Part shown: in pieces, positions 1 to 64,000 of the stretch | Numbering within the stretch: the stretch's first letter is position 1 | Layout of the letters: each line of letters begins with the position of its first letter | Source of the DNA: Nitrosomonas cryotolerans ATCC 49181 | GTDB taxonomy: Bacteria; Pseudomonadota; Gammaproteobacteria; Burkholderiales; Nitrosomonadaceae | Direction: 5' to 3' | DNA: 64,000 nt | Assembly: GCF_900143275.1 (NCBI RefSeq) | Contig: NZ_FSRO01000001.1 | Location: 1,116,001-1,180,000 of the forward strand | Program-made: the position numbers and the translations under genes | The notes under the pieces: model-generated | The model's database searches: none | What the model saw: only the letters and a program-made list of their open reading frames with translations | Told to the model about the DNA's origin: nothing

Positions 1-815
1 CTACCTTGATCTTGTGCGAGTTCTTTCAATACGGACTTGAGGCGTTCTTCAAATTCTCCTCGATATTTGGCGCCGGCCAATAATGCGGCCATATCGAGTG
101 ACAGTACTCTTTTATTTTTTAGATTTTCTGGGACCTCTCCCTTGATGATACGTTGAGCCAGGCCTTCTACAATCGCAGTCTTACCCACACCCGGTTCACC
201 AATTAATACCGGATTATTTTTAGTGCGTCGTTGCAGTACCTGGATGGCACGACGAATCTCATCATCACGCCCTATTACGGGGTCAAGTTTTCCTAGCCGA
301 GCACGTTCGGTTAGATCCAGGGTATATTTCTTTAGTGATTCACGGCTAGTTTCAGCTTCCGCATCGGTGATGTTCTCTCCGCCGCGTACCGCAATGATTG
401 CCTGTTCCAGCGCGGCATAATTGGCACCATGTTGTTTTAATAATAACCCTGTCTCACCTTTGTCTTGAAGAATGGCCAGTAGAAACATTTCTGATGCAAT
501 AAACTGATCATTCCGTTTCTGTGCTTCCTTATCAGCGAGATTGAGCAGATTACCAAGCGTACGTGAAATACCAATTTCTCCACCAGTACCCTCTACTTTA
601 GATAAGCGCTGTATACTTTTTCTTAGTGCGTCCCGAATGGCTACAGCATTTGCACCAGAACGCTGTAGTAATGAAACGGTGCCACCATCTTGTTGTTGTA
701 ATAGCGCCAGTAGAAGATGCTGGGGTTCAATGTACGCATTATCCTGGCCAACAGCTATGCTTTGTGCATCAGCTAATGCCTGTTGAAATTTGGTGGTTAA
801 TTTCTCATAACGCAT
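1..815 (-). CDS. clpB: ATP-dependent disaggregase ClpB, N-terminal part (cut by window edge)
   Basis: The first 271 residues of a protein usually about 860 long; the rest lies beyond the left edge. Residues 1-145 form the double Clp-N repeat, followed by the start of the first AAA+ module with Walker A GEPGVGKT at 206-213. ClpB is a cytosolic hexamer that threads aggregated proteins through its pore and works with DnaK, DnaJ and GrpE, which are encoded at 52.7-56.5 kb. The ATG at 815 is preceded by a GGGAG ribosome site and by a sigma32-type promoter, so heat-shock control is expected. The family assignment is secure. Confidence 0.97.
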
Positions 816-846
816 GGAATGCTCCCATAATAGATAATTAACTTCT

Positions 847-874
847 AGGTGGGGGAATCGAGAAAAATTTCAAG
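847..874 (-). promoter_or_regulatory. sigma32-type heat-shock promoter of clpB
   Basis: Read on the minus strand, CTTGAAA (868-874) is followed after 12 bases by CCCCCACCT (847-855). This closely matches the E. coli RpoH consensus (CTTGAAA, 11-16 bases, CCCCATnT). It lies about 35 bases upstream of the clpB ATG, where a promoter is expected. Confidence 0.75.
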
Positions 875-1064
875 AGCGCATTGTTTTGAAAAACCGAATT
901 AAACAACTAGATATGGCAGGAATTCCTCGATAGTATCCAATATGCCGTAAGCTTTTATCGTTCAGATCTATGGGAATATGAGTATATTAATAGATTTTGC
1001 ATGTGGCAATAGGTTGTAATATCAGATTCCAAGTCATACTGAACCGCCTCCAGACAGTGATTCT

Positions 1065-2576
1065 TCAATCTGTTGCACCCGGAGTCTGCTTTTGTACTTC
1101 ATTTTGCACTTCAGGGTAAGGATACAAGAGGTTGAGTGCGATGCTTTTTCCCGCTGTCTCAGTGATACGTACGTGTTCGCGTTTTAATTCGCGTGCATGG
1201 TGCAACCCGCATGAATGAGCAATCATATTAATTTCTTTATTGACATTGATAGCATAATTAGCGACGCGCAAGTATTTTTCCTGTACAACCAGACCTTTCT
1301 GCAGACGTGCGTCATGCGTTGTGACGCCGGTGGGGCAAGTATTTGTATGGCAACGCATGGCCTGGATACATCCGAGCGAAAACATGAAGCCCCGCGCGGT
1401 ATTAATAAAATCAGCACCTGCACATAGTGCCCATGCTCCTTGCGCTGAAGTTACTAGTTTTCCGGCCGCAACTATCCGTATGCGCTGCTTTAAGCCAGAC
1501 TGCAATAATGAATCAACAACCCGCGGCAATGCTTCTGTAATCGACAGACTTACATAATCGAGCAAGGTTTCTGGTGCAGCACCGCTGCCACCCTCGCCAC
1601 CATCAATAGTGATAAAATCTGGTGCGTATTCATGACCCCGTCGATTGATGGCATTGCATAATTCATTGATAAAATGCCATCCACCAATCGCTGTTTTTAT
1701 ACCGACTGGACGTCCTGTGAGATCTCGAATATAAATAATTTTATCGAGTAACTCGTCAATGCTGCCAATATCTCTGTGGCGATTGGGGCTAATCGAGTCC
1801 TGATGTGCAGGAATACCGCGAATGGCAGCGATTTCATGACCTATTTTAGCAGCTGGGAGTAATCCGCCTTTGCCTGGTTTGGCTCCTTGGGAAAGTTTTA
1901 TTTCGAATGCTTTAACTACCTTGGCGAGTTCTTTGGCGCGTTCTGGCGAGAAATTACCGTTTTCATCACGAATACCGTATTTGGCTGTGCCAATTTGCAT
2001 GATAACGTCGCAGTCGCCTTCCTGATGGTAAGGTGCAAGACCGCCTTCTCCCGTATTTAACCAGCATCCAGCCTTTTCTGCGCCGCGTGATAATGCACGG
2101 ACAGCCGGTGCTGAAATAGCGCCATAGCTCATCCCGCTGATATTGATAATTGATCGGGCCGCAAAGGGATGCTTACAATAGCCTTCACCAATCAGAAGTG
2201 AGGGGGTGGGTAGTTGTTCTTCTTCCAAGATAGGAAATGCCGCATTAACAAAAATAATTGAGCCGGGTTCGCGCAAATCATAGGTAGAACCAAAGCCAAC
2301 TATACTGCCCTTATCTTTTGCATTCTTATAAACCCAGGCTCGTGTTGCGCGGTTAAACGGCATTTCATCTCTGTCATTGGAAAAGAAGTACTGTCGAAAA
2401 TATTTTCCCTGTTTTTCGAAAATAAAACGTAGCCGTCCGATTACTGGATAGTTGCGCAATACGGCATGTTTCTTCTGAGTGATATCCTGGATGAACCACA
2501 GTATGATCGTACCAATAATGAGAAGGCCCAACATAGTGCCTATACTATATATAATCAAATCTATTACACTTGGCAT
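1065..2576 (-). CDS. FMN-binding glutamate synthase-domain protein, membrane-anchored
   Basis: A 503-residue protein with one N-terminal membrane segment (about residues 5-30) and then a stand-alone glutamate-synthase domain 2 (FMN-binding TIM barrel). Family hallmarks visible are GKGGLLP, the HQDSISPNRH stretch, GEGGSGAAP and CHTNTCPTG, the last corresponding to the Fe-S/FMN region of GltB. The glutaminase and central domains of real glutamate synthase are absent, and no small subunit lies nearby. Such proteins are widespread, but their substrate is not established. It could be a flavin oxidoreductase of unknown electron partner. It stands alone, convergent with nothing and divergent from nadC. 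Confidence 0.85.
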   Translation of the reverse strand: MPSVIDLIIYSIGTMLGLLIIGTIILWFIQDITQKKHAVLRNYPVIGRLRFIFEKQGKYFRQYFFSNDRDEMPFNRATRAWVYKNAKDKGSIVGFGSTYDLREPGSIIFVNAAFPILEEEQLPTPSLLIGEGYCKHPFAARSIINISGMSYGAISAPAVRALSRGAEKAGCWLNTGEGGLAPYHQEGDCDVIMQIGTAKYGIRDENGNFSPERAKELAKVVKAFEIKLSQGAKPGKGGLLPAAKIGHEIAAIRGIPAHQDSISPNRHRDIGSIDELLDKIIYIRDLTGRPVGIKTAIGGWHFINELCNAINRRGHEYAPDFITIDGGEGGSGAAPETLLDYVSLSITEALPRVVDSLLQSGLKQRIRIVAAGKLVTSAQGAWALCAGADFINTARGFMFSLGCIQAMRCHTNTCPTGVTTHDARLQKGLVVQEKYLRVANYAINVNKEINMIAHSCGLHHARELKREHVRITETAGKSIALNLLYPYPEVQNEVQKQTPGATD

Positions 2577-2662
2577 GTTGCCTCCTTTTTCATATGGCTG
2601 ACATATACTATTCCATTTACATACGTTGCGTGAATTCTTTAGGCTGATAGGAGTTTTAAAAT

Positions 2663-3499
2663 TTGCTAGATGAAATTAGAAATAACGTCAGGCAGGCATT
2701 GATAGAAGACATCGGAGAAGGTGATTTAACTGCATCACTGATTCCAGCTGAAAAGAACCTGACTGCTTATATTATAAATAGAGGGGTTGCTGTTTTATGT
2801 GGTATTCCATGGTTCGAAGCCTGTTTTCAGGCACTCTCATCAGAGATTCAGATACACTGGTTTGCCAAAGACGGAGAAGTGGTTTACGCAGATCAGAAGA
2901 TATGTGAGATCAAAGGAAATGCCCGGATCTTATTAACGGCTGAACGAACTGCATTAAATTTTCTACAGGTATTGTCTGCAGTTGCAACCTGTACACAACA
3001 TTACGTTGAGGCTGTGTCAGGCACAAAAGCAGTCATTGTTGATACTCGTAAAACGTTGCCAGGACTTAGATTCGCACAAAAATATGCGGTTAAATGCGGC
3101 GGGGGGGTGAATCACCGTTTTGGACTGTATGACGGCATATTAATTAAAGAGAATCATATTATTGCAGCCGGTGGAGTTAGGCAGGCTTTGAGTAGCGCAC
3201 AGGAGATTGCACCCCATGGTATATTTATTCAAATTGAGGTAGAAACATTAGAAGAATTGCAGATCGCGTTGACGGCCGGTGCAAAAATGATTTTATTAGA
3301 TAATTTTAGTCTGAATCAGTTGCGTGAGGCCGTTGTTCTGGCCAGCCAGGCAACAGGTGAGCGCGCGATATTAGAAGCATCTGGGAATGTTACCTTGGAA
3401 AAGGTACGCAGGATAGCGGAAACAGGGGTAGATAGAATTTCTATTGGAAGCCTGACAAAGGATATAAAGGCCGTTGATTTATCGATGCGTTTTTCATAG
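2663..3499 (+). CDS. nadC: nicotinate-nucleotide pyrophosphorylase (quinolinate phosphoribosyltransferase)
   Basis: A 278-residue cytosolic enzyme that converts quinolinate and PRPP to nicotinate mononucleotide in de novo NAD synthesis. It carries the typical N-terminal EDIGEGDLT, the RTALNFLQ segment, the DTRKTLPGLR active-site loop, the KENHI lysine and the C-terminal EASGNV and SIGSLT phosphate-binding motifs. The chosen start is a TTG, because GGAG sits about 8 bases upstream and the family N-terminus begins there. Length is normal. nadA and nadB are not adjacent. Confidence 0.96.
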   Translation: MLDEIRNNVRQALIEDIGEGDLTASLIPAEKNLTAYIINRGVAVLCGIPWFEACFQALSSEIQIHWFAKDGEVVYADQKICEIKGNARILLTAERTALNFLQVLSAVATCTQHYVEAVSGTKAVIVDTRKTLPGLRFAQKYAVKCGGGVNHRFGLYDGILIKENHIIAAGGVRQALSSAQEIAPHGIFIQIEVETLEELQIALTAGAKMILLDNFSLNQLREAVVLASQATGERAILEASGNVTLEKVRRIAETGVDRISIGSLTKDIKAVDLSMRFS

Positions 3500-3678
3500 A
3501 GAACGGATGTTCAAATTAAAGCATATGATTGATGTTGACCGGCCCGTCTACCCGTAGATAGCGCTATTTTATCGGATACTGTTACTTTTATCAGTTTCAG
3601 TTGATAACGCCATCATGTATGCATCATGGCAACGACAGAGTATATTGGGTCGTTCGCCATAAATTCTGAGGATACTAT

Positions 3679-4335
3679 CTATTTTTCCATAGTGTTAATG
3701 AAAGCATTTGCTTCATGAATGGATTTTTCCATCGAAGTGATCAAGGATGACACGTCCGCCTTCATGATTCCTAATTCTCCTTTTAGCGAAGCAATCGCGC
3801 GTGCATTAAGATTGTGCTTCAGAAACAATACATGGTCACTGAATACGCGGAGTACCGGTTTAATTTTGGTTTCTGCACTTTTCATTAAAGAGAGAAGCTG
3901 CCTGTAGTGTGTTTTAGTTGCATTCAGCTTATTCTGGCTGCTATGTTTAAGTGAGATATTGTTATATTGCGTGATTTCTTGTTCCCATTCGGAAAATAAT
4001 GCTTGAGCAATATCTTCTATATCTGCAATACGCTTACTGACTTCCTGGGCTTTACTGACACTGGCTTCGTACTCACTGTTTAATTGATTGTATATCGTTT
4101 CGAGATCGCCTCCTTTAAAGTTGGTGACAGCGGTAAACTGTGCCAACGCGGATTTAAATTGTGCTTTGGTTTCCTCTTGTGTGTCGCGGGCTTTTTCAAC
4201 CCGATAAACCATGACATCTCGTTTAGGGATGCCTACTTTTTCTAATATGCCGTATTGCACACTTGAGCAAGCAAGTAAGCTTGAAACAAAAGAGAAAATG
4301 AATAAACGCTGTAAAAAATACACAAGTGTCTCCAT
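3679..4335 (-). CDS. DUF2959-like lipoprotein, coiled-coil
   Basis: Starting at the ATG at 4335 gives 218 residues with a lipoprotein signal (hydrophobic stretch, then LLACSS) and a mostly helical, charged body ending at INTMEK. An upstream in-frame extension would overlap the next gene and hide the signal peptide, so it was rejected. The sequence resembles DUF2959 proteins, whose function is unknown. It lies 56 bases after the Tam41-like gene on the same strand, so it may be the last gene of the lipid locus and could act in the envelope. That role is inferred from position only. Confidence 0.7.
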   Translation of the reverse strand: METLVYFLQRLFIFSFVSSLLACSSVQYGILEKVGIPKRDVMVYRVEKARDTQEETKAQFKSALAQFTAVTNFKGGDLETIYNQLNSEYEASVSKAQEVSKRIADIEDIAQALFSEWEQEITQYNNISLKHSSQNKLNATKTHYRQLLSLMKSAETKIKPVLRVFSDHVLFLKHNLNARAIASLKGELGIMKADVSSLITSMEKSIHEANAFINTMEK

Positions 4336-4391
4336 TGATAGTTTTAAATAAAAAAACGGTAGCCTGGTTTTATTTTTATAGAAAAGGTTTT

Positions 4392-5363
4392 TTAACGCAA
4401 TATGCCGCGTCGTAGCAATTGCCACATGACTTTATAACCCCAAAGAACAGGGTGGCGTCGTAACATGGGCGTGATTTCAATATGGATGCCGGTATGCCGC
4501 TCAATTTTCCACGCGGCATAATCAAGACAATCCCGAAAAGTAATGCTGGCCTTGGTTAGGCGTAAAATAGATAGAATACGTCCTTGCCAGCGCCGCAGAC
4601 GCCAATGCCATCGTGCACGCCGCCGAGTTGCTGTACTGGTTAGGCAGCGGTAATGCCCGCTTGACTGTATTTCAAATATGTCTGTTAATACAGGTCTTGC
4701 GGCCGCAGTGAGTTGCGCAAAGTTATCTAGATTCAAACGTGCGAGGTAGCGTGCTCGTGTTTCTCGTTCTGGTCGCAATTCTGCTGCATAAGTGAGCGTC
4801 AGGCAACGCGTCCATATTTCTTCGATATCGATTGTACAAGTGTTTTGTGCTTCAATACCTGTTCTGAGAAAAGTAATCACTGCATGGGCCAGTGCATGAT
4901 AGATACGCTGGCGGCTTATTTCATTGCGTGCGTAGAGCAGGCGGGATGGCTGAGCAAAACGCGCCCAGATATAAGGGTGAAACCAGTATTGGGCTCCTTG
5001 TTCAAAATCCGTTGTTGAGATAACTGCATACTTGGCACGTAGTGTTTTGCCTTGATGAGAGACCTCAAGGTAGAACACATTGGGTGGTAACCAGGTATTC
5101 AGATAGCTTAAATGACGTTCTGAATAAGCATTACGGTAGCTATCAACGATAACGTAAAGATCCACGATTCCTTCATCCAGATCGCGGGAATGCAAACAGG
5201 ATCCATACAGTATGACCGCATCCAGTGCGGTATCAAAGCGTGTGACAACGGCATCGACCAGAATGGAGAAATCTGCTGCTACCGTTTTTTCGCTTTGTGC
5301 TGTTATTTCAGCTAATAAGGCAGTGGGTAGTGGTTTGGTAGATACGGGAAAAGAAGCTGTCAT
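4392..5363 (-). CDS. Tam41-like nucleotidyltransferase (candidate ceramide-phosphate/phosphatidate cytidylyltransferase)
   Basis: A 323-residue protein with a nucleotidyltransferase core: YGS at 53-55, acidic residues D68 and D74 in the pattern VDLYVIVD, then a YSE..LSYLN stretch and KYAVIS. This order resembles mitochondrial Tam41, which makes CDP-diacylglycerol from phosphatidate and CTP, and is unlike the membrane enzyme CdsA. The C-terminal third is basic and may bind membranes. It is 15 bases downstream of the lipid kinase, so the kinase product is a natural substrate. From memory, a nucleotidyltransferase of this kind is part of the Caulobacter cpg genes. The exact lipid substrate is inferred. 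Confidence 0.65.
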   Translation of the reverse strand: MTASFPVSTKPLPTALLAEITAQSEKTVAADFSILVDAVVTRFDTALDAVILYGSCLHSRDLDEGIVDLYVIVDSYRNAYSERHLSYLNTWLPPNVFYLEVSHQGKTLRAKYAVISTTDFEQGAQYWFHPYIWARFAQPSRLLYARNEISRQRIYHALAHAVITFLRTGIEAQNTCTIDIEEIWTRCLTLTYAAELRPERETRARYLARLNLDNFAQLTAAARPVLTDIFEIQSSGHYRCLTSTATRRRARWHWRLRRWQGRILSILRLTKASITFRDCLDYAAWKIERHTGIHIEITPMLRRHPVLWGYKVMWQLLRRGILR

Positions 5364-5378
5364 TGTGAGTTGCAGATC

Positions 5379-6458
5379 CTATAGCGCTAAAAAGTTGATG
5401 GGGTCTGTTGCCGTAATATATAAGGGAATATCCTGGCTGACTGACCGATACAGTTCGCCATCTACAATATATTCGTCATTCATGTGCAATGCCAATGCGT
5501 GTGTGTTGTAGCTGTGATAACCTTCCTCTTCTTTGAGTATGCGCCCTCGGCCTGAAAGCAAAGGCCATAATGAGGACCAGAGGTGCTTGCGTTGTTGGTC
5601 TACCCATGTGATATGAAGTGGTGCCTGTTCTTGTCCCCAGTAGGGGCGTATGCCCAAGAGCAGACAGTCCAGTGCACTAACAAGCGCAAACAGGTAGGTT
5701 CCATGATGTGTTTTGCCATTGGCATCAAGTATGGACATTTGAACGGGTGCCCATTCATTTTGATGGCTACCCAGAATCATACCTGCCAGGGAACGTAGCA
5801 TAATAAGAAGAGTAAATATCCCACCGGTTAGGCCCAGTTGTTTAACGCTACTACGGGAAAATTTGACGCCTCTTGCAACCAACCCGACAGCAAAGAATAG
5901 TCCATATATTTTGGTAGAGCCTGCTTGTTCGATACACAAAACAGAGCGTCGTATCAATATCGGTGTCGATGGCTGCAGCAGATAGGATCGGAGTCGCTGC
6001 AGGGCCTGCTCCGGTTTGCCACGAATGCCCAGATCCAGTGATGTCATATTGGTTGTGCCACCTGGAATAATAGCCAGCAGAGGCCATTTGGCACGTGGTT
6101 GAGTTGCGAACAAATGGCTGAGTACAGCATGTATTGTGCCATCTCCTGCTACAATGACTAATAAATCAATTTCAGCTTGCATGAGTGCATCGACTGATGT
6201 TTGGAACGCCACTGCACTGCTGGCTTCGCGGATAAGGCCGCAAGGTATGTCGCTGAGTGCTTTTTTTATAATCTTTCCACGTTTCCGGACCTGTCCACTC
6301 ATAGGGTTAAAAAGCAACCCAACCTTGGCAGTCCCTGATTCCAGACGGTTAATACAGACTTGTTGGCTCATGGGTGCCATTCCGAAAAACATCGTTGACT
6401 GAAGTGAGTGATCCGCTTCCCGAGGGGGCGAATAAAATGTCTCCTGCTGAGTAGCCAA
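5379..6458 (-). CDS. lipid kinase, diacylglycerol/sphingosine-kinase family
   Basis: A 359-residue protein with the DAGK catalytic fold: nucleotide-binding AGDGT at 104-108 (usually GGDGT), PGGTTN at 132-137 and LFNPMSG near residue 49. It would phosphorylate a lipid hydroxyl with ATP on the inner membrane face. It sits between a CDP-alcohol transferase and a Tam41-like cytidylyltransferase, suggesting the product is activated with CTP and given a headgroup. A ceramide or diacylglycerol substrate cannot be told from sequence alone. The start given is TTG without a clear ribosome site; ATG codons at 6392, 6380 and 6371 are alternatives. Confidence 0.8.
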   Translation of the reverse strand: MATQQETFYSPPREADHSLQSTMFFGMAPMSQQVCINRLESGTAKVGLLFNPMSGQVRKRGKIIKKALSDIPCGLIREASSAVAFQTSVDALMQAEIDLLVIVAGDGTIHAVLSHLFATQPRAKWPLLAIIPGGTTNMTSLDLGIRGKPEQALQRLRSYLLQPSTPILIRRSVLCIEQAGSTKIYGLFFAVGLVARGVKFSRSSVKQLGLTGGIFTLLIMLRSLAGMILGSHQNEWAPVQMSILDANGKTHHGTYLFALVSALDCLLLGIRPYWGQEQAPLHITWVDQQRKHLWSSLWPLLSGRGRILKEEEGYHSYNTHALALHMNDEYIVDGELYRSVSQDIPLYITATDPINFLAL

Positions 6459-6510
6459 TCTGATCGCTCGATGTGTTTTCTATTTTTGCATGCAGTTATT
6501 GGGAGCATGA

Positions 6511-7740
6511 TTAACCCTGATTTTTGGATTCAATTGGTGCGCGGGTAAAAATTCTGACTGCGAGCTCATTCCTGTCTTGACTGGGGTCAATGTCTTGCAA
6601 CCATGAACGTAAAGGTCGATGATGGCGCCAAGTGCGCCATCCAGCTATGAGTCGTCCGCTCAGAATAGCTGTGGAAAGTAAGTGCCAGATAATCACTAGC
6701 AAAAAACCGATATCAGGCCGCCCTGTTAGCCAGCCATAGGTTAATAAGATCAGGTTGGGATTGCGCCGTGCCGTAATCAAACGATTAAATGAATCGAGTT
6801 TGCGCCAGATAAAGATATCAAATGGGGCTAACCAAAGCTGAAAGGCTCCCTCGCATAAGCGCCCGCCGACATAGCCAATAAACATCAACCATATCAGTGA
6901 TTCTAGATGCGTAATGGGATTTAACGTGGTTGCCAGTCCTATTCCCCAAGCGAAATACCAGATAGGCGGGTGAATAATATCCAGTCCGTGATCTAGTATA
7001 TCGCCTAGGCGGCTTGATGTGACCGTGACGCGTGCCAGCTTCCCATCTACGGTATCTAGGAAGGTCATGAACCAGCCCATTGCCAAACCGGTGCCGAAGT
7101 AGCCTTGCCAGAATGCAATTCCGGCGAGCACGGCGAATACCAAGCTGAGTAAGGTAACCTGATTGGGTTGTATGCCATAACGAACACAAAAGTGTGTTGA
7201 CCAGTATGCAGGCCAAGGCCATAGCCACTTTGTGACAAGATCGGTGACGCCTTTATACGACCCAGCAAAAAGCTCTGCTTCGAGTAACTTACGATTTGTC
7301 TGGTTGATGGGTAATAGGTAGGGTGGATCCTTTTTCTTCAAATTTTGCTGAAAATCGATTTTTAAATCTTTAAGGTCATAGCGGGGGAGTGCAGAAATAG
7401 CCCGTGTTGTACCATTATCTAATAGCGCTTTAAGTATCTGCCTGGCTTGAGCGCTATCCGTGCGTACTGCTACTGGCATCTCATGATAGCTGTACAGAGC
7501 CATTTGTGACTGCATTGTGATCAATGCTGTTAATACCCTGATGTCGAATAAATAATTGGCAGATAAAAAGAGTACCGGCGCTGTCGCTGGAATTTCTTCT
7601 ATACTATTGACCAGTATGGTTTGTTTGATGCTCCTGAGCATACGTTGCAGGCGTTCTTGACCACTTAGACCCCAAATCTTTGTTTCACTTTCACCGATGA
7701 TATAAATATAAGTTGACATTTTTATTATATTGCTGTCCAA
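6511..7740 (-). CDS. CDP-alcohol phosphatidyltransferase with N-terminal nucleotidyltransferase-like region
   Basis: A 409-residue protein. The C-terminal half is a multi-pass membrane CDP-alcohol transferase with a complete catalytic motif: D229, D232-G233, A236-R237, G246, D250 and D254. Residues 1-150 are soluble and faintly resemble a degenerate sugar-phosphate nucleotidyltransferase domain, as in fused inositol-phosphate cytidylyltransferase/synthase enzymes; the usual glycine-rich loop is not seen. It would move a phospho-lipid group from a CDP-lipid to an alcohol. It lies 52 bases upstream of the lipid kinase. The start could be TTG 7740 or ATG 7719; neither has a strong ribosome site. 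Confidence 0.8.
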   Translation of the reverse strand: MDSNIIKMSTYIYIIGESETKIWGLSGQERLQRMLRSIKQTILVNSIEEIPATAPVLFLSANYLFDIRVLTALITMQSQMALYSYHEMPVAVRTDSAQARQILKALLDNGTTRAISALPRYDLKDLKIDFQQNLKKKDPPYLLPINQTNRKLLEAELFAGSYKGVTDLVTKWLWPWPAYWSTHFCVRYGIQPNQVTLLSLVFAVLAGIAFWQGYFGTGLAMGWFMTFLDTVDGKLARVTVTSSRLGDILDHGLDIIHPPIWYFAWGIGLATTLNPITHLESLIWLMFIGYVGGRLCEGAFQLWLAPFDIFIWRKLDSFNRLITARRNPNLILLTYGWLTGRPDIGFLLVIIWHLLSTAILSGRLIAGWRTWRHHRPLRSWLQDIDPSQDRNELAVRIFTRAPIESKNQG

Positions 7741-7943
7741 TTTTTATTTGAATATATAGCGCGATTAAATGTGGCCGTCTCGTCTGCAGTTGGCCATATG
7801 AAAATAATGCAGCTTACAAATAGACACTACATCTCTGCCACGGTAATGGATTTTAATGATTAATCAAGAAATATTTTTTTATCAAATAGCGCGTAAAACT
7901 TCGTCCTTCAGGGCGGAGATATAAGCGCACAGGCGAAGCCTGT

Positions 7944-8360
7944 TTAATGCGGTCTTTGCTGTTGTTCAATATATTGCTTAATAATCGAGAGTGGTGCTCC
8001 ACCACAACTACCCGCAAAATAGCTTGGACTCCAAAGCATATTACCCCAAAGCTTATTTTTAATTTCGGGATAATTCTTTTTGCGAATAAGTCGGCTTGAA
8101 ACGCCTTTCAAACTATTTACCAAGTTAGAAATAGCAATTTTTGGTGGATAGTTAACTAAAAGGTGAATATGATCATGCTTACCGTTAAATTCCACCAATT
8201 CTGCTTCAAAATCCAAACACACGTTTTTAAATATTTCTTCCAAATCAATTAATACCCTTCCGGAGAAAACATCTCTACGGTATTTTGTTACAAAGACCAA
8301 ATGAACATGAAGATTAAAAATACAATGTCTTCCTGTTCTTACATCGTTATCAACTTGCAT
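7944..8360 (-). CDS. tnpA: IS200/IS605 transposase TnpA (Y1 HUH)
   Basis: A 138-residue single-strand transposase. The HUH metal-binding motif is HIH within HDHIHLLV, and the likely catalytic tyrosine is in IKQYIEQQ near the C-terminus. It excises and inserts one DNA strand by recognising the hairpins at both ends. This copy looks intact, whereas the one in copy 2 is frameshifted. It is divergent from tnpB, with about 30 bases between the start codons. Confidence 0.93.
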   Translation of the reverse strand: MQVDNDVRTGRHCIFNLHVHLVFVTKYRRDVFSGRVLIDLEEIFKNVCLDFEAELVEFNGKHDHIHLLVNYPPKIAISNLVNSLKGVSSRLIRKKNYPEIKNKLWGNMLWSPSYFAGSCGGAPLSIIKQYIEQQQRPH

Positions 8361-8390
8361 AGACTAATTCCTTTTTGTATAATTATAACC

Positions 8391-9623
8391 ATGAAGCAGA
8401 TTATACGCAAAGCCTTTAAATTTCGACTCAGTCCAAATTCTGACCAAATACAGAAGATGGTTGAGTTTGCGGGTGCTAATCGGTTTGTTTGGAATAAAGC
8501 CTTAGCAATGAATCTGTTCAGATTAGAGCAGAAACAGCCATTGCTTTGGTACAACGAGTTGTCATTTTGGCTAAAGCTATGGAAATCCTCAGAAGATTAT
8601 GGATTTCTAAAAACCGTTCATTCTCAACCGTTGCAACAAGCCTTAAAAAACTTAGAAAAAGCGTTCAAAGGCGGTTTTGATAAAAAACAGCCTTTAAAAC
8701 GGATTCCAAAATTCAAGAAAAAAGGTTTGAGTGACAGCTTTCGTTATCCACAAGGATTTAAGCTGGAGCAAGAGTCTAGCAAAGTGTTCTTGCCTAAAAT
8801 CGGTTGGGTGAAATATCGTAATTCACGCCAAGTCATTGGTGACGTTAAAAATATGACGATTTCCCGTAAAGGCGGTTATTGGTACGTGTCGATTCAGACT
8901 GAGTACGAGACCGAGCTAAAGCGTCATAGCTCAACCAGTATGATTGGTGTTGATATGGGCGTTACCCGCTTTGCAACCTTGTCAGACGGCTCATACGTAG
9001 AACCTTTAAACAGTTTCAGAAAGTTATCAAAGAAACTGGCTTTTGAACAGCGTAAGCTGTCTAAAAAAGTCCGTTTCTCTGCTAACTGGAAAAAGCAGAA
9101 ACAAATCATTACCCGACTGCATGAGCGTATTGCCAATGCTCGTTTAGACTTCTTACACAAAACCTCAACCGAAATCAGCAAAAATCACGCAATGGTCGTA
9201 GTTGAGAATTTAAAGATAGGAAACATGTCTAAGAGTGCCAAGGGCAGTGTTGAAAAGCATGGTAAAAACGTCAAAGCGAAATCGGGTCTAAACAAATCCA
9301 TTCTTGACCAAGGATGGGGAATGTTCCTTTCGTTCTTGGAGTATAAACAGGCTTGTTCAGGCGGGGATGTATTGAAGGTAAACCCTCAATACACCTCTCA
9401 AACCTGCCCTAGATGTCAACATGTTAGTCGTGACAATCGCAAAAGCCAAAGTGCTTTTGAATGTACAGAATGTGGATTTAAGGCCAATGCCGACTTGGTA
9501 GGTGCCTTGAATGTACTTGAGCGAGGACATCGCTTGTTAGCCTGTGGAGTTGAAACGTTAGTTTCGTCTAAGAAGCAGGAACCAGTAGGCAGTAGCAATA
9601 CAAACCTACTCTTAACGGCTTAA
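8391..9623 (+). CDS. tnpB: TnpB RNA-guided nuclease of the IS605 element, copy 1
   Basis: A 410-residue TnpB, complete. RuvC catalytic residues are D188 (GVDMGVTRFA), E272 (VVENL) and D368 (NADL), with a zinc ribbon C339/C342/C358/C361 between the last two. The helix-turn-helix-like N-terminus begins MKQIIRKAFKFRLSP, and this ATG matches the start in the second copy; an in-frame extension of 30 residues upstream would overlap tnpA. TnpB proteins cut DNA next to a target motif, guided by an RNA from the element's right end, and help to keep the element. Confidence 0.95.
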   Translation: MKQIIRKAFKFRLSPNSDQIQKMVEFAGANRFVWNKALAMNLFRLEQKQPLLWYNELSFWLKLWKSSEDYGFLKTVHSQPLQQALKNLEKAFKGGFDKKQPLKRIPKFKKKGLSDSFRYPQGFKLEQESSKVFLPKIGWVKYRNSRQVIGDVKNMTISRKGGYWYVSIQTEYETELKRHSSTSMIGVDMGVTRFATLSDGSYVEPLNSFRKLSKKLAFEQRKLSKKVRFSANWKKQKQIITRLHERIANARLDFLHKTSTEISKNHAMVVVENLKIGNMSKSAKGSVEKHGKNVKAKSGLNKSILDQGWGMFLSFLEYKQACSGGDVLKVNPQYTSQTCPRCQHVSRDNRKSQSAFECTECGFKANADLVGALNVLERGHRLLACGVETLVSSKKQEPVGSSNTNLLLTA

Positions 9624-9668
9624 TAAGTCGCTAGGAATCCCCTTCGTTTAGGAAGGGGAGGATGTCAA
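9520..9668 (+). ncRNA. candidate omega (right-end) RNA of IS copy 1
   Basis: Known TnpB systems make a guide scaffold from the 3' end of tnpB through the right end. Here that stretch ends in a CCCCTTC/GAAGGGG hairpin and TCAA. The guide would be the flank starting at 9669. The 5' boundary is a guess. Confidence 0.4.
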
Positions 9669-9886
9669 GCAACGTTACCAAGCATATTGTCAGAATAACT
9701 GATTCTGAAGAATCTAATATCGATAAAATAAAAAATCTGAATATTATGGATGTGGCTAGAATATGGTACCCGATAGGCTTTTAGTGATCTTGTGTTTTTT
9801 CTGAATTAACCGGCTTTGTAGTATTTATTTTCCATTTAAGTCAGAGGGTAGGAGCAAACAATCTCTTCAGGAATCGATCACCGGGC
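9669..9886. other. intergenic remnant next to IS copy 1
   Basis: Between the IS right end and the first MITE. One plus frame stays open from the IS edge to a TAG at about 9781 (about 40 codons ending in VARIWYPIGF). It has no start codon and no recognised family, so it may be a broken gene tail or chance. Confidence 0.3.
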
Positions 9887-9975
9887 GAGACTTTTGCAAA
9901 AGCCCTCGCCAGAAGTTTTTAACTATTGATTGCAAAGAATTAATCTTTCAACTATTGGGGTTTTGTAAAGGTCTC
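9887..9975 (-). repeat. 89-bp MITE-like repeat, copy A
   Basis: One of seven copies in this window. The terminal inverted repeats are GAGACYTTTGCAAAA and its complement, with an AT-rich middle containing two AATAGTTGAAA-like segments. This copy is in reverse orientation compared with most others. It has no coding capacity, so mobilisation in trans by a full-length relative elsewhere is inferred. Confidence 0.85.
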
Positions 9976-10206
9976 TGGGCTAGTTTTATGGCCGACGGAG
10001 CGCGTGGTATGTACACCCGATTGTCTGTGTTACGACGCGCTTGTATTATTCATTTATACTGGATTGATTACTCGGATAAGGTAATGCCGATTTCAGTTGT
10101 GATAGCGAGGCATTCATATGTTTTTCTGTTAGTAGACTGAAGTGTCAGGATTTTTAAATAGACCTTAAGTAAGCTGTTTCTATTAAAAACTATTTTGTCA
10201 GTCGAT

Positions 10207-10581
10207 TTATTTTTGCCATACTTCATGGACGGAGTTTTTGATAAAGTCTCTTGTGTAATAATCATTATCAATAATTTTATTATTCCAGACCACAATATCC
10301 AGGTCAATGACTCTTGGACCGAATTTAGGGAGGGAGCGGTCTCTGCCGAGTCTGTCTTCTAGATTCTTTAGATATTGAGTCAACGCTTGTTGTGATATAG
10401 CGGTCCGGATTCTTACTGCGCCGTTGATAAAATCGGCTTGATCGGTTATTCCAATTGGTGTGGTTTTTACCCATGAAGATGTGTCGATTACATTGACTTT
10501 CTGTTTTAAGAAGATGAGTGTCTTTCTTATATTTTCTTCAGGGTTAATGTTGGATCCAATGCTCAGGATGCAGTCATTCAT
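10207..10581 (-). CDS. folK: 2-amino-4-hydroxy-6-hydroxymethyldihydropteridine pyrophosphokinase
   Basis: A 124-residue HPPK of folate synthesis: it transfers pyrophosphate from ATP to hydroxymethyl-dihydropterin. Seen are the N-terminal LSIGSNINPEENI, the DFINGAVRI strand, GRDRSLPKFGPRVIDLDI (the ATP and pterin site), and then an abrupt end. The usual length is about 160 residues, so the C-terminal part after the RxIDLD motif is short and divergent. The active-site core is intact. It overlaps the upstream folX by 8 bases, a translational coupling. Confidence 0.85.
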   Translation of the reverse strand: MNDCILSIGSNINPEENIRKTLIFLKQKVNVIDTSSWVKTTPIGITDQADFINGAVRIRTAISQQALTQYLKNLEDRLGRDRSLPKFGPRVIDLDIVVWNNKIIDNDYYTRDFIKNSVHEVWQK

Positions 10582-10930
10582 GCCTTGAAGCTTCCAATTC
10601 TATCGAAACAGACTCAGCAAAACGTAAGGCATGTGGTTTATCTACCTCTACTTTTGCGAAACGTACATTTTTGTTGATCATGATTTCATCCAGAATAGAT
10701 TGTGTCAGCTTTTCTAACATTCTAAATTTCTGGTCCTGAACAAGAAAAATTATCTTTTTGGTAATGGTTTTGTAATCATATGATTCATCTACAGAGTCAT
10801 TTCTTATTGCATTGTTCAGATTTACATCAATCGTCATATTAATAATGACATCTTGTTTATTAGCTATTTCTTCTGAGTTAAAGCCAATATAAGTTCTTAA
10901 CAATAAATTTTTAACGCGGATTATTGCCAT
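10574..10930 (-). CDS. folX: dihydroneopterin-triphosphate epimerase/aldolase, FolX type
   Basis: A 118-residue protein of the FolB/FolX family. Its sequence (AIIRVKNLLLRTYIGF at the start, then LEKLTQ, VEVDKPHALRFAESVS) is much closer to E. coli FolX, an epimerase of dihydroneopterin triphosphate, than to FolB aldolase. FolX makes the precursor of tetrahydromonapterin, a cofactor of phenylalanine hydroxylase in some bacteria. As it is paired with folK it might instead do the aldolase step of folate synthesis. Both activities overlap in the family, so the symbol is provisional. Confidence 0.75.
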   Translation of the reverse strand: MAIIRVKNLLLRTYIGFNSEEIANKQDVIINMTIDVNLNNAIRNDSVDESYDYKTITKKIIFLVQDQKFRMLEKLTQSILDEIMINKNVRFAKVEVDKPHALRFAESVSIELEASRHE

Positions 10931-11121
10931 GATGGGATTATCTCGAAGTCATATTTTGGATATTTGAAAGTATAATAATCAGAAATTAATAAAATGAAAA
11001 ATCTCATTTTTAGGTATTTCGAGATAACCCCCATGAGTTATGGATTATTTTCCGCAATAATAGTCATCCAGGCAAAAGGAGCGGTTTTAGTATTGCGTTA
11101 TTTTTCTTGAAGTAAATAATA

Positions 11122-12183
11122 TTACATAATTCGCCTAAGCCATAAATTAGCGATTAGAATTAAGAATGATCCGGGCAAGAGCGCCGTAAAGGCTGGATTT
11201 ATATGGAACAATAAGCCTACATTGGCAATAATCTGGTCAAGCAGGTAAACAGCGATTCCCATGATCGCAGCAAATACGAGCTTATTACCCAGACCTGAAC
11301 GAATCGAGCCGAAAACAAAAGGAATTGAAAGGAGTAGCATGGCTATTGTCATTAGTGCGCTGCCTGCTTTTCTCCATAGAGCAAGTGCATAGGAGTCCGC
11401 TTCTTGACCGGTATTACGCAAGAAATCTACATGACGGAATAGTTCAATGGGTGACAGGCTTTCGGGTGGTTTGGTCAGGGTCGAAATATCTTCAGGATTG
11501 AGAAATGATTGCCAGCTTACTGAGCTTGCAGTAGTTGATAAAATTTGATTGTCTGTGAATGTTCTTACAATAACATTACTTAGTCGCCATAGATCATTTT
11601 CAATAATATCGGCATATTGAGCCTGAGTATGTGTTAATAAAAAACCATCCTTATCAAGGTGCAATATCTCAATATCGGCCGCTTTTTTGGCATGTAACAT
11701 CTCACCAATTCTCAAGATATTCTGTTCATTTCTGGTCCATATTCCAAGACCTCTGCCTAGTTCCGCACTTTGTTCTAGTGCGACTGCACGATGTGAAATG
11801 GCTTTCTGTTGAAGCTGTGGTGCGACAAATTGCTCTAATGCCGCAATGAAGAACAGAAGAAGCAAGCCAATCCAGAGTGGTGCCCGGCTGATACGAATGG
11901 GTGAGATGCCCGCGACGCGCAATGCGATCAACTCAGAATGGACGGCTAACTTTCCGAGTGCTGCGACTGTTCCCAATAAGGCGACAAATGGAGCAATTTG
12001 AATAAATCTGCGTGGCAGTAGCAGCGCTGTGTATAAAAAGGCATCTTCGACGCGATAAGTACCCTTGCCAACGTCATCTAGTTGATCTAATAAATCAAAA
12101 AAGCTAAATAACGGTAACAGTATTGCTGTAGCAATAATCAGACCGATAAAAACTTGGAGAGCAATATAGCGATAAATGATCAT
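11122..12183 (-). CDS. LptG-like permease (YjgP/YjgQ family)
   Basis: 353 residues from the ATG at 12183, two bases after the LptF-like stop codon; a longer in-frame start was rejected because it overlaps that gene. There are three membrane helices near the N-terminus, a periplasmic beta-jellyroll (about residues 125-255), then three C-terminal helices, the LptFG layout. LptF and LptG form the inner-membrane transporter that feeds lipopolysaccharide to the Lpt bridge. Betaproteobacterial lptFG normally sit beside pepA, but here the neighbours are lipid-synthesis genes. A paralogue exporting another lipid, perhaps a sphingolipid, is therefore proposed. Confidence 0.8.
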   Translation of the reverse strand: MIIYRYIALQVFIGLIIATAILLPLFSFFDLLDQLDDVGKGTYRVEDAFLYTALLLPRRFIQIAPFVALLGTVAALGKLAVHSELIALRVAGISPIRISRAPLWIGLLLLFFIAALEQFVAPQLQQKAISHRAVALEQSAELGRGLGIWTRNEQNILRIGEMLHAKKAADIEILHLDKDGFLLTHTQAQYADIIENDLWRLSNVIVRTFTDNQILSTTASSVSWQSFLNPEDISTLTKPPESLSPIELFRHVDFLRNTGQEADSYALALWRKAGSALMTIAMLLLSIPFVFGSIRSGLGNKLVFAAIMGIAVYLLDQIIANVGLLFHINPAFTALLPGSFLILIANLWLRRIM

Positions 12184-12185
12184 TA

Positions 12186-13253
12186 TTAACGTGAGAGTCG
12201 TTTCTGCACGGGTCCGAATGAAAGTAATCCGAGGCCGCCGGCCATCAGTAAATATAACCACCAAATACCGGGCATGCTGCTGACGACGCCTTGCTCAACC
12301 CAGGTTTGAGCTAACCCACTCAGATTATAGTAAATTGCGAAAACCATGGCAGCTATAAAATAGGTTCTGTCACTTTTGTCTTGACGTGGAGCCGTGCGAA
12401 TGAAAGATGCGGCAATTAAAGCCAATAGAATCGTTGCGATAGGACGAGAAAGCCGCCATTGTAATTCGGCAATTTCTCGTGGCTGATCCGATTCCCATAA
12501 AATTCTTGTCGTCGTCGCTTTGCGTCTATAGTTTGAAACATCGTTAATGTCGGTAAAATAGGTCATTTTCTCAAATTTAATGACATCATCTTTTGTCGCG
12601 GCATGTGTGAGTCGATAAATATAGCCATCGGATAATTGTATGCGTGGCCGTTGATTAGGTGTTAACTGCTGCTGTGCTTCTTTAGCTACGATGATCTCAT
12701 TGTGATCATTTTTCTTGATATAGTGGAAAATATTGGCCATTTGATTGTTAGCATCATCTTTGTTGCGCACATAAATCACTCTGCCACTATTTACACTGCC
12801 ATAGAAGCGTCCCGCCTGAAATCGATTGGTATTTAATTCGGCTTCTGCCTGTGCATTCAGAATATAGCTTTCGGCATATGCCCATGGGCGTAGGTAGATA
12901 GACAGAATGCCACTGATGATTCCAACAGGAATGGCTACAATAAGCACGGCGTATATGATCCGTTTTCCACTGACGCCAGAAGAGCGTAATACATTAATCT
13001 CCTGATCTTTATTGAGTCTTCCTAGACCAATAATGACAGCAACGTAAAGTGCGATGGGAACCAATACTTCCAGGGCAATTAAAGTTTTGAGTAATACAAG
13101 TTTGAGCATGGCTGAGAGACCCAGTGTCTCGGTTACAGCACCTGCCAGGAGTCGAGCGCTACTGAAGCTAGCAAATAGCCCTGTTAGAAGGACTACCACC
13201 ACCATAAATGGTATCAATAATTCGCGCGAAATATAGCGTTCAATTATTTTCAT
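12186..13253 (-). CDS. LptF-like permease (YjgP/YjgQ family)
   Basis: A 355-residue protein beginning MKIIERYISRELL, typical for LptF. It has N-terminal helices at about 15-35, 55-75 and 95-120, a periplasmic domain of about 135 residues rich in beta strands, and C-terminal helices ending at QKRLSR. The loop EINVLRSSGVS after helix two is the cytosolic coupling segment that contacts the LptB ATPase. It is followed two bases later by the LptG-like gene and preceded by the MobA-like gene. No lptB or lptC lies in the window. Whether it serves lipopolysaccharide or the lipid made by this cluster is not shown by sequence. Confidence 0.8.
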   Translation of the reverse strand: MKIIERYISRELLIPFMVVVVLLTGLFASFSSARLLAGAVTETLGLSAMLKLVLLKTLIALEVLVPIALYVAVIIGLGRLNKDQEINVLRSSGVSGKRIIYAVLIVAIPVGIISGILSIYLRPWAYAESYILNAQAEAELNTNRFQAGRFYGSVNSGRVIYVRNKDDANNQMANIFHYIKKNDHNEIIVAKEAQQQLTPNQRPRIQLSDGYIYRLTHAATKDDVIKFEKMTYFTDINDVSNYRRKATTTRILWESDQPREIAELQWRLSRPIATILLALIAASFIRTAPRQDKSDRTYFIAAMVFAIYYNLSGLAQTWVEQGVVSSMPGIWWLYLLMAGGLGLLSFGPVQKRLSR

Positions 13254-13313
13254 GGATTTATTTTGTTAATTGCGGCGCACAGTATTGGTGGGCAATGATG
13301 TAATCAAAGGAAG

Positions 13314-14150
13314 CTAAGTAGATTTATTTTGATTGTGAGAAGAAGCCGCTGTTTTTGTTAGGATCATCTCAGCAAACTGTAAATCTTTAACGCTGTCGAC
13401 ATCAATGCCCGCTTGTGGGTCCGGTAATATCACCGCTTGTATATTCACTCTCGATTTTTCCGAAACAGCCTTGAGTGCTTGTTTCAGTGTTAGAGAACCC
13501 AGTAAATATGCTAGTACCATTCGTAGACCAAGAATTTGTAAGATTAACCGCCAAGGGCGTTTGCGCATATCTTCTGCTTGCCGCCAGAAAGTAACCAGCT
13601 CACGCCCTCGGGGGTTAAATGTAAACAGGTTACAGCCACAAAAGCCACCATCCCGTAGTCGTGTGACGGTCCGTTTAGTACCTGGAAAAGCTGTCATCAT
13701 ATCTTCGTGCTTGACCAGTCCCACAGTAGCATCCGCATTAGCGGCATAAGATTGATTCAAAAAATATTCCAGCGTTGTTGGCGTTAATAAGGCGTGGTCC
13801 GCTGTCGTTAACAATACCGGTGTGTCTTTATCTAACAATTTAAAACCGCTTTCAGCGCTGCGCGCAGGAGAGTTAAGATTGGGTAGCCAGGTGACTTGAC
13901 CAGACTCAATGCGATGTTTTAATTCCGGACAGGCGGGCAGAAATGATTCTGGGGGACCGCATAGAATTGTCGATGAGACTAGATCGCTTGCTGCTAATAC
14001 ATCGAGTACACGAATAATCATTGGTGTTCCGCAAACGGGTGCAATGGCCTTACAAGGCACGCCCGTGTACAGGGTAATCGGGTCATTGGCGGTACGATCC
14101 GCGGCTAGTACCAGTGCAGTAAATCGCTTGTTTCGTTTTATTTGAGTCAT
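13314..14150 (-). CDS. MobA-like NTP transferase
   Basis: A 278-residue protein with the GT-A nucleotidyltransferase fold: ALVLAADR at the N-terminus (degenerate LAAG loop), then PCKAIAPVCGTPMI with a conserved lysine, and TTADHALL carrying the metal-binding aspartate. Such enzymes couple CTP or GTP to a phosphorylated small molecule. It starts 3 bases after the stop of the candidate ceramide synthase and precedes the LptF/LptG-like genes. It could make a CDP-activated headgroup for the membrane transferase at 6.5-7.7 kb, but the substrate is unknown. Confidence 0.7.
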   Translation of the reverse strand: MTQIKRNKRFTALVLAADRTANDPITLYTGVPCKAIAPVCGTPMIIRVLDVLAASDLVSSTILCGPPESFLPACPELKHRIESGQVTWLPNLNSPARSAESGFKLLDKDTPVLLTTADHALLTPTTLEYFLNQSYAANADATVGLVKHEDMMTAFPGTKRTVTRLRDGGFCGCNLFTFNPRGRELVTFWRQAEDMRKRPWRLILQILGLRMVLAYLLGSLTLKQALKAVSEKSRVNIQAVILPDPQAGIDVDSVKDLQFAEMILTKTAASSHNQNKST

Positions 14151-14153
14151 TGA

Positions 14154-15308
14154 TTACAGTGTCTTTCCATAAATACGATAGCGCTTATATTGCTTACTGC
14201 CGATACTGCTCAGAATACCGCGCATAGCTTTATTGCTTTCCAATATCCATGACATTTCAACTTCTTTGATACCGCGAGAAAGTCCGGCTTGCCGTGGCGC
14301 ATCGATTACCATGAAAGCTAGCGCCATGCCGAGCGGTGTATTATGAAATTGCTTACGGACACCCATAAGGGGAATGCGAGCAGTGTGAATTTTTTTATTT
14401 CGAATTTTATTAATTAATTTGGCCCAGCCGAAAGGAAATAAATTACCGTTGAGTTCGGAAAATATTTCATTGAGATTGGGTAGCACTATCATGAAGGCTG
14501 CAGGGATACCATCAACTTCGGCAATTTGAATAAAATCATTCGGCACCAGTAAACGCAGGCTATTACCAAGCTCGGCGAACTCTGTTTGAGTAAACGGAAC
14601 AAACCCCCAATTGTCTGACCAAGCATCGTTGAATATATCACGTATCATTTCTATTTCTTGATTAAATTTGTTGCGTTGTAGTGGCCGTAATCGTACTTGC
14701 TTGGAAAATTTCTGTATAAGCGCTTGCATTACATGTGGCGTATCAAAGTCTACGCGTACCCAGTAAGCGAGTAAATCTTTTACTGCTTGATAGCCTTGCT
14801 CTTCGAGCAGCCGACTGTACCATTGTGGTGAATGTGGCATCATCACGACGGGGGGGGTGTCAAAACCATCTACCAGAATACCGCACTCCTGATTAATGGA
14901 GAAGTTAAAGGGGCCGGTGATATAACGGGTATGTCGAGCAGCTAACCATATTTCAGCATGCAGCATGAGTGCTGAAAATACTTCGGTATCATCCACACAC
15001 TCGAGCAGATTGAAATGACCGGTATCTTCACCATAACGTTCGCGATGAAGCGAATCAATATGCGCCCCAATTCTACCGACGGGTTGATTTTCCCGATAGG
15101 CAATCCAAGCCTGCCACTCTCCATGTTTGAAGAAAGGGTTGAACCTGGAAAAATGAAAGCGTCTTTCCAGGCGTAACGGTGGAACCCACACAGGATCATT
15201 GATATAGATATGCCAGGGCACATCAATAAATGTGCTCATATCGCGATAAGACATTACTGGGCGAACAATCACTGTTGTAGAGATAGGTGGCTTGGTTTTG
15301 TTGTTCAT
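14154..15308 (-). CDS. GNAT-like acyltransferase, candidate bacterial ceramide synthase
   Basis: 384 residues from the ATG at 15308; a longer in-frame start would lie inside a MITE and was rejected. The protein opens with a domain carrying IDVPWHIYINDPVWVPP, a signature of a family of double-GNAT-like proteins, and has a second GNAT-like half from about residue 200 (AAFMIVLPNLNE; ESNKAMRGILSSIGSKQYKRYRIY at the end). From memory, the ceramide synthase of Caulobacter (bCerS) is a GNAT-type protein in a locus with LptF/LptG-like and headgroup genes, as here. The family is fairly sure; the ceramide activity is inferred from context. Confidence 0.6.
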   Translation of the reverse strand: MNNKTKPPISTTVIVRPVMSYRDMSTFIDVPWHIYINDPVWVPPLRLERRFHFSRFNPFFKHGEWQAWIAYRENQPVGRIGAHIDSLHRERYGEDTGHFNLLECVDDTEVFSALMLHAEIWLAARHTRYITGPFNFSINQECGILVDGFDTPPVVMMPHSPQWYSRLLEEQGYQAVKDLLAYWVRVDFDTPHVMQALIQKFSKQVRLRPLQRNKFNQEIEMIRDIFNDAWSDNWGFVPFTQTEFAELGNSLRLLVPNDFIQIAEVDGIPAAFMIVLPNLNEIFSELNGNLFPFGWAKLINKIRNKKIHTARIPLMGVRKQFHNTPLGMALAFMVIDAPRQAGLSRGIKEVEMSWILESNKAMRGILSSIGSKQYKRYRIYGKTL

Positions 15309-15332
15309 GGTAGGTACGGAGATAACATGATT

Positions 15333-15421
15333 GAGACCTTTGCAAAACCCCAATAGTTGAAAGATTAATCCTTTATAACCAATAGTCGAAAACTTCTGGC
15401 GAGGGCTTTTGTAAAAGTCTC
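15333..15421 (+). repeat. 89-bp MITE-like repeat, copy B
   Basis: Forward copy with both terminal repeats (GAGACCTTTGCAAAA and its complement near 15421). It lies 24 bases upstream of the candidate ceramide synthase start, so it separates that gene from any older promoter and supplies the false upstream start codon. Confidence 0.88.
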
Positions 15422-15548
15422 GATTAAACAGTAAAGCGGATAGCGCATTATAGCGATTATAGAAAATCCGGGCCGTATTGTTTGGCTAAGAATGAATGAA
15501 AGGTATCAGGCGCATCCGGGTACGTGGCCTGGGTAGGGTGAAAGTCGA

Positions 15549-15572
15549 CTGACTTATGTAAAATTAAGTCAG
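15549..15572. promoter_or_regulatory. perfect 8-bp-arm palindrome upstream of the lipid genes
   Basis: CTGACTTA (15549-15556) and TAAGTCAG (15565-15572) are separated by 8 bases. It is not followed by a T-run on either strand, so an operator or RNA hairpin is more likely than a terminator. Its role is unknown. Confidence 0.35.
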
Positions 15573-15659
15573 TGTGCTATTTGGAAATTTCATGCGTTTA
15601 GGAATCAAGCTACTTTGATGCGCCTTGTCCATTGATTCCGAATAGGCTAAGAAAACAGG

Positions 15660-15808
15660 TTGACATCCTCCCCTTCCTAAACGAAGGGGATTCCTAGCGA
15701 CTTATTAAGCCGTTAAGAGTAGGTTTGTATTGCTACTGCCTACTGGTTCCTGCTTCTTAGACGAAACTAACGTTTCAACTCCACAGGCTAACAAGCGATG
15801 TCCTCGCT
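15660..15808 (-). ncRNA. candidate omega RNA of IS copy 2
   Basis: Same right-end layout as copy 1: tnpB 3' end, CCCCTTC/GAAGGGG hairpin, terminal TCAA (seen here as TTGA). The guide would be the sequence just left of 15660 read on the minus strand. The 5' end is a guess. Confidence 0.4.
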
Positions 15809-16937
15809 CAAGTACATTCAAGGCACCTACCAAGTCGGCATTGGCTTTAAATCCACATTCTGTACATTCAAAAGCACTTTGGCTTTTGCGATTGTCACGA
15901 CTAACATGTTGACATCTAGGGCAGGTTTGAGAGGTGTATTGAGGGTTTACCTTCAATACATCCCCGCCTGAACAAGCCTGTTTATACTCCAAGAACGAAA
16001 CGAACATTCCCCATCCTTGGTCAAGAATGGATTTGTTTAGACCCGATTTCGCTTTGACGTTTTTACCATGCTTTTCAACACTGCCCTTGACACTCTTAGA
16101 CATGCTTCCTATCTTTAAATTTTCAACTACGACCATTGCGTGATTTTTGCTGATTTCGGTTGAGGTTTTGTGTAAGAAGTCTAAACGAGCATTGGCAATA
16201 CGCTCATACAGTCGGGTAATGATTTGTTTCTGCTTTTTCCAGTTAGCAGAGAAACGGACTTTTTTAGACAGCTTACGCTGTTCAAAAGCCAGTTTCTTTG
16301 ATAACTTTCTGAAACTGTTTAAAGGTTCTACGTATGAGCCGTCTGACAAGGTTGCAAAGCGGGTAACGCCCATATCAACACCAATCATACTGGTTGAGCT
16401 ATGACGCTTTAGCTCGGTCTCGTACTCAGTCTGAATCGACACGTACCAATAACCGCCTTTACGGGAAATCGTCATATTTTTAACGTCACCAATGACTTGG
16501 CGTGAATTACGATATTTCACCCAACCGATTTTAGGCAAGAACACTTTGCTAGACTCTTGCTCCAGCTTAAATCCTTGTGGATAACGAAAGCTGTCACTCA
16601 AACCTTTTTTCTTGAATTTTGGAATCCGTTTTAAAGGCTGTTTTTTATCAAAACCGTCTTTGAACGCTTTTTCTAAGTTTTTTAAGGCTTGTTGCAACGG
16701 TTGAGAATGAACGGTTTTTAGAAATCCATAATCTTCTGAGGATTTCCATAGCTTTAGCCAAAATGACAACTCGTTGTACCAAAGCAATGGCTGTTTCTGC
16801 TCTAATCTGAACAGATTCATTGCTAAGGCTTTATTCCAAACAAACCGATTAGCACCCGCAAACTCAACCATCTTCTGTACTTGGTCAGAATTTGGATTGA
16901 GTCGAGATTTAAAGGCTTTGCGTATAATCTGCTTCAT
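15705..16937 (-). CDS. tnpB: TnpB RNA-guided nuclease, copy 2
   Basis: 410 residues, differing from copy 1 at only a handful of positions (for example FVSFLE for FLSFLE). The RuvC triad D188/E272/D368 and the four zinc cysteines are intact, so the nuclease may still be active although its TnpA partner is broken. The shared left-flank TTTAT would be its expected target-adjacent motif. Confidence 0.95.
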   Translation of the reverse strand: MKQIIRKAFKSRLNPNSDQVQKMVEFAGANRFVWNKALAMNLFRLEQKQPLLWYNELSFWLKLWKSSEDYGFLKTVHSQPLQQALKNLEKAFKDGFDKKQPLKRIPKFKKKGLSDSFRYPQGFKLEQESSKVFLPKIGWVKYRNSRQVIGDVKNMTISRKGGYWYVSIQTEYETELKRHSSTSMIGVDMGVTRFATLSDGSYVEPLNSFRKLSKKLAFEQRKLSKKVRFSANWKKQKQIITRLYERIANARLDFLHKTSTEISKNHAMVVVENLKIGSMSKSVKGSVEKHGKNVKAKSGLNKSILDQGWGMFVSFLEYKQACSGGDVLKVNPQYTSQTCPRCQHVSRDNRKSQSAFECTECGFKANADLVGALNVLERGHRLLACGVETLVSSKKQEPVGSSNTNLLLTA

Positions 16938-16968
16938 GGTATATAATTATACCAAAAGGAATTGGTCT

Positions 16969-17384
16969 ATGCAAGTTAATAACGATATAATAGCAGGAAG
17001 ACATTGCGTTTTTAATCTTCATGTTCATTTGGTCTTTGTAACAAAATACCGTAGAGATGTTTTCTCCGGAAGGGTATTAATTGATTTGGAAGAAATATTT
17101 AAAAACGTGTGTTTGGATTTTGAAGCAGAATTGGTGGAATTTAACGGTGAGCATGATCATATTCACCTTTTAGTTAACTATCCCCAAAAATTGCTATTTC
17201 TAACTTGGTAAATAGTTTGAAAGGCGTTTCAAGCCGACTTATTCGCAAAAAGAATTATCCCGAAATTAAAAATAAGCTTTGGGGTAATATGCTTTGGAGT
17301 CCAAGCTATTTTGCGGGTAGTTGTGGTGGAGCACCACTCTCGATTATTAAGCAATATATTGAACAACAGCAAAGACCGCATTAA
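16969..17384 (+). pseudogene. tnpA: frameshifted IS200/IS605 tnpA, copy 2
   Basis: It aligns to the intact TnpA of copy 1 up to the VNYP that follows the HUH motif, where copy 1 reads TATCCACCAAAA and this copy TATCCCCAAAA. The one-base loss causes a stop at 17211. The remaining C-terminal part, with the catalytic-tyrosine region, continues in another frame to 17384. Confidence 0.9.
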
Positions 17385-17653
17385 ACAGGCTTCGCCTGTG
17401 CGCTTATATCTCCGCCCTGAAGGACGAAGTTTTACGCGCTATTTGATAAATAATTAAATTGAATGGCGCGTATTTTTTATAGCCATGCCTGGTATTCATG
17501 AAGCTGACGAACTATTTCAATTAGGGCAGAGAACTATAAAATCATAGATAATTCATCTGTCGGGAGATAATATCAAATTAGGTGCTTTAACAGATTGATT
17601 GCGAAACAGCGGGCTTCTAAAAACACAAATAGCATAGAGTAATTATTTATACT

Positions 17654-18100
17654 TTAGATGATAGTATGCTGTAACAAATCAGAAACCAGCTTATGAAAAA
17701 CTTCTTTTGGATCCTGTTCAGTAGAGGACTGCTCAGCGGCAACGCATTTTTCATCTGTAATGCTATAACAAAAATCGCAATAGTTATTCCAGGCCGTGTT
17801 ATAACTGAGTAGACGATCTTGCGGAATAAAGATTCTCAGAATCTCAAAATTCTCCTGCATTTCAGGCAATCTATCGCAAAGATAAGTATTGATATTTACT
17901 GGCCAGTTTACCGGCTTTGGATACATGCCAGACAGCTCTGATTCGATGGTATAACGAAAATTATGGATAGCATCAGCCCGCCGTTTTCGGTTGAGGACTT
18001 CAACACTTAAAGCAATAATGCCCAGTATGCCAAATAGAATAAAAGGCCATAGTGGCACTGTTTCAAAATATCCAAATATTTGATCAGAATATTCGCTCAA
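17654..18100 (-). CDS. hypothetical single-span membrane protein
   Basis: 148 residues with one membrane helix (about residues 15-35, PLWPFILFGILGIIALSV) followed by a charged segment and a soluble domain with three cysteines (CDFC at about 108-111, and one before AAEQSS). Not recognised. It stands alone between the IS element and ggt, with no clear operon partner. Codon use looks like that of its neighbours. Confidence 0.55.
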   Translation of the reverse strand: MSEYSDQIFGYFETVPLWPFILFGILGIIALSVEVLNRKRRADAIHNFRYTIESELSGMYPKPVNWPVNINTYLCDRLPEMQENFEILRIFIPQDRLLSYNTAWNNYCDFCYSITDEKCVAAEQSSTEQDPKEVFHKLVSDLLQHTII

Positions 18101-18433
18101 GTTTTTCTCGATATAATAAATAAAGTTTTTCTTCGGATAAGCTTTTTTAAAAGCACATCCGGCTTCAGTGATTATGGCAAACTAAGTGAAAAAAGAGATC
18201 TTCCTAGTAATGGGTATGTCTGCGGTTTTTCTCGTTTCACTTAGGTGACAAATCAACCCTTTAAACCAACTCTTTAATCTGGCAAATTTCAGATTAATAT
18301 CACGCTATTTATCCTATCTTGCCATAGGAAAGAATATGTATCAATATGGATTTTCCATCTAGAGGTAAAATTTAAGGAAAATAGCCTGTGTTGAGTCTGT
18401 TAAATGATCTTTTCGATTTAAAATAATAAATAA
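18101..18433. other. intergenic, nothing recognised
   Basis: 333 AT-rich bases between two divergent genes, so promoters for both are expected here. No convincing operator, repeat or RNA was seen. Confidence 0.5.
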
Positions 18434-20137
18434 ATGCAGAAAAAATTTGTAAAGATATTCGTTCAAACGCAAACGGGGTTCTGCTGGATATTGTCGGTAT
18501 TGTTGTTTGTCATTTCGACAAATGCCACTGCTATATATCCAGCGGCAATTGTATCGGCTCATCCGTTAGCGACTAAGGCGGGTGAAGCGGTACTTGCACA
18601 GGGCGGTAATGCATTCGATGCGGCAGTCGCTGTGAGTGCGGCGTTAGCAGTAGTCGAGCCTTTTGCATCGGGGTTGGGTGGGGGTGGCTTTTGGTTATTA
18701 CACCGTGCTAGTGATGCCAGAGATATTATGATTGATGGGCGTGAAACTGCGCCTGGAAAAGCATTTAGTGGAATGTATTTAGATGAGAAAAAGAAGCCTG
18801 TAAAAGGTGCCTCACTCAATGGCCCGAGTGCCGCTGCGATACCGGGTGTGCCTGCTGCATTGATTTATATTAACGAACATTATGGTCAATTATCATTAGA
18901 GAAGACGCTTGCACCAGCGATCCGCCTAGCGCAGGATGGGTTCAGCATAGATCAACGGCTGGCCAGAACAATTGAGAATCATCAGAACAAGCTGCGCCAA
19001 AATCATCTTGCGGCACGGATTTTTCTGCATGGAGGAAAAGTGCCTGTTTCAGGTTGGTTATTACGCCAGCCGCAGCTTGCTGCTACCTTGAGAAGCATTG
19101 CGACACGAGGTGCAGATGGTTTTTATGGTGGCCATGTGGCTCAAGAGATGGTTCGATCTGTCAGGGAGGCCGGTGGGATATGGCAATATGAGGATCTGGC
19201 GGATTATCGTGTAGTTGAGCGTAAGCCAATTCAATTTACTTATCGTGGAACACAGATTACATCCGCATCGCTGCCCTCTGCAGGTGGATTGACTCTGGCA
19301 CAGGGCCTCAATATGCTTGAGCATTTCCCGGTATCAGAATTGAGTGAATGGGATAAGATGCATTTAATTGCAGAAGTACTGCGATTGGCTTACCAGGATC
19401 GCGTTGAGTATCTGGGCGATAGCGATTTCATTAGCGTTCCTGAAAAACGGCTTATGAGTGCGTATTATGCTCGCCAGCGCGCTGCTCGGATCAGTTTGGA
19501 TCGGGCAGGCTCTTCCAGTGCTGTGTACCCTACCGAAAGAGAGTCGGAAAAAGGAACTGAAACGACTCATTTTTCAGTGATTGATATAGAGGGTAATCGA
19601 GTCGCAGCAACGATCAGTATCAATACATTCTTCGGTTCTGGTTTTATTGCAGGAAATACCGGGGTATTACTGAATAATGAGATGGATGATTTCTCAATGG
19701 GTGATAATGTGCCTAATATTTTTGGCTTGTATGGTAGGGAAGCGAATGCAATTTTGCCAGGGAAACGTCCTTTATCCAGTATGTCGCCGACCTTTGTAGA
19801 GAATGAAAACGGTATATTGATTATGGGTACGCCGGGTGGCTCGCGTATTATCAGCATGCTTTTGTTGGCGATTATTGATTATGTTGATAATCAACAGCTT
19901 GATCCGTATAAACTGGTTTCTCGTCCTCGTTTCCATCATCAGTATTTGCCCGATCAAATTGAAATTGAGCCAAATGCGTTTGATGAGAAATTGATAGCTA
20001 AGTTGTTACAAAAAGGGCATGTAATAAAAACTGCAACACGACAATGGGGAAATATGCAATTAATTTTCTTCGATAAAAAAGAACAAAAATCTTATGTAGC
20101 GAGTGATCCACGAGGTTCTTTTGATACACGCTATTAG
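18434..20137 (+). CDS. ggt: gamma-glutamyltranspeptidase
   Basis: A 567-residue periplasmic enzyme that cleaves the gamma-glutamyl bond of glutathione and related peptides. It has an N-terminal signal peptide (basic start, hydrophobic stretch, then TNATA), the large subunit (SAHPLATKAGEAVLAQGGNAFDAA region), and self-cleavage before T377 in TTHFSVID, which becomes the N-terminal nucleophile of the small subunit. Also seen are GSGFIAGNTGVLLNNEMDDFS and PLSSMSPT, typical of the small subunit. Length is normal. It appears monocistronic, starting about 330 bases from its divergent neighbour. Confidence 0.95.
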   Translation: MQKKFVKIFVQTQTGFCWILSVLLFVISTNATAIYPAAIVSAHPLATKAGEAVLAQGGNAFDAAVAVSAALAVVEPFASGLGGGGFWLLHRASDARDIMIDGRETAPGKAFSGMYLDEKKKPVKGASLNGPSAAAIPGVPAALIYINEHYGQLSLEKTLAPAIRLAQDGFSIDQRLARTIENHQNKLRQNHLAARIFLHGGKVPVSGWLLRQPQLAATLRSIATRGADGFYGGHVAQEMVRSVREAGGIWQYEDLADYRVVERKPIQFTYRGTQITSASLPSAGGLTLAQGLNMLEHFPVSELSEWDKMHLIAEVLRLAYQDRVEYLGDSDFISVPEKRLMSAYYARQRAARISLDRAGSSSAVYPTERESEKGTETTHFSVIDIEGNRVAATISINTFFGSGFIAGNTGVLLNNEMDDFSMGDNVPNIFGLYGREANAILPGKRPLSSMSPTFVENENGILIMGTPGGSRIISMLLLAIIDYVDNQQLDPYKLVSRPRFHHQYLPDQIEIEPNAFDEKLIAKLLQKGHVIKTATRQWGNMQLIFFDKKEQKSYVASDPRGSFDTRY

Positions 20138-20262
20138 ACTGAAAAAAGGGTACGTAATTTGCCGATACGAAAATAGAATTGACCTGACACAGACAATTGC
20201 GTTATTTTCAACGGTTTTAAGTGATAGAAGCGTTTGCTTTTTATTATTGTGCTGAGTGCATT

Positions 20263-20517
20263 ATGACAAAATCATCCAAAGCTGCTGCGTATTCACAGCC
20301 AGAAAATTTTGAGGCAGCATCGACCGAGCTGGAGCATATTATTACGATGATGGAGGCAGGGCAGATGCCGCTGGAAGCTTCTCTTGCAGCTTATAAACGC
20401 GGCGCAGAATTGTTACAATATTGCCAGAATAAACTACAGGATGCGCAACAACAAGTGCGTATGCTTGAAGCAGATACGCTAAAAAACTTTATGACGTCTG
20501 GCATTGATGATCACTGA
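20263..20517 (+). CDS. xseB: exodeoxyribonuclease VII small subunit
   Basis: 84 residues from the ATG at 20263. The family core reads FEAASTELEHIITMMEAGQMPLEASL, followed by a helical YKRGAELLQYCQNKL. An in-frame GTG upstream would add 14 residues with no family similarity. XseB helices coat XseA to form the single-strand nuclease; xseA is not in the window. The gene overlaps ispA by 14 bases, giving the common xseB-ispA-dxs operon. Confidence 0.93.
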   Translation: MTKSSKAAAYSQPENFEAASTELEHIITMMEAGQMPLEASLAAYKRGAELLQYCQNKLQDAQQQVRMLEADTLKNFMTSGIDDH

Positions 20518-21400
20518 TTTCCAGGATTGGGCGAGGAGCCGTCAGGCCCGTATCGAAACCTTTCTGGACAGACGGTTGCCTGCCACTGATTGTGTGCCTG
20601 AGAGCCTGCATGATGCCATGCGCTATGCCGTGTTGGGAGGGGGAAAACGTGTGCGTCCGTTACTTTCTTTTGCCGCGGGCGAATTGAGTATGGCTGATGT
20701 GGAACGCGTGACGGTTGCAGCAGCAGCGGTAGAGCTGATTCATGCCTATTCTTTGGTGCACGATGACCTGCCTTGCATGGACGATGATGTGCTGCGGCGA
20801 GGTAAACCAACTTGTCATGTGAAATATAACGAGGCTACAGCGTTACTGACAGGAGATAGTCTACAAAGTTTAGCCTTTCAGTTGTTGGCAGAAAATTGTT
20901 TAGCGGATACGCCACAGATTCAATTAGATATGATCAGGCAGTTGGCGCAGGCATCCGGCTCACGGGGGATGGCGGGTGGACAGGCATTTGACTTGGCCAG
21001 TGTTGGCAAAACTTTGAGTTTGCCAGAGTTGGAGTATATGCATATTCATAAGACAGGTGCGCTGATTCGTGCTGCAGTGATGCTGGGGGCATATTGTGGC
21101 AGTAGCTTAAATGATGTGCAGCAGGATAAGCTGAATCACTATGCCAAATGTATTGGTCTTGCGTTTCAGGTGGTTGACGATATTCTGGATGCCGAAGCGA
21201 CTACCGCAACACTGGGAAAGACGGCTGGCAAGGATGCGGAAAACAAGAAACCAACCTATGTCAGTATTCTGGGCATTAGCCAAGCTCGTGAGTTAGCAGA
21301 AAGATTGCAAAGCGATGCTTGTCGAGCACTGGATAGTTTGGGTGAACGGGCAATTCGATTACGCCAGGTAACTGACTTTATTATTGAACGTAAGTTCTGA
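20504..21400 (+). CDS. ispA: farnesyl diphosphate synthase (geranyltranstransferase)
   Basis: A 298-residue prenyltransferase that builds C15 farnesyl diphosphate from IPP and DMAPP. The first aspartate-rich motif is DDLPCMDDD, the second DDILD, with GGKRVRP near the N-terminus binding the diphosphate. It overlaps xseB and is followed 45 bases later by dxs, which supplies the isoprenoid precursors. The start given is the ATG at 20504; one internal ATG follows immediately (MMITDF). Confidence 0.95.
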   Translation: MMITDFQDWARSRQARIETFLDRRLPATDCVPESLHDAMRYAVLGGGKRVRPLLSFAAGELSMADVERVTVAAAAVELIHAYSLVHDDLPCMDDDVLRRGKPTCHVKYNEATALLTGDSLQSLAFQLLAENCLADTPQIQLDMIRQLAQASGSRGMAGGQAFDLASVGKTLSLPELEYMHIHKTGALIRAAVMLGAYCGSSLNDVQQDKLNHYAKCIGLAFQVVDDILDAEATTATLGKTAGKDAENKKPTYVSILGISQARELAERLQSDACRALDSLGERAIRLRQVTDFIIERKF

Positions 21401-21445
21401 GCGCAGTATTTTTATTATCAAGATTATTTCATTTTCAGGTTTTGA

Positions 21446-23290
21446 ATGTATCCACTGTTAGACACTATTAACACGCCTTCCCAGTTACGTGCACTGGAAC
21501 GAAAGCAATTACCTCAGCTCGCTAAGGAATTACGCAGCTTCTTGATTGAATCTGTAGCGAAAACCGGGGGGCATCTGTCCTCCAACCTGGGTACAGTAGA
21601 ATTAACGATTGCCTTGCATTATGTTTTTAATACAGCGCATGATCGACTCGTGTGGGATGTCGGTCATCAGACTTATGCCCATAAGGTTTTGACGGAACGT
21701 CGTAACGGCATGAGTAAATTGCGTATGCACGGCGGCATTGCCGGATTTCCGCGGCGTGATGAAAGTGAATACGATGCTTTTGGTACAGCTCATTCGAGCA
21801 CGTCTATCAGTGCTGCGCTGGGAATGGCCGTTGCGGCGCAGTTGGAAGGGATAGATCGGCGCTCAATTGCGATTATCGGTGATGGTGCCATGAGTGCGGG
21901 TATGGCATTTGAAGCACTCAATAACGCCGGGGTAATGGATGCCAATTTGCTGGTAGTGCTAAATGACAATGATATGTCAATTTCACGCCCGGTAGGTGCG
22001 TTGAATAACTATTTTGCCAAGCTTATGTCTGGTCGATTTTATGCGGCAGCAAGACGGGCTGGTGAGAAAGTACTGGGTGTCGTGCCGCCGATGTTGGAAC
22101 TTGCCAAGCGCGCTGAAGAACATATGAAAGGAATGGTAACGCCGGGTACATTGTTTGAGGAGTTTGGCTTTAACTATATTGGTCCAATTGACGGGCATGA
22201 CCTGAATGTATTGGTGACGACATTAAAGAATATTAAACATCTTGAGGGCCCTCAGTTTTTGCATGTTGTTACCCGTAAAGGCGCGGGTTACAAGGTCGCA
22301 GAAGAAGACCCGATTCTTTATCATGGTGTCAATAAATTTGATCCAAATGCAGGTATTGTTCCTAAGCCTGCCGGTAAGCCAGCCTATACGCAAATTTTTG
22401 GTGATTGGTTATGCGACATGGCGGCGCAGGATGCCCGTTTAATTGGTATTACGCCTGCAATGCGCGAAGGATCTGGACTGGTAAGATTTTCGCAGGAGTA
22501 TCCTGAACGTTATTTTGATGTTGGTATTGCCGAACAACATGCGGTGACATTTGCCGCAGGCGCGGCTTGCGATGGTTTGAAACCAGTGGTTGCAATTTAC
22601 TCAACTTTCTTGCAGCGGGCTTATGATCAATTGATTCACGATGTTGCGATCCAGAATTTGCCAGTTGTATTTGCTATTGATCGTGCAGGACTCGTCGGAG
22701 CAGATGGTCCGACACATGCTGGTAGTTTTGACTTGACCTATTTGCGTTGCATTCCGAATATGACGATCATGACACCATCGGATGAGAATGAATGTCGGCA
22801 AATGCTGTACACAGCATTTCAGATGGATACTCCGGTTGCCGTTCGCTATCCGCGGGGTGCAGGAACAGGCGCGGTAGTGCAAAAAGAAATGCAGGCATTG
22901 CCATTAGGTCGTGGTGAGGTATGTCAGCAGGGAAACAAGGTGGCACTTCTTGCTTTTGGCAGCATGCTGACACCTTGTTTGGAAGTGGCAGAAGAGCTAG
23001 GTGCTACCGTTGCTAATATGCGTTTTGTTAAGCCGCTGGATGCTGATCTGGTTGCTTCTTTAGCAAATAATCACGACTTGCTGGTGACGGTCGAAGAGAA
23101 TACCATTATCGGAGGAGCAGGTAGTGCGGTATTGGAGATGCTGAGTAGTAGAGGCGATCAGGTTAAGGTGCTGCAATTAGGCCTGCCAGATATTTTTATA
23201 GATCAGGGTGATTCGGTGCAAATGCTGGCCGATTGTGGATTAGATAAGTTGGGTATCATAAAGTCTATTCAGGTGGCCTTATCCACTTAA
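21446..23290 (+). CDS. dxs: 1-deoxy-D-xylulose-5-phosphate synthase
   Basis: A 614-residue thiamine-diphosphate enzyme that condenses pyruvate and glyceraldehyde-3-phosphate, the entry step of the MEP pathway. Seen are [30 protein letters not shown] with the downstream NDND (the thiamine-diphosphate/Mg motif), [15 protein letters not shown] and the transketolase half with [15 protein letters not shown]. It is co-directional with ispA; folE2 follows 93 bases later. Length is close to the family norm. Confidence 0.97.
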
Positions 23291-23383
23291 TATCGATATC
23301 TTTAATGCTGATTTTGGAATGACGCTACATGTCTTTGATAATGTTTTTAGCGGGTGCTCCTTTTTGGATAGGAGGTAAATAGC

Positions 23384-24196
23384 ATGAATAAACAAATAGA
23401 TTTACCCATTGCAGACGTGCAAAGCTCGCCGGATAAGAGACGGATCGCAATTGATAGAGTTGGCATCAAAGCTATTCGTCATCCTATTATGGTTGCTGAC
23501 AAGGATGGCGGTGTGCAGCATACGGTGGCCGTTTTTAACATGTATGTGAATTTGCCTCATAACTTCAAAGGTACACATATGTCTCGCTTCGTGGAGATAC
23601 TTAATAGCCACGAGCGTGAGATTTCAGTGAAATCATTTGAAAAGATCCTGCGAGAAATGGTCGAGAAGCTGGAATCAGATTCTGGCCATATTGAAATGAC
23701 TTTTCCTTATTTTGTCAATAAATCGGCCCCTGTTTCCGGCGTGAAAAGTCTGCTGGATTATGAGGTAACTTTTGTAGGTGAAATTAAAGATAATGATTAC
23801 ACTTTCACTATGAAGGTTGTCGTGGCAGTGACGAGTTTATGTCCATGTTCCAAGAAAATTTCTGATTACGGAGCGCATAATCAGCGCTCTCACGTAACAA
23901 TTGCCGTGCGTACCAACAGTTTTGTGTGGATCGAAGATGTGATCAAGATAGCAGAAGATAAGGCGTCATGTGAACTTTATGGTTTGCTGAAACGCCCTGA
24001 TGAAAAATATGTGACTGAGAAGGCCTACGACAATCCTAAATTTGTTGAAGACATTGTACGAGATGTTGCCGAAGTTCTGAATCAGGATTCGCGTATTGAT
24101 GCTTATACCGTGGAGTCAGAGAATTTTGAATCAATCCATAATCATTCTGCTTATGCCTTGATTGAGCGTGATAAAAAGAGTATGCCTGTTATATAG
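23384..24196 (+). CDS. folE2: GTP cyclohydrolase type IB
   Basis: A 270-residue FolE2, making dihydroneopterin triphosphate from GTP for folate and related pterins and for queuosine. Family marks are the [19 protein letters not shown] motif with the metal-binding cysteine, and a strong AGGAGG ribosome site 8 bases before the ATG. Type IB enzymes are metal-promiscuous and often zinc-regulated; no clear Zur box was found upstream. The dxs-folE2 adjacency is typical of nitrosomonads (from memory). It feeds the folX and folK genes at 10 kb. Confidence 0.96.
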
Positions 24197-24231
24197 AAGC
24201 AGCCGGTTTTCTAATTTTAAGCGCATTTAGT

Positions 24232-24641
24232 TTGAGATTAATCTCTGTTGTAGTGCTGTCGGTATCATCATTTGGTCTGACTCGTTTTGTCATGCTCTCA
24301 ACAGGCGACAGGATCGTGGGCGTCCGCAAAGGTTGTCTGGACAAGCGTTCAGGGCAGCTGGTGAACGAAAATCAAAGGATCGCGATAGAGATGATGTTGG
24401 CAGTCGGTGACGTGTAGAATAAGGGTCTGTCTCGAAATAGCCCAAAAATTGAGGTGCTTGTCCGGTCTATTTGTTAATAATTAATAGGTTGTATAGCGAA
24501 AAAGGGATAAATCTTATATTAAGAGACAGTCTCAATGACCACTGTCTATCGGAGGTGGCCAGTGATCAAGGTTGGTTTGAATTCGCTTGGATTGCGGCCC
24601 TTGGATTGAGAATTCCCTTTTTTAGGGAGAAGAGCCATCAA
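24232..24641 (+). pseudogene. degraded tnpB-type element relic
   Basis: The stretch at 24232-24417 encodes FGLTRFVMLSTGDRI and QLVNENQRIAIE, matching GLTHFAILSTGEKI and RLVNENQVIAVE of the solo TnpB at 29.2 kb with the middle deleted. Near 24570 a SDQGWFEF segment matches SDAGWGEF. The tail at about 24610-24641 has a GAATTCCC...GGGAG hairpin and ends in TCAA, like an element right end. It is clearly dead. Confidence 0.7.
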
Positions 24642-24648
24642 ATGATTA

Positions 24649-26181
24649 TTAATGCTGCCTAACGAAATCCTTTAAACGGAAGCCAAGTATCCATAATGCT
24701 GCAAAATAACTGCTCGCACCCATTATGATTACGCCTGATAGTCGACCGATGCGCTGGCTTGCTGAATCCGGGAGCCATGAGGCATCGCTCCCTGAACTGA
24801 ACCAGAGTGTCGCGGCCATTACCATTAAGGCTATTAATATTTTCAGGAAAAAAATAAGCCAGCCTGATTGCGGTTGATAAATTTTGAGACTACGTAATTT
24901 ATAATAGAGTAGGCTGGCATTGAGGCAGGCACCCAGGCCAATCGCTAGTGCTAGTCCGGCATGTTGCAAGGGTAGAATGAACACAAGATTCATAAATTGT
25001 GTTGCAATTAACGTAATGATCGCTATTTTTACCGGTGTTTTTATATTCTGCCGTGCATAGAATCCGGGTGCCAGGACTTTGACCAATATCAATCCAAATA
25101 GCCCTATACTATAGGCAATTAATGCCTCACGTGTCATCCAGACATCGTTAGCAGTAAATTCACCGTAGTAAAATAGTGTGGTGATCAAGGGTGTCGCGAG
25201 TAATGCTAATGCCAGAGCAGCGGGGAGCGTTAATAATACGGTCAAGCGTAAGCCCCAATCTAGTAAGCGGGAATATTCTTCGGTATTGTTATTAGTGTAG
25301 TGCCGGGCCAGAGATGGAAGCAGTACTGTTCCCAGGGCTACTCCGAGAAGACCAGCAGGGAATTCCATCAAACGATCAGCATAGTAAAGCCACGACACGC
25401 TGCCAGTAATCAGGAATGAAGCAAATATAGTATTAATTAATAAACTAATTTGACCGATAGATACGCCAAAAATGGCTGGTCCCATGAGCTTAAGAATGCG
25501 CCAGGCACCAGTATCATGAGTTTGTAAACGTAGACGCGGCATCAGCCTAATACGCATAAGAAAGGGTATCTGAAATGCGAGCTGTAATACACCACCGATA
25601 AAAACAGCCCATGCCAGTGCGAATATGGGGGGGGTCACCATTGGTGCCAGCCATAGTGCACAGGCAATAAATGATAGATTTAATAGTGCTGGTGTAAAGG
25701 CCGGTATATAAAACTTTCCATAAGTATTGAGTATGCCACCAGCGAGTGAAACTAGGGAAATAAACAGGATATAGGGAAAGGTAATACGCAATAAATCGAT
25801 TGTCAGTGTGAACTGCTCAGGATGAGCAGAAAAACCCGGTGCGCTTACATAGATGATGAGTGGGGCAGCAATGATACCGATTAATGTCACTACAAATAAT
25901 ATGATACTCAATAACGTAGTGACATGGTCAATCAGATGACGTATTTCTGCTGTCGAGCGGCCATTTTTATATTCTGCCAGTATGGGTATGAATGCTTGAG
26001 AAAATGCACCTTCAGCAAATAAACGACGTAACAGATTAGGAATACGAAAAGCTACAAAAAATGCATCAGTAGCCATTCCGACACCAAAAATCCGGGCGAT
26101 GAGTACATCACGCAGAAATCCAAGTACACGAGATACAAAAGTCATGCTGCTAATAGCAGCGAGGGCTTTGAGTAAATTCAA
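24649..26181 (-). CDS. murJ: lipid II flippase MurJ
   Basis: A 510-residue polytopic membrane protein of the MVF family with about 14 helices. The N-terminus [25 protein letters not shown] and the region [15 protein letters not shown] are highly characteristic. It flips the peptidoglycan precursor lipid II to the periplasm and is essential in most bacteria. It is transcribed alone, convergent with the folE2 operon, its end abutting the tnpB relic. Confidence 0.97.
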
Positions 26182-26599
26182 TTGAGTTTAAATGGCCTGA
26201 AAAGTTTATTGTGCAGTGTGTTTCCTTTGGATTGGCTATGCCGTTGTTGTTTCTGATTGATAATGAATATTCTCATTGGCTTTGGTGTTACGTGTCTGTA
26301 AATTCTGACTATCAACTTTCTATGTGTCAGTATAGCAATGATAGCAGGATGTTAAGCTCAGTACTTGGTTAGACAGAAAAATGCTGACCGCAGGAAAGTT
26401 TGTCATTAATGGTATCAGAGGGATCTATGATTGATGACAGAAAAATGGATACATGCTTATTCTTTGGAAATGGAAGATTTATTCCCTCTAAATATAAACA
26501 TTGATGCGTGCTGACTAGGCGTAAGCTATGTTTGGATTGCTTAAACTAGTTCATGTTTAGCATAATTATTAAACCATAAAATGAAAAAAGGAGTCGTGC
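26182..26599. other. intergenic, nothing recognised
   Basis: 418 bases between the divergent murJ and qmcA starts. Promoters for both must lie here, but no clear box, repeat or RNA was recognised. Confidence 0.5.
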
Positions 26600-27565
26600 A
26601 TGGAGTACGTGGTGCCAACTTTAGATATTGTGTTTAGTTTCTGGGTTGGACTTGCTCTCTTGTCAGTGATACTGATCAAAAATGCCGTTAAGTTTGTGCC
26701 CCAGAATATGGCTTATGTGATTGAGCGTTTTGGTAAGTACCATAAAACAATGGAAGCGGGTCTGAATGTATTGATTCCTTTTATTGATAGAGTTGCATAT
26801 CAATGTACTTTGAAAGAACAGGCCTCAGATGTACCGAGCCAAAGTGCGATTACTAAAGATAATATCTCTTTGATTGTTGATGGTGTCCTGTATCTCAAGG
26901 TTTTGAATCCTTATAGGGCTTCCTATGGAGTTGATGATTATCTCTATGCGGTGACTCAGCTTGCTCAAACTACCATGCGTAGTGAGATTGGTCAGATGGA
27001 TCTGGATAAAACGTTCGAAGAGCGTGAGAGCTTGAATACGAATATTGTCGCTGCAATTAATGAGGCAGCAGGCCCTTGGGGCGTGCAGGTATTACGTTAC
27101 GAGATCAAGGATATCGAGCCACCTCGTTCTGTGTTAGATGCAATGGAACGGCAAATGAAGGCTGAGCGAGAAAAACGTGCGGTTATCTTAGAATCGGAAG
27201 GCAAACGGCAATCAGCAATTAATGTTGCTGAAGGAGAAAAGCAAGCGAGAGTGCTGGCTGCTGAAGCCGATAGGGCAGAACAAATTCTTAATTCACAAGG
27301 TGAGGCGCAAGCCATCATTGCTGTTGCCGATGCAAAAGCTAAAGCACTGAAGATTATCGGAGATGTTGCCAATACGGTACAAGGACAACGGGCGATTCAG
27401 CTCGAATTGGCGAGCGGTGCAATCGAAGCCAAAAAAGCGATTGCCAAGGAATCATCCGTTATATTGTTAGCGGATAGCCAGACTCAGGCGGCAAATATCG
27501 TGACGGAAGCAATGACGATTCTTGGCACACTTAATAAAAATTCTACTCAATACAGTCAATCTTAA
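26600..27565 (+). CDS. SPFH/stomatin-family membrane protease-associated protein (QmcA-like)
   Basis: 321 residues: an N-terminal membrane helix (about 12-27), then an SPFH/Band 7 domain (VPQNMAYVIERFGKYHKTMEAGLNVLIPFIDRV) and a long alanine/glutamate-rich coiled coil (about 190-270) that mediates ring assembly. These proteins form large cages at the inner membrane, often with an NfeD partner. The nfeD-like gene follows, split from this one by a MITE. Ribosome site GGAG is 9 bases from the ATG. Confidence 0.92.
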   Translation: MEYVVPTLDIVFSFWVGLALLSVILIKNAVKFVPQNMAYVIERFGKYHKTMEAGLNVLIPFIDRVAYQCTLKEQASDVPSQSAITKDNISLIVDGVLYLKVLNPYRASYGVDDYLYAVTQLAQTTMRSEIGQMDLDKTFEERESLNTNIVAAINEAAGPWGVQVLRYEIKDIEPPRSVLDAMERQMKAEREKRAVILESEGKRQSAINVAEGEKQARVLAAEADRAEQILNSQGEAQAIIAVADAKAKALKIIGDVANTVQGQRAIQLELASGAIEAKKAIAKESSVILLADSQTQAANIVTEAMTILGTLNKNSTQYSQS

Positions 27566-27585
27566 TTGCTAATGATTAGCAGTTA

Positions 27586-27674
27586 GAGAGCTTTGCAGAA
27601 CTCCAATAGTTAAAAAATTAACTATTTATAATCAATAGTAGGAAGCTTTTGGCAAAGTCTTTTGCAAAAGTCTC
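27586..27674 (+). repeat. 89-bp MITE-like repeat, copy C
   Basis: Forward copy, more diverged than B or G (it starts GAGAGCTTTGCAGAA). It fills most of the gap between the stomatin-like and nfeD-like genes and could form a long hairpin in the shared transcript. Confidence 0.82.
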
Positions 27675-27704
27675 AGTTAGTATATTTATCAAGACGTATG
27701 GATT

Positions 27705-28214
27705 ATGGTGATTGAATATATCAACCAGCATCAGGGTGAATTTTGGATTGCTGTCGGATTTATAATGCTGATTACCGAAGTGCTATTGCTCGGCATGTCG
27801 ACGGGTGTCTTATTGTTTTCCGGTTTAGGTGCTCTGGCGACAGGGTTCATGATGTTAACGGGCCTATTACCTGAAACTTGGCTGGCTGGTATCGCCAGCG
27901 TTGGAATTAGTGCTGGAATTATTACTGCCTTATTATGGAGAACCCTGAAACGCTTACAGGTCCATAGTGTGTCTGGCTCAGATCAGAGTAGTGATTTAAT
28001 TGGCTTGGAATTGGTATTGGAAAACGAAATTCAAGTGCATGCGCCTGATAAAATTCGGTATTCCGGAATTGATTGGCGTGTTGAGATTGATATGACGGCA
28101 GGGGTAGAGTCAATAGCAGCAGGTGAGCGTGTATCAGTTGCATCAGTTGACGTGGGTGTGCTGCGGGTTAAGCCGACCTCAATCGAATCCCGCAAGGGAG
28201 CACCGGGAAAATAA
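27705..28214 (+). CDS. NfeD-like membrane protein
   Basis: 169 residues with membrane helices at about 12-30, 33-52 and 57-78, then a small C-terminal OB-fold-like domain (GLELVLENEIQVHAPDKIRYSGIDWRVE) typical of short NfeD proteins. NfeD partners with stomatin/QmcA proteins in membrane organisation and proteolysis. It directly follows the SPFH gene, from which a MITE separates it by 139 bases. Confidence 0.85.
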   Translation: MVIEYINQHQGEFWIAVGFIMLITEVLLLGMSTGVLLFSGLGALATGFMMLTGLLPETWLAGIASVGISAGIITALLWRTLKRLQVHSVSGSDQSSDLIGLELVLENEIQVHAPDKIRYSGIDWRVEIDMTAGVESIAAGERVSVASVDVGVLRVKPTSIESRKGAPGK

Positions 28215-28286
28215 ATTGCGGTGTATTCATTAAGCCCGGAAGGATGTTTGTATTCCGGGCAATAAAAAAAACGGATATTGGGTTAA

Positions 28287-29030
28287 TTAACGTTTATTCG
28301 CAGTACAGCCAAAAAACTGGCTTAGTTTTTTTAGCATATCTGCTTCAGGCCAGTCCCACTGTAAACAGTATTCAGCGCCTAAGATTGGGTTTTTTATATC
28401 TGCTTCAATTTTCTTCTGTTCTGTAATAGTAGGCGATGCGAGTATCTCATCTTCATCACCGTGCCGGCAAAATATTCTGGCTGAGGCAATCGGACGCCCT
28501 TCTGGCAACTCTACGACAAAGCGCAATAATTTAGTGTCGATATCAATGATATGGGAGAGTGTTTCCTGCGTTTTTGTAAAGGCGTTTTTACAGTCGTATG
28601 ATAAGGTGATATCGAACGTCTCAGCAGTTTTCAGCTCGGGCGATAATTTCATCGATATATGAGTAACGCCATTTTCATCTCTTTGTTCTACTGGTGGATG
28701 ACCATTAATTTTGAAATTACTGATTGTTCCGGCAGAATGAATATTCTTGAACCATAATTCTGAATTAGTAGCATGATTAGTGGTGATTGTTTGTTTTTGT
28801 GTTTGCGTTGCCTGTCTTCCCTTGGTGTCGTAGATAGTGAGTATCTTTTCTAAGTGTGAAATTGTGAATGCAGATTTGTTCTGATGATACTGATCACGTA
28901 TCAATAATAGTGCACTGATAGAGAGGAATAATCCAATAACAATATAGTCGCTTAACAGAATAGTCAAAATTCCCAAAGTGCCAAGGAATACATTGATATA
29001 AAAAATAAGTTGGTTCGGTTTATCAAACAT
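28287..29030 (-). CDS. hypothetical membrane protein with a beta-rich soluble domain
   Basis: 247 residues. Two hydrophobic helices (about 8-25 and 28-44) precede a cytosolic or periplasmic domain of about 190 residues predicted to be beta-rich. Not recognised. It stands alone and converges on nfeD. No signal of transfer other than the neighbouring mobile element. Confidence 0.6.
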   Translation of the reverse strand: MFDKPNQLIFYINVFLGTLGILTILLSDYIVIGLFLSISALLLIRDQYHQNKSAFTISHLEKILTIYDTKGRQATQTQKQTITTNHATNSELWFKNIHSAGTISNFKINGHPPVEQRDENGVTHISMKLSPELKTAETFDITLSYDCKNAFTKTQETLSHIIDIDTKLLRFVVELPEGRPIASARIFCRHGDEDEILASPTITEQKKIEADIKNPILGAEYCLQWDWPEADMLKKLSQFFGCTANKR

Positions 29031-29246
29031 ACAGAGTTCCTTAATTATGAGGTATTACGTTACTACAGCATTCATCAGAGGGTGGAGTTTAGCAGAGAGA
29101 GACAGGCAAAAAAAGGAAGTACAAGGCACAAATATTTATCATCCCAACTTCCGGAAAACCCCGGTCTTAAGGCCGGGGATGGATAGGGAGTCAGCTTCGC
29201 TGATACTAAAGCCTGTTTTTTCACCTATTTCTGTTACAGTGTGTTA

Positions 29247-30380
29247 ATGGAAATTAAGCGCGCATACAAATTCAGGTTTTACCCAACTTTTGAGCAAGAA
29301 ACTATTCTGGCTCAAACATTCGGGTGTGCTCGGTTTGTCTATAATCGGATGTTGCGCGTTCGTTCTGATGCTTGGTATACCGAGAAAAAAAGAATCGGGT
29401 ATCATGCTACCTCCTCTTTGTTGACCGAGTTAAAAAAAGAGCCTGAATTTGAATGGCTGAACAAAGTTTCCAGTGTTCCTGTGCAGCAATCTCTCCGCCA
29501 CCTGCAAACGGCATTTGGTAATTTCTTTGCCAAACGAGCCAAATACCCGTCATTCAAAAGCAAGCATGAGAAGCAATCGGCTGAATACACGTCCAGCGCC
29601 TTCAAGTGGGACGGTAAGTCTCTGAAACTGGCGAAGATGAAAGATCCACTGAATATCAGATGGTCGCGCACCCTTCCTAAGGCAACAAAACTAGCGATTG
29701 CAACAGTCTCTAAAGACTCAGCGGGTCGATACCATGTTTCTATGCTTTGCGACGACTCTGTTGCGCGAAAGCCAAGGGTTAGCGGCAAAATCGGCATTGA
29801 CTTAGGATTAACGCACTTCGCTATTCTTTCTACGGGCGAGAAGATTGCGTCTCCTAACACGCTACGAAAGAATGAAACCAGGCTTGCTAAGCTGCAACGC
29901 AAGCTATCTAAAAAGCGCAAAGGGTCGGCCAATAGACAAAAAGCCAGACTGAAAGTAGCGCGACTACATGCAGGAATTGCTGATGCTCGTAAAGACTTTC
30001 TACATAAACTCTCAACACGGCTAGTGAACGAAAACCAAGTGATAGCTGTAGAGTCTTTAGCTGTTAGCAATATGAAGAAAAATCGTTGCCTCGCAAAATC
30101 AATTTCCGATGCAGGATGGGGTGAATTTGTGCGGCAATTAGAATACAAGTCGCTGTGGTACGGGCGAGAGCTTGTAGGTATTGACCGATGGTATCCAAGC
30201 AGCAAACGCTGCTCGGGATGTGGGCATACCGTAAACAAGATGCCTTTGAATGTGCGTGAATGGACTTGTCCGGAATGCGAATCAATCCATGATCGAGACA
30301 TCAACGCAGCGCGTAATGTTTTGGCCGCTGGACTGGCGGTGTCAGCCCTTGGAGAATCTATAAGTCCTGTTTGCATTTAG
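29247..30380 (+). CDS. tnpB: TnpB RNA-guided nuclease (solo element)
   Basis: 377 residues from the ATG at 29247. The RuvC triad is visible as D in GIDLGLTHF, E in AVESLAV and D in DRDINAARN, with a zinc ribbon CSGCG...CPEC. It is only distantly related to the TnpB of the twin IS elements, so it is a separate lineage. All catalytic residues are present. The relic at 24.2 kb is a closer relative of this one. Confidence 0.93.
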   Translation: MEIKRAYKFRFYPTFEQETILAQTFGCARFVYNRMLRVRSDAWYTEKKRIGYHATSSLLTELKKEPEFEWLNKVSSVPVQQSLRHLQTAFGNFFAKRAKYPSFKSKHEKQSAEYTSSAFKWDGKSLKLAKMKDPLNIRWSRTLPKATKLAIATVSKDSAGRYHVSMLCDDSVARKPRVSGKIGIDLGLTHFAILSTGEKIASPNTLRKNETRLAKLQRKLSKKRKGSANRQKARLKVARLHAGIADARKDFLHKLSTRLVNENQVIAVESLAVSNMKKNRCLAKSISDAGWGEFVRQLEYKSLWYGRELVGIDRWYPSSKRCSGCGHTVNKMPLNVREWTCPECESIHDRDINAARNVLAAGLAVSALGESISPVCI

Positions 30381-30442
30381 GTGCGTCCGGGTTGGATTCG
30401 TTGAATTGGGAATCCCCTTCGTTTACGGAGGGGAGCAGTCAA
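30290..30442 (+). ncRNA. candidate omega RNA of the solo tnpB element
   Basis: tnpB 3' end plus right end with its GC hairpin and terminal TCAA. The guide would begin at 30443. The 5' limit is a guess. Confidence 0.35.
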
Positions 30443-30564
30443 TCCAGTGTGCAGGATAAGATTGAGATAGGCAAATGTGCGATTAAAGCGGATAGGGAGA
30501 GCATCTGAATGGAGCAAAGGCGCACTGATTAATCAGAATATCGAAAAAATACGCCGTATTAGTT

Positions 30565-30624
30565 GAGATTTTTGCAAAGGCCCTCGCTAGAAGCTTTCAA
30601 CTATTGGAGTTTTGCAAAAGTCTC
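30565..30624 (-). repeat. MITE-like repeat, copy D (internally deleted, 60 bp)
   Basis: Reverse orientation. Both terminal repeats (GAGATTTTTGCAAAG and TTTTGCAAAAGTCTC) are present, but about 29 bases of the centre are missing. The rest of the 524-base gap (30443-30966) shows nothing else recognisable. Confidence 0.8.
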
Positions 30625-30966
30625 CGGTTTTATTTACAAGCATAGAAGAGCAAAATAGCAAAGAAGCAAAAGAGATCAGTATTTTTAATATTTCAGCGAG
30701 AATACTCATTTCTTTGAACTTGTCACATTGCTTATTTCATTTTAGACTTGACCATTAGCTTATAAAATCAATTGAAAGAAATAGCTTTACAAAAGAACAG
30801 GAGAGTCGAGCACACAGGGGAGATTATGATTGACCTGAGATGTGCACAATCTATTTCTAGTAATTTAAATATTGGATATCCAGTTTTCAAGCGATATATA
30901 ATGGATACAAAAGATGGGTGAGCAGTTATTTTTATACGCAGCCAGGATTAATGGGATCATATATTA

Positions 30967-31626
30967 ATGAATAATCAGTTACTTTCTGATATTAGTGTGG
31001 GTTCGTGGGTGAAGGATGGACCCGTTACAATGAGCAATTTGATTGGTTCAGTTGTGCTGGTGGAGGTTTTTCAGGTTAATTGTCCGGGTTGTTTTCTCTA
31101 TGCGTTGCCGAAAGCAATTCAATTGCATGAAAAATATCAGAAACAAGGTTTGATTACTATTGGGTTGGCGACAGCGTTTGAAGATTATGATAAAAATACG
31201 CTAGAAAATTTACAGCGATTGGTCGAAACCGGTGAAGTGATTGGGCAGACTTTCAAAGCACTGCGCCAACGCGATATGCTGGTTCATGATAAGCTGGGTT
31301 GGCAATTGCCATTCGCAGTCGGGATGGATCGAGTCGTGCGGGATACGGAGCCTGTAACAGACGAGAGAGTGCTGCGTTATGCATGCAAATTACTTCCGGA
31401 ATTTCAGACACTTCCCGAAGAAAAAAGGCAAGCCATGCTGAATCAAATTAAAAATTATCTAGAGCAAAAAACCATGAAAGCTGAGACTTTCGAGCGGTTT
31501 TCTTTGCAAGGGACACCTTCATCAATTTTATTCGATCGGCGAGGTCAACTTAAAGATATATCGTTTGGTCAAATGGTTCATCAGGAATCCCTGATCGAGC
31601 ATTGTTTGTCACAATCAGTTGATTAA
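30967..31626 (+). CDS. thioredoxin-fold (AhpC/TlpA-like) protein with CPGC motif
   Basis: 219 residues. After a short N-terminus comes VLVEVFQVNCPGCFLYALPKA, the redox CxxC of a TlpA/AhpC-like thioredoxin fold, with the cis-proline region GTPSSILFDRRG near the C-terminus. An insert of about 80 helical residues (EEKRQAMLNQ) separates the halves. No signal peptide is seen, so it is probably cytosolic. The partner is unknown. It stands alone. Confidence 0.75.
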   Translation: MNNQLLSDISVGSWVKDGPVTMSNLIGSVVLVEVFQVNCPGCFLYALPKAIQLHEKYQKQGLITIGLATAFEDYDKNTLENLQRLVETGEVIGQTFKALRQRDMLVHDKLGWQLPFAVGMDRVVRDTEPVTDERVLRYACKLLPEFQTLPEEKRQAMLNQIKNYLEQKTMKAETFERFSLQGTPSSILFDRRGQLKDISFGQMVHQESLIEHCLSQSVD

Positions 31627-31946
31627 TAACAGTCTTTATGCAGTTAGCTATAATTTATGGACTGGTTAATTTAATCCCAATTTTTTCTAATCACTCTATA
31701 TAAATCTTTCTTGATCAATTCATAAGGATAATCCAGGCGGCTACCATAGTAACCGGGAGAGTGATCAGTATCTGAATAAGTGTGTTTCCTCTTAATACTT
31801 CATTGTCCATGGTTCAGTATGCTGTGTAATTGATTGAGTGCTTTTCACTTGACATATTTTACCGACTTGAACGCGTCTCCCCAGCATTTTTCTTTTCGAG
31901 CAGTAAATACGATGCATTCATCTCTCATGTTCTTCTTAACATTGTT

Positions 31947-32057
31947 AAGACCGCTGCATAACTGGTTATCTCGGGCTGGACAAGGTTTTTAAGTGCTTGA
32001 TTTATCAATGCTGCAAGTAATCAGAAAAGTTCAAAAATACAGTTATGCAGCGGTCTT
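31947..32057. repeat. 111-bp miniature element with perfect 18-bp inverted ends
   Basis: AAGACCGCTGCATAACTG (31947-31964) and its exact complement CAGTTATGCAGCGGTCTT (32040-32057) bound a non-coding 75-base core. Unrelated to the 89-bp family; it looks like a MITE derived from an insertion sequence not present in the window. Only one copy was seen. The other 300 bases of this gap (31627-31946) show nothing. Confidence 0.75.
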
Positions 32058-32282
32058 TTGTTATTTGTTTCTGCTGTTCAGAAACGACTTCTTTATCAGG
32101 TAATTTAGTTAATTTCGATACCATTGAATTGATTGCAGGTGCTGCATTTATTGAATTTGCCTCCATGGATCAGCGGGCATCCCCAGAGAGGTTGCGAGCC
32201 TGTTGTAGAGAAGAAAAAGTAAGTTGAATCCGCCCTTTAATAACCGGTTAAAAGGCATGGTGGCGATCTGCTTCTATTCCTT

Positions 32283-32371
32283 GAGGCTTTTTCAAAACCC
32301 CAATAGTTGAAAAGTTAACCCTTTATAATCAATAGTTGAAAACTTCTAGCAAGGACCTTTTCAAAGGTCTC
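32283..32371 (+). repeat. 89-bp MITE-like repeat, copy E
   Basis: Forward copy ending 11 bases after the hydrolase stop codon's side (32383). Read on the minus strand it lies immediately downstream of that gene and could act as its transcript-ending hairpin. Confidence 0.85.
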
Positions 32372-32382
32372 TCTTTGTTTTT

Positions 32383-33282
32383 TCACATAACATTGTAATT
32401 GTCCGGTAACAGCCCTTTACACCATGTTTCAATTGCTTGTCGTACTTCATTTGGTTTTTCGGTCAATGGCCAGTGATGGCAATTTACGGTTACTATCTGA
32501 TTGTGCGGGAATCCTTGAGCAACTACTTGTGTTTGCGCGATGTCCGTAAAGACTGTACCCGTTGACAGCAGCACCAGTACTGGGGACTGAATTGTTGACG
32601 CGAGTGGCACGGGTCTAAACATCTCGGCTAATTCCTGTAGGTAGTGGGCGGTGTGAAATGTGTGTAGATCTGCCCAGATGGAGCGATAGCGTCGAATAAA
32701 TTTACGCTCCAGTGCGGGTTCGAGAAGAGACTGGCGTGTGATTTTATCAAGTGTATACAGGTCTAGCAATGGAATATGAGTACGCCGTAATCCAATAGCA
32801 TTAATCGCACGAACGAATTGTGCAATCCATGTGAATAGAGGATGGTAACGTGCCAGCCATTGCCATTTGTTTTGTAATGCTTGATAAAACACTGGATCAA
32901 TTAAGGCCAAGGCCTGTACTCGTGATGCATGCGTACTACCAAAATGCAATGCAACCTGTGCGCCAAGACTATGACCGATCAGTACTGCTTGTGCATAGTT
33001 TTGGGTATCGAGTAATGCAACCAGATCATCGCTCCATAGCTCTAATCCAATTCGACCACAGGTTTTTGAATCACCATGCCCCCGCAGGTCAATACGGATG
33101 ATGTCCCACTGTGATTTAAGTTGTGTGTTGATGAGAAACTCGGTCCATCGCGTCATATTGCTGGCTAGCCCATGCAACAATACGATAGCGCGTTGCCCAG
33201 GCATTTGCTCTGCTCGAGTTAAACCGTACATGATTTTGACATGATCAGGTCGTATCAGAGAATAAATTGTTTCAGTCATCAT
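32383..33282 (-). CDS. alpha/beta hydrolase
   Basis: 299 residues. The nucleophile elbow is GHSLGA, the oxyanion region VLLHGLASN, and the likely acid and histidine lie in the last 80 residues (CHHWPLTEKP). The fold is that of esterases and haloperoxidase-like hydrolases; the substrate is unknown. No signal peptide, so cytosolic. Flanked on both sides by MITE copies (E and F). Confidence 0.85.
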   Translation of the reverse strand: MMTETIYSLIRPDHVKIMYGLTRAEQMPGQRAIVLLHGLASNMTRWTEFLINTQLKSQWDIIRIDLRGHGDSKTCGRIGLELWSDDLVALLDTQNYAQAVLIGHSLGAQVALHFGSTHASRVQALALIDPVFYQALQNKWQWLARYHPLFTWIAQFVRAINAIGLRRTHIPLLDLYTLDKITRQSLLEPALERKFIRRYRSIWADLHTFHTAHYLQELAEMFRPVPLASTIQSPVLVLLSTGTVFTDIAQTQVVAQGFPHNQIVTVNCHHWPLTEKPNEVRQAIETWCKGLLPDNYNVM

Positions 33283-33378
33283 GATTATTAGACAGGATAA
33301 ATAATGTGACGCTGATGACTGCCAGATAGTTCTCGGCGAGGATCTTAGTCTTTGTTACTGAATAACGGTAATCATAGA

Positions 33379-33467
33379 GGGGCCTTTGCAAAACCCCAAT
33401 GGTTGAAAAATTAACTTTTTATAATCAATAGCTGAAAACTTATAGCGAGGGTTTTTGCAAGAGCCTC
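33379..33467 (+). repeat. 89-bp MITE-like repeat, copy F
   Basis: Forward copy with decayed ends (GGGGCC for GAGACC, GAGCCTC for AAGTCTC), so an older insertion. It lies between the divergent hydrolase and GFA genes. Confidence 0.8.
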
Positions 33468-33578
33468 ATAGAATATGCGATCTCCATACATCCTGGCTTG
33501 GTTCAATTCGAAACGTTTAAACTATTAGAAAAATGGAGTTTTATGATGAATGCAACAGGCTTGTTTTAGGAGAATAAT

Positions 33579-33992
33579 GTGATCTATAAAGGAAGTTGCC
33601 ATTGTGGTGCGATTACTTTTGAAGTTGAAGCCCCTGAGCATCTGGAAGTGAAAGACTGCAATTGCTCTATTTGTGTTAAATCAGGATTTCTTCACCTTAT
33701 CTTGCCACTGAGTAAATTCAAATTAAATTCAGGTGCAGATAAATTAGAAACATATACATTTAATACGAACATTGCTAAACATACCTTTTGTAGGATTTGT
33801 GGTATCAAACCTTTTTATGTGCCTCGTTCTAATCCTGATGGTATTGATGTAAATGTTCGTTGTTTGGATATGCGTCCGAAATCAATTAACACGACTCCAT
33901 TTGATGGAAAAAATTGGGAGAAAAATGTGCATCAAATTATCGATAAGAGTGAAGAGGTAGCCCGAAATAGCCTGAATGACGATCTTGCATGA
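33579..33992 (+). CDS. GFA-family (glutathione-dependent formaldehyde-activating-like) protein
   Basis: 137 residues with the zinc-binding pattern of the family: GSCHCGAITFE, CNCSICVKSG and TFCRICGIKPFY. The family includes enzymes that bind S-hydroxymethylglutathione, but most members are uncharacterised. The start is GTG, chosen for the GGAG ribosome site 8 bases upstream. Monocistronic. Confidence 0.88.
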   Translation: MIYKGSCHCGAITFEVEAPEHLEVKDCNCSICVKSGFLHLILPLSKFKLNSGADKLETYTFNTNIAKHTFCRICGIKPFYVPRSNPDGIDVNVRCLDMRPKSINTTPFDGKNWEKNVHQIIDKSEEVARNSLNDDLA

Positions 33993-34543
33993 TGATTGAA
34001 ATGGAATAGGCTAGATATAATCATTAATAGCATGGTGATTTCTTATCATTCATTTTTTATTCTGTTATAGCTGGGAGCAGGTGGTCGGTGCCCAATTAAT
34101 TAATTGATCTCATGAATAGTTTTAATTCTGTAGTATGCGAGGTAAGCATTCCTATTTATTTTTGCCGAGCGGTTACAGGATCAAGTGCATAATGATACGG
34201 CTAGAGAATATTGGCCAGAATGGTTAAGAACTAGGGATAGCCTTTCGATACCAGCGGTAATGTTGTTTGGTCTGATTGGTTTGTTAGCCCTGCATTGATG
34301 ATTGGAGGGTTTGAATGTACTAACAAGATATATGGAAAAATAATGACTGTGCATCCTGCGACTGGATTGAAACGGGAGCTTCACCATGTCAGATAAAATG
34401 GATAGTCGATCGTGCAGGCTGTACAAATGATATGGTAATAGTAGGTAACCGTCAGGTCTGGTAATCAAAAAAGGCAATGTAAGAATATCCGATGACATAC
34501 AGAAATTAGGATTAATTTTCGTCAACGTCACGAGGAGAATTCA
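33993..34543. other. intergenic, nothing recognised
   Basis: 551 AT-rich bases upstream of the hybrid kinase. No promoter, repeat, or RNA stands out. A minus-strand open frame here (34181-34531) has no support. Confidence 0.45.
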
Positions 34544-37500
34544 GTGGGATTTAACTCTCTTACCCAGCGTTTTGCGGTTTGGTTCACATTGGTTTCACTG
34601 TTGCCAATATTGCTGATTGGTAATATCGGGCTACATATTTTTGTAACCGAAATTCAAAAAACAGCTATTCAGAAGGTTTCTGCCGTTGCTGATAAAAAGG
34701 TCGAACAGATTGATACTTATCTGCTTGAACGACTCCTTGATGCAAGCTTGCTACATAATACCAGCGCGACACGGAGTGCAATGCGTGAACTCGCCGCAGC
34801 TTTTATTCAGGATGGGGCCGAGTCAGATGCTTATCGCCAACTTGATGCACGCTATCGTGAGCATTTCAGACGCTTTACTGAAGAGGCGGACTATTACGAT
34901 CTGTTTTTGATTTCTCCGCAAGGTACAATCGTATATTCACAAAGTCATGAATCTGATTTTGCTACTAATCTATTAACCGGTCCTTATCGTGATACGGGGC
35001 TAGCCAGAGTGGCTCGTCGTGCATTAGATAAAAGAGAAGGTAGTATCTCAGATTTTGAATATTATGGGCCATCACATGGCGCAATCGCTGCATTTATTGC
35101 ATTTCCGATTGTGATTCAGGATGTGGTCGAAGGCGTGCTGGCGCTGCAAATTTATAGTGAGCGCGTATTTGAGGTGTTATCTAATAATGTGGGTCTTGGA
35201 ATGAGTGGCGAAACGGTTGTGGCGCGTATCCAGGACGAGCAAACCGCACTGGTAATGGCTCCTTTAAAATATGACCCTGATGCGGCATTGAAGCGTCAAA
35301 TTCCATTGAATAGTCCTCCTCTTTCTACAGCCATTCATAACGCTTTATATGGTGGTTCTGGTGGTGCACTTACGATTGATTATCGTGGTAAAGAAGTTGT
35401 TGCAGCCTGGCGTCACTTATCGCGCATGAACTGGGGCATGGTAGTACAAATGGATGTGGACGAAGCATTCGCACCTATTTATCGTGTGCGTATATTTGGT
35501 TTATTGATTATGGGCCTCACATTACTGGCTGTCATTTTTGGCGCCATTTTATTCAATCGTCGAGTCGTTATACCGATAAAAAAATTAAATCAAAGTGCGT
35601 TGGATGTTGCTGCAGGTAATTTGCATCAACGTGCTCTTGTCGAAGGCTGGAATGAAATGGGACAACTGGCTCATACGTTTAATGATATGACAGTCCGTTT
35701 GAATGCAAGCAATCAGGAACGCCGGGCAGCTGAACAGAATCTTCGTCAACTTAACCAGGAACTCGAGAATAGGGTTGTTGCGCGCACCTATGAATTAGAA
35801 TGTGCCAACGAATTTCTGGCGATTAAGGAAGAAGAAATGCGCTCGGTTGTTGAGCATATGGTTGATTGTGTGGTTACTACGGATGAAAAAGGGGTCATTC
35901 TTCTAGCTAATCCAGTCATGGAGAAATTATTCGGCTATACCCATGACGAAATAGTAGGAAAAAATGTTTCGCTGTTAATGCCGGAACCTGACCGCAGTAA
36001 ACATGACAGTTACATGAAAAGATATTGTCAGGCTGGATATGGACAGGAATATGTAGGTCGTCCTTATATCCCGGGTTCACATGGTATTGGTCGTGGGCGT
36101 GAGGTAGAGGGAATTCACAAGAATGGCGAGCGGATTGCATTATATCTTGCGGTGAGTGAGTATTTCGTAGGGGAAGAACGACATTTTACCGGTGTGATGC
36201 GGGATATTCGGGAACATGTGCTGATGATGAAAGATCTGAAGCAAGCCAGAATTGAAGCTGAACAGGCGAATAAGGCTAAATCCGCGTTCCTTGCGGCCAT
36301 GAGCCATGAGATCCGTACCCCCATGAATGGTGTTATCGGTATGGTCGATGTGTTGAGACAAAGCAGTCTCAGCGGTTATCAAATGGAGATGGCTAATCTG
36401 ATTCGTGAATCCGCTTATGCTTTACTGGACATCATTGAGGATATTCTTGATTTTTCTAAGATTGAAGCGGGTAAGCTGGAAATAGAAAACATTCTCTTTC
36501 CATTACCCGCCGTTGTGGAAAAAGCCTGCGGTATGTTAGCACACCTGGCGTTAAGCAAAGGCGTGGAGCTTACCTTGTTTATTGATCCCACTATACCAGC
36601 AAAGGTATTGGGAGACCCTTTACGCTTGCGTCAAGTGTTAGTTAATATTGTTAATAATGCCATCAAGTTTTCCAGTAAACAAGAAAAAGCAGGCAAGGTA
36701 TCAGTCAGGGTACTGCTAACCGAATCTGATTCAGATCAGATTGTGGTTACGTTTCAGATAACTGATAATGGTATTGGTATGGACAAAGAGATGCGAGAAA
36801 AACTCTTTAGCTCTTTTACACAGGGGGATACTTCAACCACGCGTCGCTTTGGTGGTACTGGCTTAGGATTGGCTATTTCTCATCGTCTGGTGAAACTGAT
36901 GGATGCGGAAATTGCAGTACAGAGCCAGCCTGAACAAGGGGCTACTTTTACCATAGAATTTCCATTTAAGCTGTTGCCGGAAAGTTCAGTGGCTGACGGT
37001 CAAATCTTTGATCTAACCGGGTTGTCCTGTTTGGTATATGGTGATACTGAAGGTTTGAGTGATGATTTGTCTATTTACTTGAAAAATGCGGGTGCGAGAG
37101 TTAAACGACTATCTGATCTGACCACAGCCTGTAATGAAATTAAGAAGCTGGATTCTGGTTTGTGGTTAGTTGTCATTGATGCGGGATATGAAACACCACC
37201 GATTGAGGAATTGTGCGCAGCTTTTGTTAACCGAGACAGTTCAAAGCAACATACAGCTAAGGGTAAGTCCAGTGCGCGAGAATCGAATGTCGATCCACAT
37301 TTTATTATTATTAAACGTGGTCGCCGTCGTCAAGCGCGTATTGAAGGCATTGATGTTGTCACGCTGGATGGGGACGTCATGTATCGTGAGTCTTTACTAC
37401 GGGCGATGGCGATGGCTGCTGGCAGAGTACAGGAAAGCGAGACAAATGAAGCATTAGTTGGTGCAGCTAAATCAGCGCCGGTTCCGCCTTCACGTGAGGA

Positions 37501-38302
37501 AGCTTTGGAACAAGGGAAACTTATATTGGTTGCTGAGGACAATGAGATCAATCAGAAAGTGATACGCCAGCAGCTGACTTTGCTTGGTTATGCGGCGGAT
37601 ATTGCAGATGATGGGCGTGATGCGCTAAAGCGGTGGCAAAACGGTGGTTATGCCTTATTATTTACGGACCTGCATATGCCTGAAATGGATGGTTTTCAAT
37701 TGACGAAGGCGATCCGTGCCGATGAGAAAGAGCACCAGCATATTCCAATTATTGCATTGACTGCTAACGCGTTGAAAGATGAAAAGGAACACTGTCTCAG
37801 CTTTGGTATGGATGATTATTTGAGCAAGCCGGTACAGCTTACAGATTTGCAATCCATGTTAGAAAAATATTTGTCGCGCAGTAAATCTGATTCAAACCTA
37901 GAAGATTTAAATTCTGCTGTGACGCCTGATGCTGCAGTGTCTACCACCAAGGTAGCAAAGTCAGTAGCGGCAACGGTAGACATACATATTCTCGAAGAGC
38001 TTGTAGGGGATGACCCAGCAACAATTAGGGAATTGCTGCAGAATTTTCGTATTAGTGCAGAAGATATAGCGAAAGAATTGCATGCGGCTTTTCAAGCAGA
38101 GGAATTTGGAACTTTGAGTTCGGTAGCACATAAGCTGAAGTCATCAGCCCGTGCTGTTGGTGCGACAGCGCTGGGTGAATTGTGTGCAGAAATGGAACAG
38201 GCTGGTAAGAAAAATGACGGGATGGCACTTTCAGAACTGTTACCTCGTTTTGATACAGAGATGGCTGCTGTCGAAGCTTACCTTGAATCATTGTCAAAAT
38301 AG
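34544..38302 (+). CDS. BarA/TorS-type hybrid sensor histidine kinase
   Basis: 1,252 residues: membrane helix (about 12-32), a large periplasmic sensor probably of the dCache type (33-315), a second helix (316-337), HAMP (338-390), a PAS domain (about 430-550, DCVVTTDEKGVILLANPVMEKLFGY), HisKA with H588 in MSHEIRTPMNG, HATPase (DNGIGM near 741, GGTGLGLAIS near 770), a degenerate receiver-like domain (about 825-960), a true receiver with D1042 in TDLHMPEMDG, and an HPt domain with H1196. So it contains the whole phosphorelay except the output protein. Start GTG with a GAGGAG ribosome site. No response regulator nearby. Confidence 0.93.
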   Translation: MGFNSLTQRFAVWFTLVSLLPILLIGNIGLHIFVTEIQKTAIQKVSAVADKKVEQIDTYLLERLLDASLLHNTSATRSAMRELAAAFIQDGAESDAYRQLDARYREHFRRFTEEADYYDLFLISPQGTIVYSQSHESDFATNLLTGPYRDTGLARVARRALDKREGSISDFEYYGPSHGAIAAFIAFPIVIQDVVEGVLALQIYSERVFEVLSNNVGLGMSGETVVARIQDEQTALVMAPLKYDPDAALKRQIPLNSPPLSTAIHNALYGGSGGALTIDYRGKEVVAAWRHLSRMNWGMVVQMDVDEAFAPIYRVRIFGLLIMGLTLLAVIFGAILFNRRVVIPIKKLNQSALDVAAGNLHQRALVEGWNEMGQLAHTFNDMTVRLNASNQERRAAEQNLRQLNQELENRVVARTYELECANEFLAIKEEEMRSVVEHMVDCVVTTDEKGVILLANPVMEKLFGYTHDEIVGKNVSLLMPEPDRSKHDSYMKRYCQAGYGQEYVGRPYIPGSHGIGRGREVEGIHKNGERIALYLAVSEYFVGEERHFTGVMRDIREHVLMMKDLKQARIEAEQANKAKSAFLAAMSHEIRTPMNGVIGMVDVLRQSSLSGYQMEMANLIRESAYALLDIIEDILDFSKIEAGKLEIENILFPLPAVVEKACGMLAHLALSKGVELTLFIDPTIPAKVLGDPLRLRQVLVNIVNNAIKFSSKQEKAGKVSVRVLLTESDSDQIVVTFQITDNGIGMDKEMREKLFSSFTQGDTSTTRRFGGTGLGLAISHRLVKLMDAEIAVQSQPEQGATFTIEFPFKLLPESSVADGQIFDLTGLSCLVYGDTEGLSDDLSIYLKNAGARVKRLSDLTTACNEIKKLDSGLWLVVIDAGYETPPIEELCAAFVNRDSSKQHTAKGKSSARESNVDPHFIIIKRGRRRQARIEGIDVVTLDGDVMYRESLLRAMAMAAGRVQESETNEALVGAAKSAPVPPSREEALEQGKLILVAEDNEINQKVIRQQLTLLGYAADIADDGRDALKRWQNGGYALLFTDLHMPEMDGFQLTKAIRADEKEHQHIPIIALTANALKDEKEHCLSFGMDDYLSKPVQLTDLQSMLEKYLSRSKSDSNLEDLNSAVTPDAAVSTTKVAKSVAATVDIHILEELVGDDPATIRELLQNFRISAEDIAKELHAAFQAEEFGTLSSVAHKLKSSARAVGATALGELCAEMEQAGKKNDGMALSELLPRFDTEMAAVEAYLESLSK

Positions 38303-38441
38303 GAAGCGGATCTGTTTTCTATGGATTGTTGTGATTTAAGCTGTCTTTAATTAACCAGTCTGACATAAAATTCATATTCTGAAATAATTTTGCTACATAA
38401 TTTGTAATTTTAATCAGGCAATACTGGAGGAAGGTGAAAGT

Positions 38442-39626
38442 ATGAAAATACATGAATATCAGGCAAAAGAAATTTTGCGCAGATTCGGTGTTGCGACACC
38501 ACAGGGTATTGCCTGTTTCAATGTTGAAGAAGCTGTAACAGCTGCTAGAAGCCTGGGGGGGGATTTATGGGTGGTGAAGGCGCAAATTTACGCGGGTGGG
38601 CGCGGCAAGGGAGGGGGGATAAAAATAGCCAGATCTCTTGACGAGGTTCGTCAGTTTGCAGGAGAAATCCTGAATATGACGCTTGTTACGCATCAGACTG
38701 GTCCGAAGGGGCAAACTGTGCATCGGATCTTTATTGAGCAGGGCGTTGATATAAATAGAGAATTCTATATCGGGATGATAGTGGATCGGAGTCATCAACG
38801 GGTTTGTTTAATGGCCAGTTCGGAAGGTGGTATGGAAATCGAGCAGGTTGCTGCTAATGCACCGGAAAAAATTCATAAGGTATTGATTGATCCAATAATA
38901 GGCCTTACCGAGCAGGATGCTGATGCGATATCCCGCAAGATTGGAATCACGGAATCTTGTCTGGTGGCTACAAGGACCCTATTACGAAACTTATATCGTG
39001 CCTTCAATGATACTGACGCTTCATTGATTGAAGTTAATCCGCTGGCACTGACCATTGATAACCATATAGTTGCACTTGATGCAAAAATGAATTTTGATGA
39101 CAATGCATTATTTCGCCATCCTGATATTGCAGCATTGCGTGATTTGGATGAGGAAGACCCGCTTGAAGTCGAAGCATCTCAGCATCATTTATCTTATATC
39201 CCATTGGATGGGAGCATAGGATGTCTGGTCAATGGCGCAGGCTTAGCGATGGCCACCATGGATATCATCAAGCTATACGGAGGTAGTCCTGCTAATTTCC
39301 TTGATGTAGGTGGGGGAGCTACTGTAGAAAAAGTAACGGAAGCATTTAAATTGATGCTGCGTAATCCAAAATTGCGGGTTATCTTGGTGAATATATTTGG
39401 TGGTATTATGAAATGTGACGTGATTGCTGAGGGCGTTGTTGTGGCTGCGCGACAGGTAAGATTATCGGTCCCGCTGGTAGTGCGCCTTGAGGGTACCAAT
39501 GTAGCGCTAGGAAAAAAAATCCTGGCTGAATCTGGTTTGTCGATTATATCAGTAGAAAATATGGCAGACGCTGCTAAGCAAGCTGTGGCGGCAACGGCCG
39601 ATACTGGTCGCGCTGCTTATATATAA
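38442..39626 (+). CDS. sucC: succinyl-CoA ligase [ADP-forming] beta subunit
   Basis: 394 residues. ATP-grasp domain from [17 protein letters not shown], then [15 protein letters not shown] and EVNPLALT. It couples succinyl-CoA cleavage to nucleoside triphosphate synthesis in the TCA cycle with SucD, whose gene is 69 bases downstream. Ribosome site GGAGG lies about 7 bases from the ATG. Length is family-typical. Confidence 0.97.
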
Positions 39627-39695
39627 TAGCTCAGAGAAATTAGCTCTGCGGATTTTACCTGTTAATTCCATTAAGTTGAAGGAGCAGTCACTATT

Positions 39696-40574
39696 ATGTC
39701 AATTCTGATCAATAAGAACAGTCGAGTTATGACCCAGGGGATTACTGGTAAAACAGGCCAATTTCATACGCGTCTGTGCCGTGAGTACGCAAGCGGCAGG
39801 GATTGTTTTGTTGCCGGTGTTAATCCGAAGAAACCTGGCGAAAGTTTTGAGGGAATCCCGATCTATGGCACGGTTAAAGAAGCGAAGCAGGCAACTGGCG
39901 CAACCGTTTCCGTGATTTATGTGCCACCTGCTTCCGCATCCGCGGCCATTGATGAAGCAGTGGATGCAGAATTAGATTTGGTGATATGTATTACCGAGGG
40001 CATTCCTGTCCGTGATATGTTAAATACACGTTATAAAATGGAGGGAAAGAAAACGCGTCTAGTTGGCCCGAATTGTCCGGGCATTATTACACCGGATGAA
40101 CTCAAGATTGGTATTATGCCTGGCTATATCCACAAGAAAGGCCGCGTTGGTGTGGTATCACGTTCCGGCACATTGACTTATGAGGCAGTCGCCCAATTAA
40201 TGGAGCAAGGACTGGGACAATCGACTTGTATTGGTATTGGGGGGGATCCTATCAATGGATTAAAGCATTTGGATATCATGAAATTATTTAATGAAGATGA
40301 TGAAACGGATGCGGTTCTAATGGTGGGGGAAATTGGAGGCACTGATGAGGAGGATTGCGCCTATTGGATTAAAGATAATATGCAAAAACCAGTAGTGGGC
40401 TTTATTGCGGGCGTGACAGCTCCTCCGGGTAAGCGCATGGGGCATGCCGGCGCGATTATTTCGGGTAGTCATGGAACTGCGCAGGAAAAACTGGCTGTCA
40501 TGGAAGCGTGTGGCATCAAAGTGACGCATAATCCCGCTGAAATGGGCAAGCTATTAAAATCAGCGTTGTGCTAG
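39696..40574 (+). CDS. sucD: succinyl-CoA ligase alpha subunit
   Basis: 292 residues: CoA-binding Rossmann domain (MSILINKNSRVMTQGITGKTGQFHT) and the flavodoxin-like domain with the phosphorylated histidine H250 in GHAGAIISG. VGPNCPGIITP is a further hallmark. It forms a heterotetramer with SucC. Ribosome site AAGGAG 9 bases upstream. Confidence 0.97.
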   Translation: MSILINKNSRVMTQGITGKTGQFHTRLCREYASGRDCFVAGVNPKKPGESFEGIPIYGTVKEAKQATGATVSVIYVPPASASAAIDEAVDAELDLVICITEGIPVRDMLNTRYKMEGKKTRLVGPNCPGIITPDELKIGIMPGYIHKKGRVGVVSRSGTLTYEAVAQLMEQGLGQSTCIGIGGDPINGLKHLDIMKLFNEDDETDAVLMVGEIGGTDEEDCAYWIKDNMQKPVVGFIAGVTAPPGKRMGHAGAIISGSHGTAQEKLAVMEACGIKVTHNPAEMGKLLKSALC

Positions 40575-40718
40575 AGCCCGAGTATATTCCAAGGTATTTG
40601 ATTTATTCTTTAATTTTTTGTGTTGCATATGCTCTCTGGATCTATGCTACAAAGAAATTTTCTAATCAAACAGGCTCATTGCCTCAAAGCAGAATTATAT
40701 TTAGTTTAGGAGAGCGGA

Positions 40719-41021
40719 ATGCGCCTCATGTGGTTCACCATAACGATATTTGTGCTATCGACATTTTCAGGCTGTGCAATATTTGAATCTGCACCATATC
40801 CTCCAGATAAGGTAGAGTATCCATCAGGACCTTTACCTCCTAGTGTCCGGCCGACTTATAATCTTTCTGGTTATCCCCCGGCTACTAAGGAGGGTTATAT
40901 TGACGGATGTGAGACTGCCAAGAAAACACGCTATGGACGTAAAGATGAGAATCGTTATGTTACTGACGGGCAATATCGAATGGGCTGGGATGATGGATTT
41001 GATTTATGTCATGAAAAATAA
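40719..41021 (+). CDS. small hypothetical lipoprotein
   Basis: 100 residues with a lipoprotein signal ending STFSGC, a proline-rich linker (APYPPDKVEYPSGPLPP) and a C-terminal repeat-like region GYIDGCETAKKT...DGFDLC. It is preceded by GGAG and followed 28 bases later by dacB. The mature protein would be anchored in the envelope; no family was recognised. A role with the cell-wall hydrolase downstream is possible but only from position. Confidence 0.8.
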   Translation: MRLMWFTITIFVLSTFSGCAIFESAPYPPDKVEYPSGPLPPSVRPTYNLSGYPPATKEGYIDGCETAKKTRYGRKDENRYVTDGQYRMGWDDGFDLCHEK

Positions 41022-41049
41022 TGAGTATTGATTATTACTCATATTAGAG

Positions 41050-42492
41050 ATGTTTCAGCTCAAATCAACTGTTACTTCATTTCTGATACTTATTGTTGTA
41101 TCAACCCCTATATTTTCTCATGGGTTACCGGCTCCCGTTCAACAGAAGCTGAAGCAAGCAGGCATCCCGGAGTCTGCGGTAGGTATTTATGTGAGTGAGG
41201 TTGGCGTAAATCAGCCTCTTATAGCTGTTAATGCGGATACAGCGATGAACCCAGCATCGGTAATGAAGCTGGTCACGACCTTTGCCGGATTAGAGTTGCT
41301 TGGACCTGCCTATACTTGGCAAACTGAACTGTATGCAGACGGTGAATTAAAAGATGGCGTATTGCAGGGTAATCTGGTGATTAAGGGTTATGGTGATCCT
41401 AAACTGGATTTAGAAAATTTCTGGTCGTTAGTTTATCGCTTGCGTCAAACAGGTTTACGTGAAATTAGGGGGGATCTGATACTTGACTATACGCATTACG
41501 ATTTACCAAAAGAAGACCCCGGTGCTTTTGATGGACAGCCCTATCGTACTTATAATCTACTCCCGGAAGCATTACTGGTAAATTATCGGACGTCTGCACT
41601 ATATTTCACGCCACAGCCGGATAATAATACTGTTGGGATTGTTGTGGATCCCTTGCCGGAATCATTGCAGCTAAATAACAACCTGAAGCTGACTTACGGA
41701 CAGTGTGGTGATTGGCTCAGCTTGTTGAATGCGGATATCCATGTTGATGAAGGCGAGGACAAGCGGATATCGATCAGACTAAGTGGTAGTTATGCGGTCG
41801 ACTGTGGCAAGAAAACCTACCTATTGGGCTTGCATGATAGTGCATCCTATACCAGGGACTTGTTTAAGCAGTTATGGATGCAGCAAGGCGGATTATTTCA
41901 AGGTAATGTGCTTATCGGTAAAACACCTAACAATATTTTACGATTAAAAACTTACCGGTCCCCACCATTAGCTGAAATTATTCGCGGGATTAATAAATTT
42001 AGCAATAATATTGCTGCGCGACAATTGTACTTGACGCTAGGTACAGTGCCCGCGAAAGCGAATGATGGTTCACCTGTGACACTCGCCCGGTCCGGTAGGG
42101 CCATTCGGCAGTGGTTTTCTTCCAGCGGTCTGGATTTTCCAGAACTCGTTATCGAGAATGGATCAGGACTATCACGTAAGGAACGAATTAGTGCGCATCA
42201 TATGGGAAAACTTTTACTCGCAGCTTTTCAGAGTCCTGTGATGCCAGAATTTATTGCGTCATTACCAATCGTAGCGATTGATGGCACCATGAAGAATCGT
42301 TTAATCGGAACGCCTGTAAGCGGCATGGCTCACATGAAAACAGGCGCATTAAATGGGGTACAGGCGCTCGCTGGTTATATGCTGGATAAATTTAAACGTC
42401 GTGTAATCGTTGTTTTCTTTGTGAATCACCCCAATGCAAGTCAAGCCCGGCCTGCATTGGATTTGCTGTTGCAATGGGTTTATGCTAGATGA
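41050..42492 (+). CDS. dacB: D-alanyl-D-alanine carboxypeptidase/endopeptidase (PBP4 family)
   Basis: 480 residues, exported (signal peptide through about residue 25). Penicillin-binding motifs: SVMK with S70 and K73, SNN in FSNNIAAR, and KTG in MKTGALNG. It trims peptide stems or cross-links in peptidoglycan. Family length is 470-490. Co-directional with the small lipoprotein gene. It converges on the RND efflux operon, with about 110 bases between. Confidence 0.95.
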   Translation: MFQLKSTVTSFLILIVVSTPIFSHGLPAPVQQKLKQAGIPESAVGIYVSEVGVNQPLIAVNADTAMNPASVMKLVTTFAGLELLGPAYTWQTELYADGELKDGVLQGNLVIKGYGDPKLDLENFWSLVYRLRQTGLREIRGDLILDYTHYDLPKEDPGAFDGQPYRTYNLLPEALLVNYRTSALYFTPQPDNNTVGIVVDPLPESLQLNNNLKLTYGQCGDWLSLLNADIHVDEGEDKRISIRLSGSYAVDCGKKTYLLGLHDSASYTRDLFKQLWMQQGGLFQGNVLIGKTPNNILRLKTYRSPPLAEIIRGINKFSNNIAARQLYLTLGTVPAKANDGSPVTLARSGRAIRQWFSSSGLDFPELVIENGSGLSRKERISAHHMGKLLLAAFQSPVMPEFIASLPIVAIDGTMKNRLIGTPVSGMAHMKTGALNGVQALAGYMLDKFKRRVIVVFFVNHPNASQARPALDLLLQWVYAR

Positions 42493-42604
42493 TAGTGAGT
42501 TCTGGTATGGCATCAGCGTAGTAAAGCCCGAGCAGCCTGGGTTGATTGACTGGGTGGGTAACAATAAGCTTGCGCAGTATGTAAATGATGCGTTTATCCA
42601 GCCA

Positions 42605-45600
42605 TCAAAGTTTCTCATATGAAGAGGGAGTTCCTGCTTCCGCTGTAACTGGCGATTGAATCTGCAGATGTGCTGTCGTTTGTTTGGATTGATCGGGTGT
42701 GTGCTCATCAGGTTGCTCATCGAACCAACGATATAATGTCGGCAAGACTACTAATGTTAATAAGGTGGAGGTAATTAATCCGCCAATCACGACAATAGCC
42801 AGTGGTTGTTGTACTTCGGAGCCCGGACCGGTAGCAAATAAGAAGGGTACTAGACCCAGCATTGCCACGGTAGCTGTCATCAGTACCGGACGGAAGCGCT
42901 GTTGGCAGCCTTTGACTACGGCCTCAGAAAGGCTGACTCCGTCATTGCGTAACTTCCGAATATAAGTTAACAGCACTACACCATTGAGTACCGCAATTCC
43001 CCACAATGCAATAAATCCTACTGATGCGGGAACAGAGAGATACTCGCCAGTGATAAATAAAGCGAAAACGCCACCAATGGAAGCAAAAGGCAGTACCAGG
43101 ATAGTTAATCCCGCCAGTTTGACCGAATCAAATAATATGAATAATAAGAAGAAAATAAGGGCAATTGTAACCGGTACGATAATCGATAGTGTTGCCATCG
43201 CCCGCTCCATGTTTTCGAATTGTCCGCCCCATTCAAAATAATAACCAGGTGGCAGCTGAATTTCCTCCGCGAGGCGTTCTTGTATTTCTGCGACAAAGCC
43301 GCCGAGATCGCGCCCATCTACATTGGAACCAACAACGACCCGTCGTTTAGCGCCTTCCCGTGAAATCTGAGCCGGACCATCGATAATATTGATCCGTGAG
43401 ACAGCACGTAATGGAATCATGGCACCATCCGGTGCACGTAATAAAAGATTCTTAATATCTTCGATATTGTCCCGGAATCTTTCGGGGAAACGCAGTGCAA
43501 TTGCAAAGCGCCGTTCGCCTTCATATAAATTAGTTACATCCTTGCCACCAATAGCGGTTGTGATGAGTTCATTGACGTCAGCAACGTTGATTCCATGACG
43601 TGCAATTGCATCCCGATCAATATCAATCGTTAATGATTGTTGACCAGAAAGCCGCTCAATACGAATGTCCTGCGAACCGGGTACGGATTTTAAGATACGG
43701 GAAATATCTTCTGATAATTCACGCAATACCGATAACTCATCACCAAAAATTTTAATTGCGATCTCTGAACGTACTCCGGTCAGCATTTCGTCGACTCTTT
43801 CCGCGATTGGTTGCGATAGCACGATTTGTACACCTGGCAGCACGGAGAGTTTTTTACGAATATCCTCATCAATGTCCATTTGAGTGCGTCCGGCGCTTGT
43901 GTCCAGCGTGACGATTGGATCAGATTCATTTTGTCCGGCTGGGTCAGCGGGTGATTCACCCCGTCCGATTTTAGAAACAATACGCTCAACACCCGGTACG
44001 CTCATGATCATTTTGTGTGCTTCGAATTCCATTTCAATCGTCTCATTTAAGGAAATGGATGCGACACGATTGATCTGGGGTGTTAAAGAGCCTTCCATCA
44101 GTGTGGGAATGAAGGATGTGCCGAGAAATGGGAACAAGGCAAATGATGATAACAATAGTACGATGGCAACGGAGATGGTTGTTTTTTCTTTTGAAAGGGC
44201 TTTATCCAGTAAACGTAGATAAGCTGATTTAAGTATGGTAATAATCTTGGTATCGTGATCAGCACCGCCTTTGAGAATATAGGAACACAGTACGGGTGAT
44301 AGTGTTAACGAGATAATTAACGATATTGCCAAAGCGATCGCTATAGTGAAAGCAAGTGGACTGAATAGCTTGCCTTCCATGCCTTGCAGGGTCATTAATG
44401 GCAGAAATACTAAGATAATAATACAAATACCAAAGATCACCGGTACGCCGACCTCGATAACGGCATCGATTATTGTGCGTATGCGTGATTCGTCGCTGGC
44501 ATTACTCAGACGATGGTAAACATTTTCAACGACAACGACAGTAGAATCAACCATTAGACCAATGGCAATGGCCATGCCTCCCAGCGACATCAGATTGGCA
44601 GAAATATTCTGGTGATTCATGACCATGAATGTAGCCAGTGGTGTAATAACGAGCGTTGCTACCACAATCAGGCTAGAACGAACATCGCCCAGGAATATGA
44701 ATAAAATAATGACAACAAGTATAATGCCTTCAATCAAGACCTTACTGACCGTCCACAAGGCAGAATCTACCAGTTCAGTGCGATCATAATAAGGTACAAT
44801 CTGCAGTCCGTCCGGTAGCATATTGCGCTCATTGATCTCAGCCACCTTGGCTTTTACGTTACCCACAATTTCCTTAGCATTGCCCCCTCGTACCATTAAT
44901 ACGATACCAGAGGCGGATTCCGTGTAGCCCCCTTTCATGACCGCGCCATAGCGTACTTCTGTGCCGATCTTGACCTCAGCAATGTCACGTACAAATACAG
45001 GAACACCCCCTTGTTCATCAAGGACAATGTTGCCGATATCTTGTAATGTCTGGATCAAGCCGACACCACGAACCAGGTACTGCTCATTTTCTAATGGTAA
45101 TATGCCGCCACTGGAATTGGCATTATTGTTTGCGATCGCTCTTTCAACCTGTTGTAATGTTAAATTGTAATGACGTAGCCGGTCTGGATTTGCCCAGACC
45201 TGGTATTGTTTGACATAGCCTCCCTGGGAATTGATTTCTGCTACACCTGGTATGGAGCGTAAAAGTGGCCTGACCACCCAGTCCTGAATAACCCGTCGAT
45301 GAGTCAACTCTTCAACAGTGAGCGCCCGTTCGCCATCATCCGGGTGATCAAGGGTGTATTGATATACTTCGCCCAGACCGGTTGATACGGGTCCAAGGAC
45401 TGGCACAATACCAGGCGGCATTTTAGTCGCTGCATTCAGCAGCCTTTCCATCACCAATTGGCGTGCAAAAAATACATCCGTATCATCTGTAAATACCAGA
45501 GTGATGATCGATAATCCACTTTTATTCAATGAACGCATCTCTTGTAAGCCCAGCAAGCCAGTCATTGATATTTCAAGGGGGATGGTTACCAAGCGTTCAA

Positions 45601-45781
45601 TCTCTTCGGGTGTGCGCCCCAGAGCCTCGGTAGCAATCTGTACCTGCACATTAGTTACATCGGGAAAGGCGTCAATGGATAATTGCTGTGTTGCCCGTAA
45701 ACCAAAGCTGATTAGAATAAGCGCGAGTACGAGTGTGATAAGGCGATGATGAATTGTGGTGCGTACAATTGATGCGAGCAT
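42605..45781 (-). CDS. heavy-metal RND efflux pump inner-membrane subunit (CzcA/CusA type)
   Basis: 1,058 residues, 12 membrane helices and two large periplasmic loops. N-terminus TIHHRLITLVLALILISFGLRATQQLSIDAFPDVTNVQVQI fits the HME class. Helix 4 reads MAIAIGLMVDSTVVVVEN, close to the HME subfamilies but not identical to the Zn/Co/Cd (DFG..DGAVV) or Cu/Ag pattern, so the metal is uncertain. It is the last gene of a CBA operon: 4 bases after the adaptor. No metal sensor is adjacent. The last 40 residues are a loose, Gln/Thr-rich cytosolic tail. Confidence 0.93.
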   Translation of the reverse strand: MLASIVRTTIHHRLITLVLALILISFGLRATQQLSIDAFPDVTNVQVQIATEALGRTPEEIERLVTIPLEISMTGLLGLQEMRSLNKSGLSIITLVFTDDTDVFFARQLVMERLLNAATKMPPGIVPVLGPVSTGLGEVYQYTLDHPDDGERALTVEELTHRRVIQDWVVRPLLRSIPGVAEINSQGGYVKQYQVWANPDRLRHYNLTLQQVERAIANNNANSSGGILPLENEQYLVRGVGLIQTLQDIGNIVLDEQGGVPVFVRDIAEVKIGTEVRYGAVMKGGYTESASGIVLMVRGGNAKEIVGNVKAKVAEINERNMLPDGLQIVPYYDRTELVDSALWTVSKVLIEGIILVVIILFIFLGDVRSSLIVVATLVITPLATFMVMNHQNISANLMSLGGMAIAIGLMVDSTVVVVENVYHRLSNASDESRIRTIIDAVIEVGVPVIFGICIIILVFLPLMTLQGMEGKLFSPLAFTIAIALAISLIISLTLSPVLCSYILKGGADHDTKIITILKSAYLRLLDKALSKEKTTISVAIVLLLSSFALFPFLGTSFIPTLMEGSLTPQINRVASISLNETIEMEFEAHKMIMSVPGVERIVSKIGRGESPADPAGQNESDPIVTLDTSAGRTQMDIDEDIRKKLSVLPGVQIVLSQPIAERVDEMLTGVRSEIAIKIFGDELSVLRELSEDISRILKSVPGSQDIRIERLSGQQSLTIDIDRDAIARHGINVADVNELITTAIGGKDVTNLYEGERRFAIALRFPERFRDNIEDIKNLLLRAPDGAMIPLRAVSRINIIDGPAQISREGAKRRVVVGSNVDGRDLGGFVAEIQERLAEEIQLPPGYYFEWGGQFENMERAMATLSIIVPVTIALIFFLLFILFDSVKLAGLTILVLPFASIGGVFALFITGEYLSVPASVGFIALWGIAVLNGVVLLTYIRKLRNDGVSLSEAVVKGCQQRFRPVLMTATVAMLGLVPFLFATGPGSEVQQPLAIVVIGGLITSTLLTLVVLPTLYRWFDEQPDEHTPDQSKQTTAHLQIQSPVTAEAGTPSSYEKL

Positions 45782-45785
45782 GAGC

Positions 45786-46952
45786 TTAATCCAGTCCAGC
45801 GCGTTTGCGTTGATTGTTTATATGAAAAGCGCCATCTATGATGATGGATTGATCCTTATCGAGTCCTTTTAGTATTGGTCGTACACCATTAATAGTATCT
45901 CCTAGCTGGACAGGTGTCAGAATAAATTGGTTGTTATCTTGCGCAACGAATACATGATCCCGATTATTTTCGCGTACGACTGCTCCAGTTGGAACAACTA
46001 AATGTATTTTCGGGGCATCAGTGATATGCATAATGGCCAACATGGCCGGCTTAAGTTTGCGTTCTGAATTACTTACCTGCGTGCGCACAGTGACGATACG
46101 CTGCTCCGGGCTAACCGTATCGGCAACAAAGATAATCTGACCCGTGATCTTTGTATTATTTAGTGCGGGTATCTGAATTTCGACTTGCTGTCCTTCAGAC
46201 ACTTTACTGACATCCTGTTCCGGTACGCCACCGATTACCCAGACAGTAGCTAAGTCTGCGATCAGGAATAGTTGATCGGCAGGTTTGACTACTTGACCAA
46301 CAGCGACATTACGCTCAATAACTGTACCATCTCTGGATGCAGTGATGCTAACAGAGGGTAGAATCTGTCCGCGTTTTGCGAGCTCATTGACTCCTTTTTT
46401 TCCAACACCCAGCATCCGTAGATGATCTGTTGCTGCGCTTAGCTCAGCGCGAAACACTTGCAGTTCTGATTCGCGTCGCTGCAGTTCAGCGCGCCCAATC
46501 ACATCGGCCGCGAGCAGCTGATGTGCACGTTCGGCTGCTCGCTGCGCTAAGGTAGCTTGTGAATAGGCACGTAAATAGGCGAGTTGCGCCTGAGTTAATT
46601 CCGGGCTGGAAATATGTGCCAATGTTGTTCCGACCTTAACATCGTCACCCACCATGGCAGGCACATCAACGATGCGTCCTGTAACGCTAGCACCAATACG
46701 AGCCAGTTCATGCTGATTAACTTCGATATGGCTGGGAACCTTTAAGGTATCTACAATTTTGACTAATTTAGGCTTCCCTATTTTGATGCGTTGAGCCATA
46801 TTTGGGCTAAGGGTTACACTATATTCATTTTCAGTCGATTCCGACTGAATTATTTCATCCTCAGAGGAATCCACAGGTTTTTCACTATCACATCCAGTGA
46901 GAAATAGAGCGGTGAGTAAGGCCGCACCCTTGATTAGGGCAGTAGTTTTCAT
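45786..46952 (-). CDS. RND efflux periplasmic adaptor (CzcB type)
   Basis: 388 residues, a lipoprotein signal (FLTGCDSEKPVDS), an acidic linker, barrel-sandwich and coiled-coil hairpin (VGDDVKVGTTLAHISSPELTQAQLAYLRA...), and a C-terminal beta-barrel. It joins the RND pump to the outer-membrane channel. Its ATG overlaps the stop codon of the channel gene (ATGA at 46949-46952), a tight translational coupling. The N-terminal His-rich metal-binding segment of classical CzcB is absent. Confidence 0.92.
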   Translation of the reverse strand: MKTTALIKGAALLTALFLTGCDSEKPVDSSEDEIIQSESTENEYSVTLSPNMAQRIKIGKPKLVKIVDTLKVPSHIEVNQHELARIGASVTGRIVDVPAMVGDDVKVGTTLAHISSPELTQAQLAYLRAYSQATLAQRAAERAHQLLAADVIGRAELQRRESELQVFRAELSAATDHLRMLGVGKKGVNELAKRGQILPSVSITASRDGTVIERNVAVGQVVKPADQLFLIADLATVWVIGGVPEQDVSKVSEGQQVEIQIPALNNTKITGQIIFVADTVSPEQRIVTVRTQVSNSERKLKPAMLAIMHITDAPKIHLVVPTGAVVRENNRDHVFVAQDNNQFILTPVQLGDTINGVRPILKGLDKDQSIIIDGAFHINNQRKRAGLD

Positions 46953-48229
46953 TCGTGAGCTTGCTCCTTGGGATAATGGGCGCGTAATCGATCAATTTCT
47001 GTGGCAGCGGATTGCAATTCAAAACGTGCCTGCAATAGTTCCGCGAGTACGCCGCGTAATACACGTTGAGTGTCGAGCACTTCAATAAAACCGCGCTCAC
47101 CAAGACGATAAGCAGTTTGGGCAATTCTCAGCGCCAATTCAGCCTCTGTGACGATACCTCCCTCAAACATTTCGACTCTGCGCTGGGCGATCTGTTTAGC
47201 CTGCCAGGCGGATTCGAGTTGCTGTCCAATCTCAAAGCGACGGTATTCCAGTGTTTCGCGTATTCTTGCGGAATCAAAGATAGCGCCATCAATCTCGCCT
47301 TGGCGACGGTAAAAAAGCGGAATCTTTACATTAATACCGGCTGTATTGGAGGCGAACTGGGCATCTTGAAAATTTCTGTATAAAATACTCACAGAAGGCA
47401 GTACGGTGGCTCGTTCTTCGTCAATACGTAACTGTGCGCGATCCTGCTCGGCCTCTAAACGGACAATATCTGGATTAACAGCTGGAACTTCCTGACGTAA
47501 TACCGCTAATGGCGGAAATGCGACGGGGTCATTTAGTGAGGCATTAATTTTGAAGTTAGGCTGCAACGTACCGGCGGTGAGTCGTACGAGTGCAATCCGC
47601 GCCCGTTCCGCATTCAGGAGTGCGGCCTCTTTACGGCTGGCCGCACTGAGTACCTCTGTGTCGGCTCGAATTAACTCAAAACGCGCCGCTTCTCCTATAT
47701 CAACACTGACTTTAATGCGACGAGATATTTCCTGCATCAGATCGTGGATGCTGGTTTCCATGAGCGCAAGTTCTTGCCGCAATAAGAGTTCATAGGCACT
47801 GACCCGTAACTGTGCCGCCAGATCTGCGCGTACTTGATGAAGACTGGCCTGACTTGCTCCGACACCTGCCTGGGCGGAATCAATGCGCGCTGCTCGCAGG
47901 AAAGGATTCTCAATGGGTTGACTGACCGTTATTTCGCGCTGATTTGAAGCCGGTCCCGTTTCTGATATAGGTAACCGTGGTCGGTCAGGACCCGCCATTA
48001 CGGTTACTTCCGGATTGGGGAAAGCGGCAGCGCCGACAACATTCGCTTTAGCAATGTCAACCTGAGATTGCGCGGCACGTACGAGTCCATTGGCCTGCAA
48101 TCCCAGTCGTTGTAAGTCTTCAATGGTAAGTGCTAGAGTGGGTTCTTCTTGGGCTGACGCAAGTGTGGCTGGAAGCGCGAGGATCAGACTGCTGAGTAAT
48201 AAAAAAAGATAAAATGAGGACGTCTGCAT
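46949..48229 (-). CDS. outer-membrane channel of the RND efflux operon (CzcC type)
   Basis: 426 residues with a signal peptide (through about residue 26, LASAQEE), and two repeated TolC-like halves with heptad coiled coils. First gene of the CBA operon. The upstream 376 bases (48230-48605) show no clear operator. It probably forms the trimeric exit duct. Confidence 0.92.
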   Translation of the reverse strand: MQTSSFYLFLLLSSLILALPATLASAQEEPTLALTIEDLQRLGLQANGLVRAAQSQVDIAKANVVGAAAFPNPEVTVMAGPDRPRLPISETGPASNQREITVSQPIENPFLRAARIDSAQAGVGASQASLHQVRADLAAQLRVSAYELLLRQELALMETSIHDLMQEISRRIKVSVDIGEAARFELIRADTEVLSAASRKEAALLNAERARIALVRLTAGTLQPNFKINASLNDPVAFPPLAVLRQEVPAVNPDIVRLEAEQDRAQLRIDEERATVLPSVSILYRNFQDAQFASNTAGINVKIPLFYRRQGEIDGAIFDSARIRETLEYRRFEIGQQLESAWQAKQIAQRRVEMFEGGIVTEAELALRIAQTAYRLGERGFIEVLDTQRVLRGVLAELLQARFELQSAATEIDRLRAHYPKEQAHE

Positions 48230-48605
48230 ACGGCCTTTCTAAATGTATTGGAATTATATGATATATGATTATCAGATTTCATCAATCTTAAATTAAACAG
48301 AATTAGCCTTCATTTCTTTCGGTAAAAGCAGTATTCTGAGTTTAATTTAAATTAAGAACGGGTAATTCTGGACTACTTTTGTGGACTTAAAATTGAATCC
48401 GGCCAGTTATAAGACCTGATTTTTCTGTGCGGAAAGGAACTTAAATATAAAAAATGGCATTGATTTAATCTCTTGAACTGATATAAAGAAGATCGAAGAT
48501 TGTTCGGAGGTAACGGCAAGCTTGCTATCCAAGTTTGCCAAAATAGCACGGTATGTTCAATACGATATGAAGATACATATTAATTTTTGATATTTATGGG
48601 ACACA
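48230..48605. other. intergenic, nothing recognised
   Basis: 376 AT-rich bases between the divergent efflux operon and nudJ. It must hold both promoters. No metal-responsive operator or repeat was recognised. Confidence 0.45.
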
Positions 48606-49058
48606 ATGATTTGGAAGCTAAACGTTACCGTTGCTGCGGTTATTGAACAAAATGGAAGATATTTGCTGGTGGAGGAAACAATACAAGGCGTTTCTAAAAT
48701 AATGCTGAACCAGCCTGCAGGACATCTGGATCCTGGTGAATCTATTATCGAGGGTACCGTTCGAGAAACCTTGGAAGAGACTGCCTATACCTTTGTTCCG
48801 CAATATCTATTGGGTATTTATCAATGGCATTCCTCCTGTAATGATACAACTTATCTCCGTTTTGCGTTAGGTGGGGATGCGACGAACCATGACTCTGAGC
48901 GTATACTGGATTCAGGAATCATACGTACAACCTGGCTTAGCGTGGCCGAGATGAATGAGTCGATTGATCGTCACCGTAGTCCACTGGTCATGCAATGTGT
49001 TCGAGATCATCTCGCGGGAAAACACTATCCGTTAGAAATGCTTACGTATTACAATTGA
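48606..49058 (+). CDS. nudJ: NUDIX phosphatase NudJ-like
   Basis: 150 residues with the NUDIX box [23 protein letters not shown] (G, E, REUxEE pattern). NudJ hydrolyses nucleoside di- and triphosphates and thiamine pyrimidine pyrophosphate. The next gene, 4 bases later, is mnmA, the same order as in E. coli. Start ATG at 48606. Confidence 0.88.
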
Positions 49059-49062
49059 TGCA

Positions 49063-50139
49063 ATGAAAAAACAACGTGTAATAGTGGGCCTGTCGGGTGG
49101 TGTTGATTCATCTGTAGCGGCCTGGTTGCTGAAACAACAAGGTTATGATGTGATTGGCCTGTTTATGAAAAACTGGGAGGAGGAGGATACAGACACGTAT
49201 TGTTCTTCGCGCCAGGATTTTATTGATGCAGCGTCGGTAGCTGATATCATCGGAATTCCGCTGGAAGTGGCAAATTTCTCTACAGAATATAAGGAACGCG
49301 TATTTTCCCTTTTTCTTGCTGAATATCAGGCGGGACGGACACCGAATCCGGATGTGTTGTGTAATGCCGAAATCAAGTTCAAGGCATTTCTGGATCATGC
49401 AATTAATCTGGGTGCGGATTATATTGCAACCGGTCATTATGCGCAGGTACGGAAAATAAATGACTCATATCAATTGCTAAAGGGAGAAGATGGTACGAAA
49501 GATCAAAGCTATTTTCTCTACCGGTTGAATCAGTCTCAGTTAGCCAGAACGTTGTTTCCCGTGGGAAATCTCTATAAACGAAATGTGCGTAGAATTGCAC
49601 AAGAACAGAAGTTACCTAATTTTTCTAAAAAAGATAGCACGGGGATTTGCTTTATCGGGGAAAGGCCATTCAGAGAGTTTCTTAAACGTTATTTACCCCA
49701 CGAGCCAGGGGAAATAAGGACATTCGAGGGAAAGACAGTTGGTGAACATATAGGTTTGATGTATTACACTATTGGACAGCGGCAGGGGTTAGGAATTGGT
49801 GGTGTCCAAAATAGCAGTGATAAGCCCTGGTTTGTTGCAGGGAAAAATATGACGGATAATATTCTGATTGTTGTACAGGGGCATGATCATGCTGAGTTGC
49901 TGCGTTCTACGTTGACTGCTGCCGATTTGACGTGGATTAACGGTAAAGCGCCGCACTGCGATTGGGTGTACACAGCTAAAACGCGTTATCGTCAATCTGA
50001 TGCACCTTGCGCGATTGTTCGTGTCAATCAAGCTGCTTGTCAAATTGAGTTTGCTCAATCGCAGTGGGCTGTAACGCCCGGTCAGTCGGTAGTGGTGTAT
50101 GAGAGCAAGGTATGTCTGGGTGGTGGGATCATCGTATAG
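49063..50139 (+). CDS. mnmA: tRNA-specific 2-thiouridylase
   Basis: 358 residues. The PP-loop [15 protein letters not shown] binds ATP; C100 ([10 protein letters not shown]) and C196 ([11 protein letters not shown]) are the catalytic pair that thiolates U34 of tRNAs for Lys, Glu and Gln. It receives sulfur through the Tus relay, not in this window. Length is typical. Confidence 0.97.
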
Positions 50140-50395
50140 TAAAAAGTAATGCGCCCATTATGTGGTTTTTACCTGGCATCTTTTGCGAATCCGGATTGAT
50201 CCACGAATAGAAATATATATTTTAAATCAATAGGTTGTGTTTATTTTTTTATTTGATGGGTTAGATAGCCGCTCTGTTATCTGGATACGAAATAAGGCGA
50301 CCGATGGTTATTGATCGACACGATCTTCAAGCTATGAGATCAGTTATTGTTAGGGAGTATTTATCATGGGATCATGGAAAAATAAACAGGGATAA

Positions 50396-51013
50396 TTATC
50401 CTTTAGGTGCCGTGTCGATAAATGAGGTCCGTTGCGTGAGTCTTCCTGCAAGACCGGTAAGGTTAGCGTAAGTGGCACGCCACTGAATTTCTGGAAAGCG
50501 TAGTGTCAGATAATCCATTGCGCAGCCCAGTGCAATGTCAGCCAATGTAAAAGTATGACCATGACACCATTCCCTGTCCCCTAGCTCAACTGCCGCGGCT
50601 TTTATACCCATTTCAATTTTCTGTTGTTGACGAGCTATCCATTCGTGGCTCTGTTGAGAGGTAGGTCGCTTGCGTTCTAGAAAAATAGTAGCGGCAGCAT
50701 CACATATTCCATCTGCTAATGCTTCCCAGCGTTTCACCATGGTACGATCGTAGCTGGACCGGGGAATCAGATGTATCGCTGACTGAGGGCTCTCGATACT
50801 GTCAAGATACTCAGCAATGACGCGCGAATCATATAGAATATCTTCATTATCCATAATCAATACAGGTATTTTGCCTAACGGATTATGACTGGATACCCGA
50901 GTACTGCTGTCCCATGGGTTATCGACACTAAATTCATAATGAATTTGCTTTTCCGCAAGGATAATCCGTACTTTGCGCACATATGGACTGGTAAGGGATC
51001 CGATAATTTTCAT
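50396..51013 (-). CDS. glutathione S-transferase family protein
   Basis: 205 residues: N-terminal thioredoxin-like domain (KIIGSLTSPYVRKVRIILAEKQIHYE; the S near position 8 is the likely glutathione contact), then an all-helical C-terminal domain (DGICDAAATIFLERKRPTS). Related to YibF-type GSTs. Substrate unknown. It is divergent from purB. Confidence 0.88.
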   Translation of the reverse strand: MKIIGSLTSPYVRKVRIILAEKQIHYEFSVDNPWDSSTRVSSHNPLGKIPVLIMDNEDILYDSRVIAEYLDSIESPQSAIHLIPRSSYDRTMVKRWEALADGICDAAATIFLERKRPTSQQSHEWIARQQQKIEMGIKAAAVELGDREWCHGHTFTLADIALGCAMDYLTLRFPEIQWRATYANLTGLAGRLTQRTSFIDTAPKG

Positions 51014-51055
51014 AATATACCGTAATATAAATTATAGATTATACTGTTTTAGTAG

Positions 51056-52507
<1,452 letters not shown>

Positions 52508-52523
52508 AGTATATTGTTCAAAT

Positions 52524-52544
52524 AGAATCTCAAGGCATGATTCT
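52524..52544 (+). terminator. weak terminator-like hairpin after purB
   Basis: AGAATC and GATTCT around a 9-base loop, with a T-run about 6 bases further on. Weak stem; low confidence. Confidence 0.3.
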
Positions 52545-52613
52545 TAGATCATTTTTCTTGATTGCAGTGACCCTAATCAATTTATAAGCTCGGAATAATT
52601 TTATTTTCTGGTG

Positions 52614-52642
52614 CTTGAAATCCAGAAAATTATCCCAATCTT
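52614..52642 (+). promoter_or_regulatory. sigma32-type promoter of the grpE-dnaK-dnaJ operon
   Basis: CTTGAAA at 52614-52620, 13 bases, then CCCAATCTT at 52634-52642. This matches the RpoH consensus as well as the clpB one. Transcription would begin near 52648, about 20 bases from the GrpE start, which also argues against the longer open frame that begins at 52611. Confidence 0.72.
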
Positions 52643-52667
52643 CACCGGACAGAAATTAGGAGGTATG

Positions 52668-53243
52668 ATGCAAAATTCAGAAAATTCAAAATCCGAACAT
52701 CCTGAAATAGATCTAGATATTCATGCCGATACGGCAGAAAATACTAAGGATAAACCAATTGAATCAGAAGCAGCTAGTCAGCCCAGTCTGGATCAATTAC
52801 TAAAAGAAGCGGAACTAAAGGCTGCCGAACATCACGATGCGTGGTTACGTGCTAAGGCTGATGCGGAAAATATGCGTAAGCGGGCCCAGGTAGATGTTGC
52901 TAATGCACATAAGTACGCGGTAGAGAATTTTTCTAGCGAACTGTTGGCCGTAGTGGATAGCTTAGAGGCTGCACTGACGGTTGAAAATGCAAGCGTAGAG
53001 AATTTTAAAGATGGTATGGAATTAACGCATAAGCAATTGATAACTGTTTTTGATAAATTCAGTATCAAGGTGATTAATCCCGTGGGAGAAAAGTTCGATC
53101 CCCATCAACACCAGGCTATGTGTACAGTAGATTCTGAGCTTGTCCCAAATACAGTAGTACAAGTGATGCAAAAGGGCTACAGATTACATGATCGAATCAT
53201 TCGTCCGGCACTCGTATCTGTTTCAAAAACCAAAGATACTTGA
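52668..53243 (+). CDS. grpE: nucleotide exchange factor GrpE
   Basis: 191 residues from 52668 (52665 is an alternative ATG; the AGGAGG ribosome site fits 52668 better). A disordered acidic N-terminus, a long coiled coil ([29 protein letters not shown]) and the C-terminal beta domain ([35 protein letters not shown]). It releases ADP from DnaK and senses heat. First gene of the operon. Confidence 0.95.
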
Positions 53244-53311
53244 AATTTCGATAAGAATCTCCACTTTTTGATCAGTTGATAGACAGAATTAATATTTAAA
53301 AGGATCCAGTC

Positions 53312-55246
53312 ATGGCAAAAACTATCGGTATCGACTTGGGTACCACTAACTCTTGTGTAGCAGTGATGGAGAATGGTAAACCCAAGGTAATTGAAAATGC
53401 AGAAGGTGCGCGTACCACGCCTTCTATTGTCGCGTATACAGAAGATAATGAAATCCTGGTAGGGGCTTCTGCCAAGCGTCAGGCAGTGACCAATCCAAAG
53501 AACACCCTGTTTGCGGTTAAACGTCTTATTGGACGACGTTTTGACGAAGATATGGTGCAGAAAGATATTAAAATGGTTCCTTATAGCATCATCCGAGCAG
53601 ATAACAATGATGCGTGGGTTGAAGTACGTGGTAAAAAAATTGCACCACCCGAGGTTTCCGCACAGGTTCTAATGAAGATGAAGAAAACGGCTGAGGATTA
53701 TCTCGGTGAATCTGTGACTGATGCCGTCATTACTGTACCCGCCTATTTTAATGATTCGCAACGTCAGGCAACAAAGGATGCAGGGCGCATTGCTGGACTG
53801 GATGTAAAGCGGATTATCAATGAGCCAACTGCTGCCGCATTGGCTTTTGGTATGGATAAAAAAGAGGGTGATCGCAAAATTGTTGTATATGATCTTGGTG
53901 GTGGTACCTTTGACATTTCTGTTATTGAAATTGCTGAAGTAGAGGGCGAGCACCAATTTGAGGTGTTGGCTACGAATGGTGATACTTTCCTGGGCGGTGA
54001 AGATTTTGATTCGCGTGTGATGGAATACCTGGTCAATGAGTTTAAGAAAGAGAGCGGCATTGATTTAAAGCAGGACATGTTGGCATTGCAACGTTTGAAA
54101 GATGCTGCAGAGAAGGCTAAGATTGAGCTTTCATCCAGTCAACAAACCGAAGTTAATTTGCCTTATATCACGGCTGATTCAGCGGGTCCTAAACATTTGG
54201 CAATTAAAATTACGCGTGCTAAATTAGAAAGTCTGGTAGAACAATTAATAGAGCGTACAGCTGAGCCTTGTCGGATTGCAATGAAAGATGCTGGTCTATC
54301 TGCCTCGGATATCGATGATGTTATTTTGGTTGGTGGGCAAACGCGTATGCCCAAGGTTCAGGAGAAAGTAAAAGAGATTTTTGGCAAAGAACCGCGTAAA
54401 GATGTTAATCCAGATGAGGCGGTAGCAGTGGGTGCTGCCATTCAGGGTGGGGTGTTACAAGGTGATGTTAAAGATGTGTTGTTGTTGGATGTCACGCCAT
54501 TATCTCTGGGTATCGAGACACTGGGTGGTGTGATGACTAAACTGATTCAGAAAAATACGACGATTCCGACCAAGGCACAGCAGGTATTTTCAACTGCAGA
54601 TGATAGCCAGACTGCGGTAACAATTCATGTGTTACAGGGTGAACGTGAAATGGCTTCGGGTAATAAAAGCCTGGGGCAATTTAATTTAACAGACATCCCA
54701 TCGGCCCCGCGTGGTATGCCGCAAATTGAGGTGGCATTTGATATTGATGCCAATGGTATATTACATGTATCCGCTAAAGATAAAGCGACTGGTAAGGAAA
54801 ATAAGATAAAAATCCAGGCAAGCTCTGGTTTATCAAGTGAAGAAGTTGAGCGCATGGTGAAGGATGCGGAAGCTCACGCTGAGGAAGATCATAAGACATT
54901 TGAGCTTGTTTCTAGCCGTAATCAATGTGATGCGATGATCCATTCCACAAGAAAATCTTTGGCAGAACACGGCGATAAGCTGGATAACGATGAAAAATCA
55001 AAAATTGAGACCGCATTGAAGGATGCGGAGGATGCGCTCAAATCAAGTAATAAAGACGATATAGATGCCAAAACACAGGCGTTGACGGAAGCTTCGCATA
55101 AATTAGCTGAGAAAATGTATAAGCAGGAACAAGGTCAGCAGGCTCAATCCGATGCGGAATCAGCATCATCGAATAAGAACGAAAAATCAGTTGAAGGCGA
55201 GGTGGTCGATGCAGAATTTGAGGAAGTTAAGAATAACAAAAAATAA
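53312..55246 (+). CDS. dnaK: chaperone DnaK (Hsp70)
   Basis: 644 residues. ATPase domain with [30 protein letters not shown] and the [14 protein letters not shown] linker; the substrate domain and lid end in [11 protein letters not shown]. It folds proteins with DnaJ and GrpE and partners with ClpB. Ribosome site AAAAGGA 9 bases from the ATG. 68 bases after grpE. Confidence 0.98.
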
Positions 55247-55261
55247 ATTGCACATTTGAGC

Positions 55262-55325
55262 GGTTAAGATGCAGAGACGCAAAGAACGATAAATAAGATC
55301 TCTTTGTGTACTCTGCGCTTTGGCA
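55262..55325. repeat. imperfect inverted repeat between dnaK and dnaJ
   Basis: GCAGAGACGCAAAGA...TCTTTGTGTACTCTGC can form an imperfect stem. It resembles common extragenic palindromic repeats built of GCAGAGACGCAAAG units. In the mRNA it could lower dnaJ expression or protect dnaK mRNA; this is inference. Confidence 0.55.
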
Positions 55326-55395
55326 TTCAGTTGGAAAATAAAGAATCTTCCTTGAAGGAATAGCCTTACTTATAGCATGGTAACAGAAAATATAT

Positions 55396-56505
55396 ATGAA
55401 TAAACGTGATTATTATGAGGTGTTGGGCATCAACAGGAATGCTGATGAAGATGCCATCAAAAAGGCCTATCGTAAGTTGGCAATGAAACATCATCCCGAT
55501 CGTAATTCCGGAAATGTTGAGTCTGAAGAATTATTTAAAGAGGCCAAGGAAGCCTACGAAGTATTGACTGATGCCAGTAAACGTGCGGCATATGACCAGT
55601 ATGGCCATGCGGGTGTCGATGCTAGCGCAGCGGGTGCAGGTGGTGCTCAGGGTTTCAGTGATGCATTTGGTGATATTTTTGGTGATATTTTTGGCGGGCG
55701 CGGGGCTCGTTCCAATATCCACCGCGGTTCAGATTTGCGCTACAACCTGGAAATCTCACTAGAACAGGCCGCCCGGGGAACTGAAACAAAAATACGTATT
55801 CCGACCATGGATACTTGTGATGTTTGCCACGGTGATGGCGCGAAGCCAGGCACTTCTCCGAAGACTTGTCCTACTTGTAATGGTCATGGACAGGTAAGAA
55901 TGCAACAAGGATTTTTCTCAATCCAGCAAACCTGTCCAAAATGTCATGGTAATGGAAAGGTAGTTGCAAACCCTTGTGGAACTTGTCATGGTGCGGGTCG
56001 CGTTAAGCGACATAAAACACTATCGGTAAAAATTCCGGTGGGTGTGGATGATGGTGATCGTATTCGCTTATCTGGTGAAGGTGAAACCGGAGTAAATGGT
56101 GGTCCACCAGGTGATTTATATGTCGTTATTCACTTATCGGCTCATTCCGTATTTCAACGAGATGGCAATGATTTGCACTGTGAAATTCCGATTAGCTTTA
56201 GTGCTGCTGCGCTTGGAGGAGAGATTGAAGTACCCACATTAGATGGTCATGCCAAAATAAAGGTGCCAGCAGAAACACAAACGGGAAAAATCTTTAGACT
56301 ACGTGAAAAAGGTATTAAAGGCGTGCGCAGTCATACTTATGGCGATCTGCTATGTCATGTTGTTGTAGAAACACCGGTAAAACTTACTGCGAGGCAGAGA
56401 GAATTATTGCACGAACTAGAAGAAATTAGCCAAACAGACGGATCTCGTCATAGTCCTCGTGCCAAATCATGGATGGATAAAGCACGAGAGTTCTTTTCAG
56501 AATAA
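55396..56505 (+). CDS. dnaJ: chaperone DnaJ (Hsp40)
   Basis: 369 residues: J domain with the HPD motif (KHHPDRN), Gly/Phe-rich linker with [12 protein letters not shown], four CxxCxGxG zinc repeats ([32 protein letters not shown]) and two client-binding barrels. It stimulates DnaK ATPase. 149 bases downstream of dnaK. Confidence 0.98.
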
Positions 56506-56529
56506 TTCAAAGCGCTTCACTTTACGGAT

Positions 56530-56556
56530 GAATCGCTAAGCATATTGCTTAGATTC
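56530..56556 (+). terminator. hairpin after dnaJ
   Basis: GAAT-cg-CTAAGC around an ATATT loop with GCTTAG-ATTC. A stable stem 25 bases after the dnaJ stop, but the T-run is poor, so terminator function is likely rather than sure. Confidence 0.4.
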
Positions 56557-57434
56557 TTATGTCATACATTCAACGCTGGAGCACAACTCATGGCTAGCTT
56601 GATGTATGTGATTTGTGGATTGAATTATGGTTTGTGATCGTAGCAGGCTTTTTTCTATGCGGATAGTCCTGTTATCATTATCTGATTTTTCTGTATTGGT
56701 ATGTGTTTTAATACATGCCGTATTCAAATTCAGAAGTGAAGCGGGGTTGAGTAATTATTTGTCGTTTATTTTATCCGGAAGAATTGCCTTAAAATATCCA
56801 ACAATCAGATTCCTTCTTGTTAAGTAATTAATTATTAATCAGTATTTTTCAGATAATCCTCCAAAAACAGTAATCATATATCTCTGTATCCGTTATTAGA
56901 TCTATAAAAATCATGCTCACACTTCTAGCGAAGTGACATTGTTGAGTATTGGATAAACTGGATGAGACCTTTGCAAAACCCCAATAGTTAAAAAGTTAAC
57001 TATTTATAATCAATAGTCGAAAACTTCTGGCGAGGGCTTTTGCAAAAGTCTCTGGATATGTTGTTTTCTATCCCGTCGTAAGTTTCATGATCCTATATCT
57101 CTCCTACGGAGCTTAAATCACTCCGCAGGATTACCGATATACTAATACTAAGATCTTCCTGCGAATAATATACAGCTGATTGGATAATAATCCTGACTGC
57201 GTCACGGCCGGAATTCAATATAACGAAAATCCAACAACCACCTAATCAGATAGATCAATATTGAATATCTGAACTGGATCAGTTATAGAAAATATTGCGC
57301 GATACCCATGCGTTGAGTATCCTTAACCTGCGCTAGGTAAAGTTTCCATCTCCTTGTGCTTAGATCATAAGATGGTGTGTGTTGACACGGTGCTCTTAAT
57401 AATAATTAATTTCTAGAATAGTGGAGGATTTACT
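56557..57434. other. gene-free stretch upstream of the porin
   Basis: About 880 bases holding one MITE (copy G) and otherwise no recognised element. A short open frame at 56627-56827 is leucine-rich but has no ribosome site or family. Confidence 0.45.
56964..57052 (+). repeat. 89-bp MITE-like repeat, copy G
   Basis: Forward copy, the best preserved together with copy B: GAGACCTTTGCAAAACCCCA at the left and TTTTGCAAAAGTCTC at the right. Confidence 0.88.
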
Positions 57435-58616
57435 TTGCTTGCTTATCATAAAGTGCGTAGTAGTAAAAATCTGTCTTTTGCACTATGCGGTCTGTTTCTT
57501 CTCTCGTCTCTTGGGTATGCAGGTGACGACGGGTTGGCTAAAAGCCTCACCGGTTTCAATTATAATGAAACCACCTTTATGAAATCTCTGGGCATCAGAT
57601 TTGGTGGTTGGAGTGAAATTGGATTCACTGGTAATGTAGATGATCCGAGAGGAGGTAAAAATGGTGCCGTCACCTTTAATGATGGCGCCAATGAATTCAA
57701 TTTACATCAAGCATATGGATTCATTGAACATGAATTAGATATACAAGGGGATAGTTGGGATATCGGCTTCCGAGCAGATCTATTATATGGGACTGATGCT
57801 CGTTTCTCTTCCGCAACTAATTTTGATACTAATGTTCTTGATACAGATAAGCGACGTCAGCTAGTATTTCCACAAGCTTATGTGGATATTTACATGCCGA
57901 TAGGGAATGGAGTTGTGGCAAAAATTGGTCATTTTTATACCATTATCGGCTATGAGGTCGTTCCGGCACCGGATAATTTCTTTTTCTCGCACGCCTACGC
58001 AATGCAATATGGCGAACCATTTACTCATACGGGTGCCATGTTATCCTACGCGATTGATGATAATATCGTTATCACAGGCGGGGTAGTGACGGGTTGGGAT
58101 GCAAATTTTAAACAACCCGCTAATTTCCTGGGAGGAGTGACTTATACTACAGATGATGAGCGGACTTCTTTAGCAGCTTCTCTGATTACTGGTGACGTTG
58201 AAACAAATGGTTTGAATAATGACCATAATCGGACCATGTATAGTATTGTGCTTAATCATGATTTAACTGATAACCTTCACTATGTATTGCAGCATGACAT
58301 GGGTATCGAAGAGAAAACATCCTTGGCTCATTCAGCCAAATGGTATGGACTAAATCAGTATTTATTGTATGATATTTTGCATAATTTGGGAGCCGGACTG
58401 CGTATGGAGTGGTTCCGTGATGAGGATGGAACCAGAGTTAATGGTGTGGGTGATCACTTTATTGGCGTCACGGGTGGTCTGAACTATACACCGATATCTT
58501 GGCTGACTATACGCCCAGAAATCAGATATGATCGATCCGTTAATAACCAAACGTTTAATGATGGCAAGGACGATGATCAGATTCTCTTATCAATAAGCGG
58601 TATTTTTCGTTTCTAA
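57435..58616 (+). CDS. outer-membrane beta-barrel porin (BBP2/OmpL-like)
   Basis: 393 residues, TTG start preceded by GGAGG 8 bases upstream. A signal peptide (SFALCGLFLLSSLGYAG) precedes alternating amphipathic strands and a C-terminal aromatic (SGIFRF), both features of outer-membrane barrels. The motif KIGHFYTIIGYEVVPAPDNFFFSHAYAMQYGEPFTHTGAML is typical of the putative beta-barrel porin-2 family. Its solute is unknown. Monocistronic with a downstream terminator. Confidence 0.82.
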   Translation: MLAYHKVRSSKNLSFALCGLFLLSSLGYAGDDGLAKSLTGFNYNETTFMKSLGIRFGGWSEIGFTGNVDDPRGGKNGAVTFNDGANEFNLHQAYGFIEHELDIQGDSWDIGFRADLLYGTDARFSSATNFDTNVLDTDKRRQLVFPQAYVDIYMPIGNGVVAKIGHFYTIIGYEVVPAPDNFFFSHAYAMQYGEPFTHTGAMLSYAIDDNIVITGGVVTGWDANFKQPANFLGGVTYTTDDERTSLAASLITGDVETNGLNNDHNRTMYSIVLNHDLTDNLHYVLQHDMGIEEKTSLAHSAKWYGLNQYLLYDILHNLGAGLRMEWFRDEDGTRVNGVGDHFIGVTGGLNYTPISWLTIRPEIRYDRSVNNQTFNDGKDDDQILLSISGIFRF

Positions 58617-58629
58617 TTCGATATCAGAT

Positions 58630-58676
58630 AAGAAGAAGGAAGAGGTTTATGCGCACTTAAATTTCTTCTTTTTTTG
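58630..58676 (+). terminator. Rho-independent-like terminator after the porin
   Basis: AAGAAGAA (58630-58637) pairs with TTCTTCTT (58663-58670), followed by six T's. The loop is long (25 bases) but the T-run and position, 14 bases after the stop codon, are suitable. Confidence 0.5.
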
Positions 58677-58677
58677 T

Positions 58678-59079
58678 TCATTCGCTGCCTCTTGGTCTGG
58701 TAGTGTCTGCCAGTCTTTTGACGTTGTCACAATAATATGCGCTACCAGATATACGCGGACCAGACCCATATCCTGTGGAACCGTTATTCCATACTACATG
58801 GGTAGCGTTCAAATCCACCGCCTGCTCCAAGGCCTTATGCTTTCCTTTTTCTTTCCAAGCCGTTACACGGGTTTTTCCATAGCTTGATGAGCCTTGGACA
58901 TCGGCTAAAAATGTACAATTACTTATTTCTGATTCCGCGACTTGCTGAATATCGTAGTCATATTTCGATTCAGCAGCAACTACTGGCGTTATAAACAAGA
59001 TGAAGGAAAGTATAAAGCAAGAAGTGATAGCTGCCCGATATATCATTAACGGTAAATCTAGCGAAAATTCGAATTTCAT
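58678..59079 (-). CDS. DUF4156-like envelope protein
   Basis: 133 residues from the ATG at 59079, which has AAGGAG 9 bases upstream. A signal peptide through about residue 36 is followed by a mature domain with SNCTFLADVQGSSSYG and NATHVVWNNGST...YYCDN, the DUF4156 pattern with a probable disulfide. Function unknown; usually periplasmic. It lacks the lipobox cysteine that many members have. Confidence 0.72.
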   Translation of the reverse strand: MKFEFSLDLPLMIYRAAITSCFILSFILFITPVVAAESKYDYDIQQVAESEISNCTFLADVQGSSSYGKTRVTAWKEKGKHKALEQAVDLNATHVVWNNGSTGYGSGPRISGSAYYCDNVKRLADTTRPRGSE

Positions 59080-59308
59080 CAACGCTGCTCCTTTTGGAAT
59101 CTTTGCTTATTTTCTCATTCGGGTAGCTAAGTGAAGATGACTAAAATAATGATAATCTGCTCTTTTTAGTCGACAGTGATATATTTGAACGAATAGCTAC
59201 GCGCTTATGTTTGAATTGTTTCTACCAATAGTACCCGTGAAATAAATAATAGATAAGTGCTAAAAATAGAACTACATTGTTTCAATATAAGATACAATAA
59301 ATTCACCT

Positions 59309-60229
59309 ATGCAAGATCTTAATCTTTTCATGATTTTTGCACGAGTTGTGGAAGCAGGTAGTTTTTCAGAGGCCGCACGGCGATTAAATGTTTCTCGTTC
59401 AGCTGTTAGTAAAGCTGTTGCTAAGCTCGAGAAGTATTTTGGCGCCCGCTTACTCAATCGGAGCACTCGACATTTGAGCTTGACCGAAGCAGGCGCTGCG
59501 CTTGCCGAGCATTCTATGCGTATTTTGGAAGAGGTTGAGCAGGCTGAACAAGTAATCGGTAGCTTGCAAGTCGAGCCACGTGGACTATTAAAAGTAAGCG
59601 CATCAGTTGCGTTTGGCACATTGCATGTTGCTCCAGCGCTTGCTGATTTTCTCGCACGTTACCCTGAGATTAGGATTGATTTGACCATTACGGATCGCCC
59701 GGTCGATTTAGTAGAAGGGGGATATGATGTGCTGATTTGTGTGACAGGTGAGCCGGATCTTAATCTGGTAGCTCGCAAGCTTGCGCCGGTACGTCGCCAG
59801 CTATGTGCTACATTTCAATACTTTCAGCAACATGGCATTCCACAAACACCAGAAGACTTGGTAAAGCATAATTGCTTGGATTATACGCTCTCAGGTGAGC
59901 AGGGCTACTGGCGTTTTACCGGACCGGAGGGGGAAATTGCCGTTCCGGTATCAGGAACATTGCGGATTAACGATGACGATGCGCTTGCCGAGGCAGTTCT
60001 TGGTGGATTAGGTATCGCATTGCTGCCGACCTTCAGAGTTGGTAAAGATTTGCAAAATGGAAAGCTACAGGCTGTACTCTCTGAATATATACCGGTAGAG
60101 CGCTATGTTTACGCTTGTTATTTGCCAAGCCGGCATTTGCCTGCCAAGGTACGTTCTTTTATTGATTTTCTTGCAACGCGTATTGGATCAATTCCTTATT
60201 GGGACCGATCCGTCGAAGTGAGCGAATAA
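59309..60229 (+). CDS. LysR-family transcriptional regulator
   Basis: 306 residues: winged HTH at the N-terminus (AGSFSEAARRLNVSRSAVSKAVAKLE) and a periplasmic-binding-like effector domain (LLKVSASVAFGTLHVAPALADFLARYPEI; DRPVDLVEGGYDVLI). It resembles the CrgA/AaeR-like subgroup. LysR proteins often regulate a divergent gene, so the DUF4156-like gene on the opposite strand is a candidate target, from position only. Confidence 0.92.
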   Translation: MQDLNLFMIFARVVEAGSFSEAARRLNVSRSAVSKAVAKLEKYFGARLLNRSTRHLSLTEAGAALAEHSMRILEEVEQAEQVIGSLQVEPRGLLKVSASVAFGTLHVAPALADFLARYPEIRIDLTITDRPVDLVEGGYDVLICVTGEPDLNLVARKLAPVRRQLCATFQYFQQHGIPQTPEDLVKHNCLDYTLSGEQGYWRFTGPEGEIAVPVSGTLRINDDDALAEAVLGGLGIALLPTFRVGKDLQNGKLQAVLSEYIPVERYVYACYLPSRHLPAKVRSFIDFLATRIGSIPYWDRSVEVSE

Positions 60230-60456
60230 ATGTAATAGAGTCGCTTGTAGTAGGATAATATTTTTTGCTATTTTATAGCAGTATCTGCTGCTCTTTCAGA
60301 ATGACCGCAATACTATGCATTGTCGGATATATGGAGACCTGATTCATTATTAAACTATGTAGAAAATAGATAAATACTCAGAATCGAAATACATGGTTGT
60401 GCTATAAAATAAAATGAGTCTGTTGCTGAATCGAGAAAATACTGCTGTATGAGCAT

Positions 60457-61524
60457 TCATTCGGAATCATCAGGATTAAGAAAATTTTTATCGGACTTTG
60501 ACTGATGATAATATTCTCGCAATTTCTGTAATAAATGATTCATATCTTCGGGTAAAGTTGCTTCCCATTTCATTTTTTGTTTATTGTGCGGATGAATCAG
60601 CTCTAATCTTTGTGCATGAAGTGCCTGCCTGGAGAAATCGGTAATAATTTGTCTGGTTTCATGGGTTATTTTTTTTGGTTTACTGCCGTAAGTTGCATCA
60701 CCCACTAAGGGATAGCCAATCCAGTGCATATGTACACGAATTTGATGTGTTCGTCCTGTTTCCAGGCTGCACTGTAGCAGAGTGAAATTTTCTAGCTGTT
60801 CTAAAACTCGATAGTGGGTGCGTGCTTGCTTACCCCTTTCAGTGACCGCCATTTTTGTGCGCTGAATCGGGTGACGTCCTATAGGGGCATCGACACAGCT
60901 GCCGCGGCTATCTTTAACCTGACCATGTACTAATGCCAGATAATCACGTTTTATGGCATGTTCCTGTAATTGGCGTACCAGGTTGGTTTGTGCTTCCAGA
61001 GTTTTTGCCACAACCAGCAAGCCGCTGGTGTCCTTGTCCAAGCGATGAACGATGCCTGCTCGTGGGACACTGTTCAATTGCGCTGCGTGATGCAGCAAAG
61101 CATTTAATAGGGTGCCTTGCCAGTTACCGTTGCCAGGATGAACCACCATTCCAACCGGCTTGTTAATGATAATGAGAGTATCATCTTCATAAACAATATC
61201 CAGCTTGATGGCCTCAGCGATATGGCTGATATCAGATGTACTATCTTGCGGCTCAACCTGAATTTGCTCATGACCCCAGACTTTTTGTTTGGGGCTTGTT
61301 ACTTGAGCATCTACTGTTATGCGCTTTTCGAGTATCCATGTTTGCAGGCGATTACGCGACCAGTTGGGTAGTAAACGCGCTAAAGCCTGATCAAGACGAA
61401 GGCCCGCGTAATCCAGCGGAATGACTAGTTTAATAATAGTTTGATGCGATTTATCCGCTGCTGATGTAACAGGCTTTACGTTATAATCACCGAATATTTC
61501 TTTGTTTTTTTGATAATTTATCAT
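60457..61524 (-). CDS. rluD: ribosomal large subunit pseudouridine synthase D
   Basis: 355 residues from the ATG at 61524; a longer in-frame start would extend 81 bases into bamD. S4 domain (DQALARLLPNWSRNRLQTWI), then the RluA catalytic motif HRLDKDTSGL with the nucleophilic aspartate, and the C-terminal QALHAQRLELIHP. It modifies helix 69 of 23S rRNA. Its start codon overlaps that of divergent bamD by two bases, an unusual arrangement; the true start may lie further inside. Confidence 0.92.
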   Translation of the reverse strand: MINYQKNKEIFGDYNVKPVTSAADKSHQTIIKLVIPLDYAGLRLDQALARLLPNWSRNRLQTWILEKRITVDAQVTSPKQKVWGHEQIQVEPQDSTSDISHIAEAIKLDIVYEDDTLIIINKPVGMVVHPGNGNWQGTLLNALLHHAAQLNSVPRAGIVHRLDKDTSGLLVVAKTLEAQTNLVRQLQEHAIKRDYLALVHGQVKDSRGSCVDAPIGRHPIQRTKMAVTERGKQARTHYRVLEQLENFTLLQCSLETGRTHQIRVHMHWIGYPLVGDATYGSKPKKITHETRQIITDFSRQALHAQRLELIHPHNKQKMKWEATLPEDMNHLLQKLREYYHQSKSDKNFLNPDDSE

Positions 61525-62326
61525 GATGTTGAGAAGTTTAATTTTATTTCTAGCGTTATTGTTAGCGGCCTGTGGTTTGTTGCCAGAACGCCAGGAGGAG
61601 ACCAAGAACTGGTCCGCGAGTAAATTTTATACTGAAGCCAAGGAAGAATTGAATAGTGGCAATTATGGTGCTGCGATTAAATTGTTTGAATCACTAGAAG
61701 CACGCTATCCTTATGGCCGATTCTCACAACAGGCTCAACTTGAAATTGCTTACGCATACTATAAAGATCAGGAGCAAGCTTCTGCTATTATTGCTGCCGA
61801 TCGATTTATAAAATTACATCCTAATCATGTGAACGTAGATTATGCTTATTATCTCAAAGGTCTGGCAAATTTCAATGATAACTGGGGAATTCTGGGTATT
61901 GTGATGCAAAATATTCTTAAACAGGATATGAGTGAACGTGATTCAAAGGCTTCTCGTGAATCATTTGAAAATTTCAGTGAGTTGGTGGTGCGCTTCCCTG
62001 ATAGCAAATATGCTCCTGATGCGATTCAGCGTATGGCACATCTGGTGAACGTAGTCGCAATGAGCGAGGTATATGTGGCACGCTATTATATGAAGCGGAA
62101 GGCCTATGTTGCTGCTGTCAATCGTGCTCAATTTGCGCTAAAAGAATATCCACGAACACCTGCGGCAGAAGAAATTCTATTTATCATGATGAAAGCATAC
62201 GAAGCGCTTGAAATGACTGATTTGCGTGATGATGCGGAACGTGTTTTAAGAAGAAATTTTCCCGATAGTACCTATCTTACCCATCCGGTTGAGATAGGGG
62301 GCAGACCTTGGTGGAAATTTTGGTAG
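61523..62326 (+). CDS. bamD: outer-membrane assembly lipoprotein BamD
   Basis: 267 residues with lipobox LLAACG and five TPR repeats (FYTEAKEELNSGNYGAAIKLFESLEARYPYGRFSQQAQLE onward). It works with BamA to insert beta-barrels such as the porin at 57.4 kb. ATG 61523 or 61526. Adjacent to rluD, divergent, as in many proteobacteria. Confidence 0.95.
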   Translation: MMLRSLILFLALLLAACGLLPERQEETKNWSASKFYTEAKEELNSGNYGAAIKLFESLEARYPYGRFSQQAQLEIAYAYYKDQEQASAIIAADRFIKLHPNHVNVDYAYYLKGLANFNDNWGILGIVMQNILKQDMSERDSKASRESFENFSELVVRFPDSKYAPDAIQRMAHLVNVVAMSEVYVARYYMKRKAYVAAVNRAQFALKEYPRTPAAEEILFIMMKAYEALEMTDLRDDAERVLRRNFPDSTYLTHPVEIGGRPWWKFW

Positions 62327-62372
62327 TCTCGTAAATGATAGATTTCACAATAATCTGTTGGTTTGTGTAGAT

Positions 62373-62816
62373 TCAGTTGCCCGGTAAACGAACCGCTAAC
62401 ACATCGCAGCTGGCATAATGCAGGATGCTATTTGCTGTTGAACCCAGTAGCATCGCCAGTCCATGTCGTCCATGTGAGCCAGTAACAATTAAATCAATAT
62501 TCTCTTGCTGAGACAATCGAATGATCTCCTGCTTCGGTTCACCCCAGATCATCCAGCGACGAGACGATTCAATATTTAATTGATTACTGATGTATATCAT
62601 TTTCGATTTTTCTACTTCCAGTGCTTCATACGTTGAGTTTATATCCAATGATATGACTGTACCATAAGCAGTATCAGGCATCGCAATATTATCTAATACA
62701 TGCAGTATATTTAATTTCGCATTAAATATGTCCGCTAATTGCTTTGCTTTATGGGCGACATAATGATCATCATCTGAGAAATCTATGGTTAATAAAATAT
62801 TTTGGTAATGATTCAT
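62373..62816 (-). CDS. universal stress protein (UspA family)
   Basis: 147 residues. The ATP-binding loop GSHGRHGLAMLLGSTANSIL shows the G-2x-G-9x-G(S/T) pattern, so an ATP-binding UspA rather than the UspFG type without it. N-terminal ILLTIDFSDDD is typical. It probably stabilises cells in stress. Convergent with bamD. Confidence 0.9.
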   Translation of the reverse strand: MNHYQNILLTIDFSDDDHYVAHKAKQLADIFNAKLNILHVLDNIAMPDTAYGTVISLDINSTYEALEVEKSKMIYISNQLNIESSRRWMIWGEPKQEIIRLSQQENIDLIVTGSHGRHGLAMLLGSTANSILHYASCDVLAVRLPGN

Positions 62817-63039
62817 AACGTATTTTTCTGTTAATAAATGCTGTTCAGATACGATATTCTGTCGAGTGATTTTCTTAATACAAGGTCAAAATGACAACGG
62901 TTATATTACTACCATGAAAATATTCAAAAAGGAAGTTTGCCGTATTATAAAAATTATTTTATTCTCATGACCAGTGATGAGAAATAGATGGCTAACTCCA
63001 AACGAGGAAGTTGTTTTCGATAGTTGATATTATGATCGC

Positions 63040-63900
63040 TCACTGCCGGAGATAATGGTGTAAGAAGGCGGTAATACGTTGCTCATATACTCTTCCTGCA
63101 TAAGTGTGCATATTAAAGTGTCCGGCGCCAGGTATGATCCAAATTTCTTTAGGTTCTCTGGCCGCGATAAATAACCGTTCAGTTTCTGGTAAGGTTGTGT
63201 GTGTATCGTGAGTGCCCGATATAAGTAGTAATGGGGAATTGAGATTGGCAATTTGGGTTATGGGATTTAGTTGACTGGTAGGAATATCTAAATAGAAAGA
63301 TAATTGTGAAAGTAGCAGGGGCAGCAATAGAGGGCCAATCTCGCCAAAATGAAGTTTTAGCCGATTTTCAACTGCTTCTTCAATAGTGGGGTGCAATGAC
63401 TCAAGTATGACAGCATCCAGCTTGAAAGAATGTTTTGCCAGAACGATAGCGGCGGCTCCCAGAGAAACGCCAATAGCAGCGATCCGTTCATTCGGAAAAT
63501 TTTGCTGAAGAAAAGTGATGGAAGCATCTACGCTTTCAGATTCTCGAAAACCGAAGGTGATTCTTTTGCCAGGAGATTCTCCATGCGCTTGAAGATCAAT
63601 AAGTAGGACACTATATCCTTGTGCATTTAGAAATCTAGCCCGACTCAACATCTCAAGCCGATTACTTCTCATTGAGTGAACAAGTAATATAGCACCGTTT
63701 CCACGATCCCCGTGGGCCAGCCAGGCATGCACATTATTTTCAGCATTAACTGGAAACTGAATCGACTCAACTGGAAGATCGGATGATAATGTTTCGACAG
63801 CACTATGCGCTGCCCCTGTCAGAAGCTCACCGATTGCAAAGATGACAATGCTCATGACAACTATCAAGGATAAAACTTGGAGAAGCAACCAGCGTGGCAT
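63040..63900 (-). CDS. membrane-anchored alpha/beta hydrolase
   Basis: 286 residues: one N-terminal membrane helix (about 5-25), then a hydrolase fold with GVSLGAA (nucleophile elbow), VHSMRSN (oxyanion region), the acid in SGTHDTHT and the base in GAGHFNMH. Likely periplasmic or membrane-side, related to BEM46/YqkD-type hydrolases. Substrate unknown. Confidence 0.82.
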   Translation of the reverse strand: MPRWLLLQVLSLIVVMSIVIFAIGELLTGAAHSAVETLSSDLPVESIQFPVNAENNVHAWLAHGDRGNGAILLVHSMRSNRLEMLSRARFLNAQGYSVLLIDLQAHGESPGKRITFGFRESESVDASITFLQQNFPNERIAAIGVSLGAAAIVLAKHSFKLDAVILESLHPTIEEAVENRLKLHFGEIGPLLLPLLLSQLSFYLDIPTSQLNPITQIANLNSPLLLISGTHDTHTTLPETERLFIAAREPKEIWIIPGAGHFNMHTYAGRVYEQRITAFLHHYLRQ

Positions 63901-64000
63901 AATAAATTAGAATGAGATATTGGGGTTGGAAAGTATAGTGCAAGGATCTTCTGGATGTAGCTCAGGAGTCGGTGTAATGGCGTTGAGGTAATCAGTATCC

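Follow-up and report, generated by a model that had tools for sequence, protein, structure and literature searches.

We propose that LptF and LptG of Nitrosomonas cryotolerans form the membrane half of an LptB2FGC exporter, which now probably carries a ceramide-based phospholipid, and not LPS, after loss of lipid A synthesis and of the canonical LptFG. Both genes are found in a 64,000-nucleotide stretch of DNA, referred to here as the window, and an earlier sequence-only reading had suggested that the pair might export a lipid other than LPS. That suggestion is most probably right, given that no match to LpxC or LpxB was found in the genome. The basis for our proposal is the observed gene content, the synteny of the locus, the sole LptFG of the genome, the purifying selection on both genes and the way in which LpxC, LptFG and ceramide synthase are distributed across the family.

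The LptF/LptG pair and the surrounding cluster

Both genes are encoded on the minus strand, LptF at 12186-13253 and LptG at 11122-12264. Each ORF gave a full-length match above the curated NCBIfam (equivalog) and Pfam thresholds. LptF scored 327.9 bits against TIGR04407 (cut-off 230) and LptG 320.1 bits against TIGR04408 (cut-off 240), and their PF03739 scores were 234.7 and 217.3 bits, respectively (Pfam cut-off 27.9). These scores and the ORF coordinates confirm that the pair is complete and adjacent, as had been claimed, and phylogenetic trees of both proteins (below) place them with the ceramide-linked type. As listed, the LptG ORF begins with a TTG at 12264, and its first ATG is codon 28, at base 12183. 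Since this ATG falls just beyond the LptF stop (LptF ends at 12186), the overlap of the two listed ORFs is probably a mere start-site matter, and 12183 is the probable true start of LptG. The closest solved structures are both from LptB2FGC exporters, 6mit_G for LptG (E 1.4e-46) and 9doh_F for LptF (E 1.4e-29). Between genomes G015 and G307, dN/dS was ~0.06 (YN00) or 0.05 (NG86) for LptF and ~0.10 (YN00) or 0.06 (NG86) for LptG, values that are rough because synonymous distances approach or exceed 1. The genes are constrained by purifying selection and are not remnants. As members of the LptF/LptG family, the two proteins should operate like LptFG.

In order of transcription, the cluster consists of a ceramide synthase-like gene, a MobA-like nucleotidyltransferase gene, LptF, LptG, folB/folK-like ORFs, an IS element and genes for a CDP-alcohol transferase, a lipid kinase, a Tam41-like protein and a DUF2959 protein. 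The nucleotidyltransferase (13314-14150, minus strand; PF12804, 42 bits, cut-off 27) resembles CC_1153 of Caulobacter by position and domain; Caulobacter CC numbers were assigned to window genes on these two features throughout, without alignment. The neighboring ORF (14154-15353, minus strand) had no Pfam or NCBIfam match at 0.001, and cluster context and conservation in Nitrosomonadaceae point to a bacterial ceramide synthase-like protein of the CC_1154 type. These two genes, on the same strand as the pair, are the sphingolipid-type surroundings that the sequence-only reading had described.

Downstream lie a CDP-alcohol phosphotransferase domain protein (6511-7740; PF01066, 38 bits, cut-off 22; position like CC_1159), a lipid kinase that is probably a ceramide kinase (5379-6458; PF00781, 57.4 bits, cut-off 23.6; position like CC_1160) and a Tam41-like cytidylyltransferase that is probably a CDP-ceramide synthase (4392-5363; position like CC_1161), all on the minus strand. 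The last assignment draws on PF09139 homologues and on predicted structure. PF09139 matched the window's protein at E 0.01, under its cut-off of 24, which was passed by two of the five members of this protein family scanned (L133, 27.1; L159, 24.3). The AlphaFold model (mean pLDDT 83) had as its top PDB match Tam41 itself, the mitochondrial CDP-DAG synthase (6ig4_A, E 5.9e-8, TM ~0.5). Taken together, the three proteins suggest a path from ceramide through ceramide-1-phosphate and CDP-ceramide to a head-grouped ceramide. The run is closed by a DUF2959 protein (3679-4425, minus strand; PF11172, 269 bits), whose gene is present in 22 of the 53 top ceramide-synthase loci from named genomes and which is a candidate additional component of the lipid system.

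Other genes interrupt the cluster. An IS200/IS605-type element (7944-9623; tnpA-like ORF at 7944-8360, minus strand; tnpB-like ORF at 8301-9623, plus strand) parts the LptFG-ceramide synthase half from the kinase/Tam41 half, and folK-like and folB-like ORFs (10207-10930, minus strand) lie between LptG and this element. These four labels come from reading the ORFs; the element and the folate-type ORFs stand outside the lipid system. A further IS200/IS605-type element at 15705-17211 is similar by eye to the first, and the two bracket the LptFG-ceramide synthase half. An additional tnpB-like ORF (29241-30380) has a counterpart close to the lptCAB run (L078, 14674-15813).

The arrangement is conserved. 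The 53 top ceramide-synthase matches in named genomes share 65-76% identity, and most come from records titled Nitrosomonas, Nitrosospira or Nitrosovibrio. In these loci, the nucleotidyltransferase was on the same strand as the synthase in 52, LptF in 50 and LptG in 49. Two of the three loci lacking LptF run into a contig edge, and the other (L122) has LptG and no LptF match. The presence of nucleotidyltransferase, LptF and LptG beside the ceramide synthase is therefore not due to chance. The full order, from ceramide synthase through nucleotidyltransferase, LptF, LptG, CDP-alcohol transferase and kinase to the Tam41-like gene, is present in the window, broken by the folBK-like ORFs and the IS element, and is uninterrupted in relatives such as G015 and G307. 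Pseudomonas asuensis and Azotobacter beijerinckii share it with one extra gap between nucleotidyltransferase and LptF. Of 27 named loci at greater distance, only 13 show LptF/G in the flank, and some of the 27 are truncated at contig edges. A second ceramide-synthase-like gene, 37% identical, was noted in G307 (C18:1073-2191) and G337 (C10:43244-44359). The pair was also said to lie away from pepA, and this holds: tblastn with E. coli PepA gave no match in the window or in any examined Nitrosomonadaceae locus. Flanking pepA accompanies canonical Burkholderiales LptF/G in 27 of 32 genomes examined (28 of 34 loci), and three of the five genomes without it (G016, G022 and G042) have lptF and lptG apart.

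Lipid A genes and the Lpt machinery

The N. cryotolerans genome (2.93 Mb, 2 contigs, 99.95% complete) was searched for lipid A and Lpt genes. The PF03739 profile found exactly two genes, the LptF and LptG of the window. No second LptFG, LptC or LptD was found, so the paralogous second pair that had been postulated was not borne out, and a check for an extra lptC gave one LptC. Neither LpxC nor LpxB had a match in the genome, and E. coli and Caulobacter controls were positive in both searches. Lipid A is the anchor of LPS, so export of LPS by this pair would fail on its defining feature, a genome that makes lipid A through LpxC and LpxB. The sequence-only reading had counted a sole lptFG in the genome against its proposal of a non-LPS substrate. 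The pair is indeed the only one, but this is not evidence for LPS export here because LpxC and LpxB are without match, and that argument presupposed LPS synthesis; the proposed substrate is left standing.

The remaining Lpt and sphingolipid genes were surveyed, like LpxB, in the N. cryotolerans genome alone. The single LptC is encoded in the run lptC-lptA-lptB-rpoN, and LptC, LptA and LptB score above their equivalog cut-offs. The single LptD is above its Pfam cut-off and under the stricter NCBIfam cut-offs. All four partners for a bridge (LptB, LptC, LptA and LptD) are thus present in the genome. In many proteobacteria kdsD and kdsC precede lptC; here the preceding gene is nadA, on the opposite strand. 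A serine palmitoyltransferase (Spt) is also encoded (54% identity to BL21 Spt; NF047599, 579.6 bits, cut-off 500). In its operon it comes after a fatty acyl-AMP ligase (858 bits, cut-off 600), with reductase-like and acyl carrier-like ORFs, both under cut-offs, between the two.

Lipid A loss across the family was gauged by LpxC in 125 Nitrosomonadaceae genomes and by LpxB in N. cryotolerans only. LpxC was found in none of the 125, including the 99 that are at least 90% complete and at most 5% contaminated, and in 287 of 300 sampled Burkholderiales genomes. The 13 without it are the nine sampled Nitrosomonadaceae, both sampled members of another family (f40) and G195 and G212, which are fragmentary. 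PF03739 detected LptF/G in 121 of the 125 family genomes, and ceramide synthase was found in 120. It was absent from G313, G334, G351, G305 and G410, the last four being the same four that have no LptF/G; in these drafts, joint absence may reflect one missing contig. More than two PF03739 matches occurred in nine of the 125, and G354 has one. In the two of these nine that were examined, G321 and G386, the extra match is an unpaired LptF that falls within the family's own clade. These copies (L196 in G321, 4627-5706; L194 in G386, 5192-6274) lie close to a gene for a nucleotidyltransferase or a CDP-alcohol transferase and resemble partial locus duplications.

Within the 300 order genomes ceramide synthase is found in 12, namely the nine Nitrosomonadaceae, G100, G140 and G219 (29% identity), and the last three have LpxC. 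A wider PF03739 search covered 55 hand-chosen genomes. G100 and G140 each possess two LptFG pairs, one of them beside the ceramide synthase. The f40 genomes (G040 and G085) gave no match for LpxC, ceramide synthase or LptF/G; the other non-family genomes have two PF03739 matches, with a weak third under the cut-off in G043. The contrast between f40, G100/G140 and Nitrosomonadaceae indicates that genomes with neither LpxC nor ceramide synthase also lack LptF/G, a pattern seen in just two genomes. Genomes with both can have two LptFG pairs, and in Nitrosomonadaceae the ceramide-side pair remains. Separately, G040 and G085 (98% and 99% complete) may represent a second, different loss of LPS.

Phylogenetic placement of the pair

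Careful trees were built from 55 LptF and 56 LptG rows, with 30 canonical loci represented and no alphaproteobacterial LptF/G. The duplicates L162 (of L199) and L177 (of L191) were removed from all trees, the divergent pairs of G100 and G140 (L190 and L192) were left out of the careful ones, and proteins longer than 420 residues were trimmed to the last 400. The canonical E. coli and Burkholderiales rows fell on one side of a branch (support 100/100 for LptF and 99/98 for LptG). The family's LptF and LptG grouped instead with ceramide-linked proteins. Their closest neighbors were from gamma MAGs (L133-L135), followed by those of E. coli BL21, Azotobacter, Pseudomonas and Nitrococcus. A clade uniting Nitrosomonadaceae with canonical Burkholderiales was rejected (AU p 0.0089 for LptF and 9.3e-7 for LptG). 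It was no longer rejected (p 0.449 and 0.389) once L133-L135, the two canonical E. coli rows, L155, L190 and L192 had been removed. In these reduced-row trees the canonical Burkholderiales rows remain on one side of a starred branch, and the LptG tree joins the family to four ceramide-linked rows at 95. Support for the canonical group was only 83 in a quick tree that included L190 and L192, and in gamma/beta-only trees (nine rows out) the two groups stayed apart, E. coli LptG being flagged as a long branch. By BLAST, the window's LptF scored 368 bits to L133 and L135, 288 to L134 and 176 to the spt-linked LptF of BL21, and 75-135 bits to the canonical Burkholderiales rows examined. Placement with the order's canonical LptFG is thus absent from the careful trees, but removal of key rows makes it statistically acceptable, and we consider a foreign origin of the family's LptFG likely, not proven.

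Ceramide-linked LptF/G do not form one lineage, the pairs of G100 and G140 being far from all others. Both pairs (L190, 7266-9520; L192, 8151-10408) are linked to ceramide synthase and very divergent from canonical and other ceramide-linked proteins. In E. coli LptG, K34, K40 and K41 are presumably LPS contacts. Charge reversal at these positions was considered as a sphingolipid-type signature and discarded, as position 34 is likewise D in 30 of 31 canonical Burkholderiales LptG rows and falls in a gap in the other one. Three positions chosen post hoc serve as leads only: LptG R270 (R in 32/32 canonical and 0/10 family rows), LptF R212 (27/29 canonical versus 0/10 family rows) and LptF K324 (K or R in 28/29 canonical versus 1/10 family rows).

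Proposed export route, alternatives and known systems

Based on these observations, we predict that Nitrosomonadaceae lost lipid A synthesis together with the canonical LptFG and kept the ceramide-linked LptF2/LptG2 kind, which would work with the single LptB, LptC, LptA and LptD. AasR, AcpR, Spt, CerR and the ceramide synthase would produce (dihydro)ceramide, which the lipid kinase would convert to ceramide-1-phosphate and the Tam41-like protein to CDP-ceramide. The CDP-alcohol transferase would then attach the head group, which is of the glycerate type in Caulobacter. LptB2FGC would extract the finished lipid from the inner membrane and drive it along the LptA bridge to LptD, and the outer leaflet would contain the ceramide lipid instead of LPS. 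What the exporter carries, in which sequence the enzymes act, how the complex is composed, whether the lipid resides in the outer leaflet and transport itself are all matters of prediction. We give an even chance to the further idea that the whole family has a hybrid bridge, in which an acquired sphingolipid-type LptFG sits on the family's own LptB, LptC, LptA and LptD after lipid A and canonical LptFG were lost; "own" is read here from the lptCAB-rpoN run in one genome. If this is true, LptFG is a swappable substrate selector, and LptB, LptC, LptA and LptD tolerate a ceramide phospholipid.

Three alternatives were weighed. The pair could be an ordinary LptFG that exports true LPS made by a lipid A route invisible to the LpxC and LpxB models, and it is true that both proteins pass LPS-export equivalog models and that relatives are reported to retain a single lpx gene, either lpxK or lpxA (PMC3087551). 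However, the family-wide lack of LpxC (0/125, versus 287/300 in the order), the lack of an LpxB match in N. cryotolerans, an lptC that does not adjoin kdsC/kdsD and the conserved ceramide synthase linkage make this very unlikely. It is also possible to envisage a canonical LptFG, vertically inherited, that was relocated next to the ceramide genes and evolved rapidly once lipid A was lost. The substrate would be the same and only the origin would differ. The AU values of 0.449 and 0.389 obtained with the nearest gamma, E. coli canonical, L155, L190 and L192 rows removed do not reject such an origin, but it was rejected on all rows but L190 and L192 (p 0.0089 and 9.3e-7), the window's LptF scores up to 368 bits with L133 and L135 against 75-135 with canonical Burkholderiales, and Azotobacter and Pseudomonas have the same gene order. 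We regard this origin as unlikely.

Another envelope lipid or glycolipid might be exported by the clustered pair, with ceramide lipids using another route. The substrate is assigned by deduction from its neighbors, and a DUF2959 gene to which no role is assigned closes the run, which leaves some room for this idea. Yet the genome has no second LptF/G, one LptC and one LptD, and the position of LptFG between the ceramide synthase and the head-group genes is conserved, so that we think it quite improbable. Export of a ceramide-based phospholipid by the sole LptFG is thus our preferred reading.

Parts of this picture have been described before. In the material consulted from Opiyo et al. 2010 (PMC3087551), only lpxK of nine Kdo2-lipid A genes is reported for N. 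europaea and only lpxA for N. multiformis, and the loss is attributed to genome reduction. As far as the sections consulted go, aasR, acpR and spt are named in N. eutropha in PMC9386255, and Olea-Ozuna et al. 2024 (PMC11324152) describe in the same species a sphingolipid cluster with transport genes, including LptF2/LptG2 orthologues. The latter authors assign ceramide phosphoglycerate lipids to the Caulobacter cluster, predict that N. eutropha can make them, identify CC_1160 as a ceramide kinase and CC_1161 as having a CDP-DAG-synthase-like domain, and mention LPS-lacking Sphingomonas. They propose, without experiment, that LptC2/F2/G2 move phosphosphingolipids in Caulobacter, and they state that the route by which bacterial sphingolipids leave the inner membrane for the outer one is unknown. 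PMC5118430, on N. mobilis, gave no match to LPS or sphingolipid terms. Judged by titles and the beginnings of abstracts, no paper joining lipid A loss to a sphingolipid cluster was recognized among the open-licence full-text papers listed. New here are the combination of the two, its scope and the presence of the sphingolipid-type pair as the sole pair. The loss of lipid A genes in Nitrosomonas thereby gains an alternative reading, replacement by another outer-leaflet lipid. In organisms such as Caulobacter, the presence of LPS and of a second LptFG obscures how sphingolipids reach the outer membrane. Nitrosomonadaceae, which are culturable and environmentally important ammonia oxidizers, seem to have neither.

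Among known systems, the closest likeness is to Caulobacter LptF2/LptG2 (CC_1156/CC_1155), which also lie beside ceramide synthase and phosphosphingolipid genes, and here the sequence-only reading, which had pointed to LptF/G-like genes in the Caulobacter sphingolipid locus, agrees with the published description (PMC11324152) from which, in the part consulted, this comparison was made. In contrast to N. cryotolerans, with its sole pair, one LptC and no LpxC or LpxB found, Caulobacter has LpxC, a first LptFG and LptC2. The window's pair belongs to the same family as the LptB2FGC LPS exporters of solved structure, and the partner genes for LptB, C, A and D are in the genome; it differs in that no lipid A pathway was detected and in that its permeases group with the ceramide-linked type. 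The extra lptF/lptG in the spt cluster of E. coli BL21(DE3) falls on the same side of both trees as the window's pair and lies beside spt, acyl carrier protein, acyl-AMP ligase and the ceramide-synthase-like yghO (partial, 48%), but BL21 retains its canonical pepA-linked LptFG as well. Sphingomonas lacks LPS and has glycosphingolipids instead. N. cryotolerans, a member of a different bacterial class, would resemble it in having a sphingolipid in the place of LPS.
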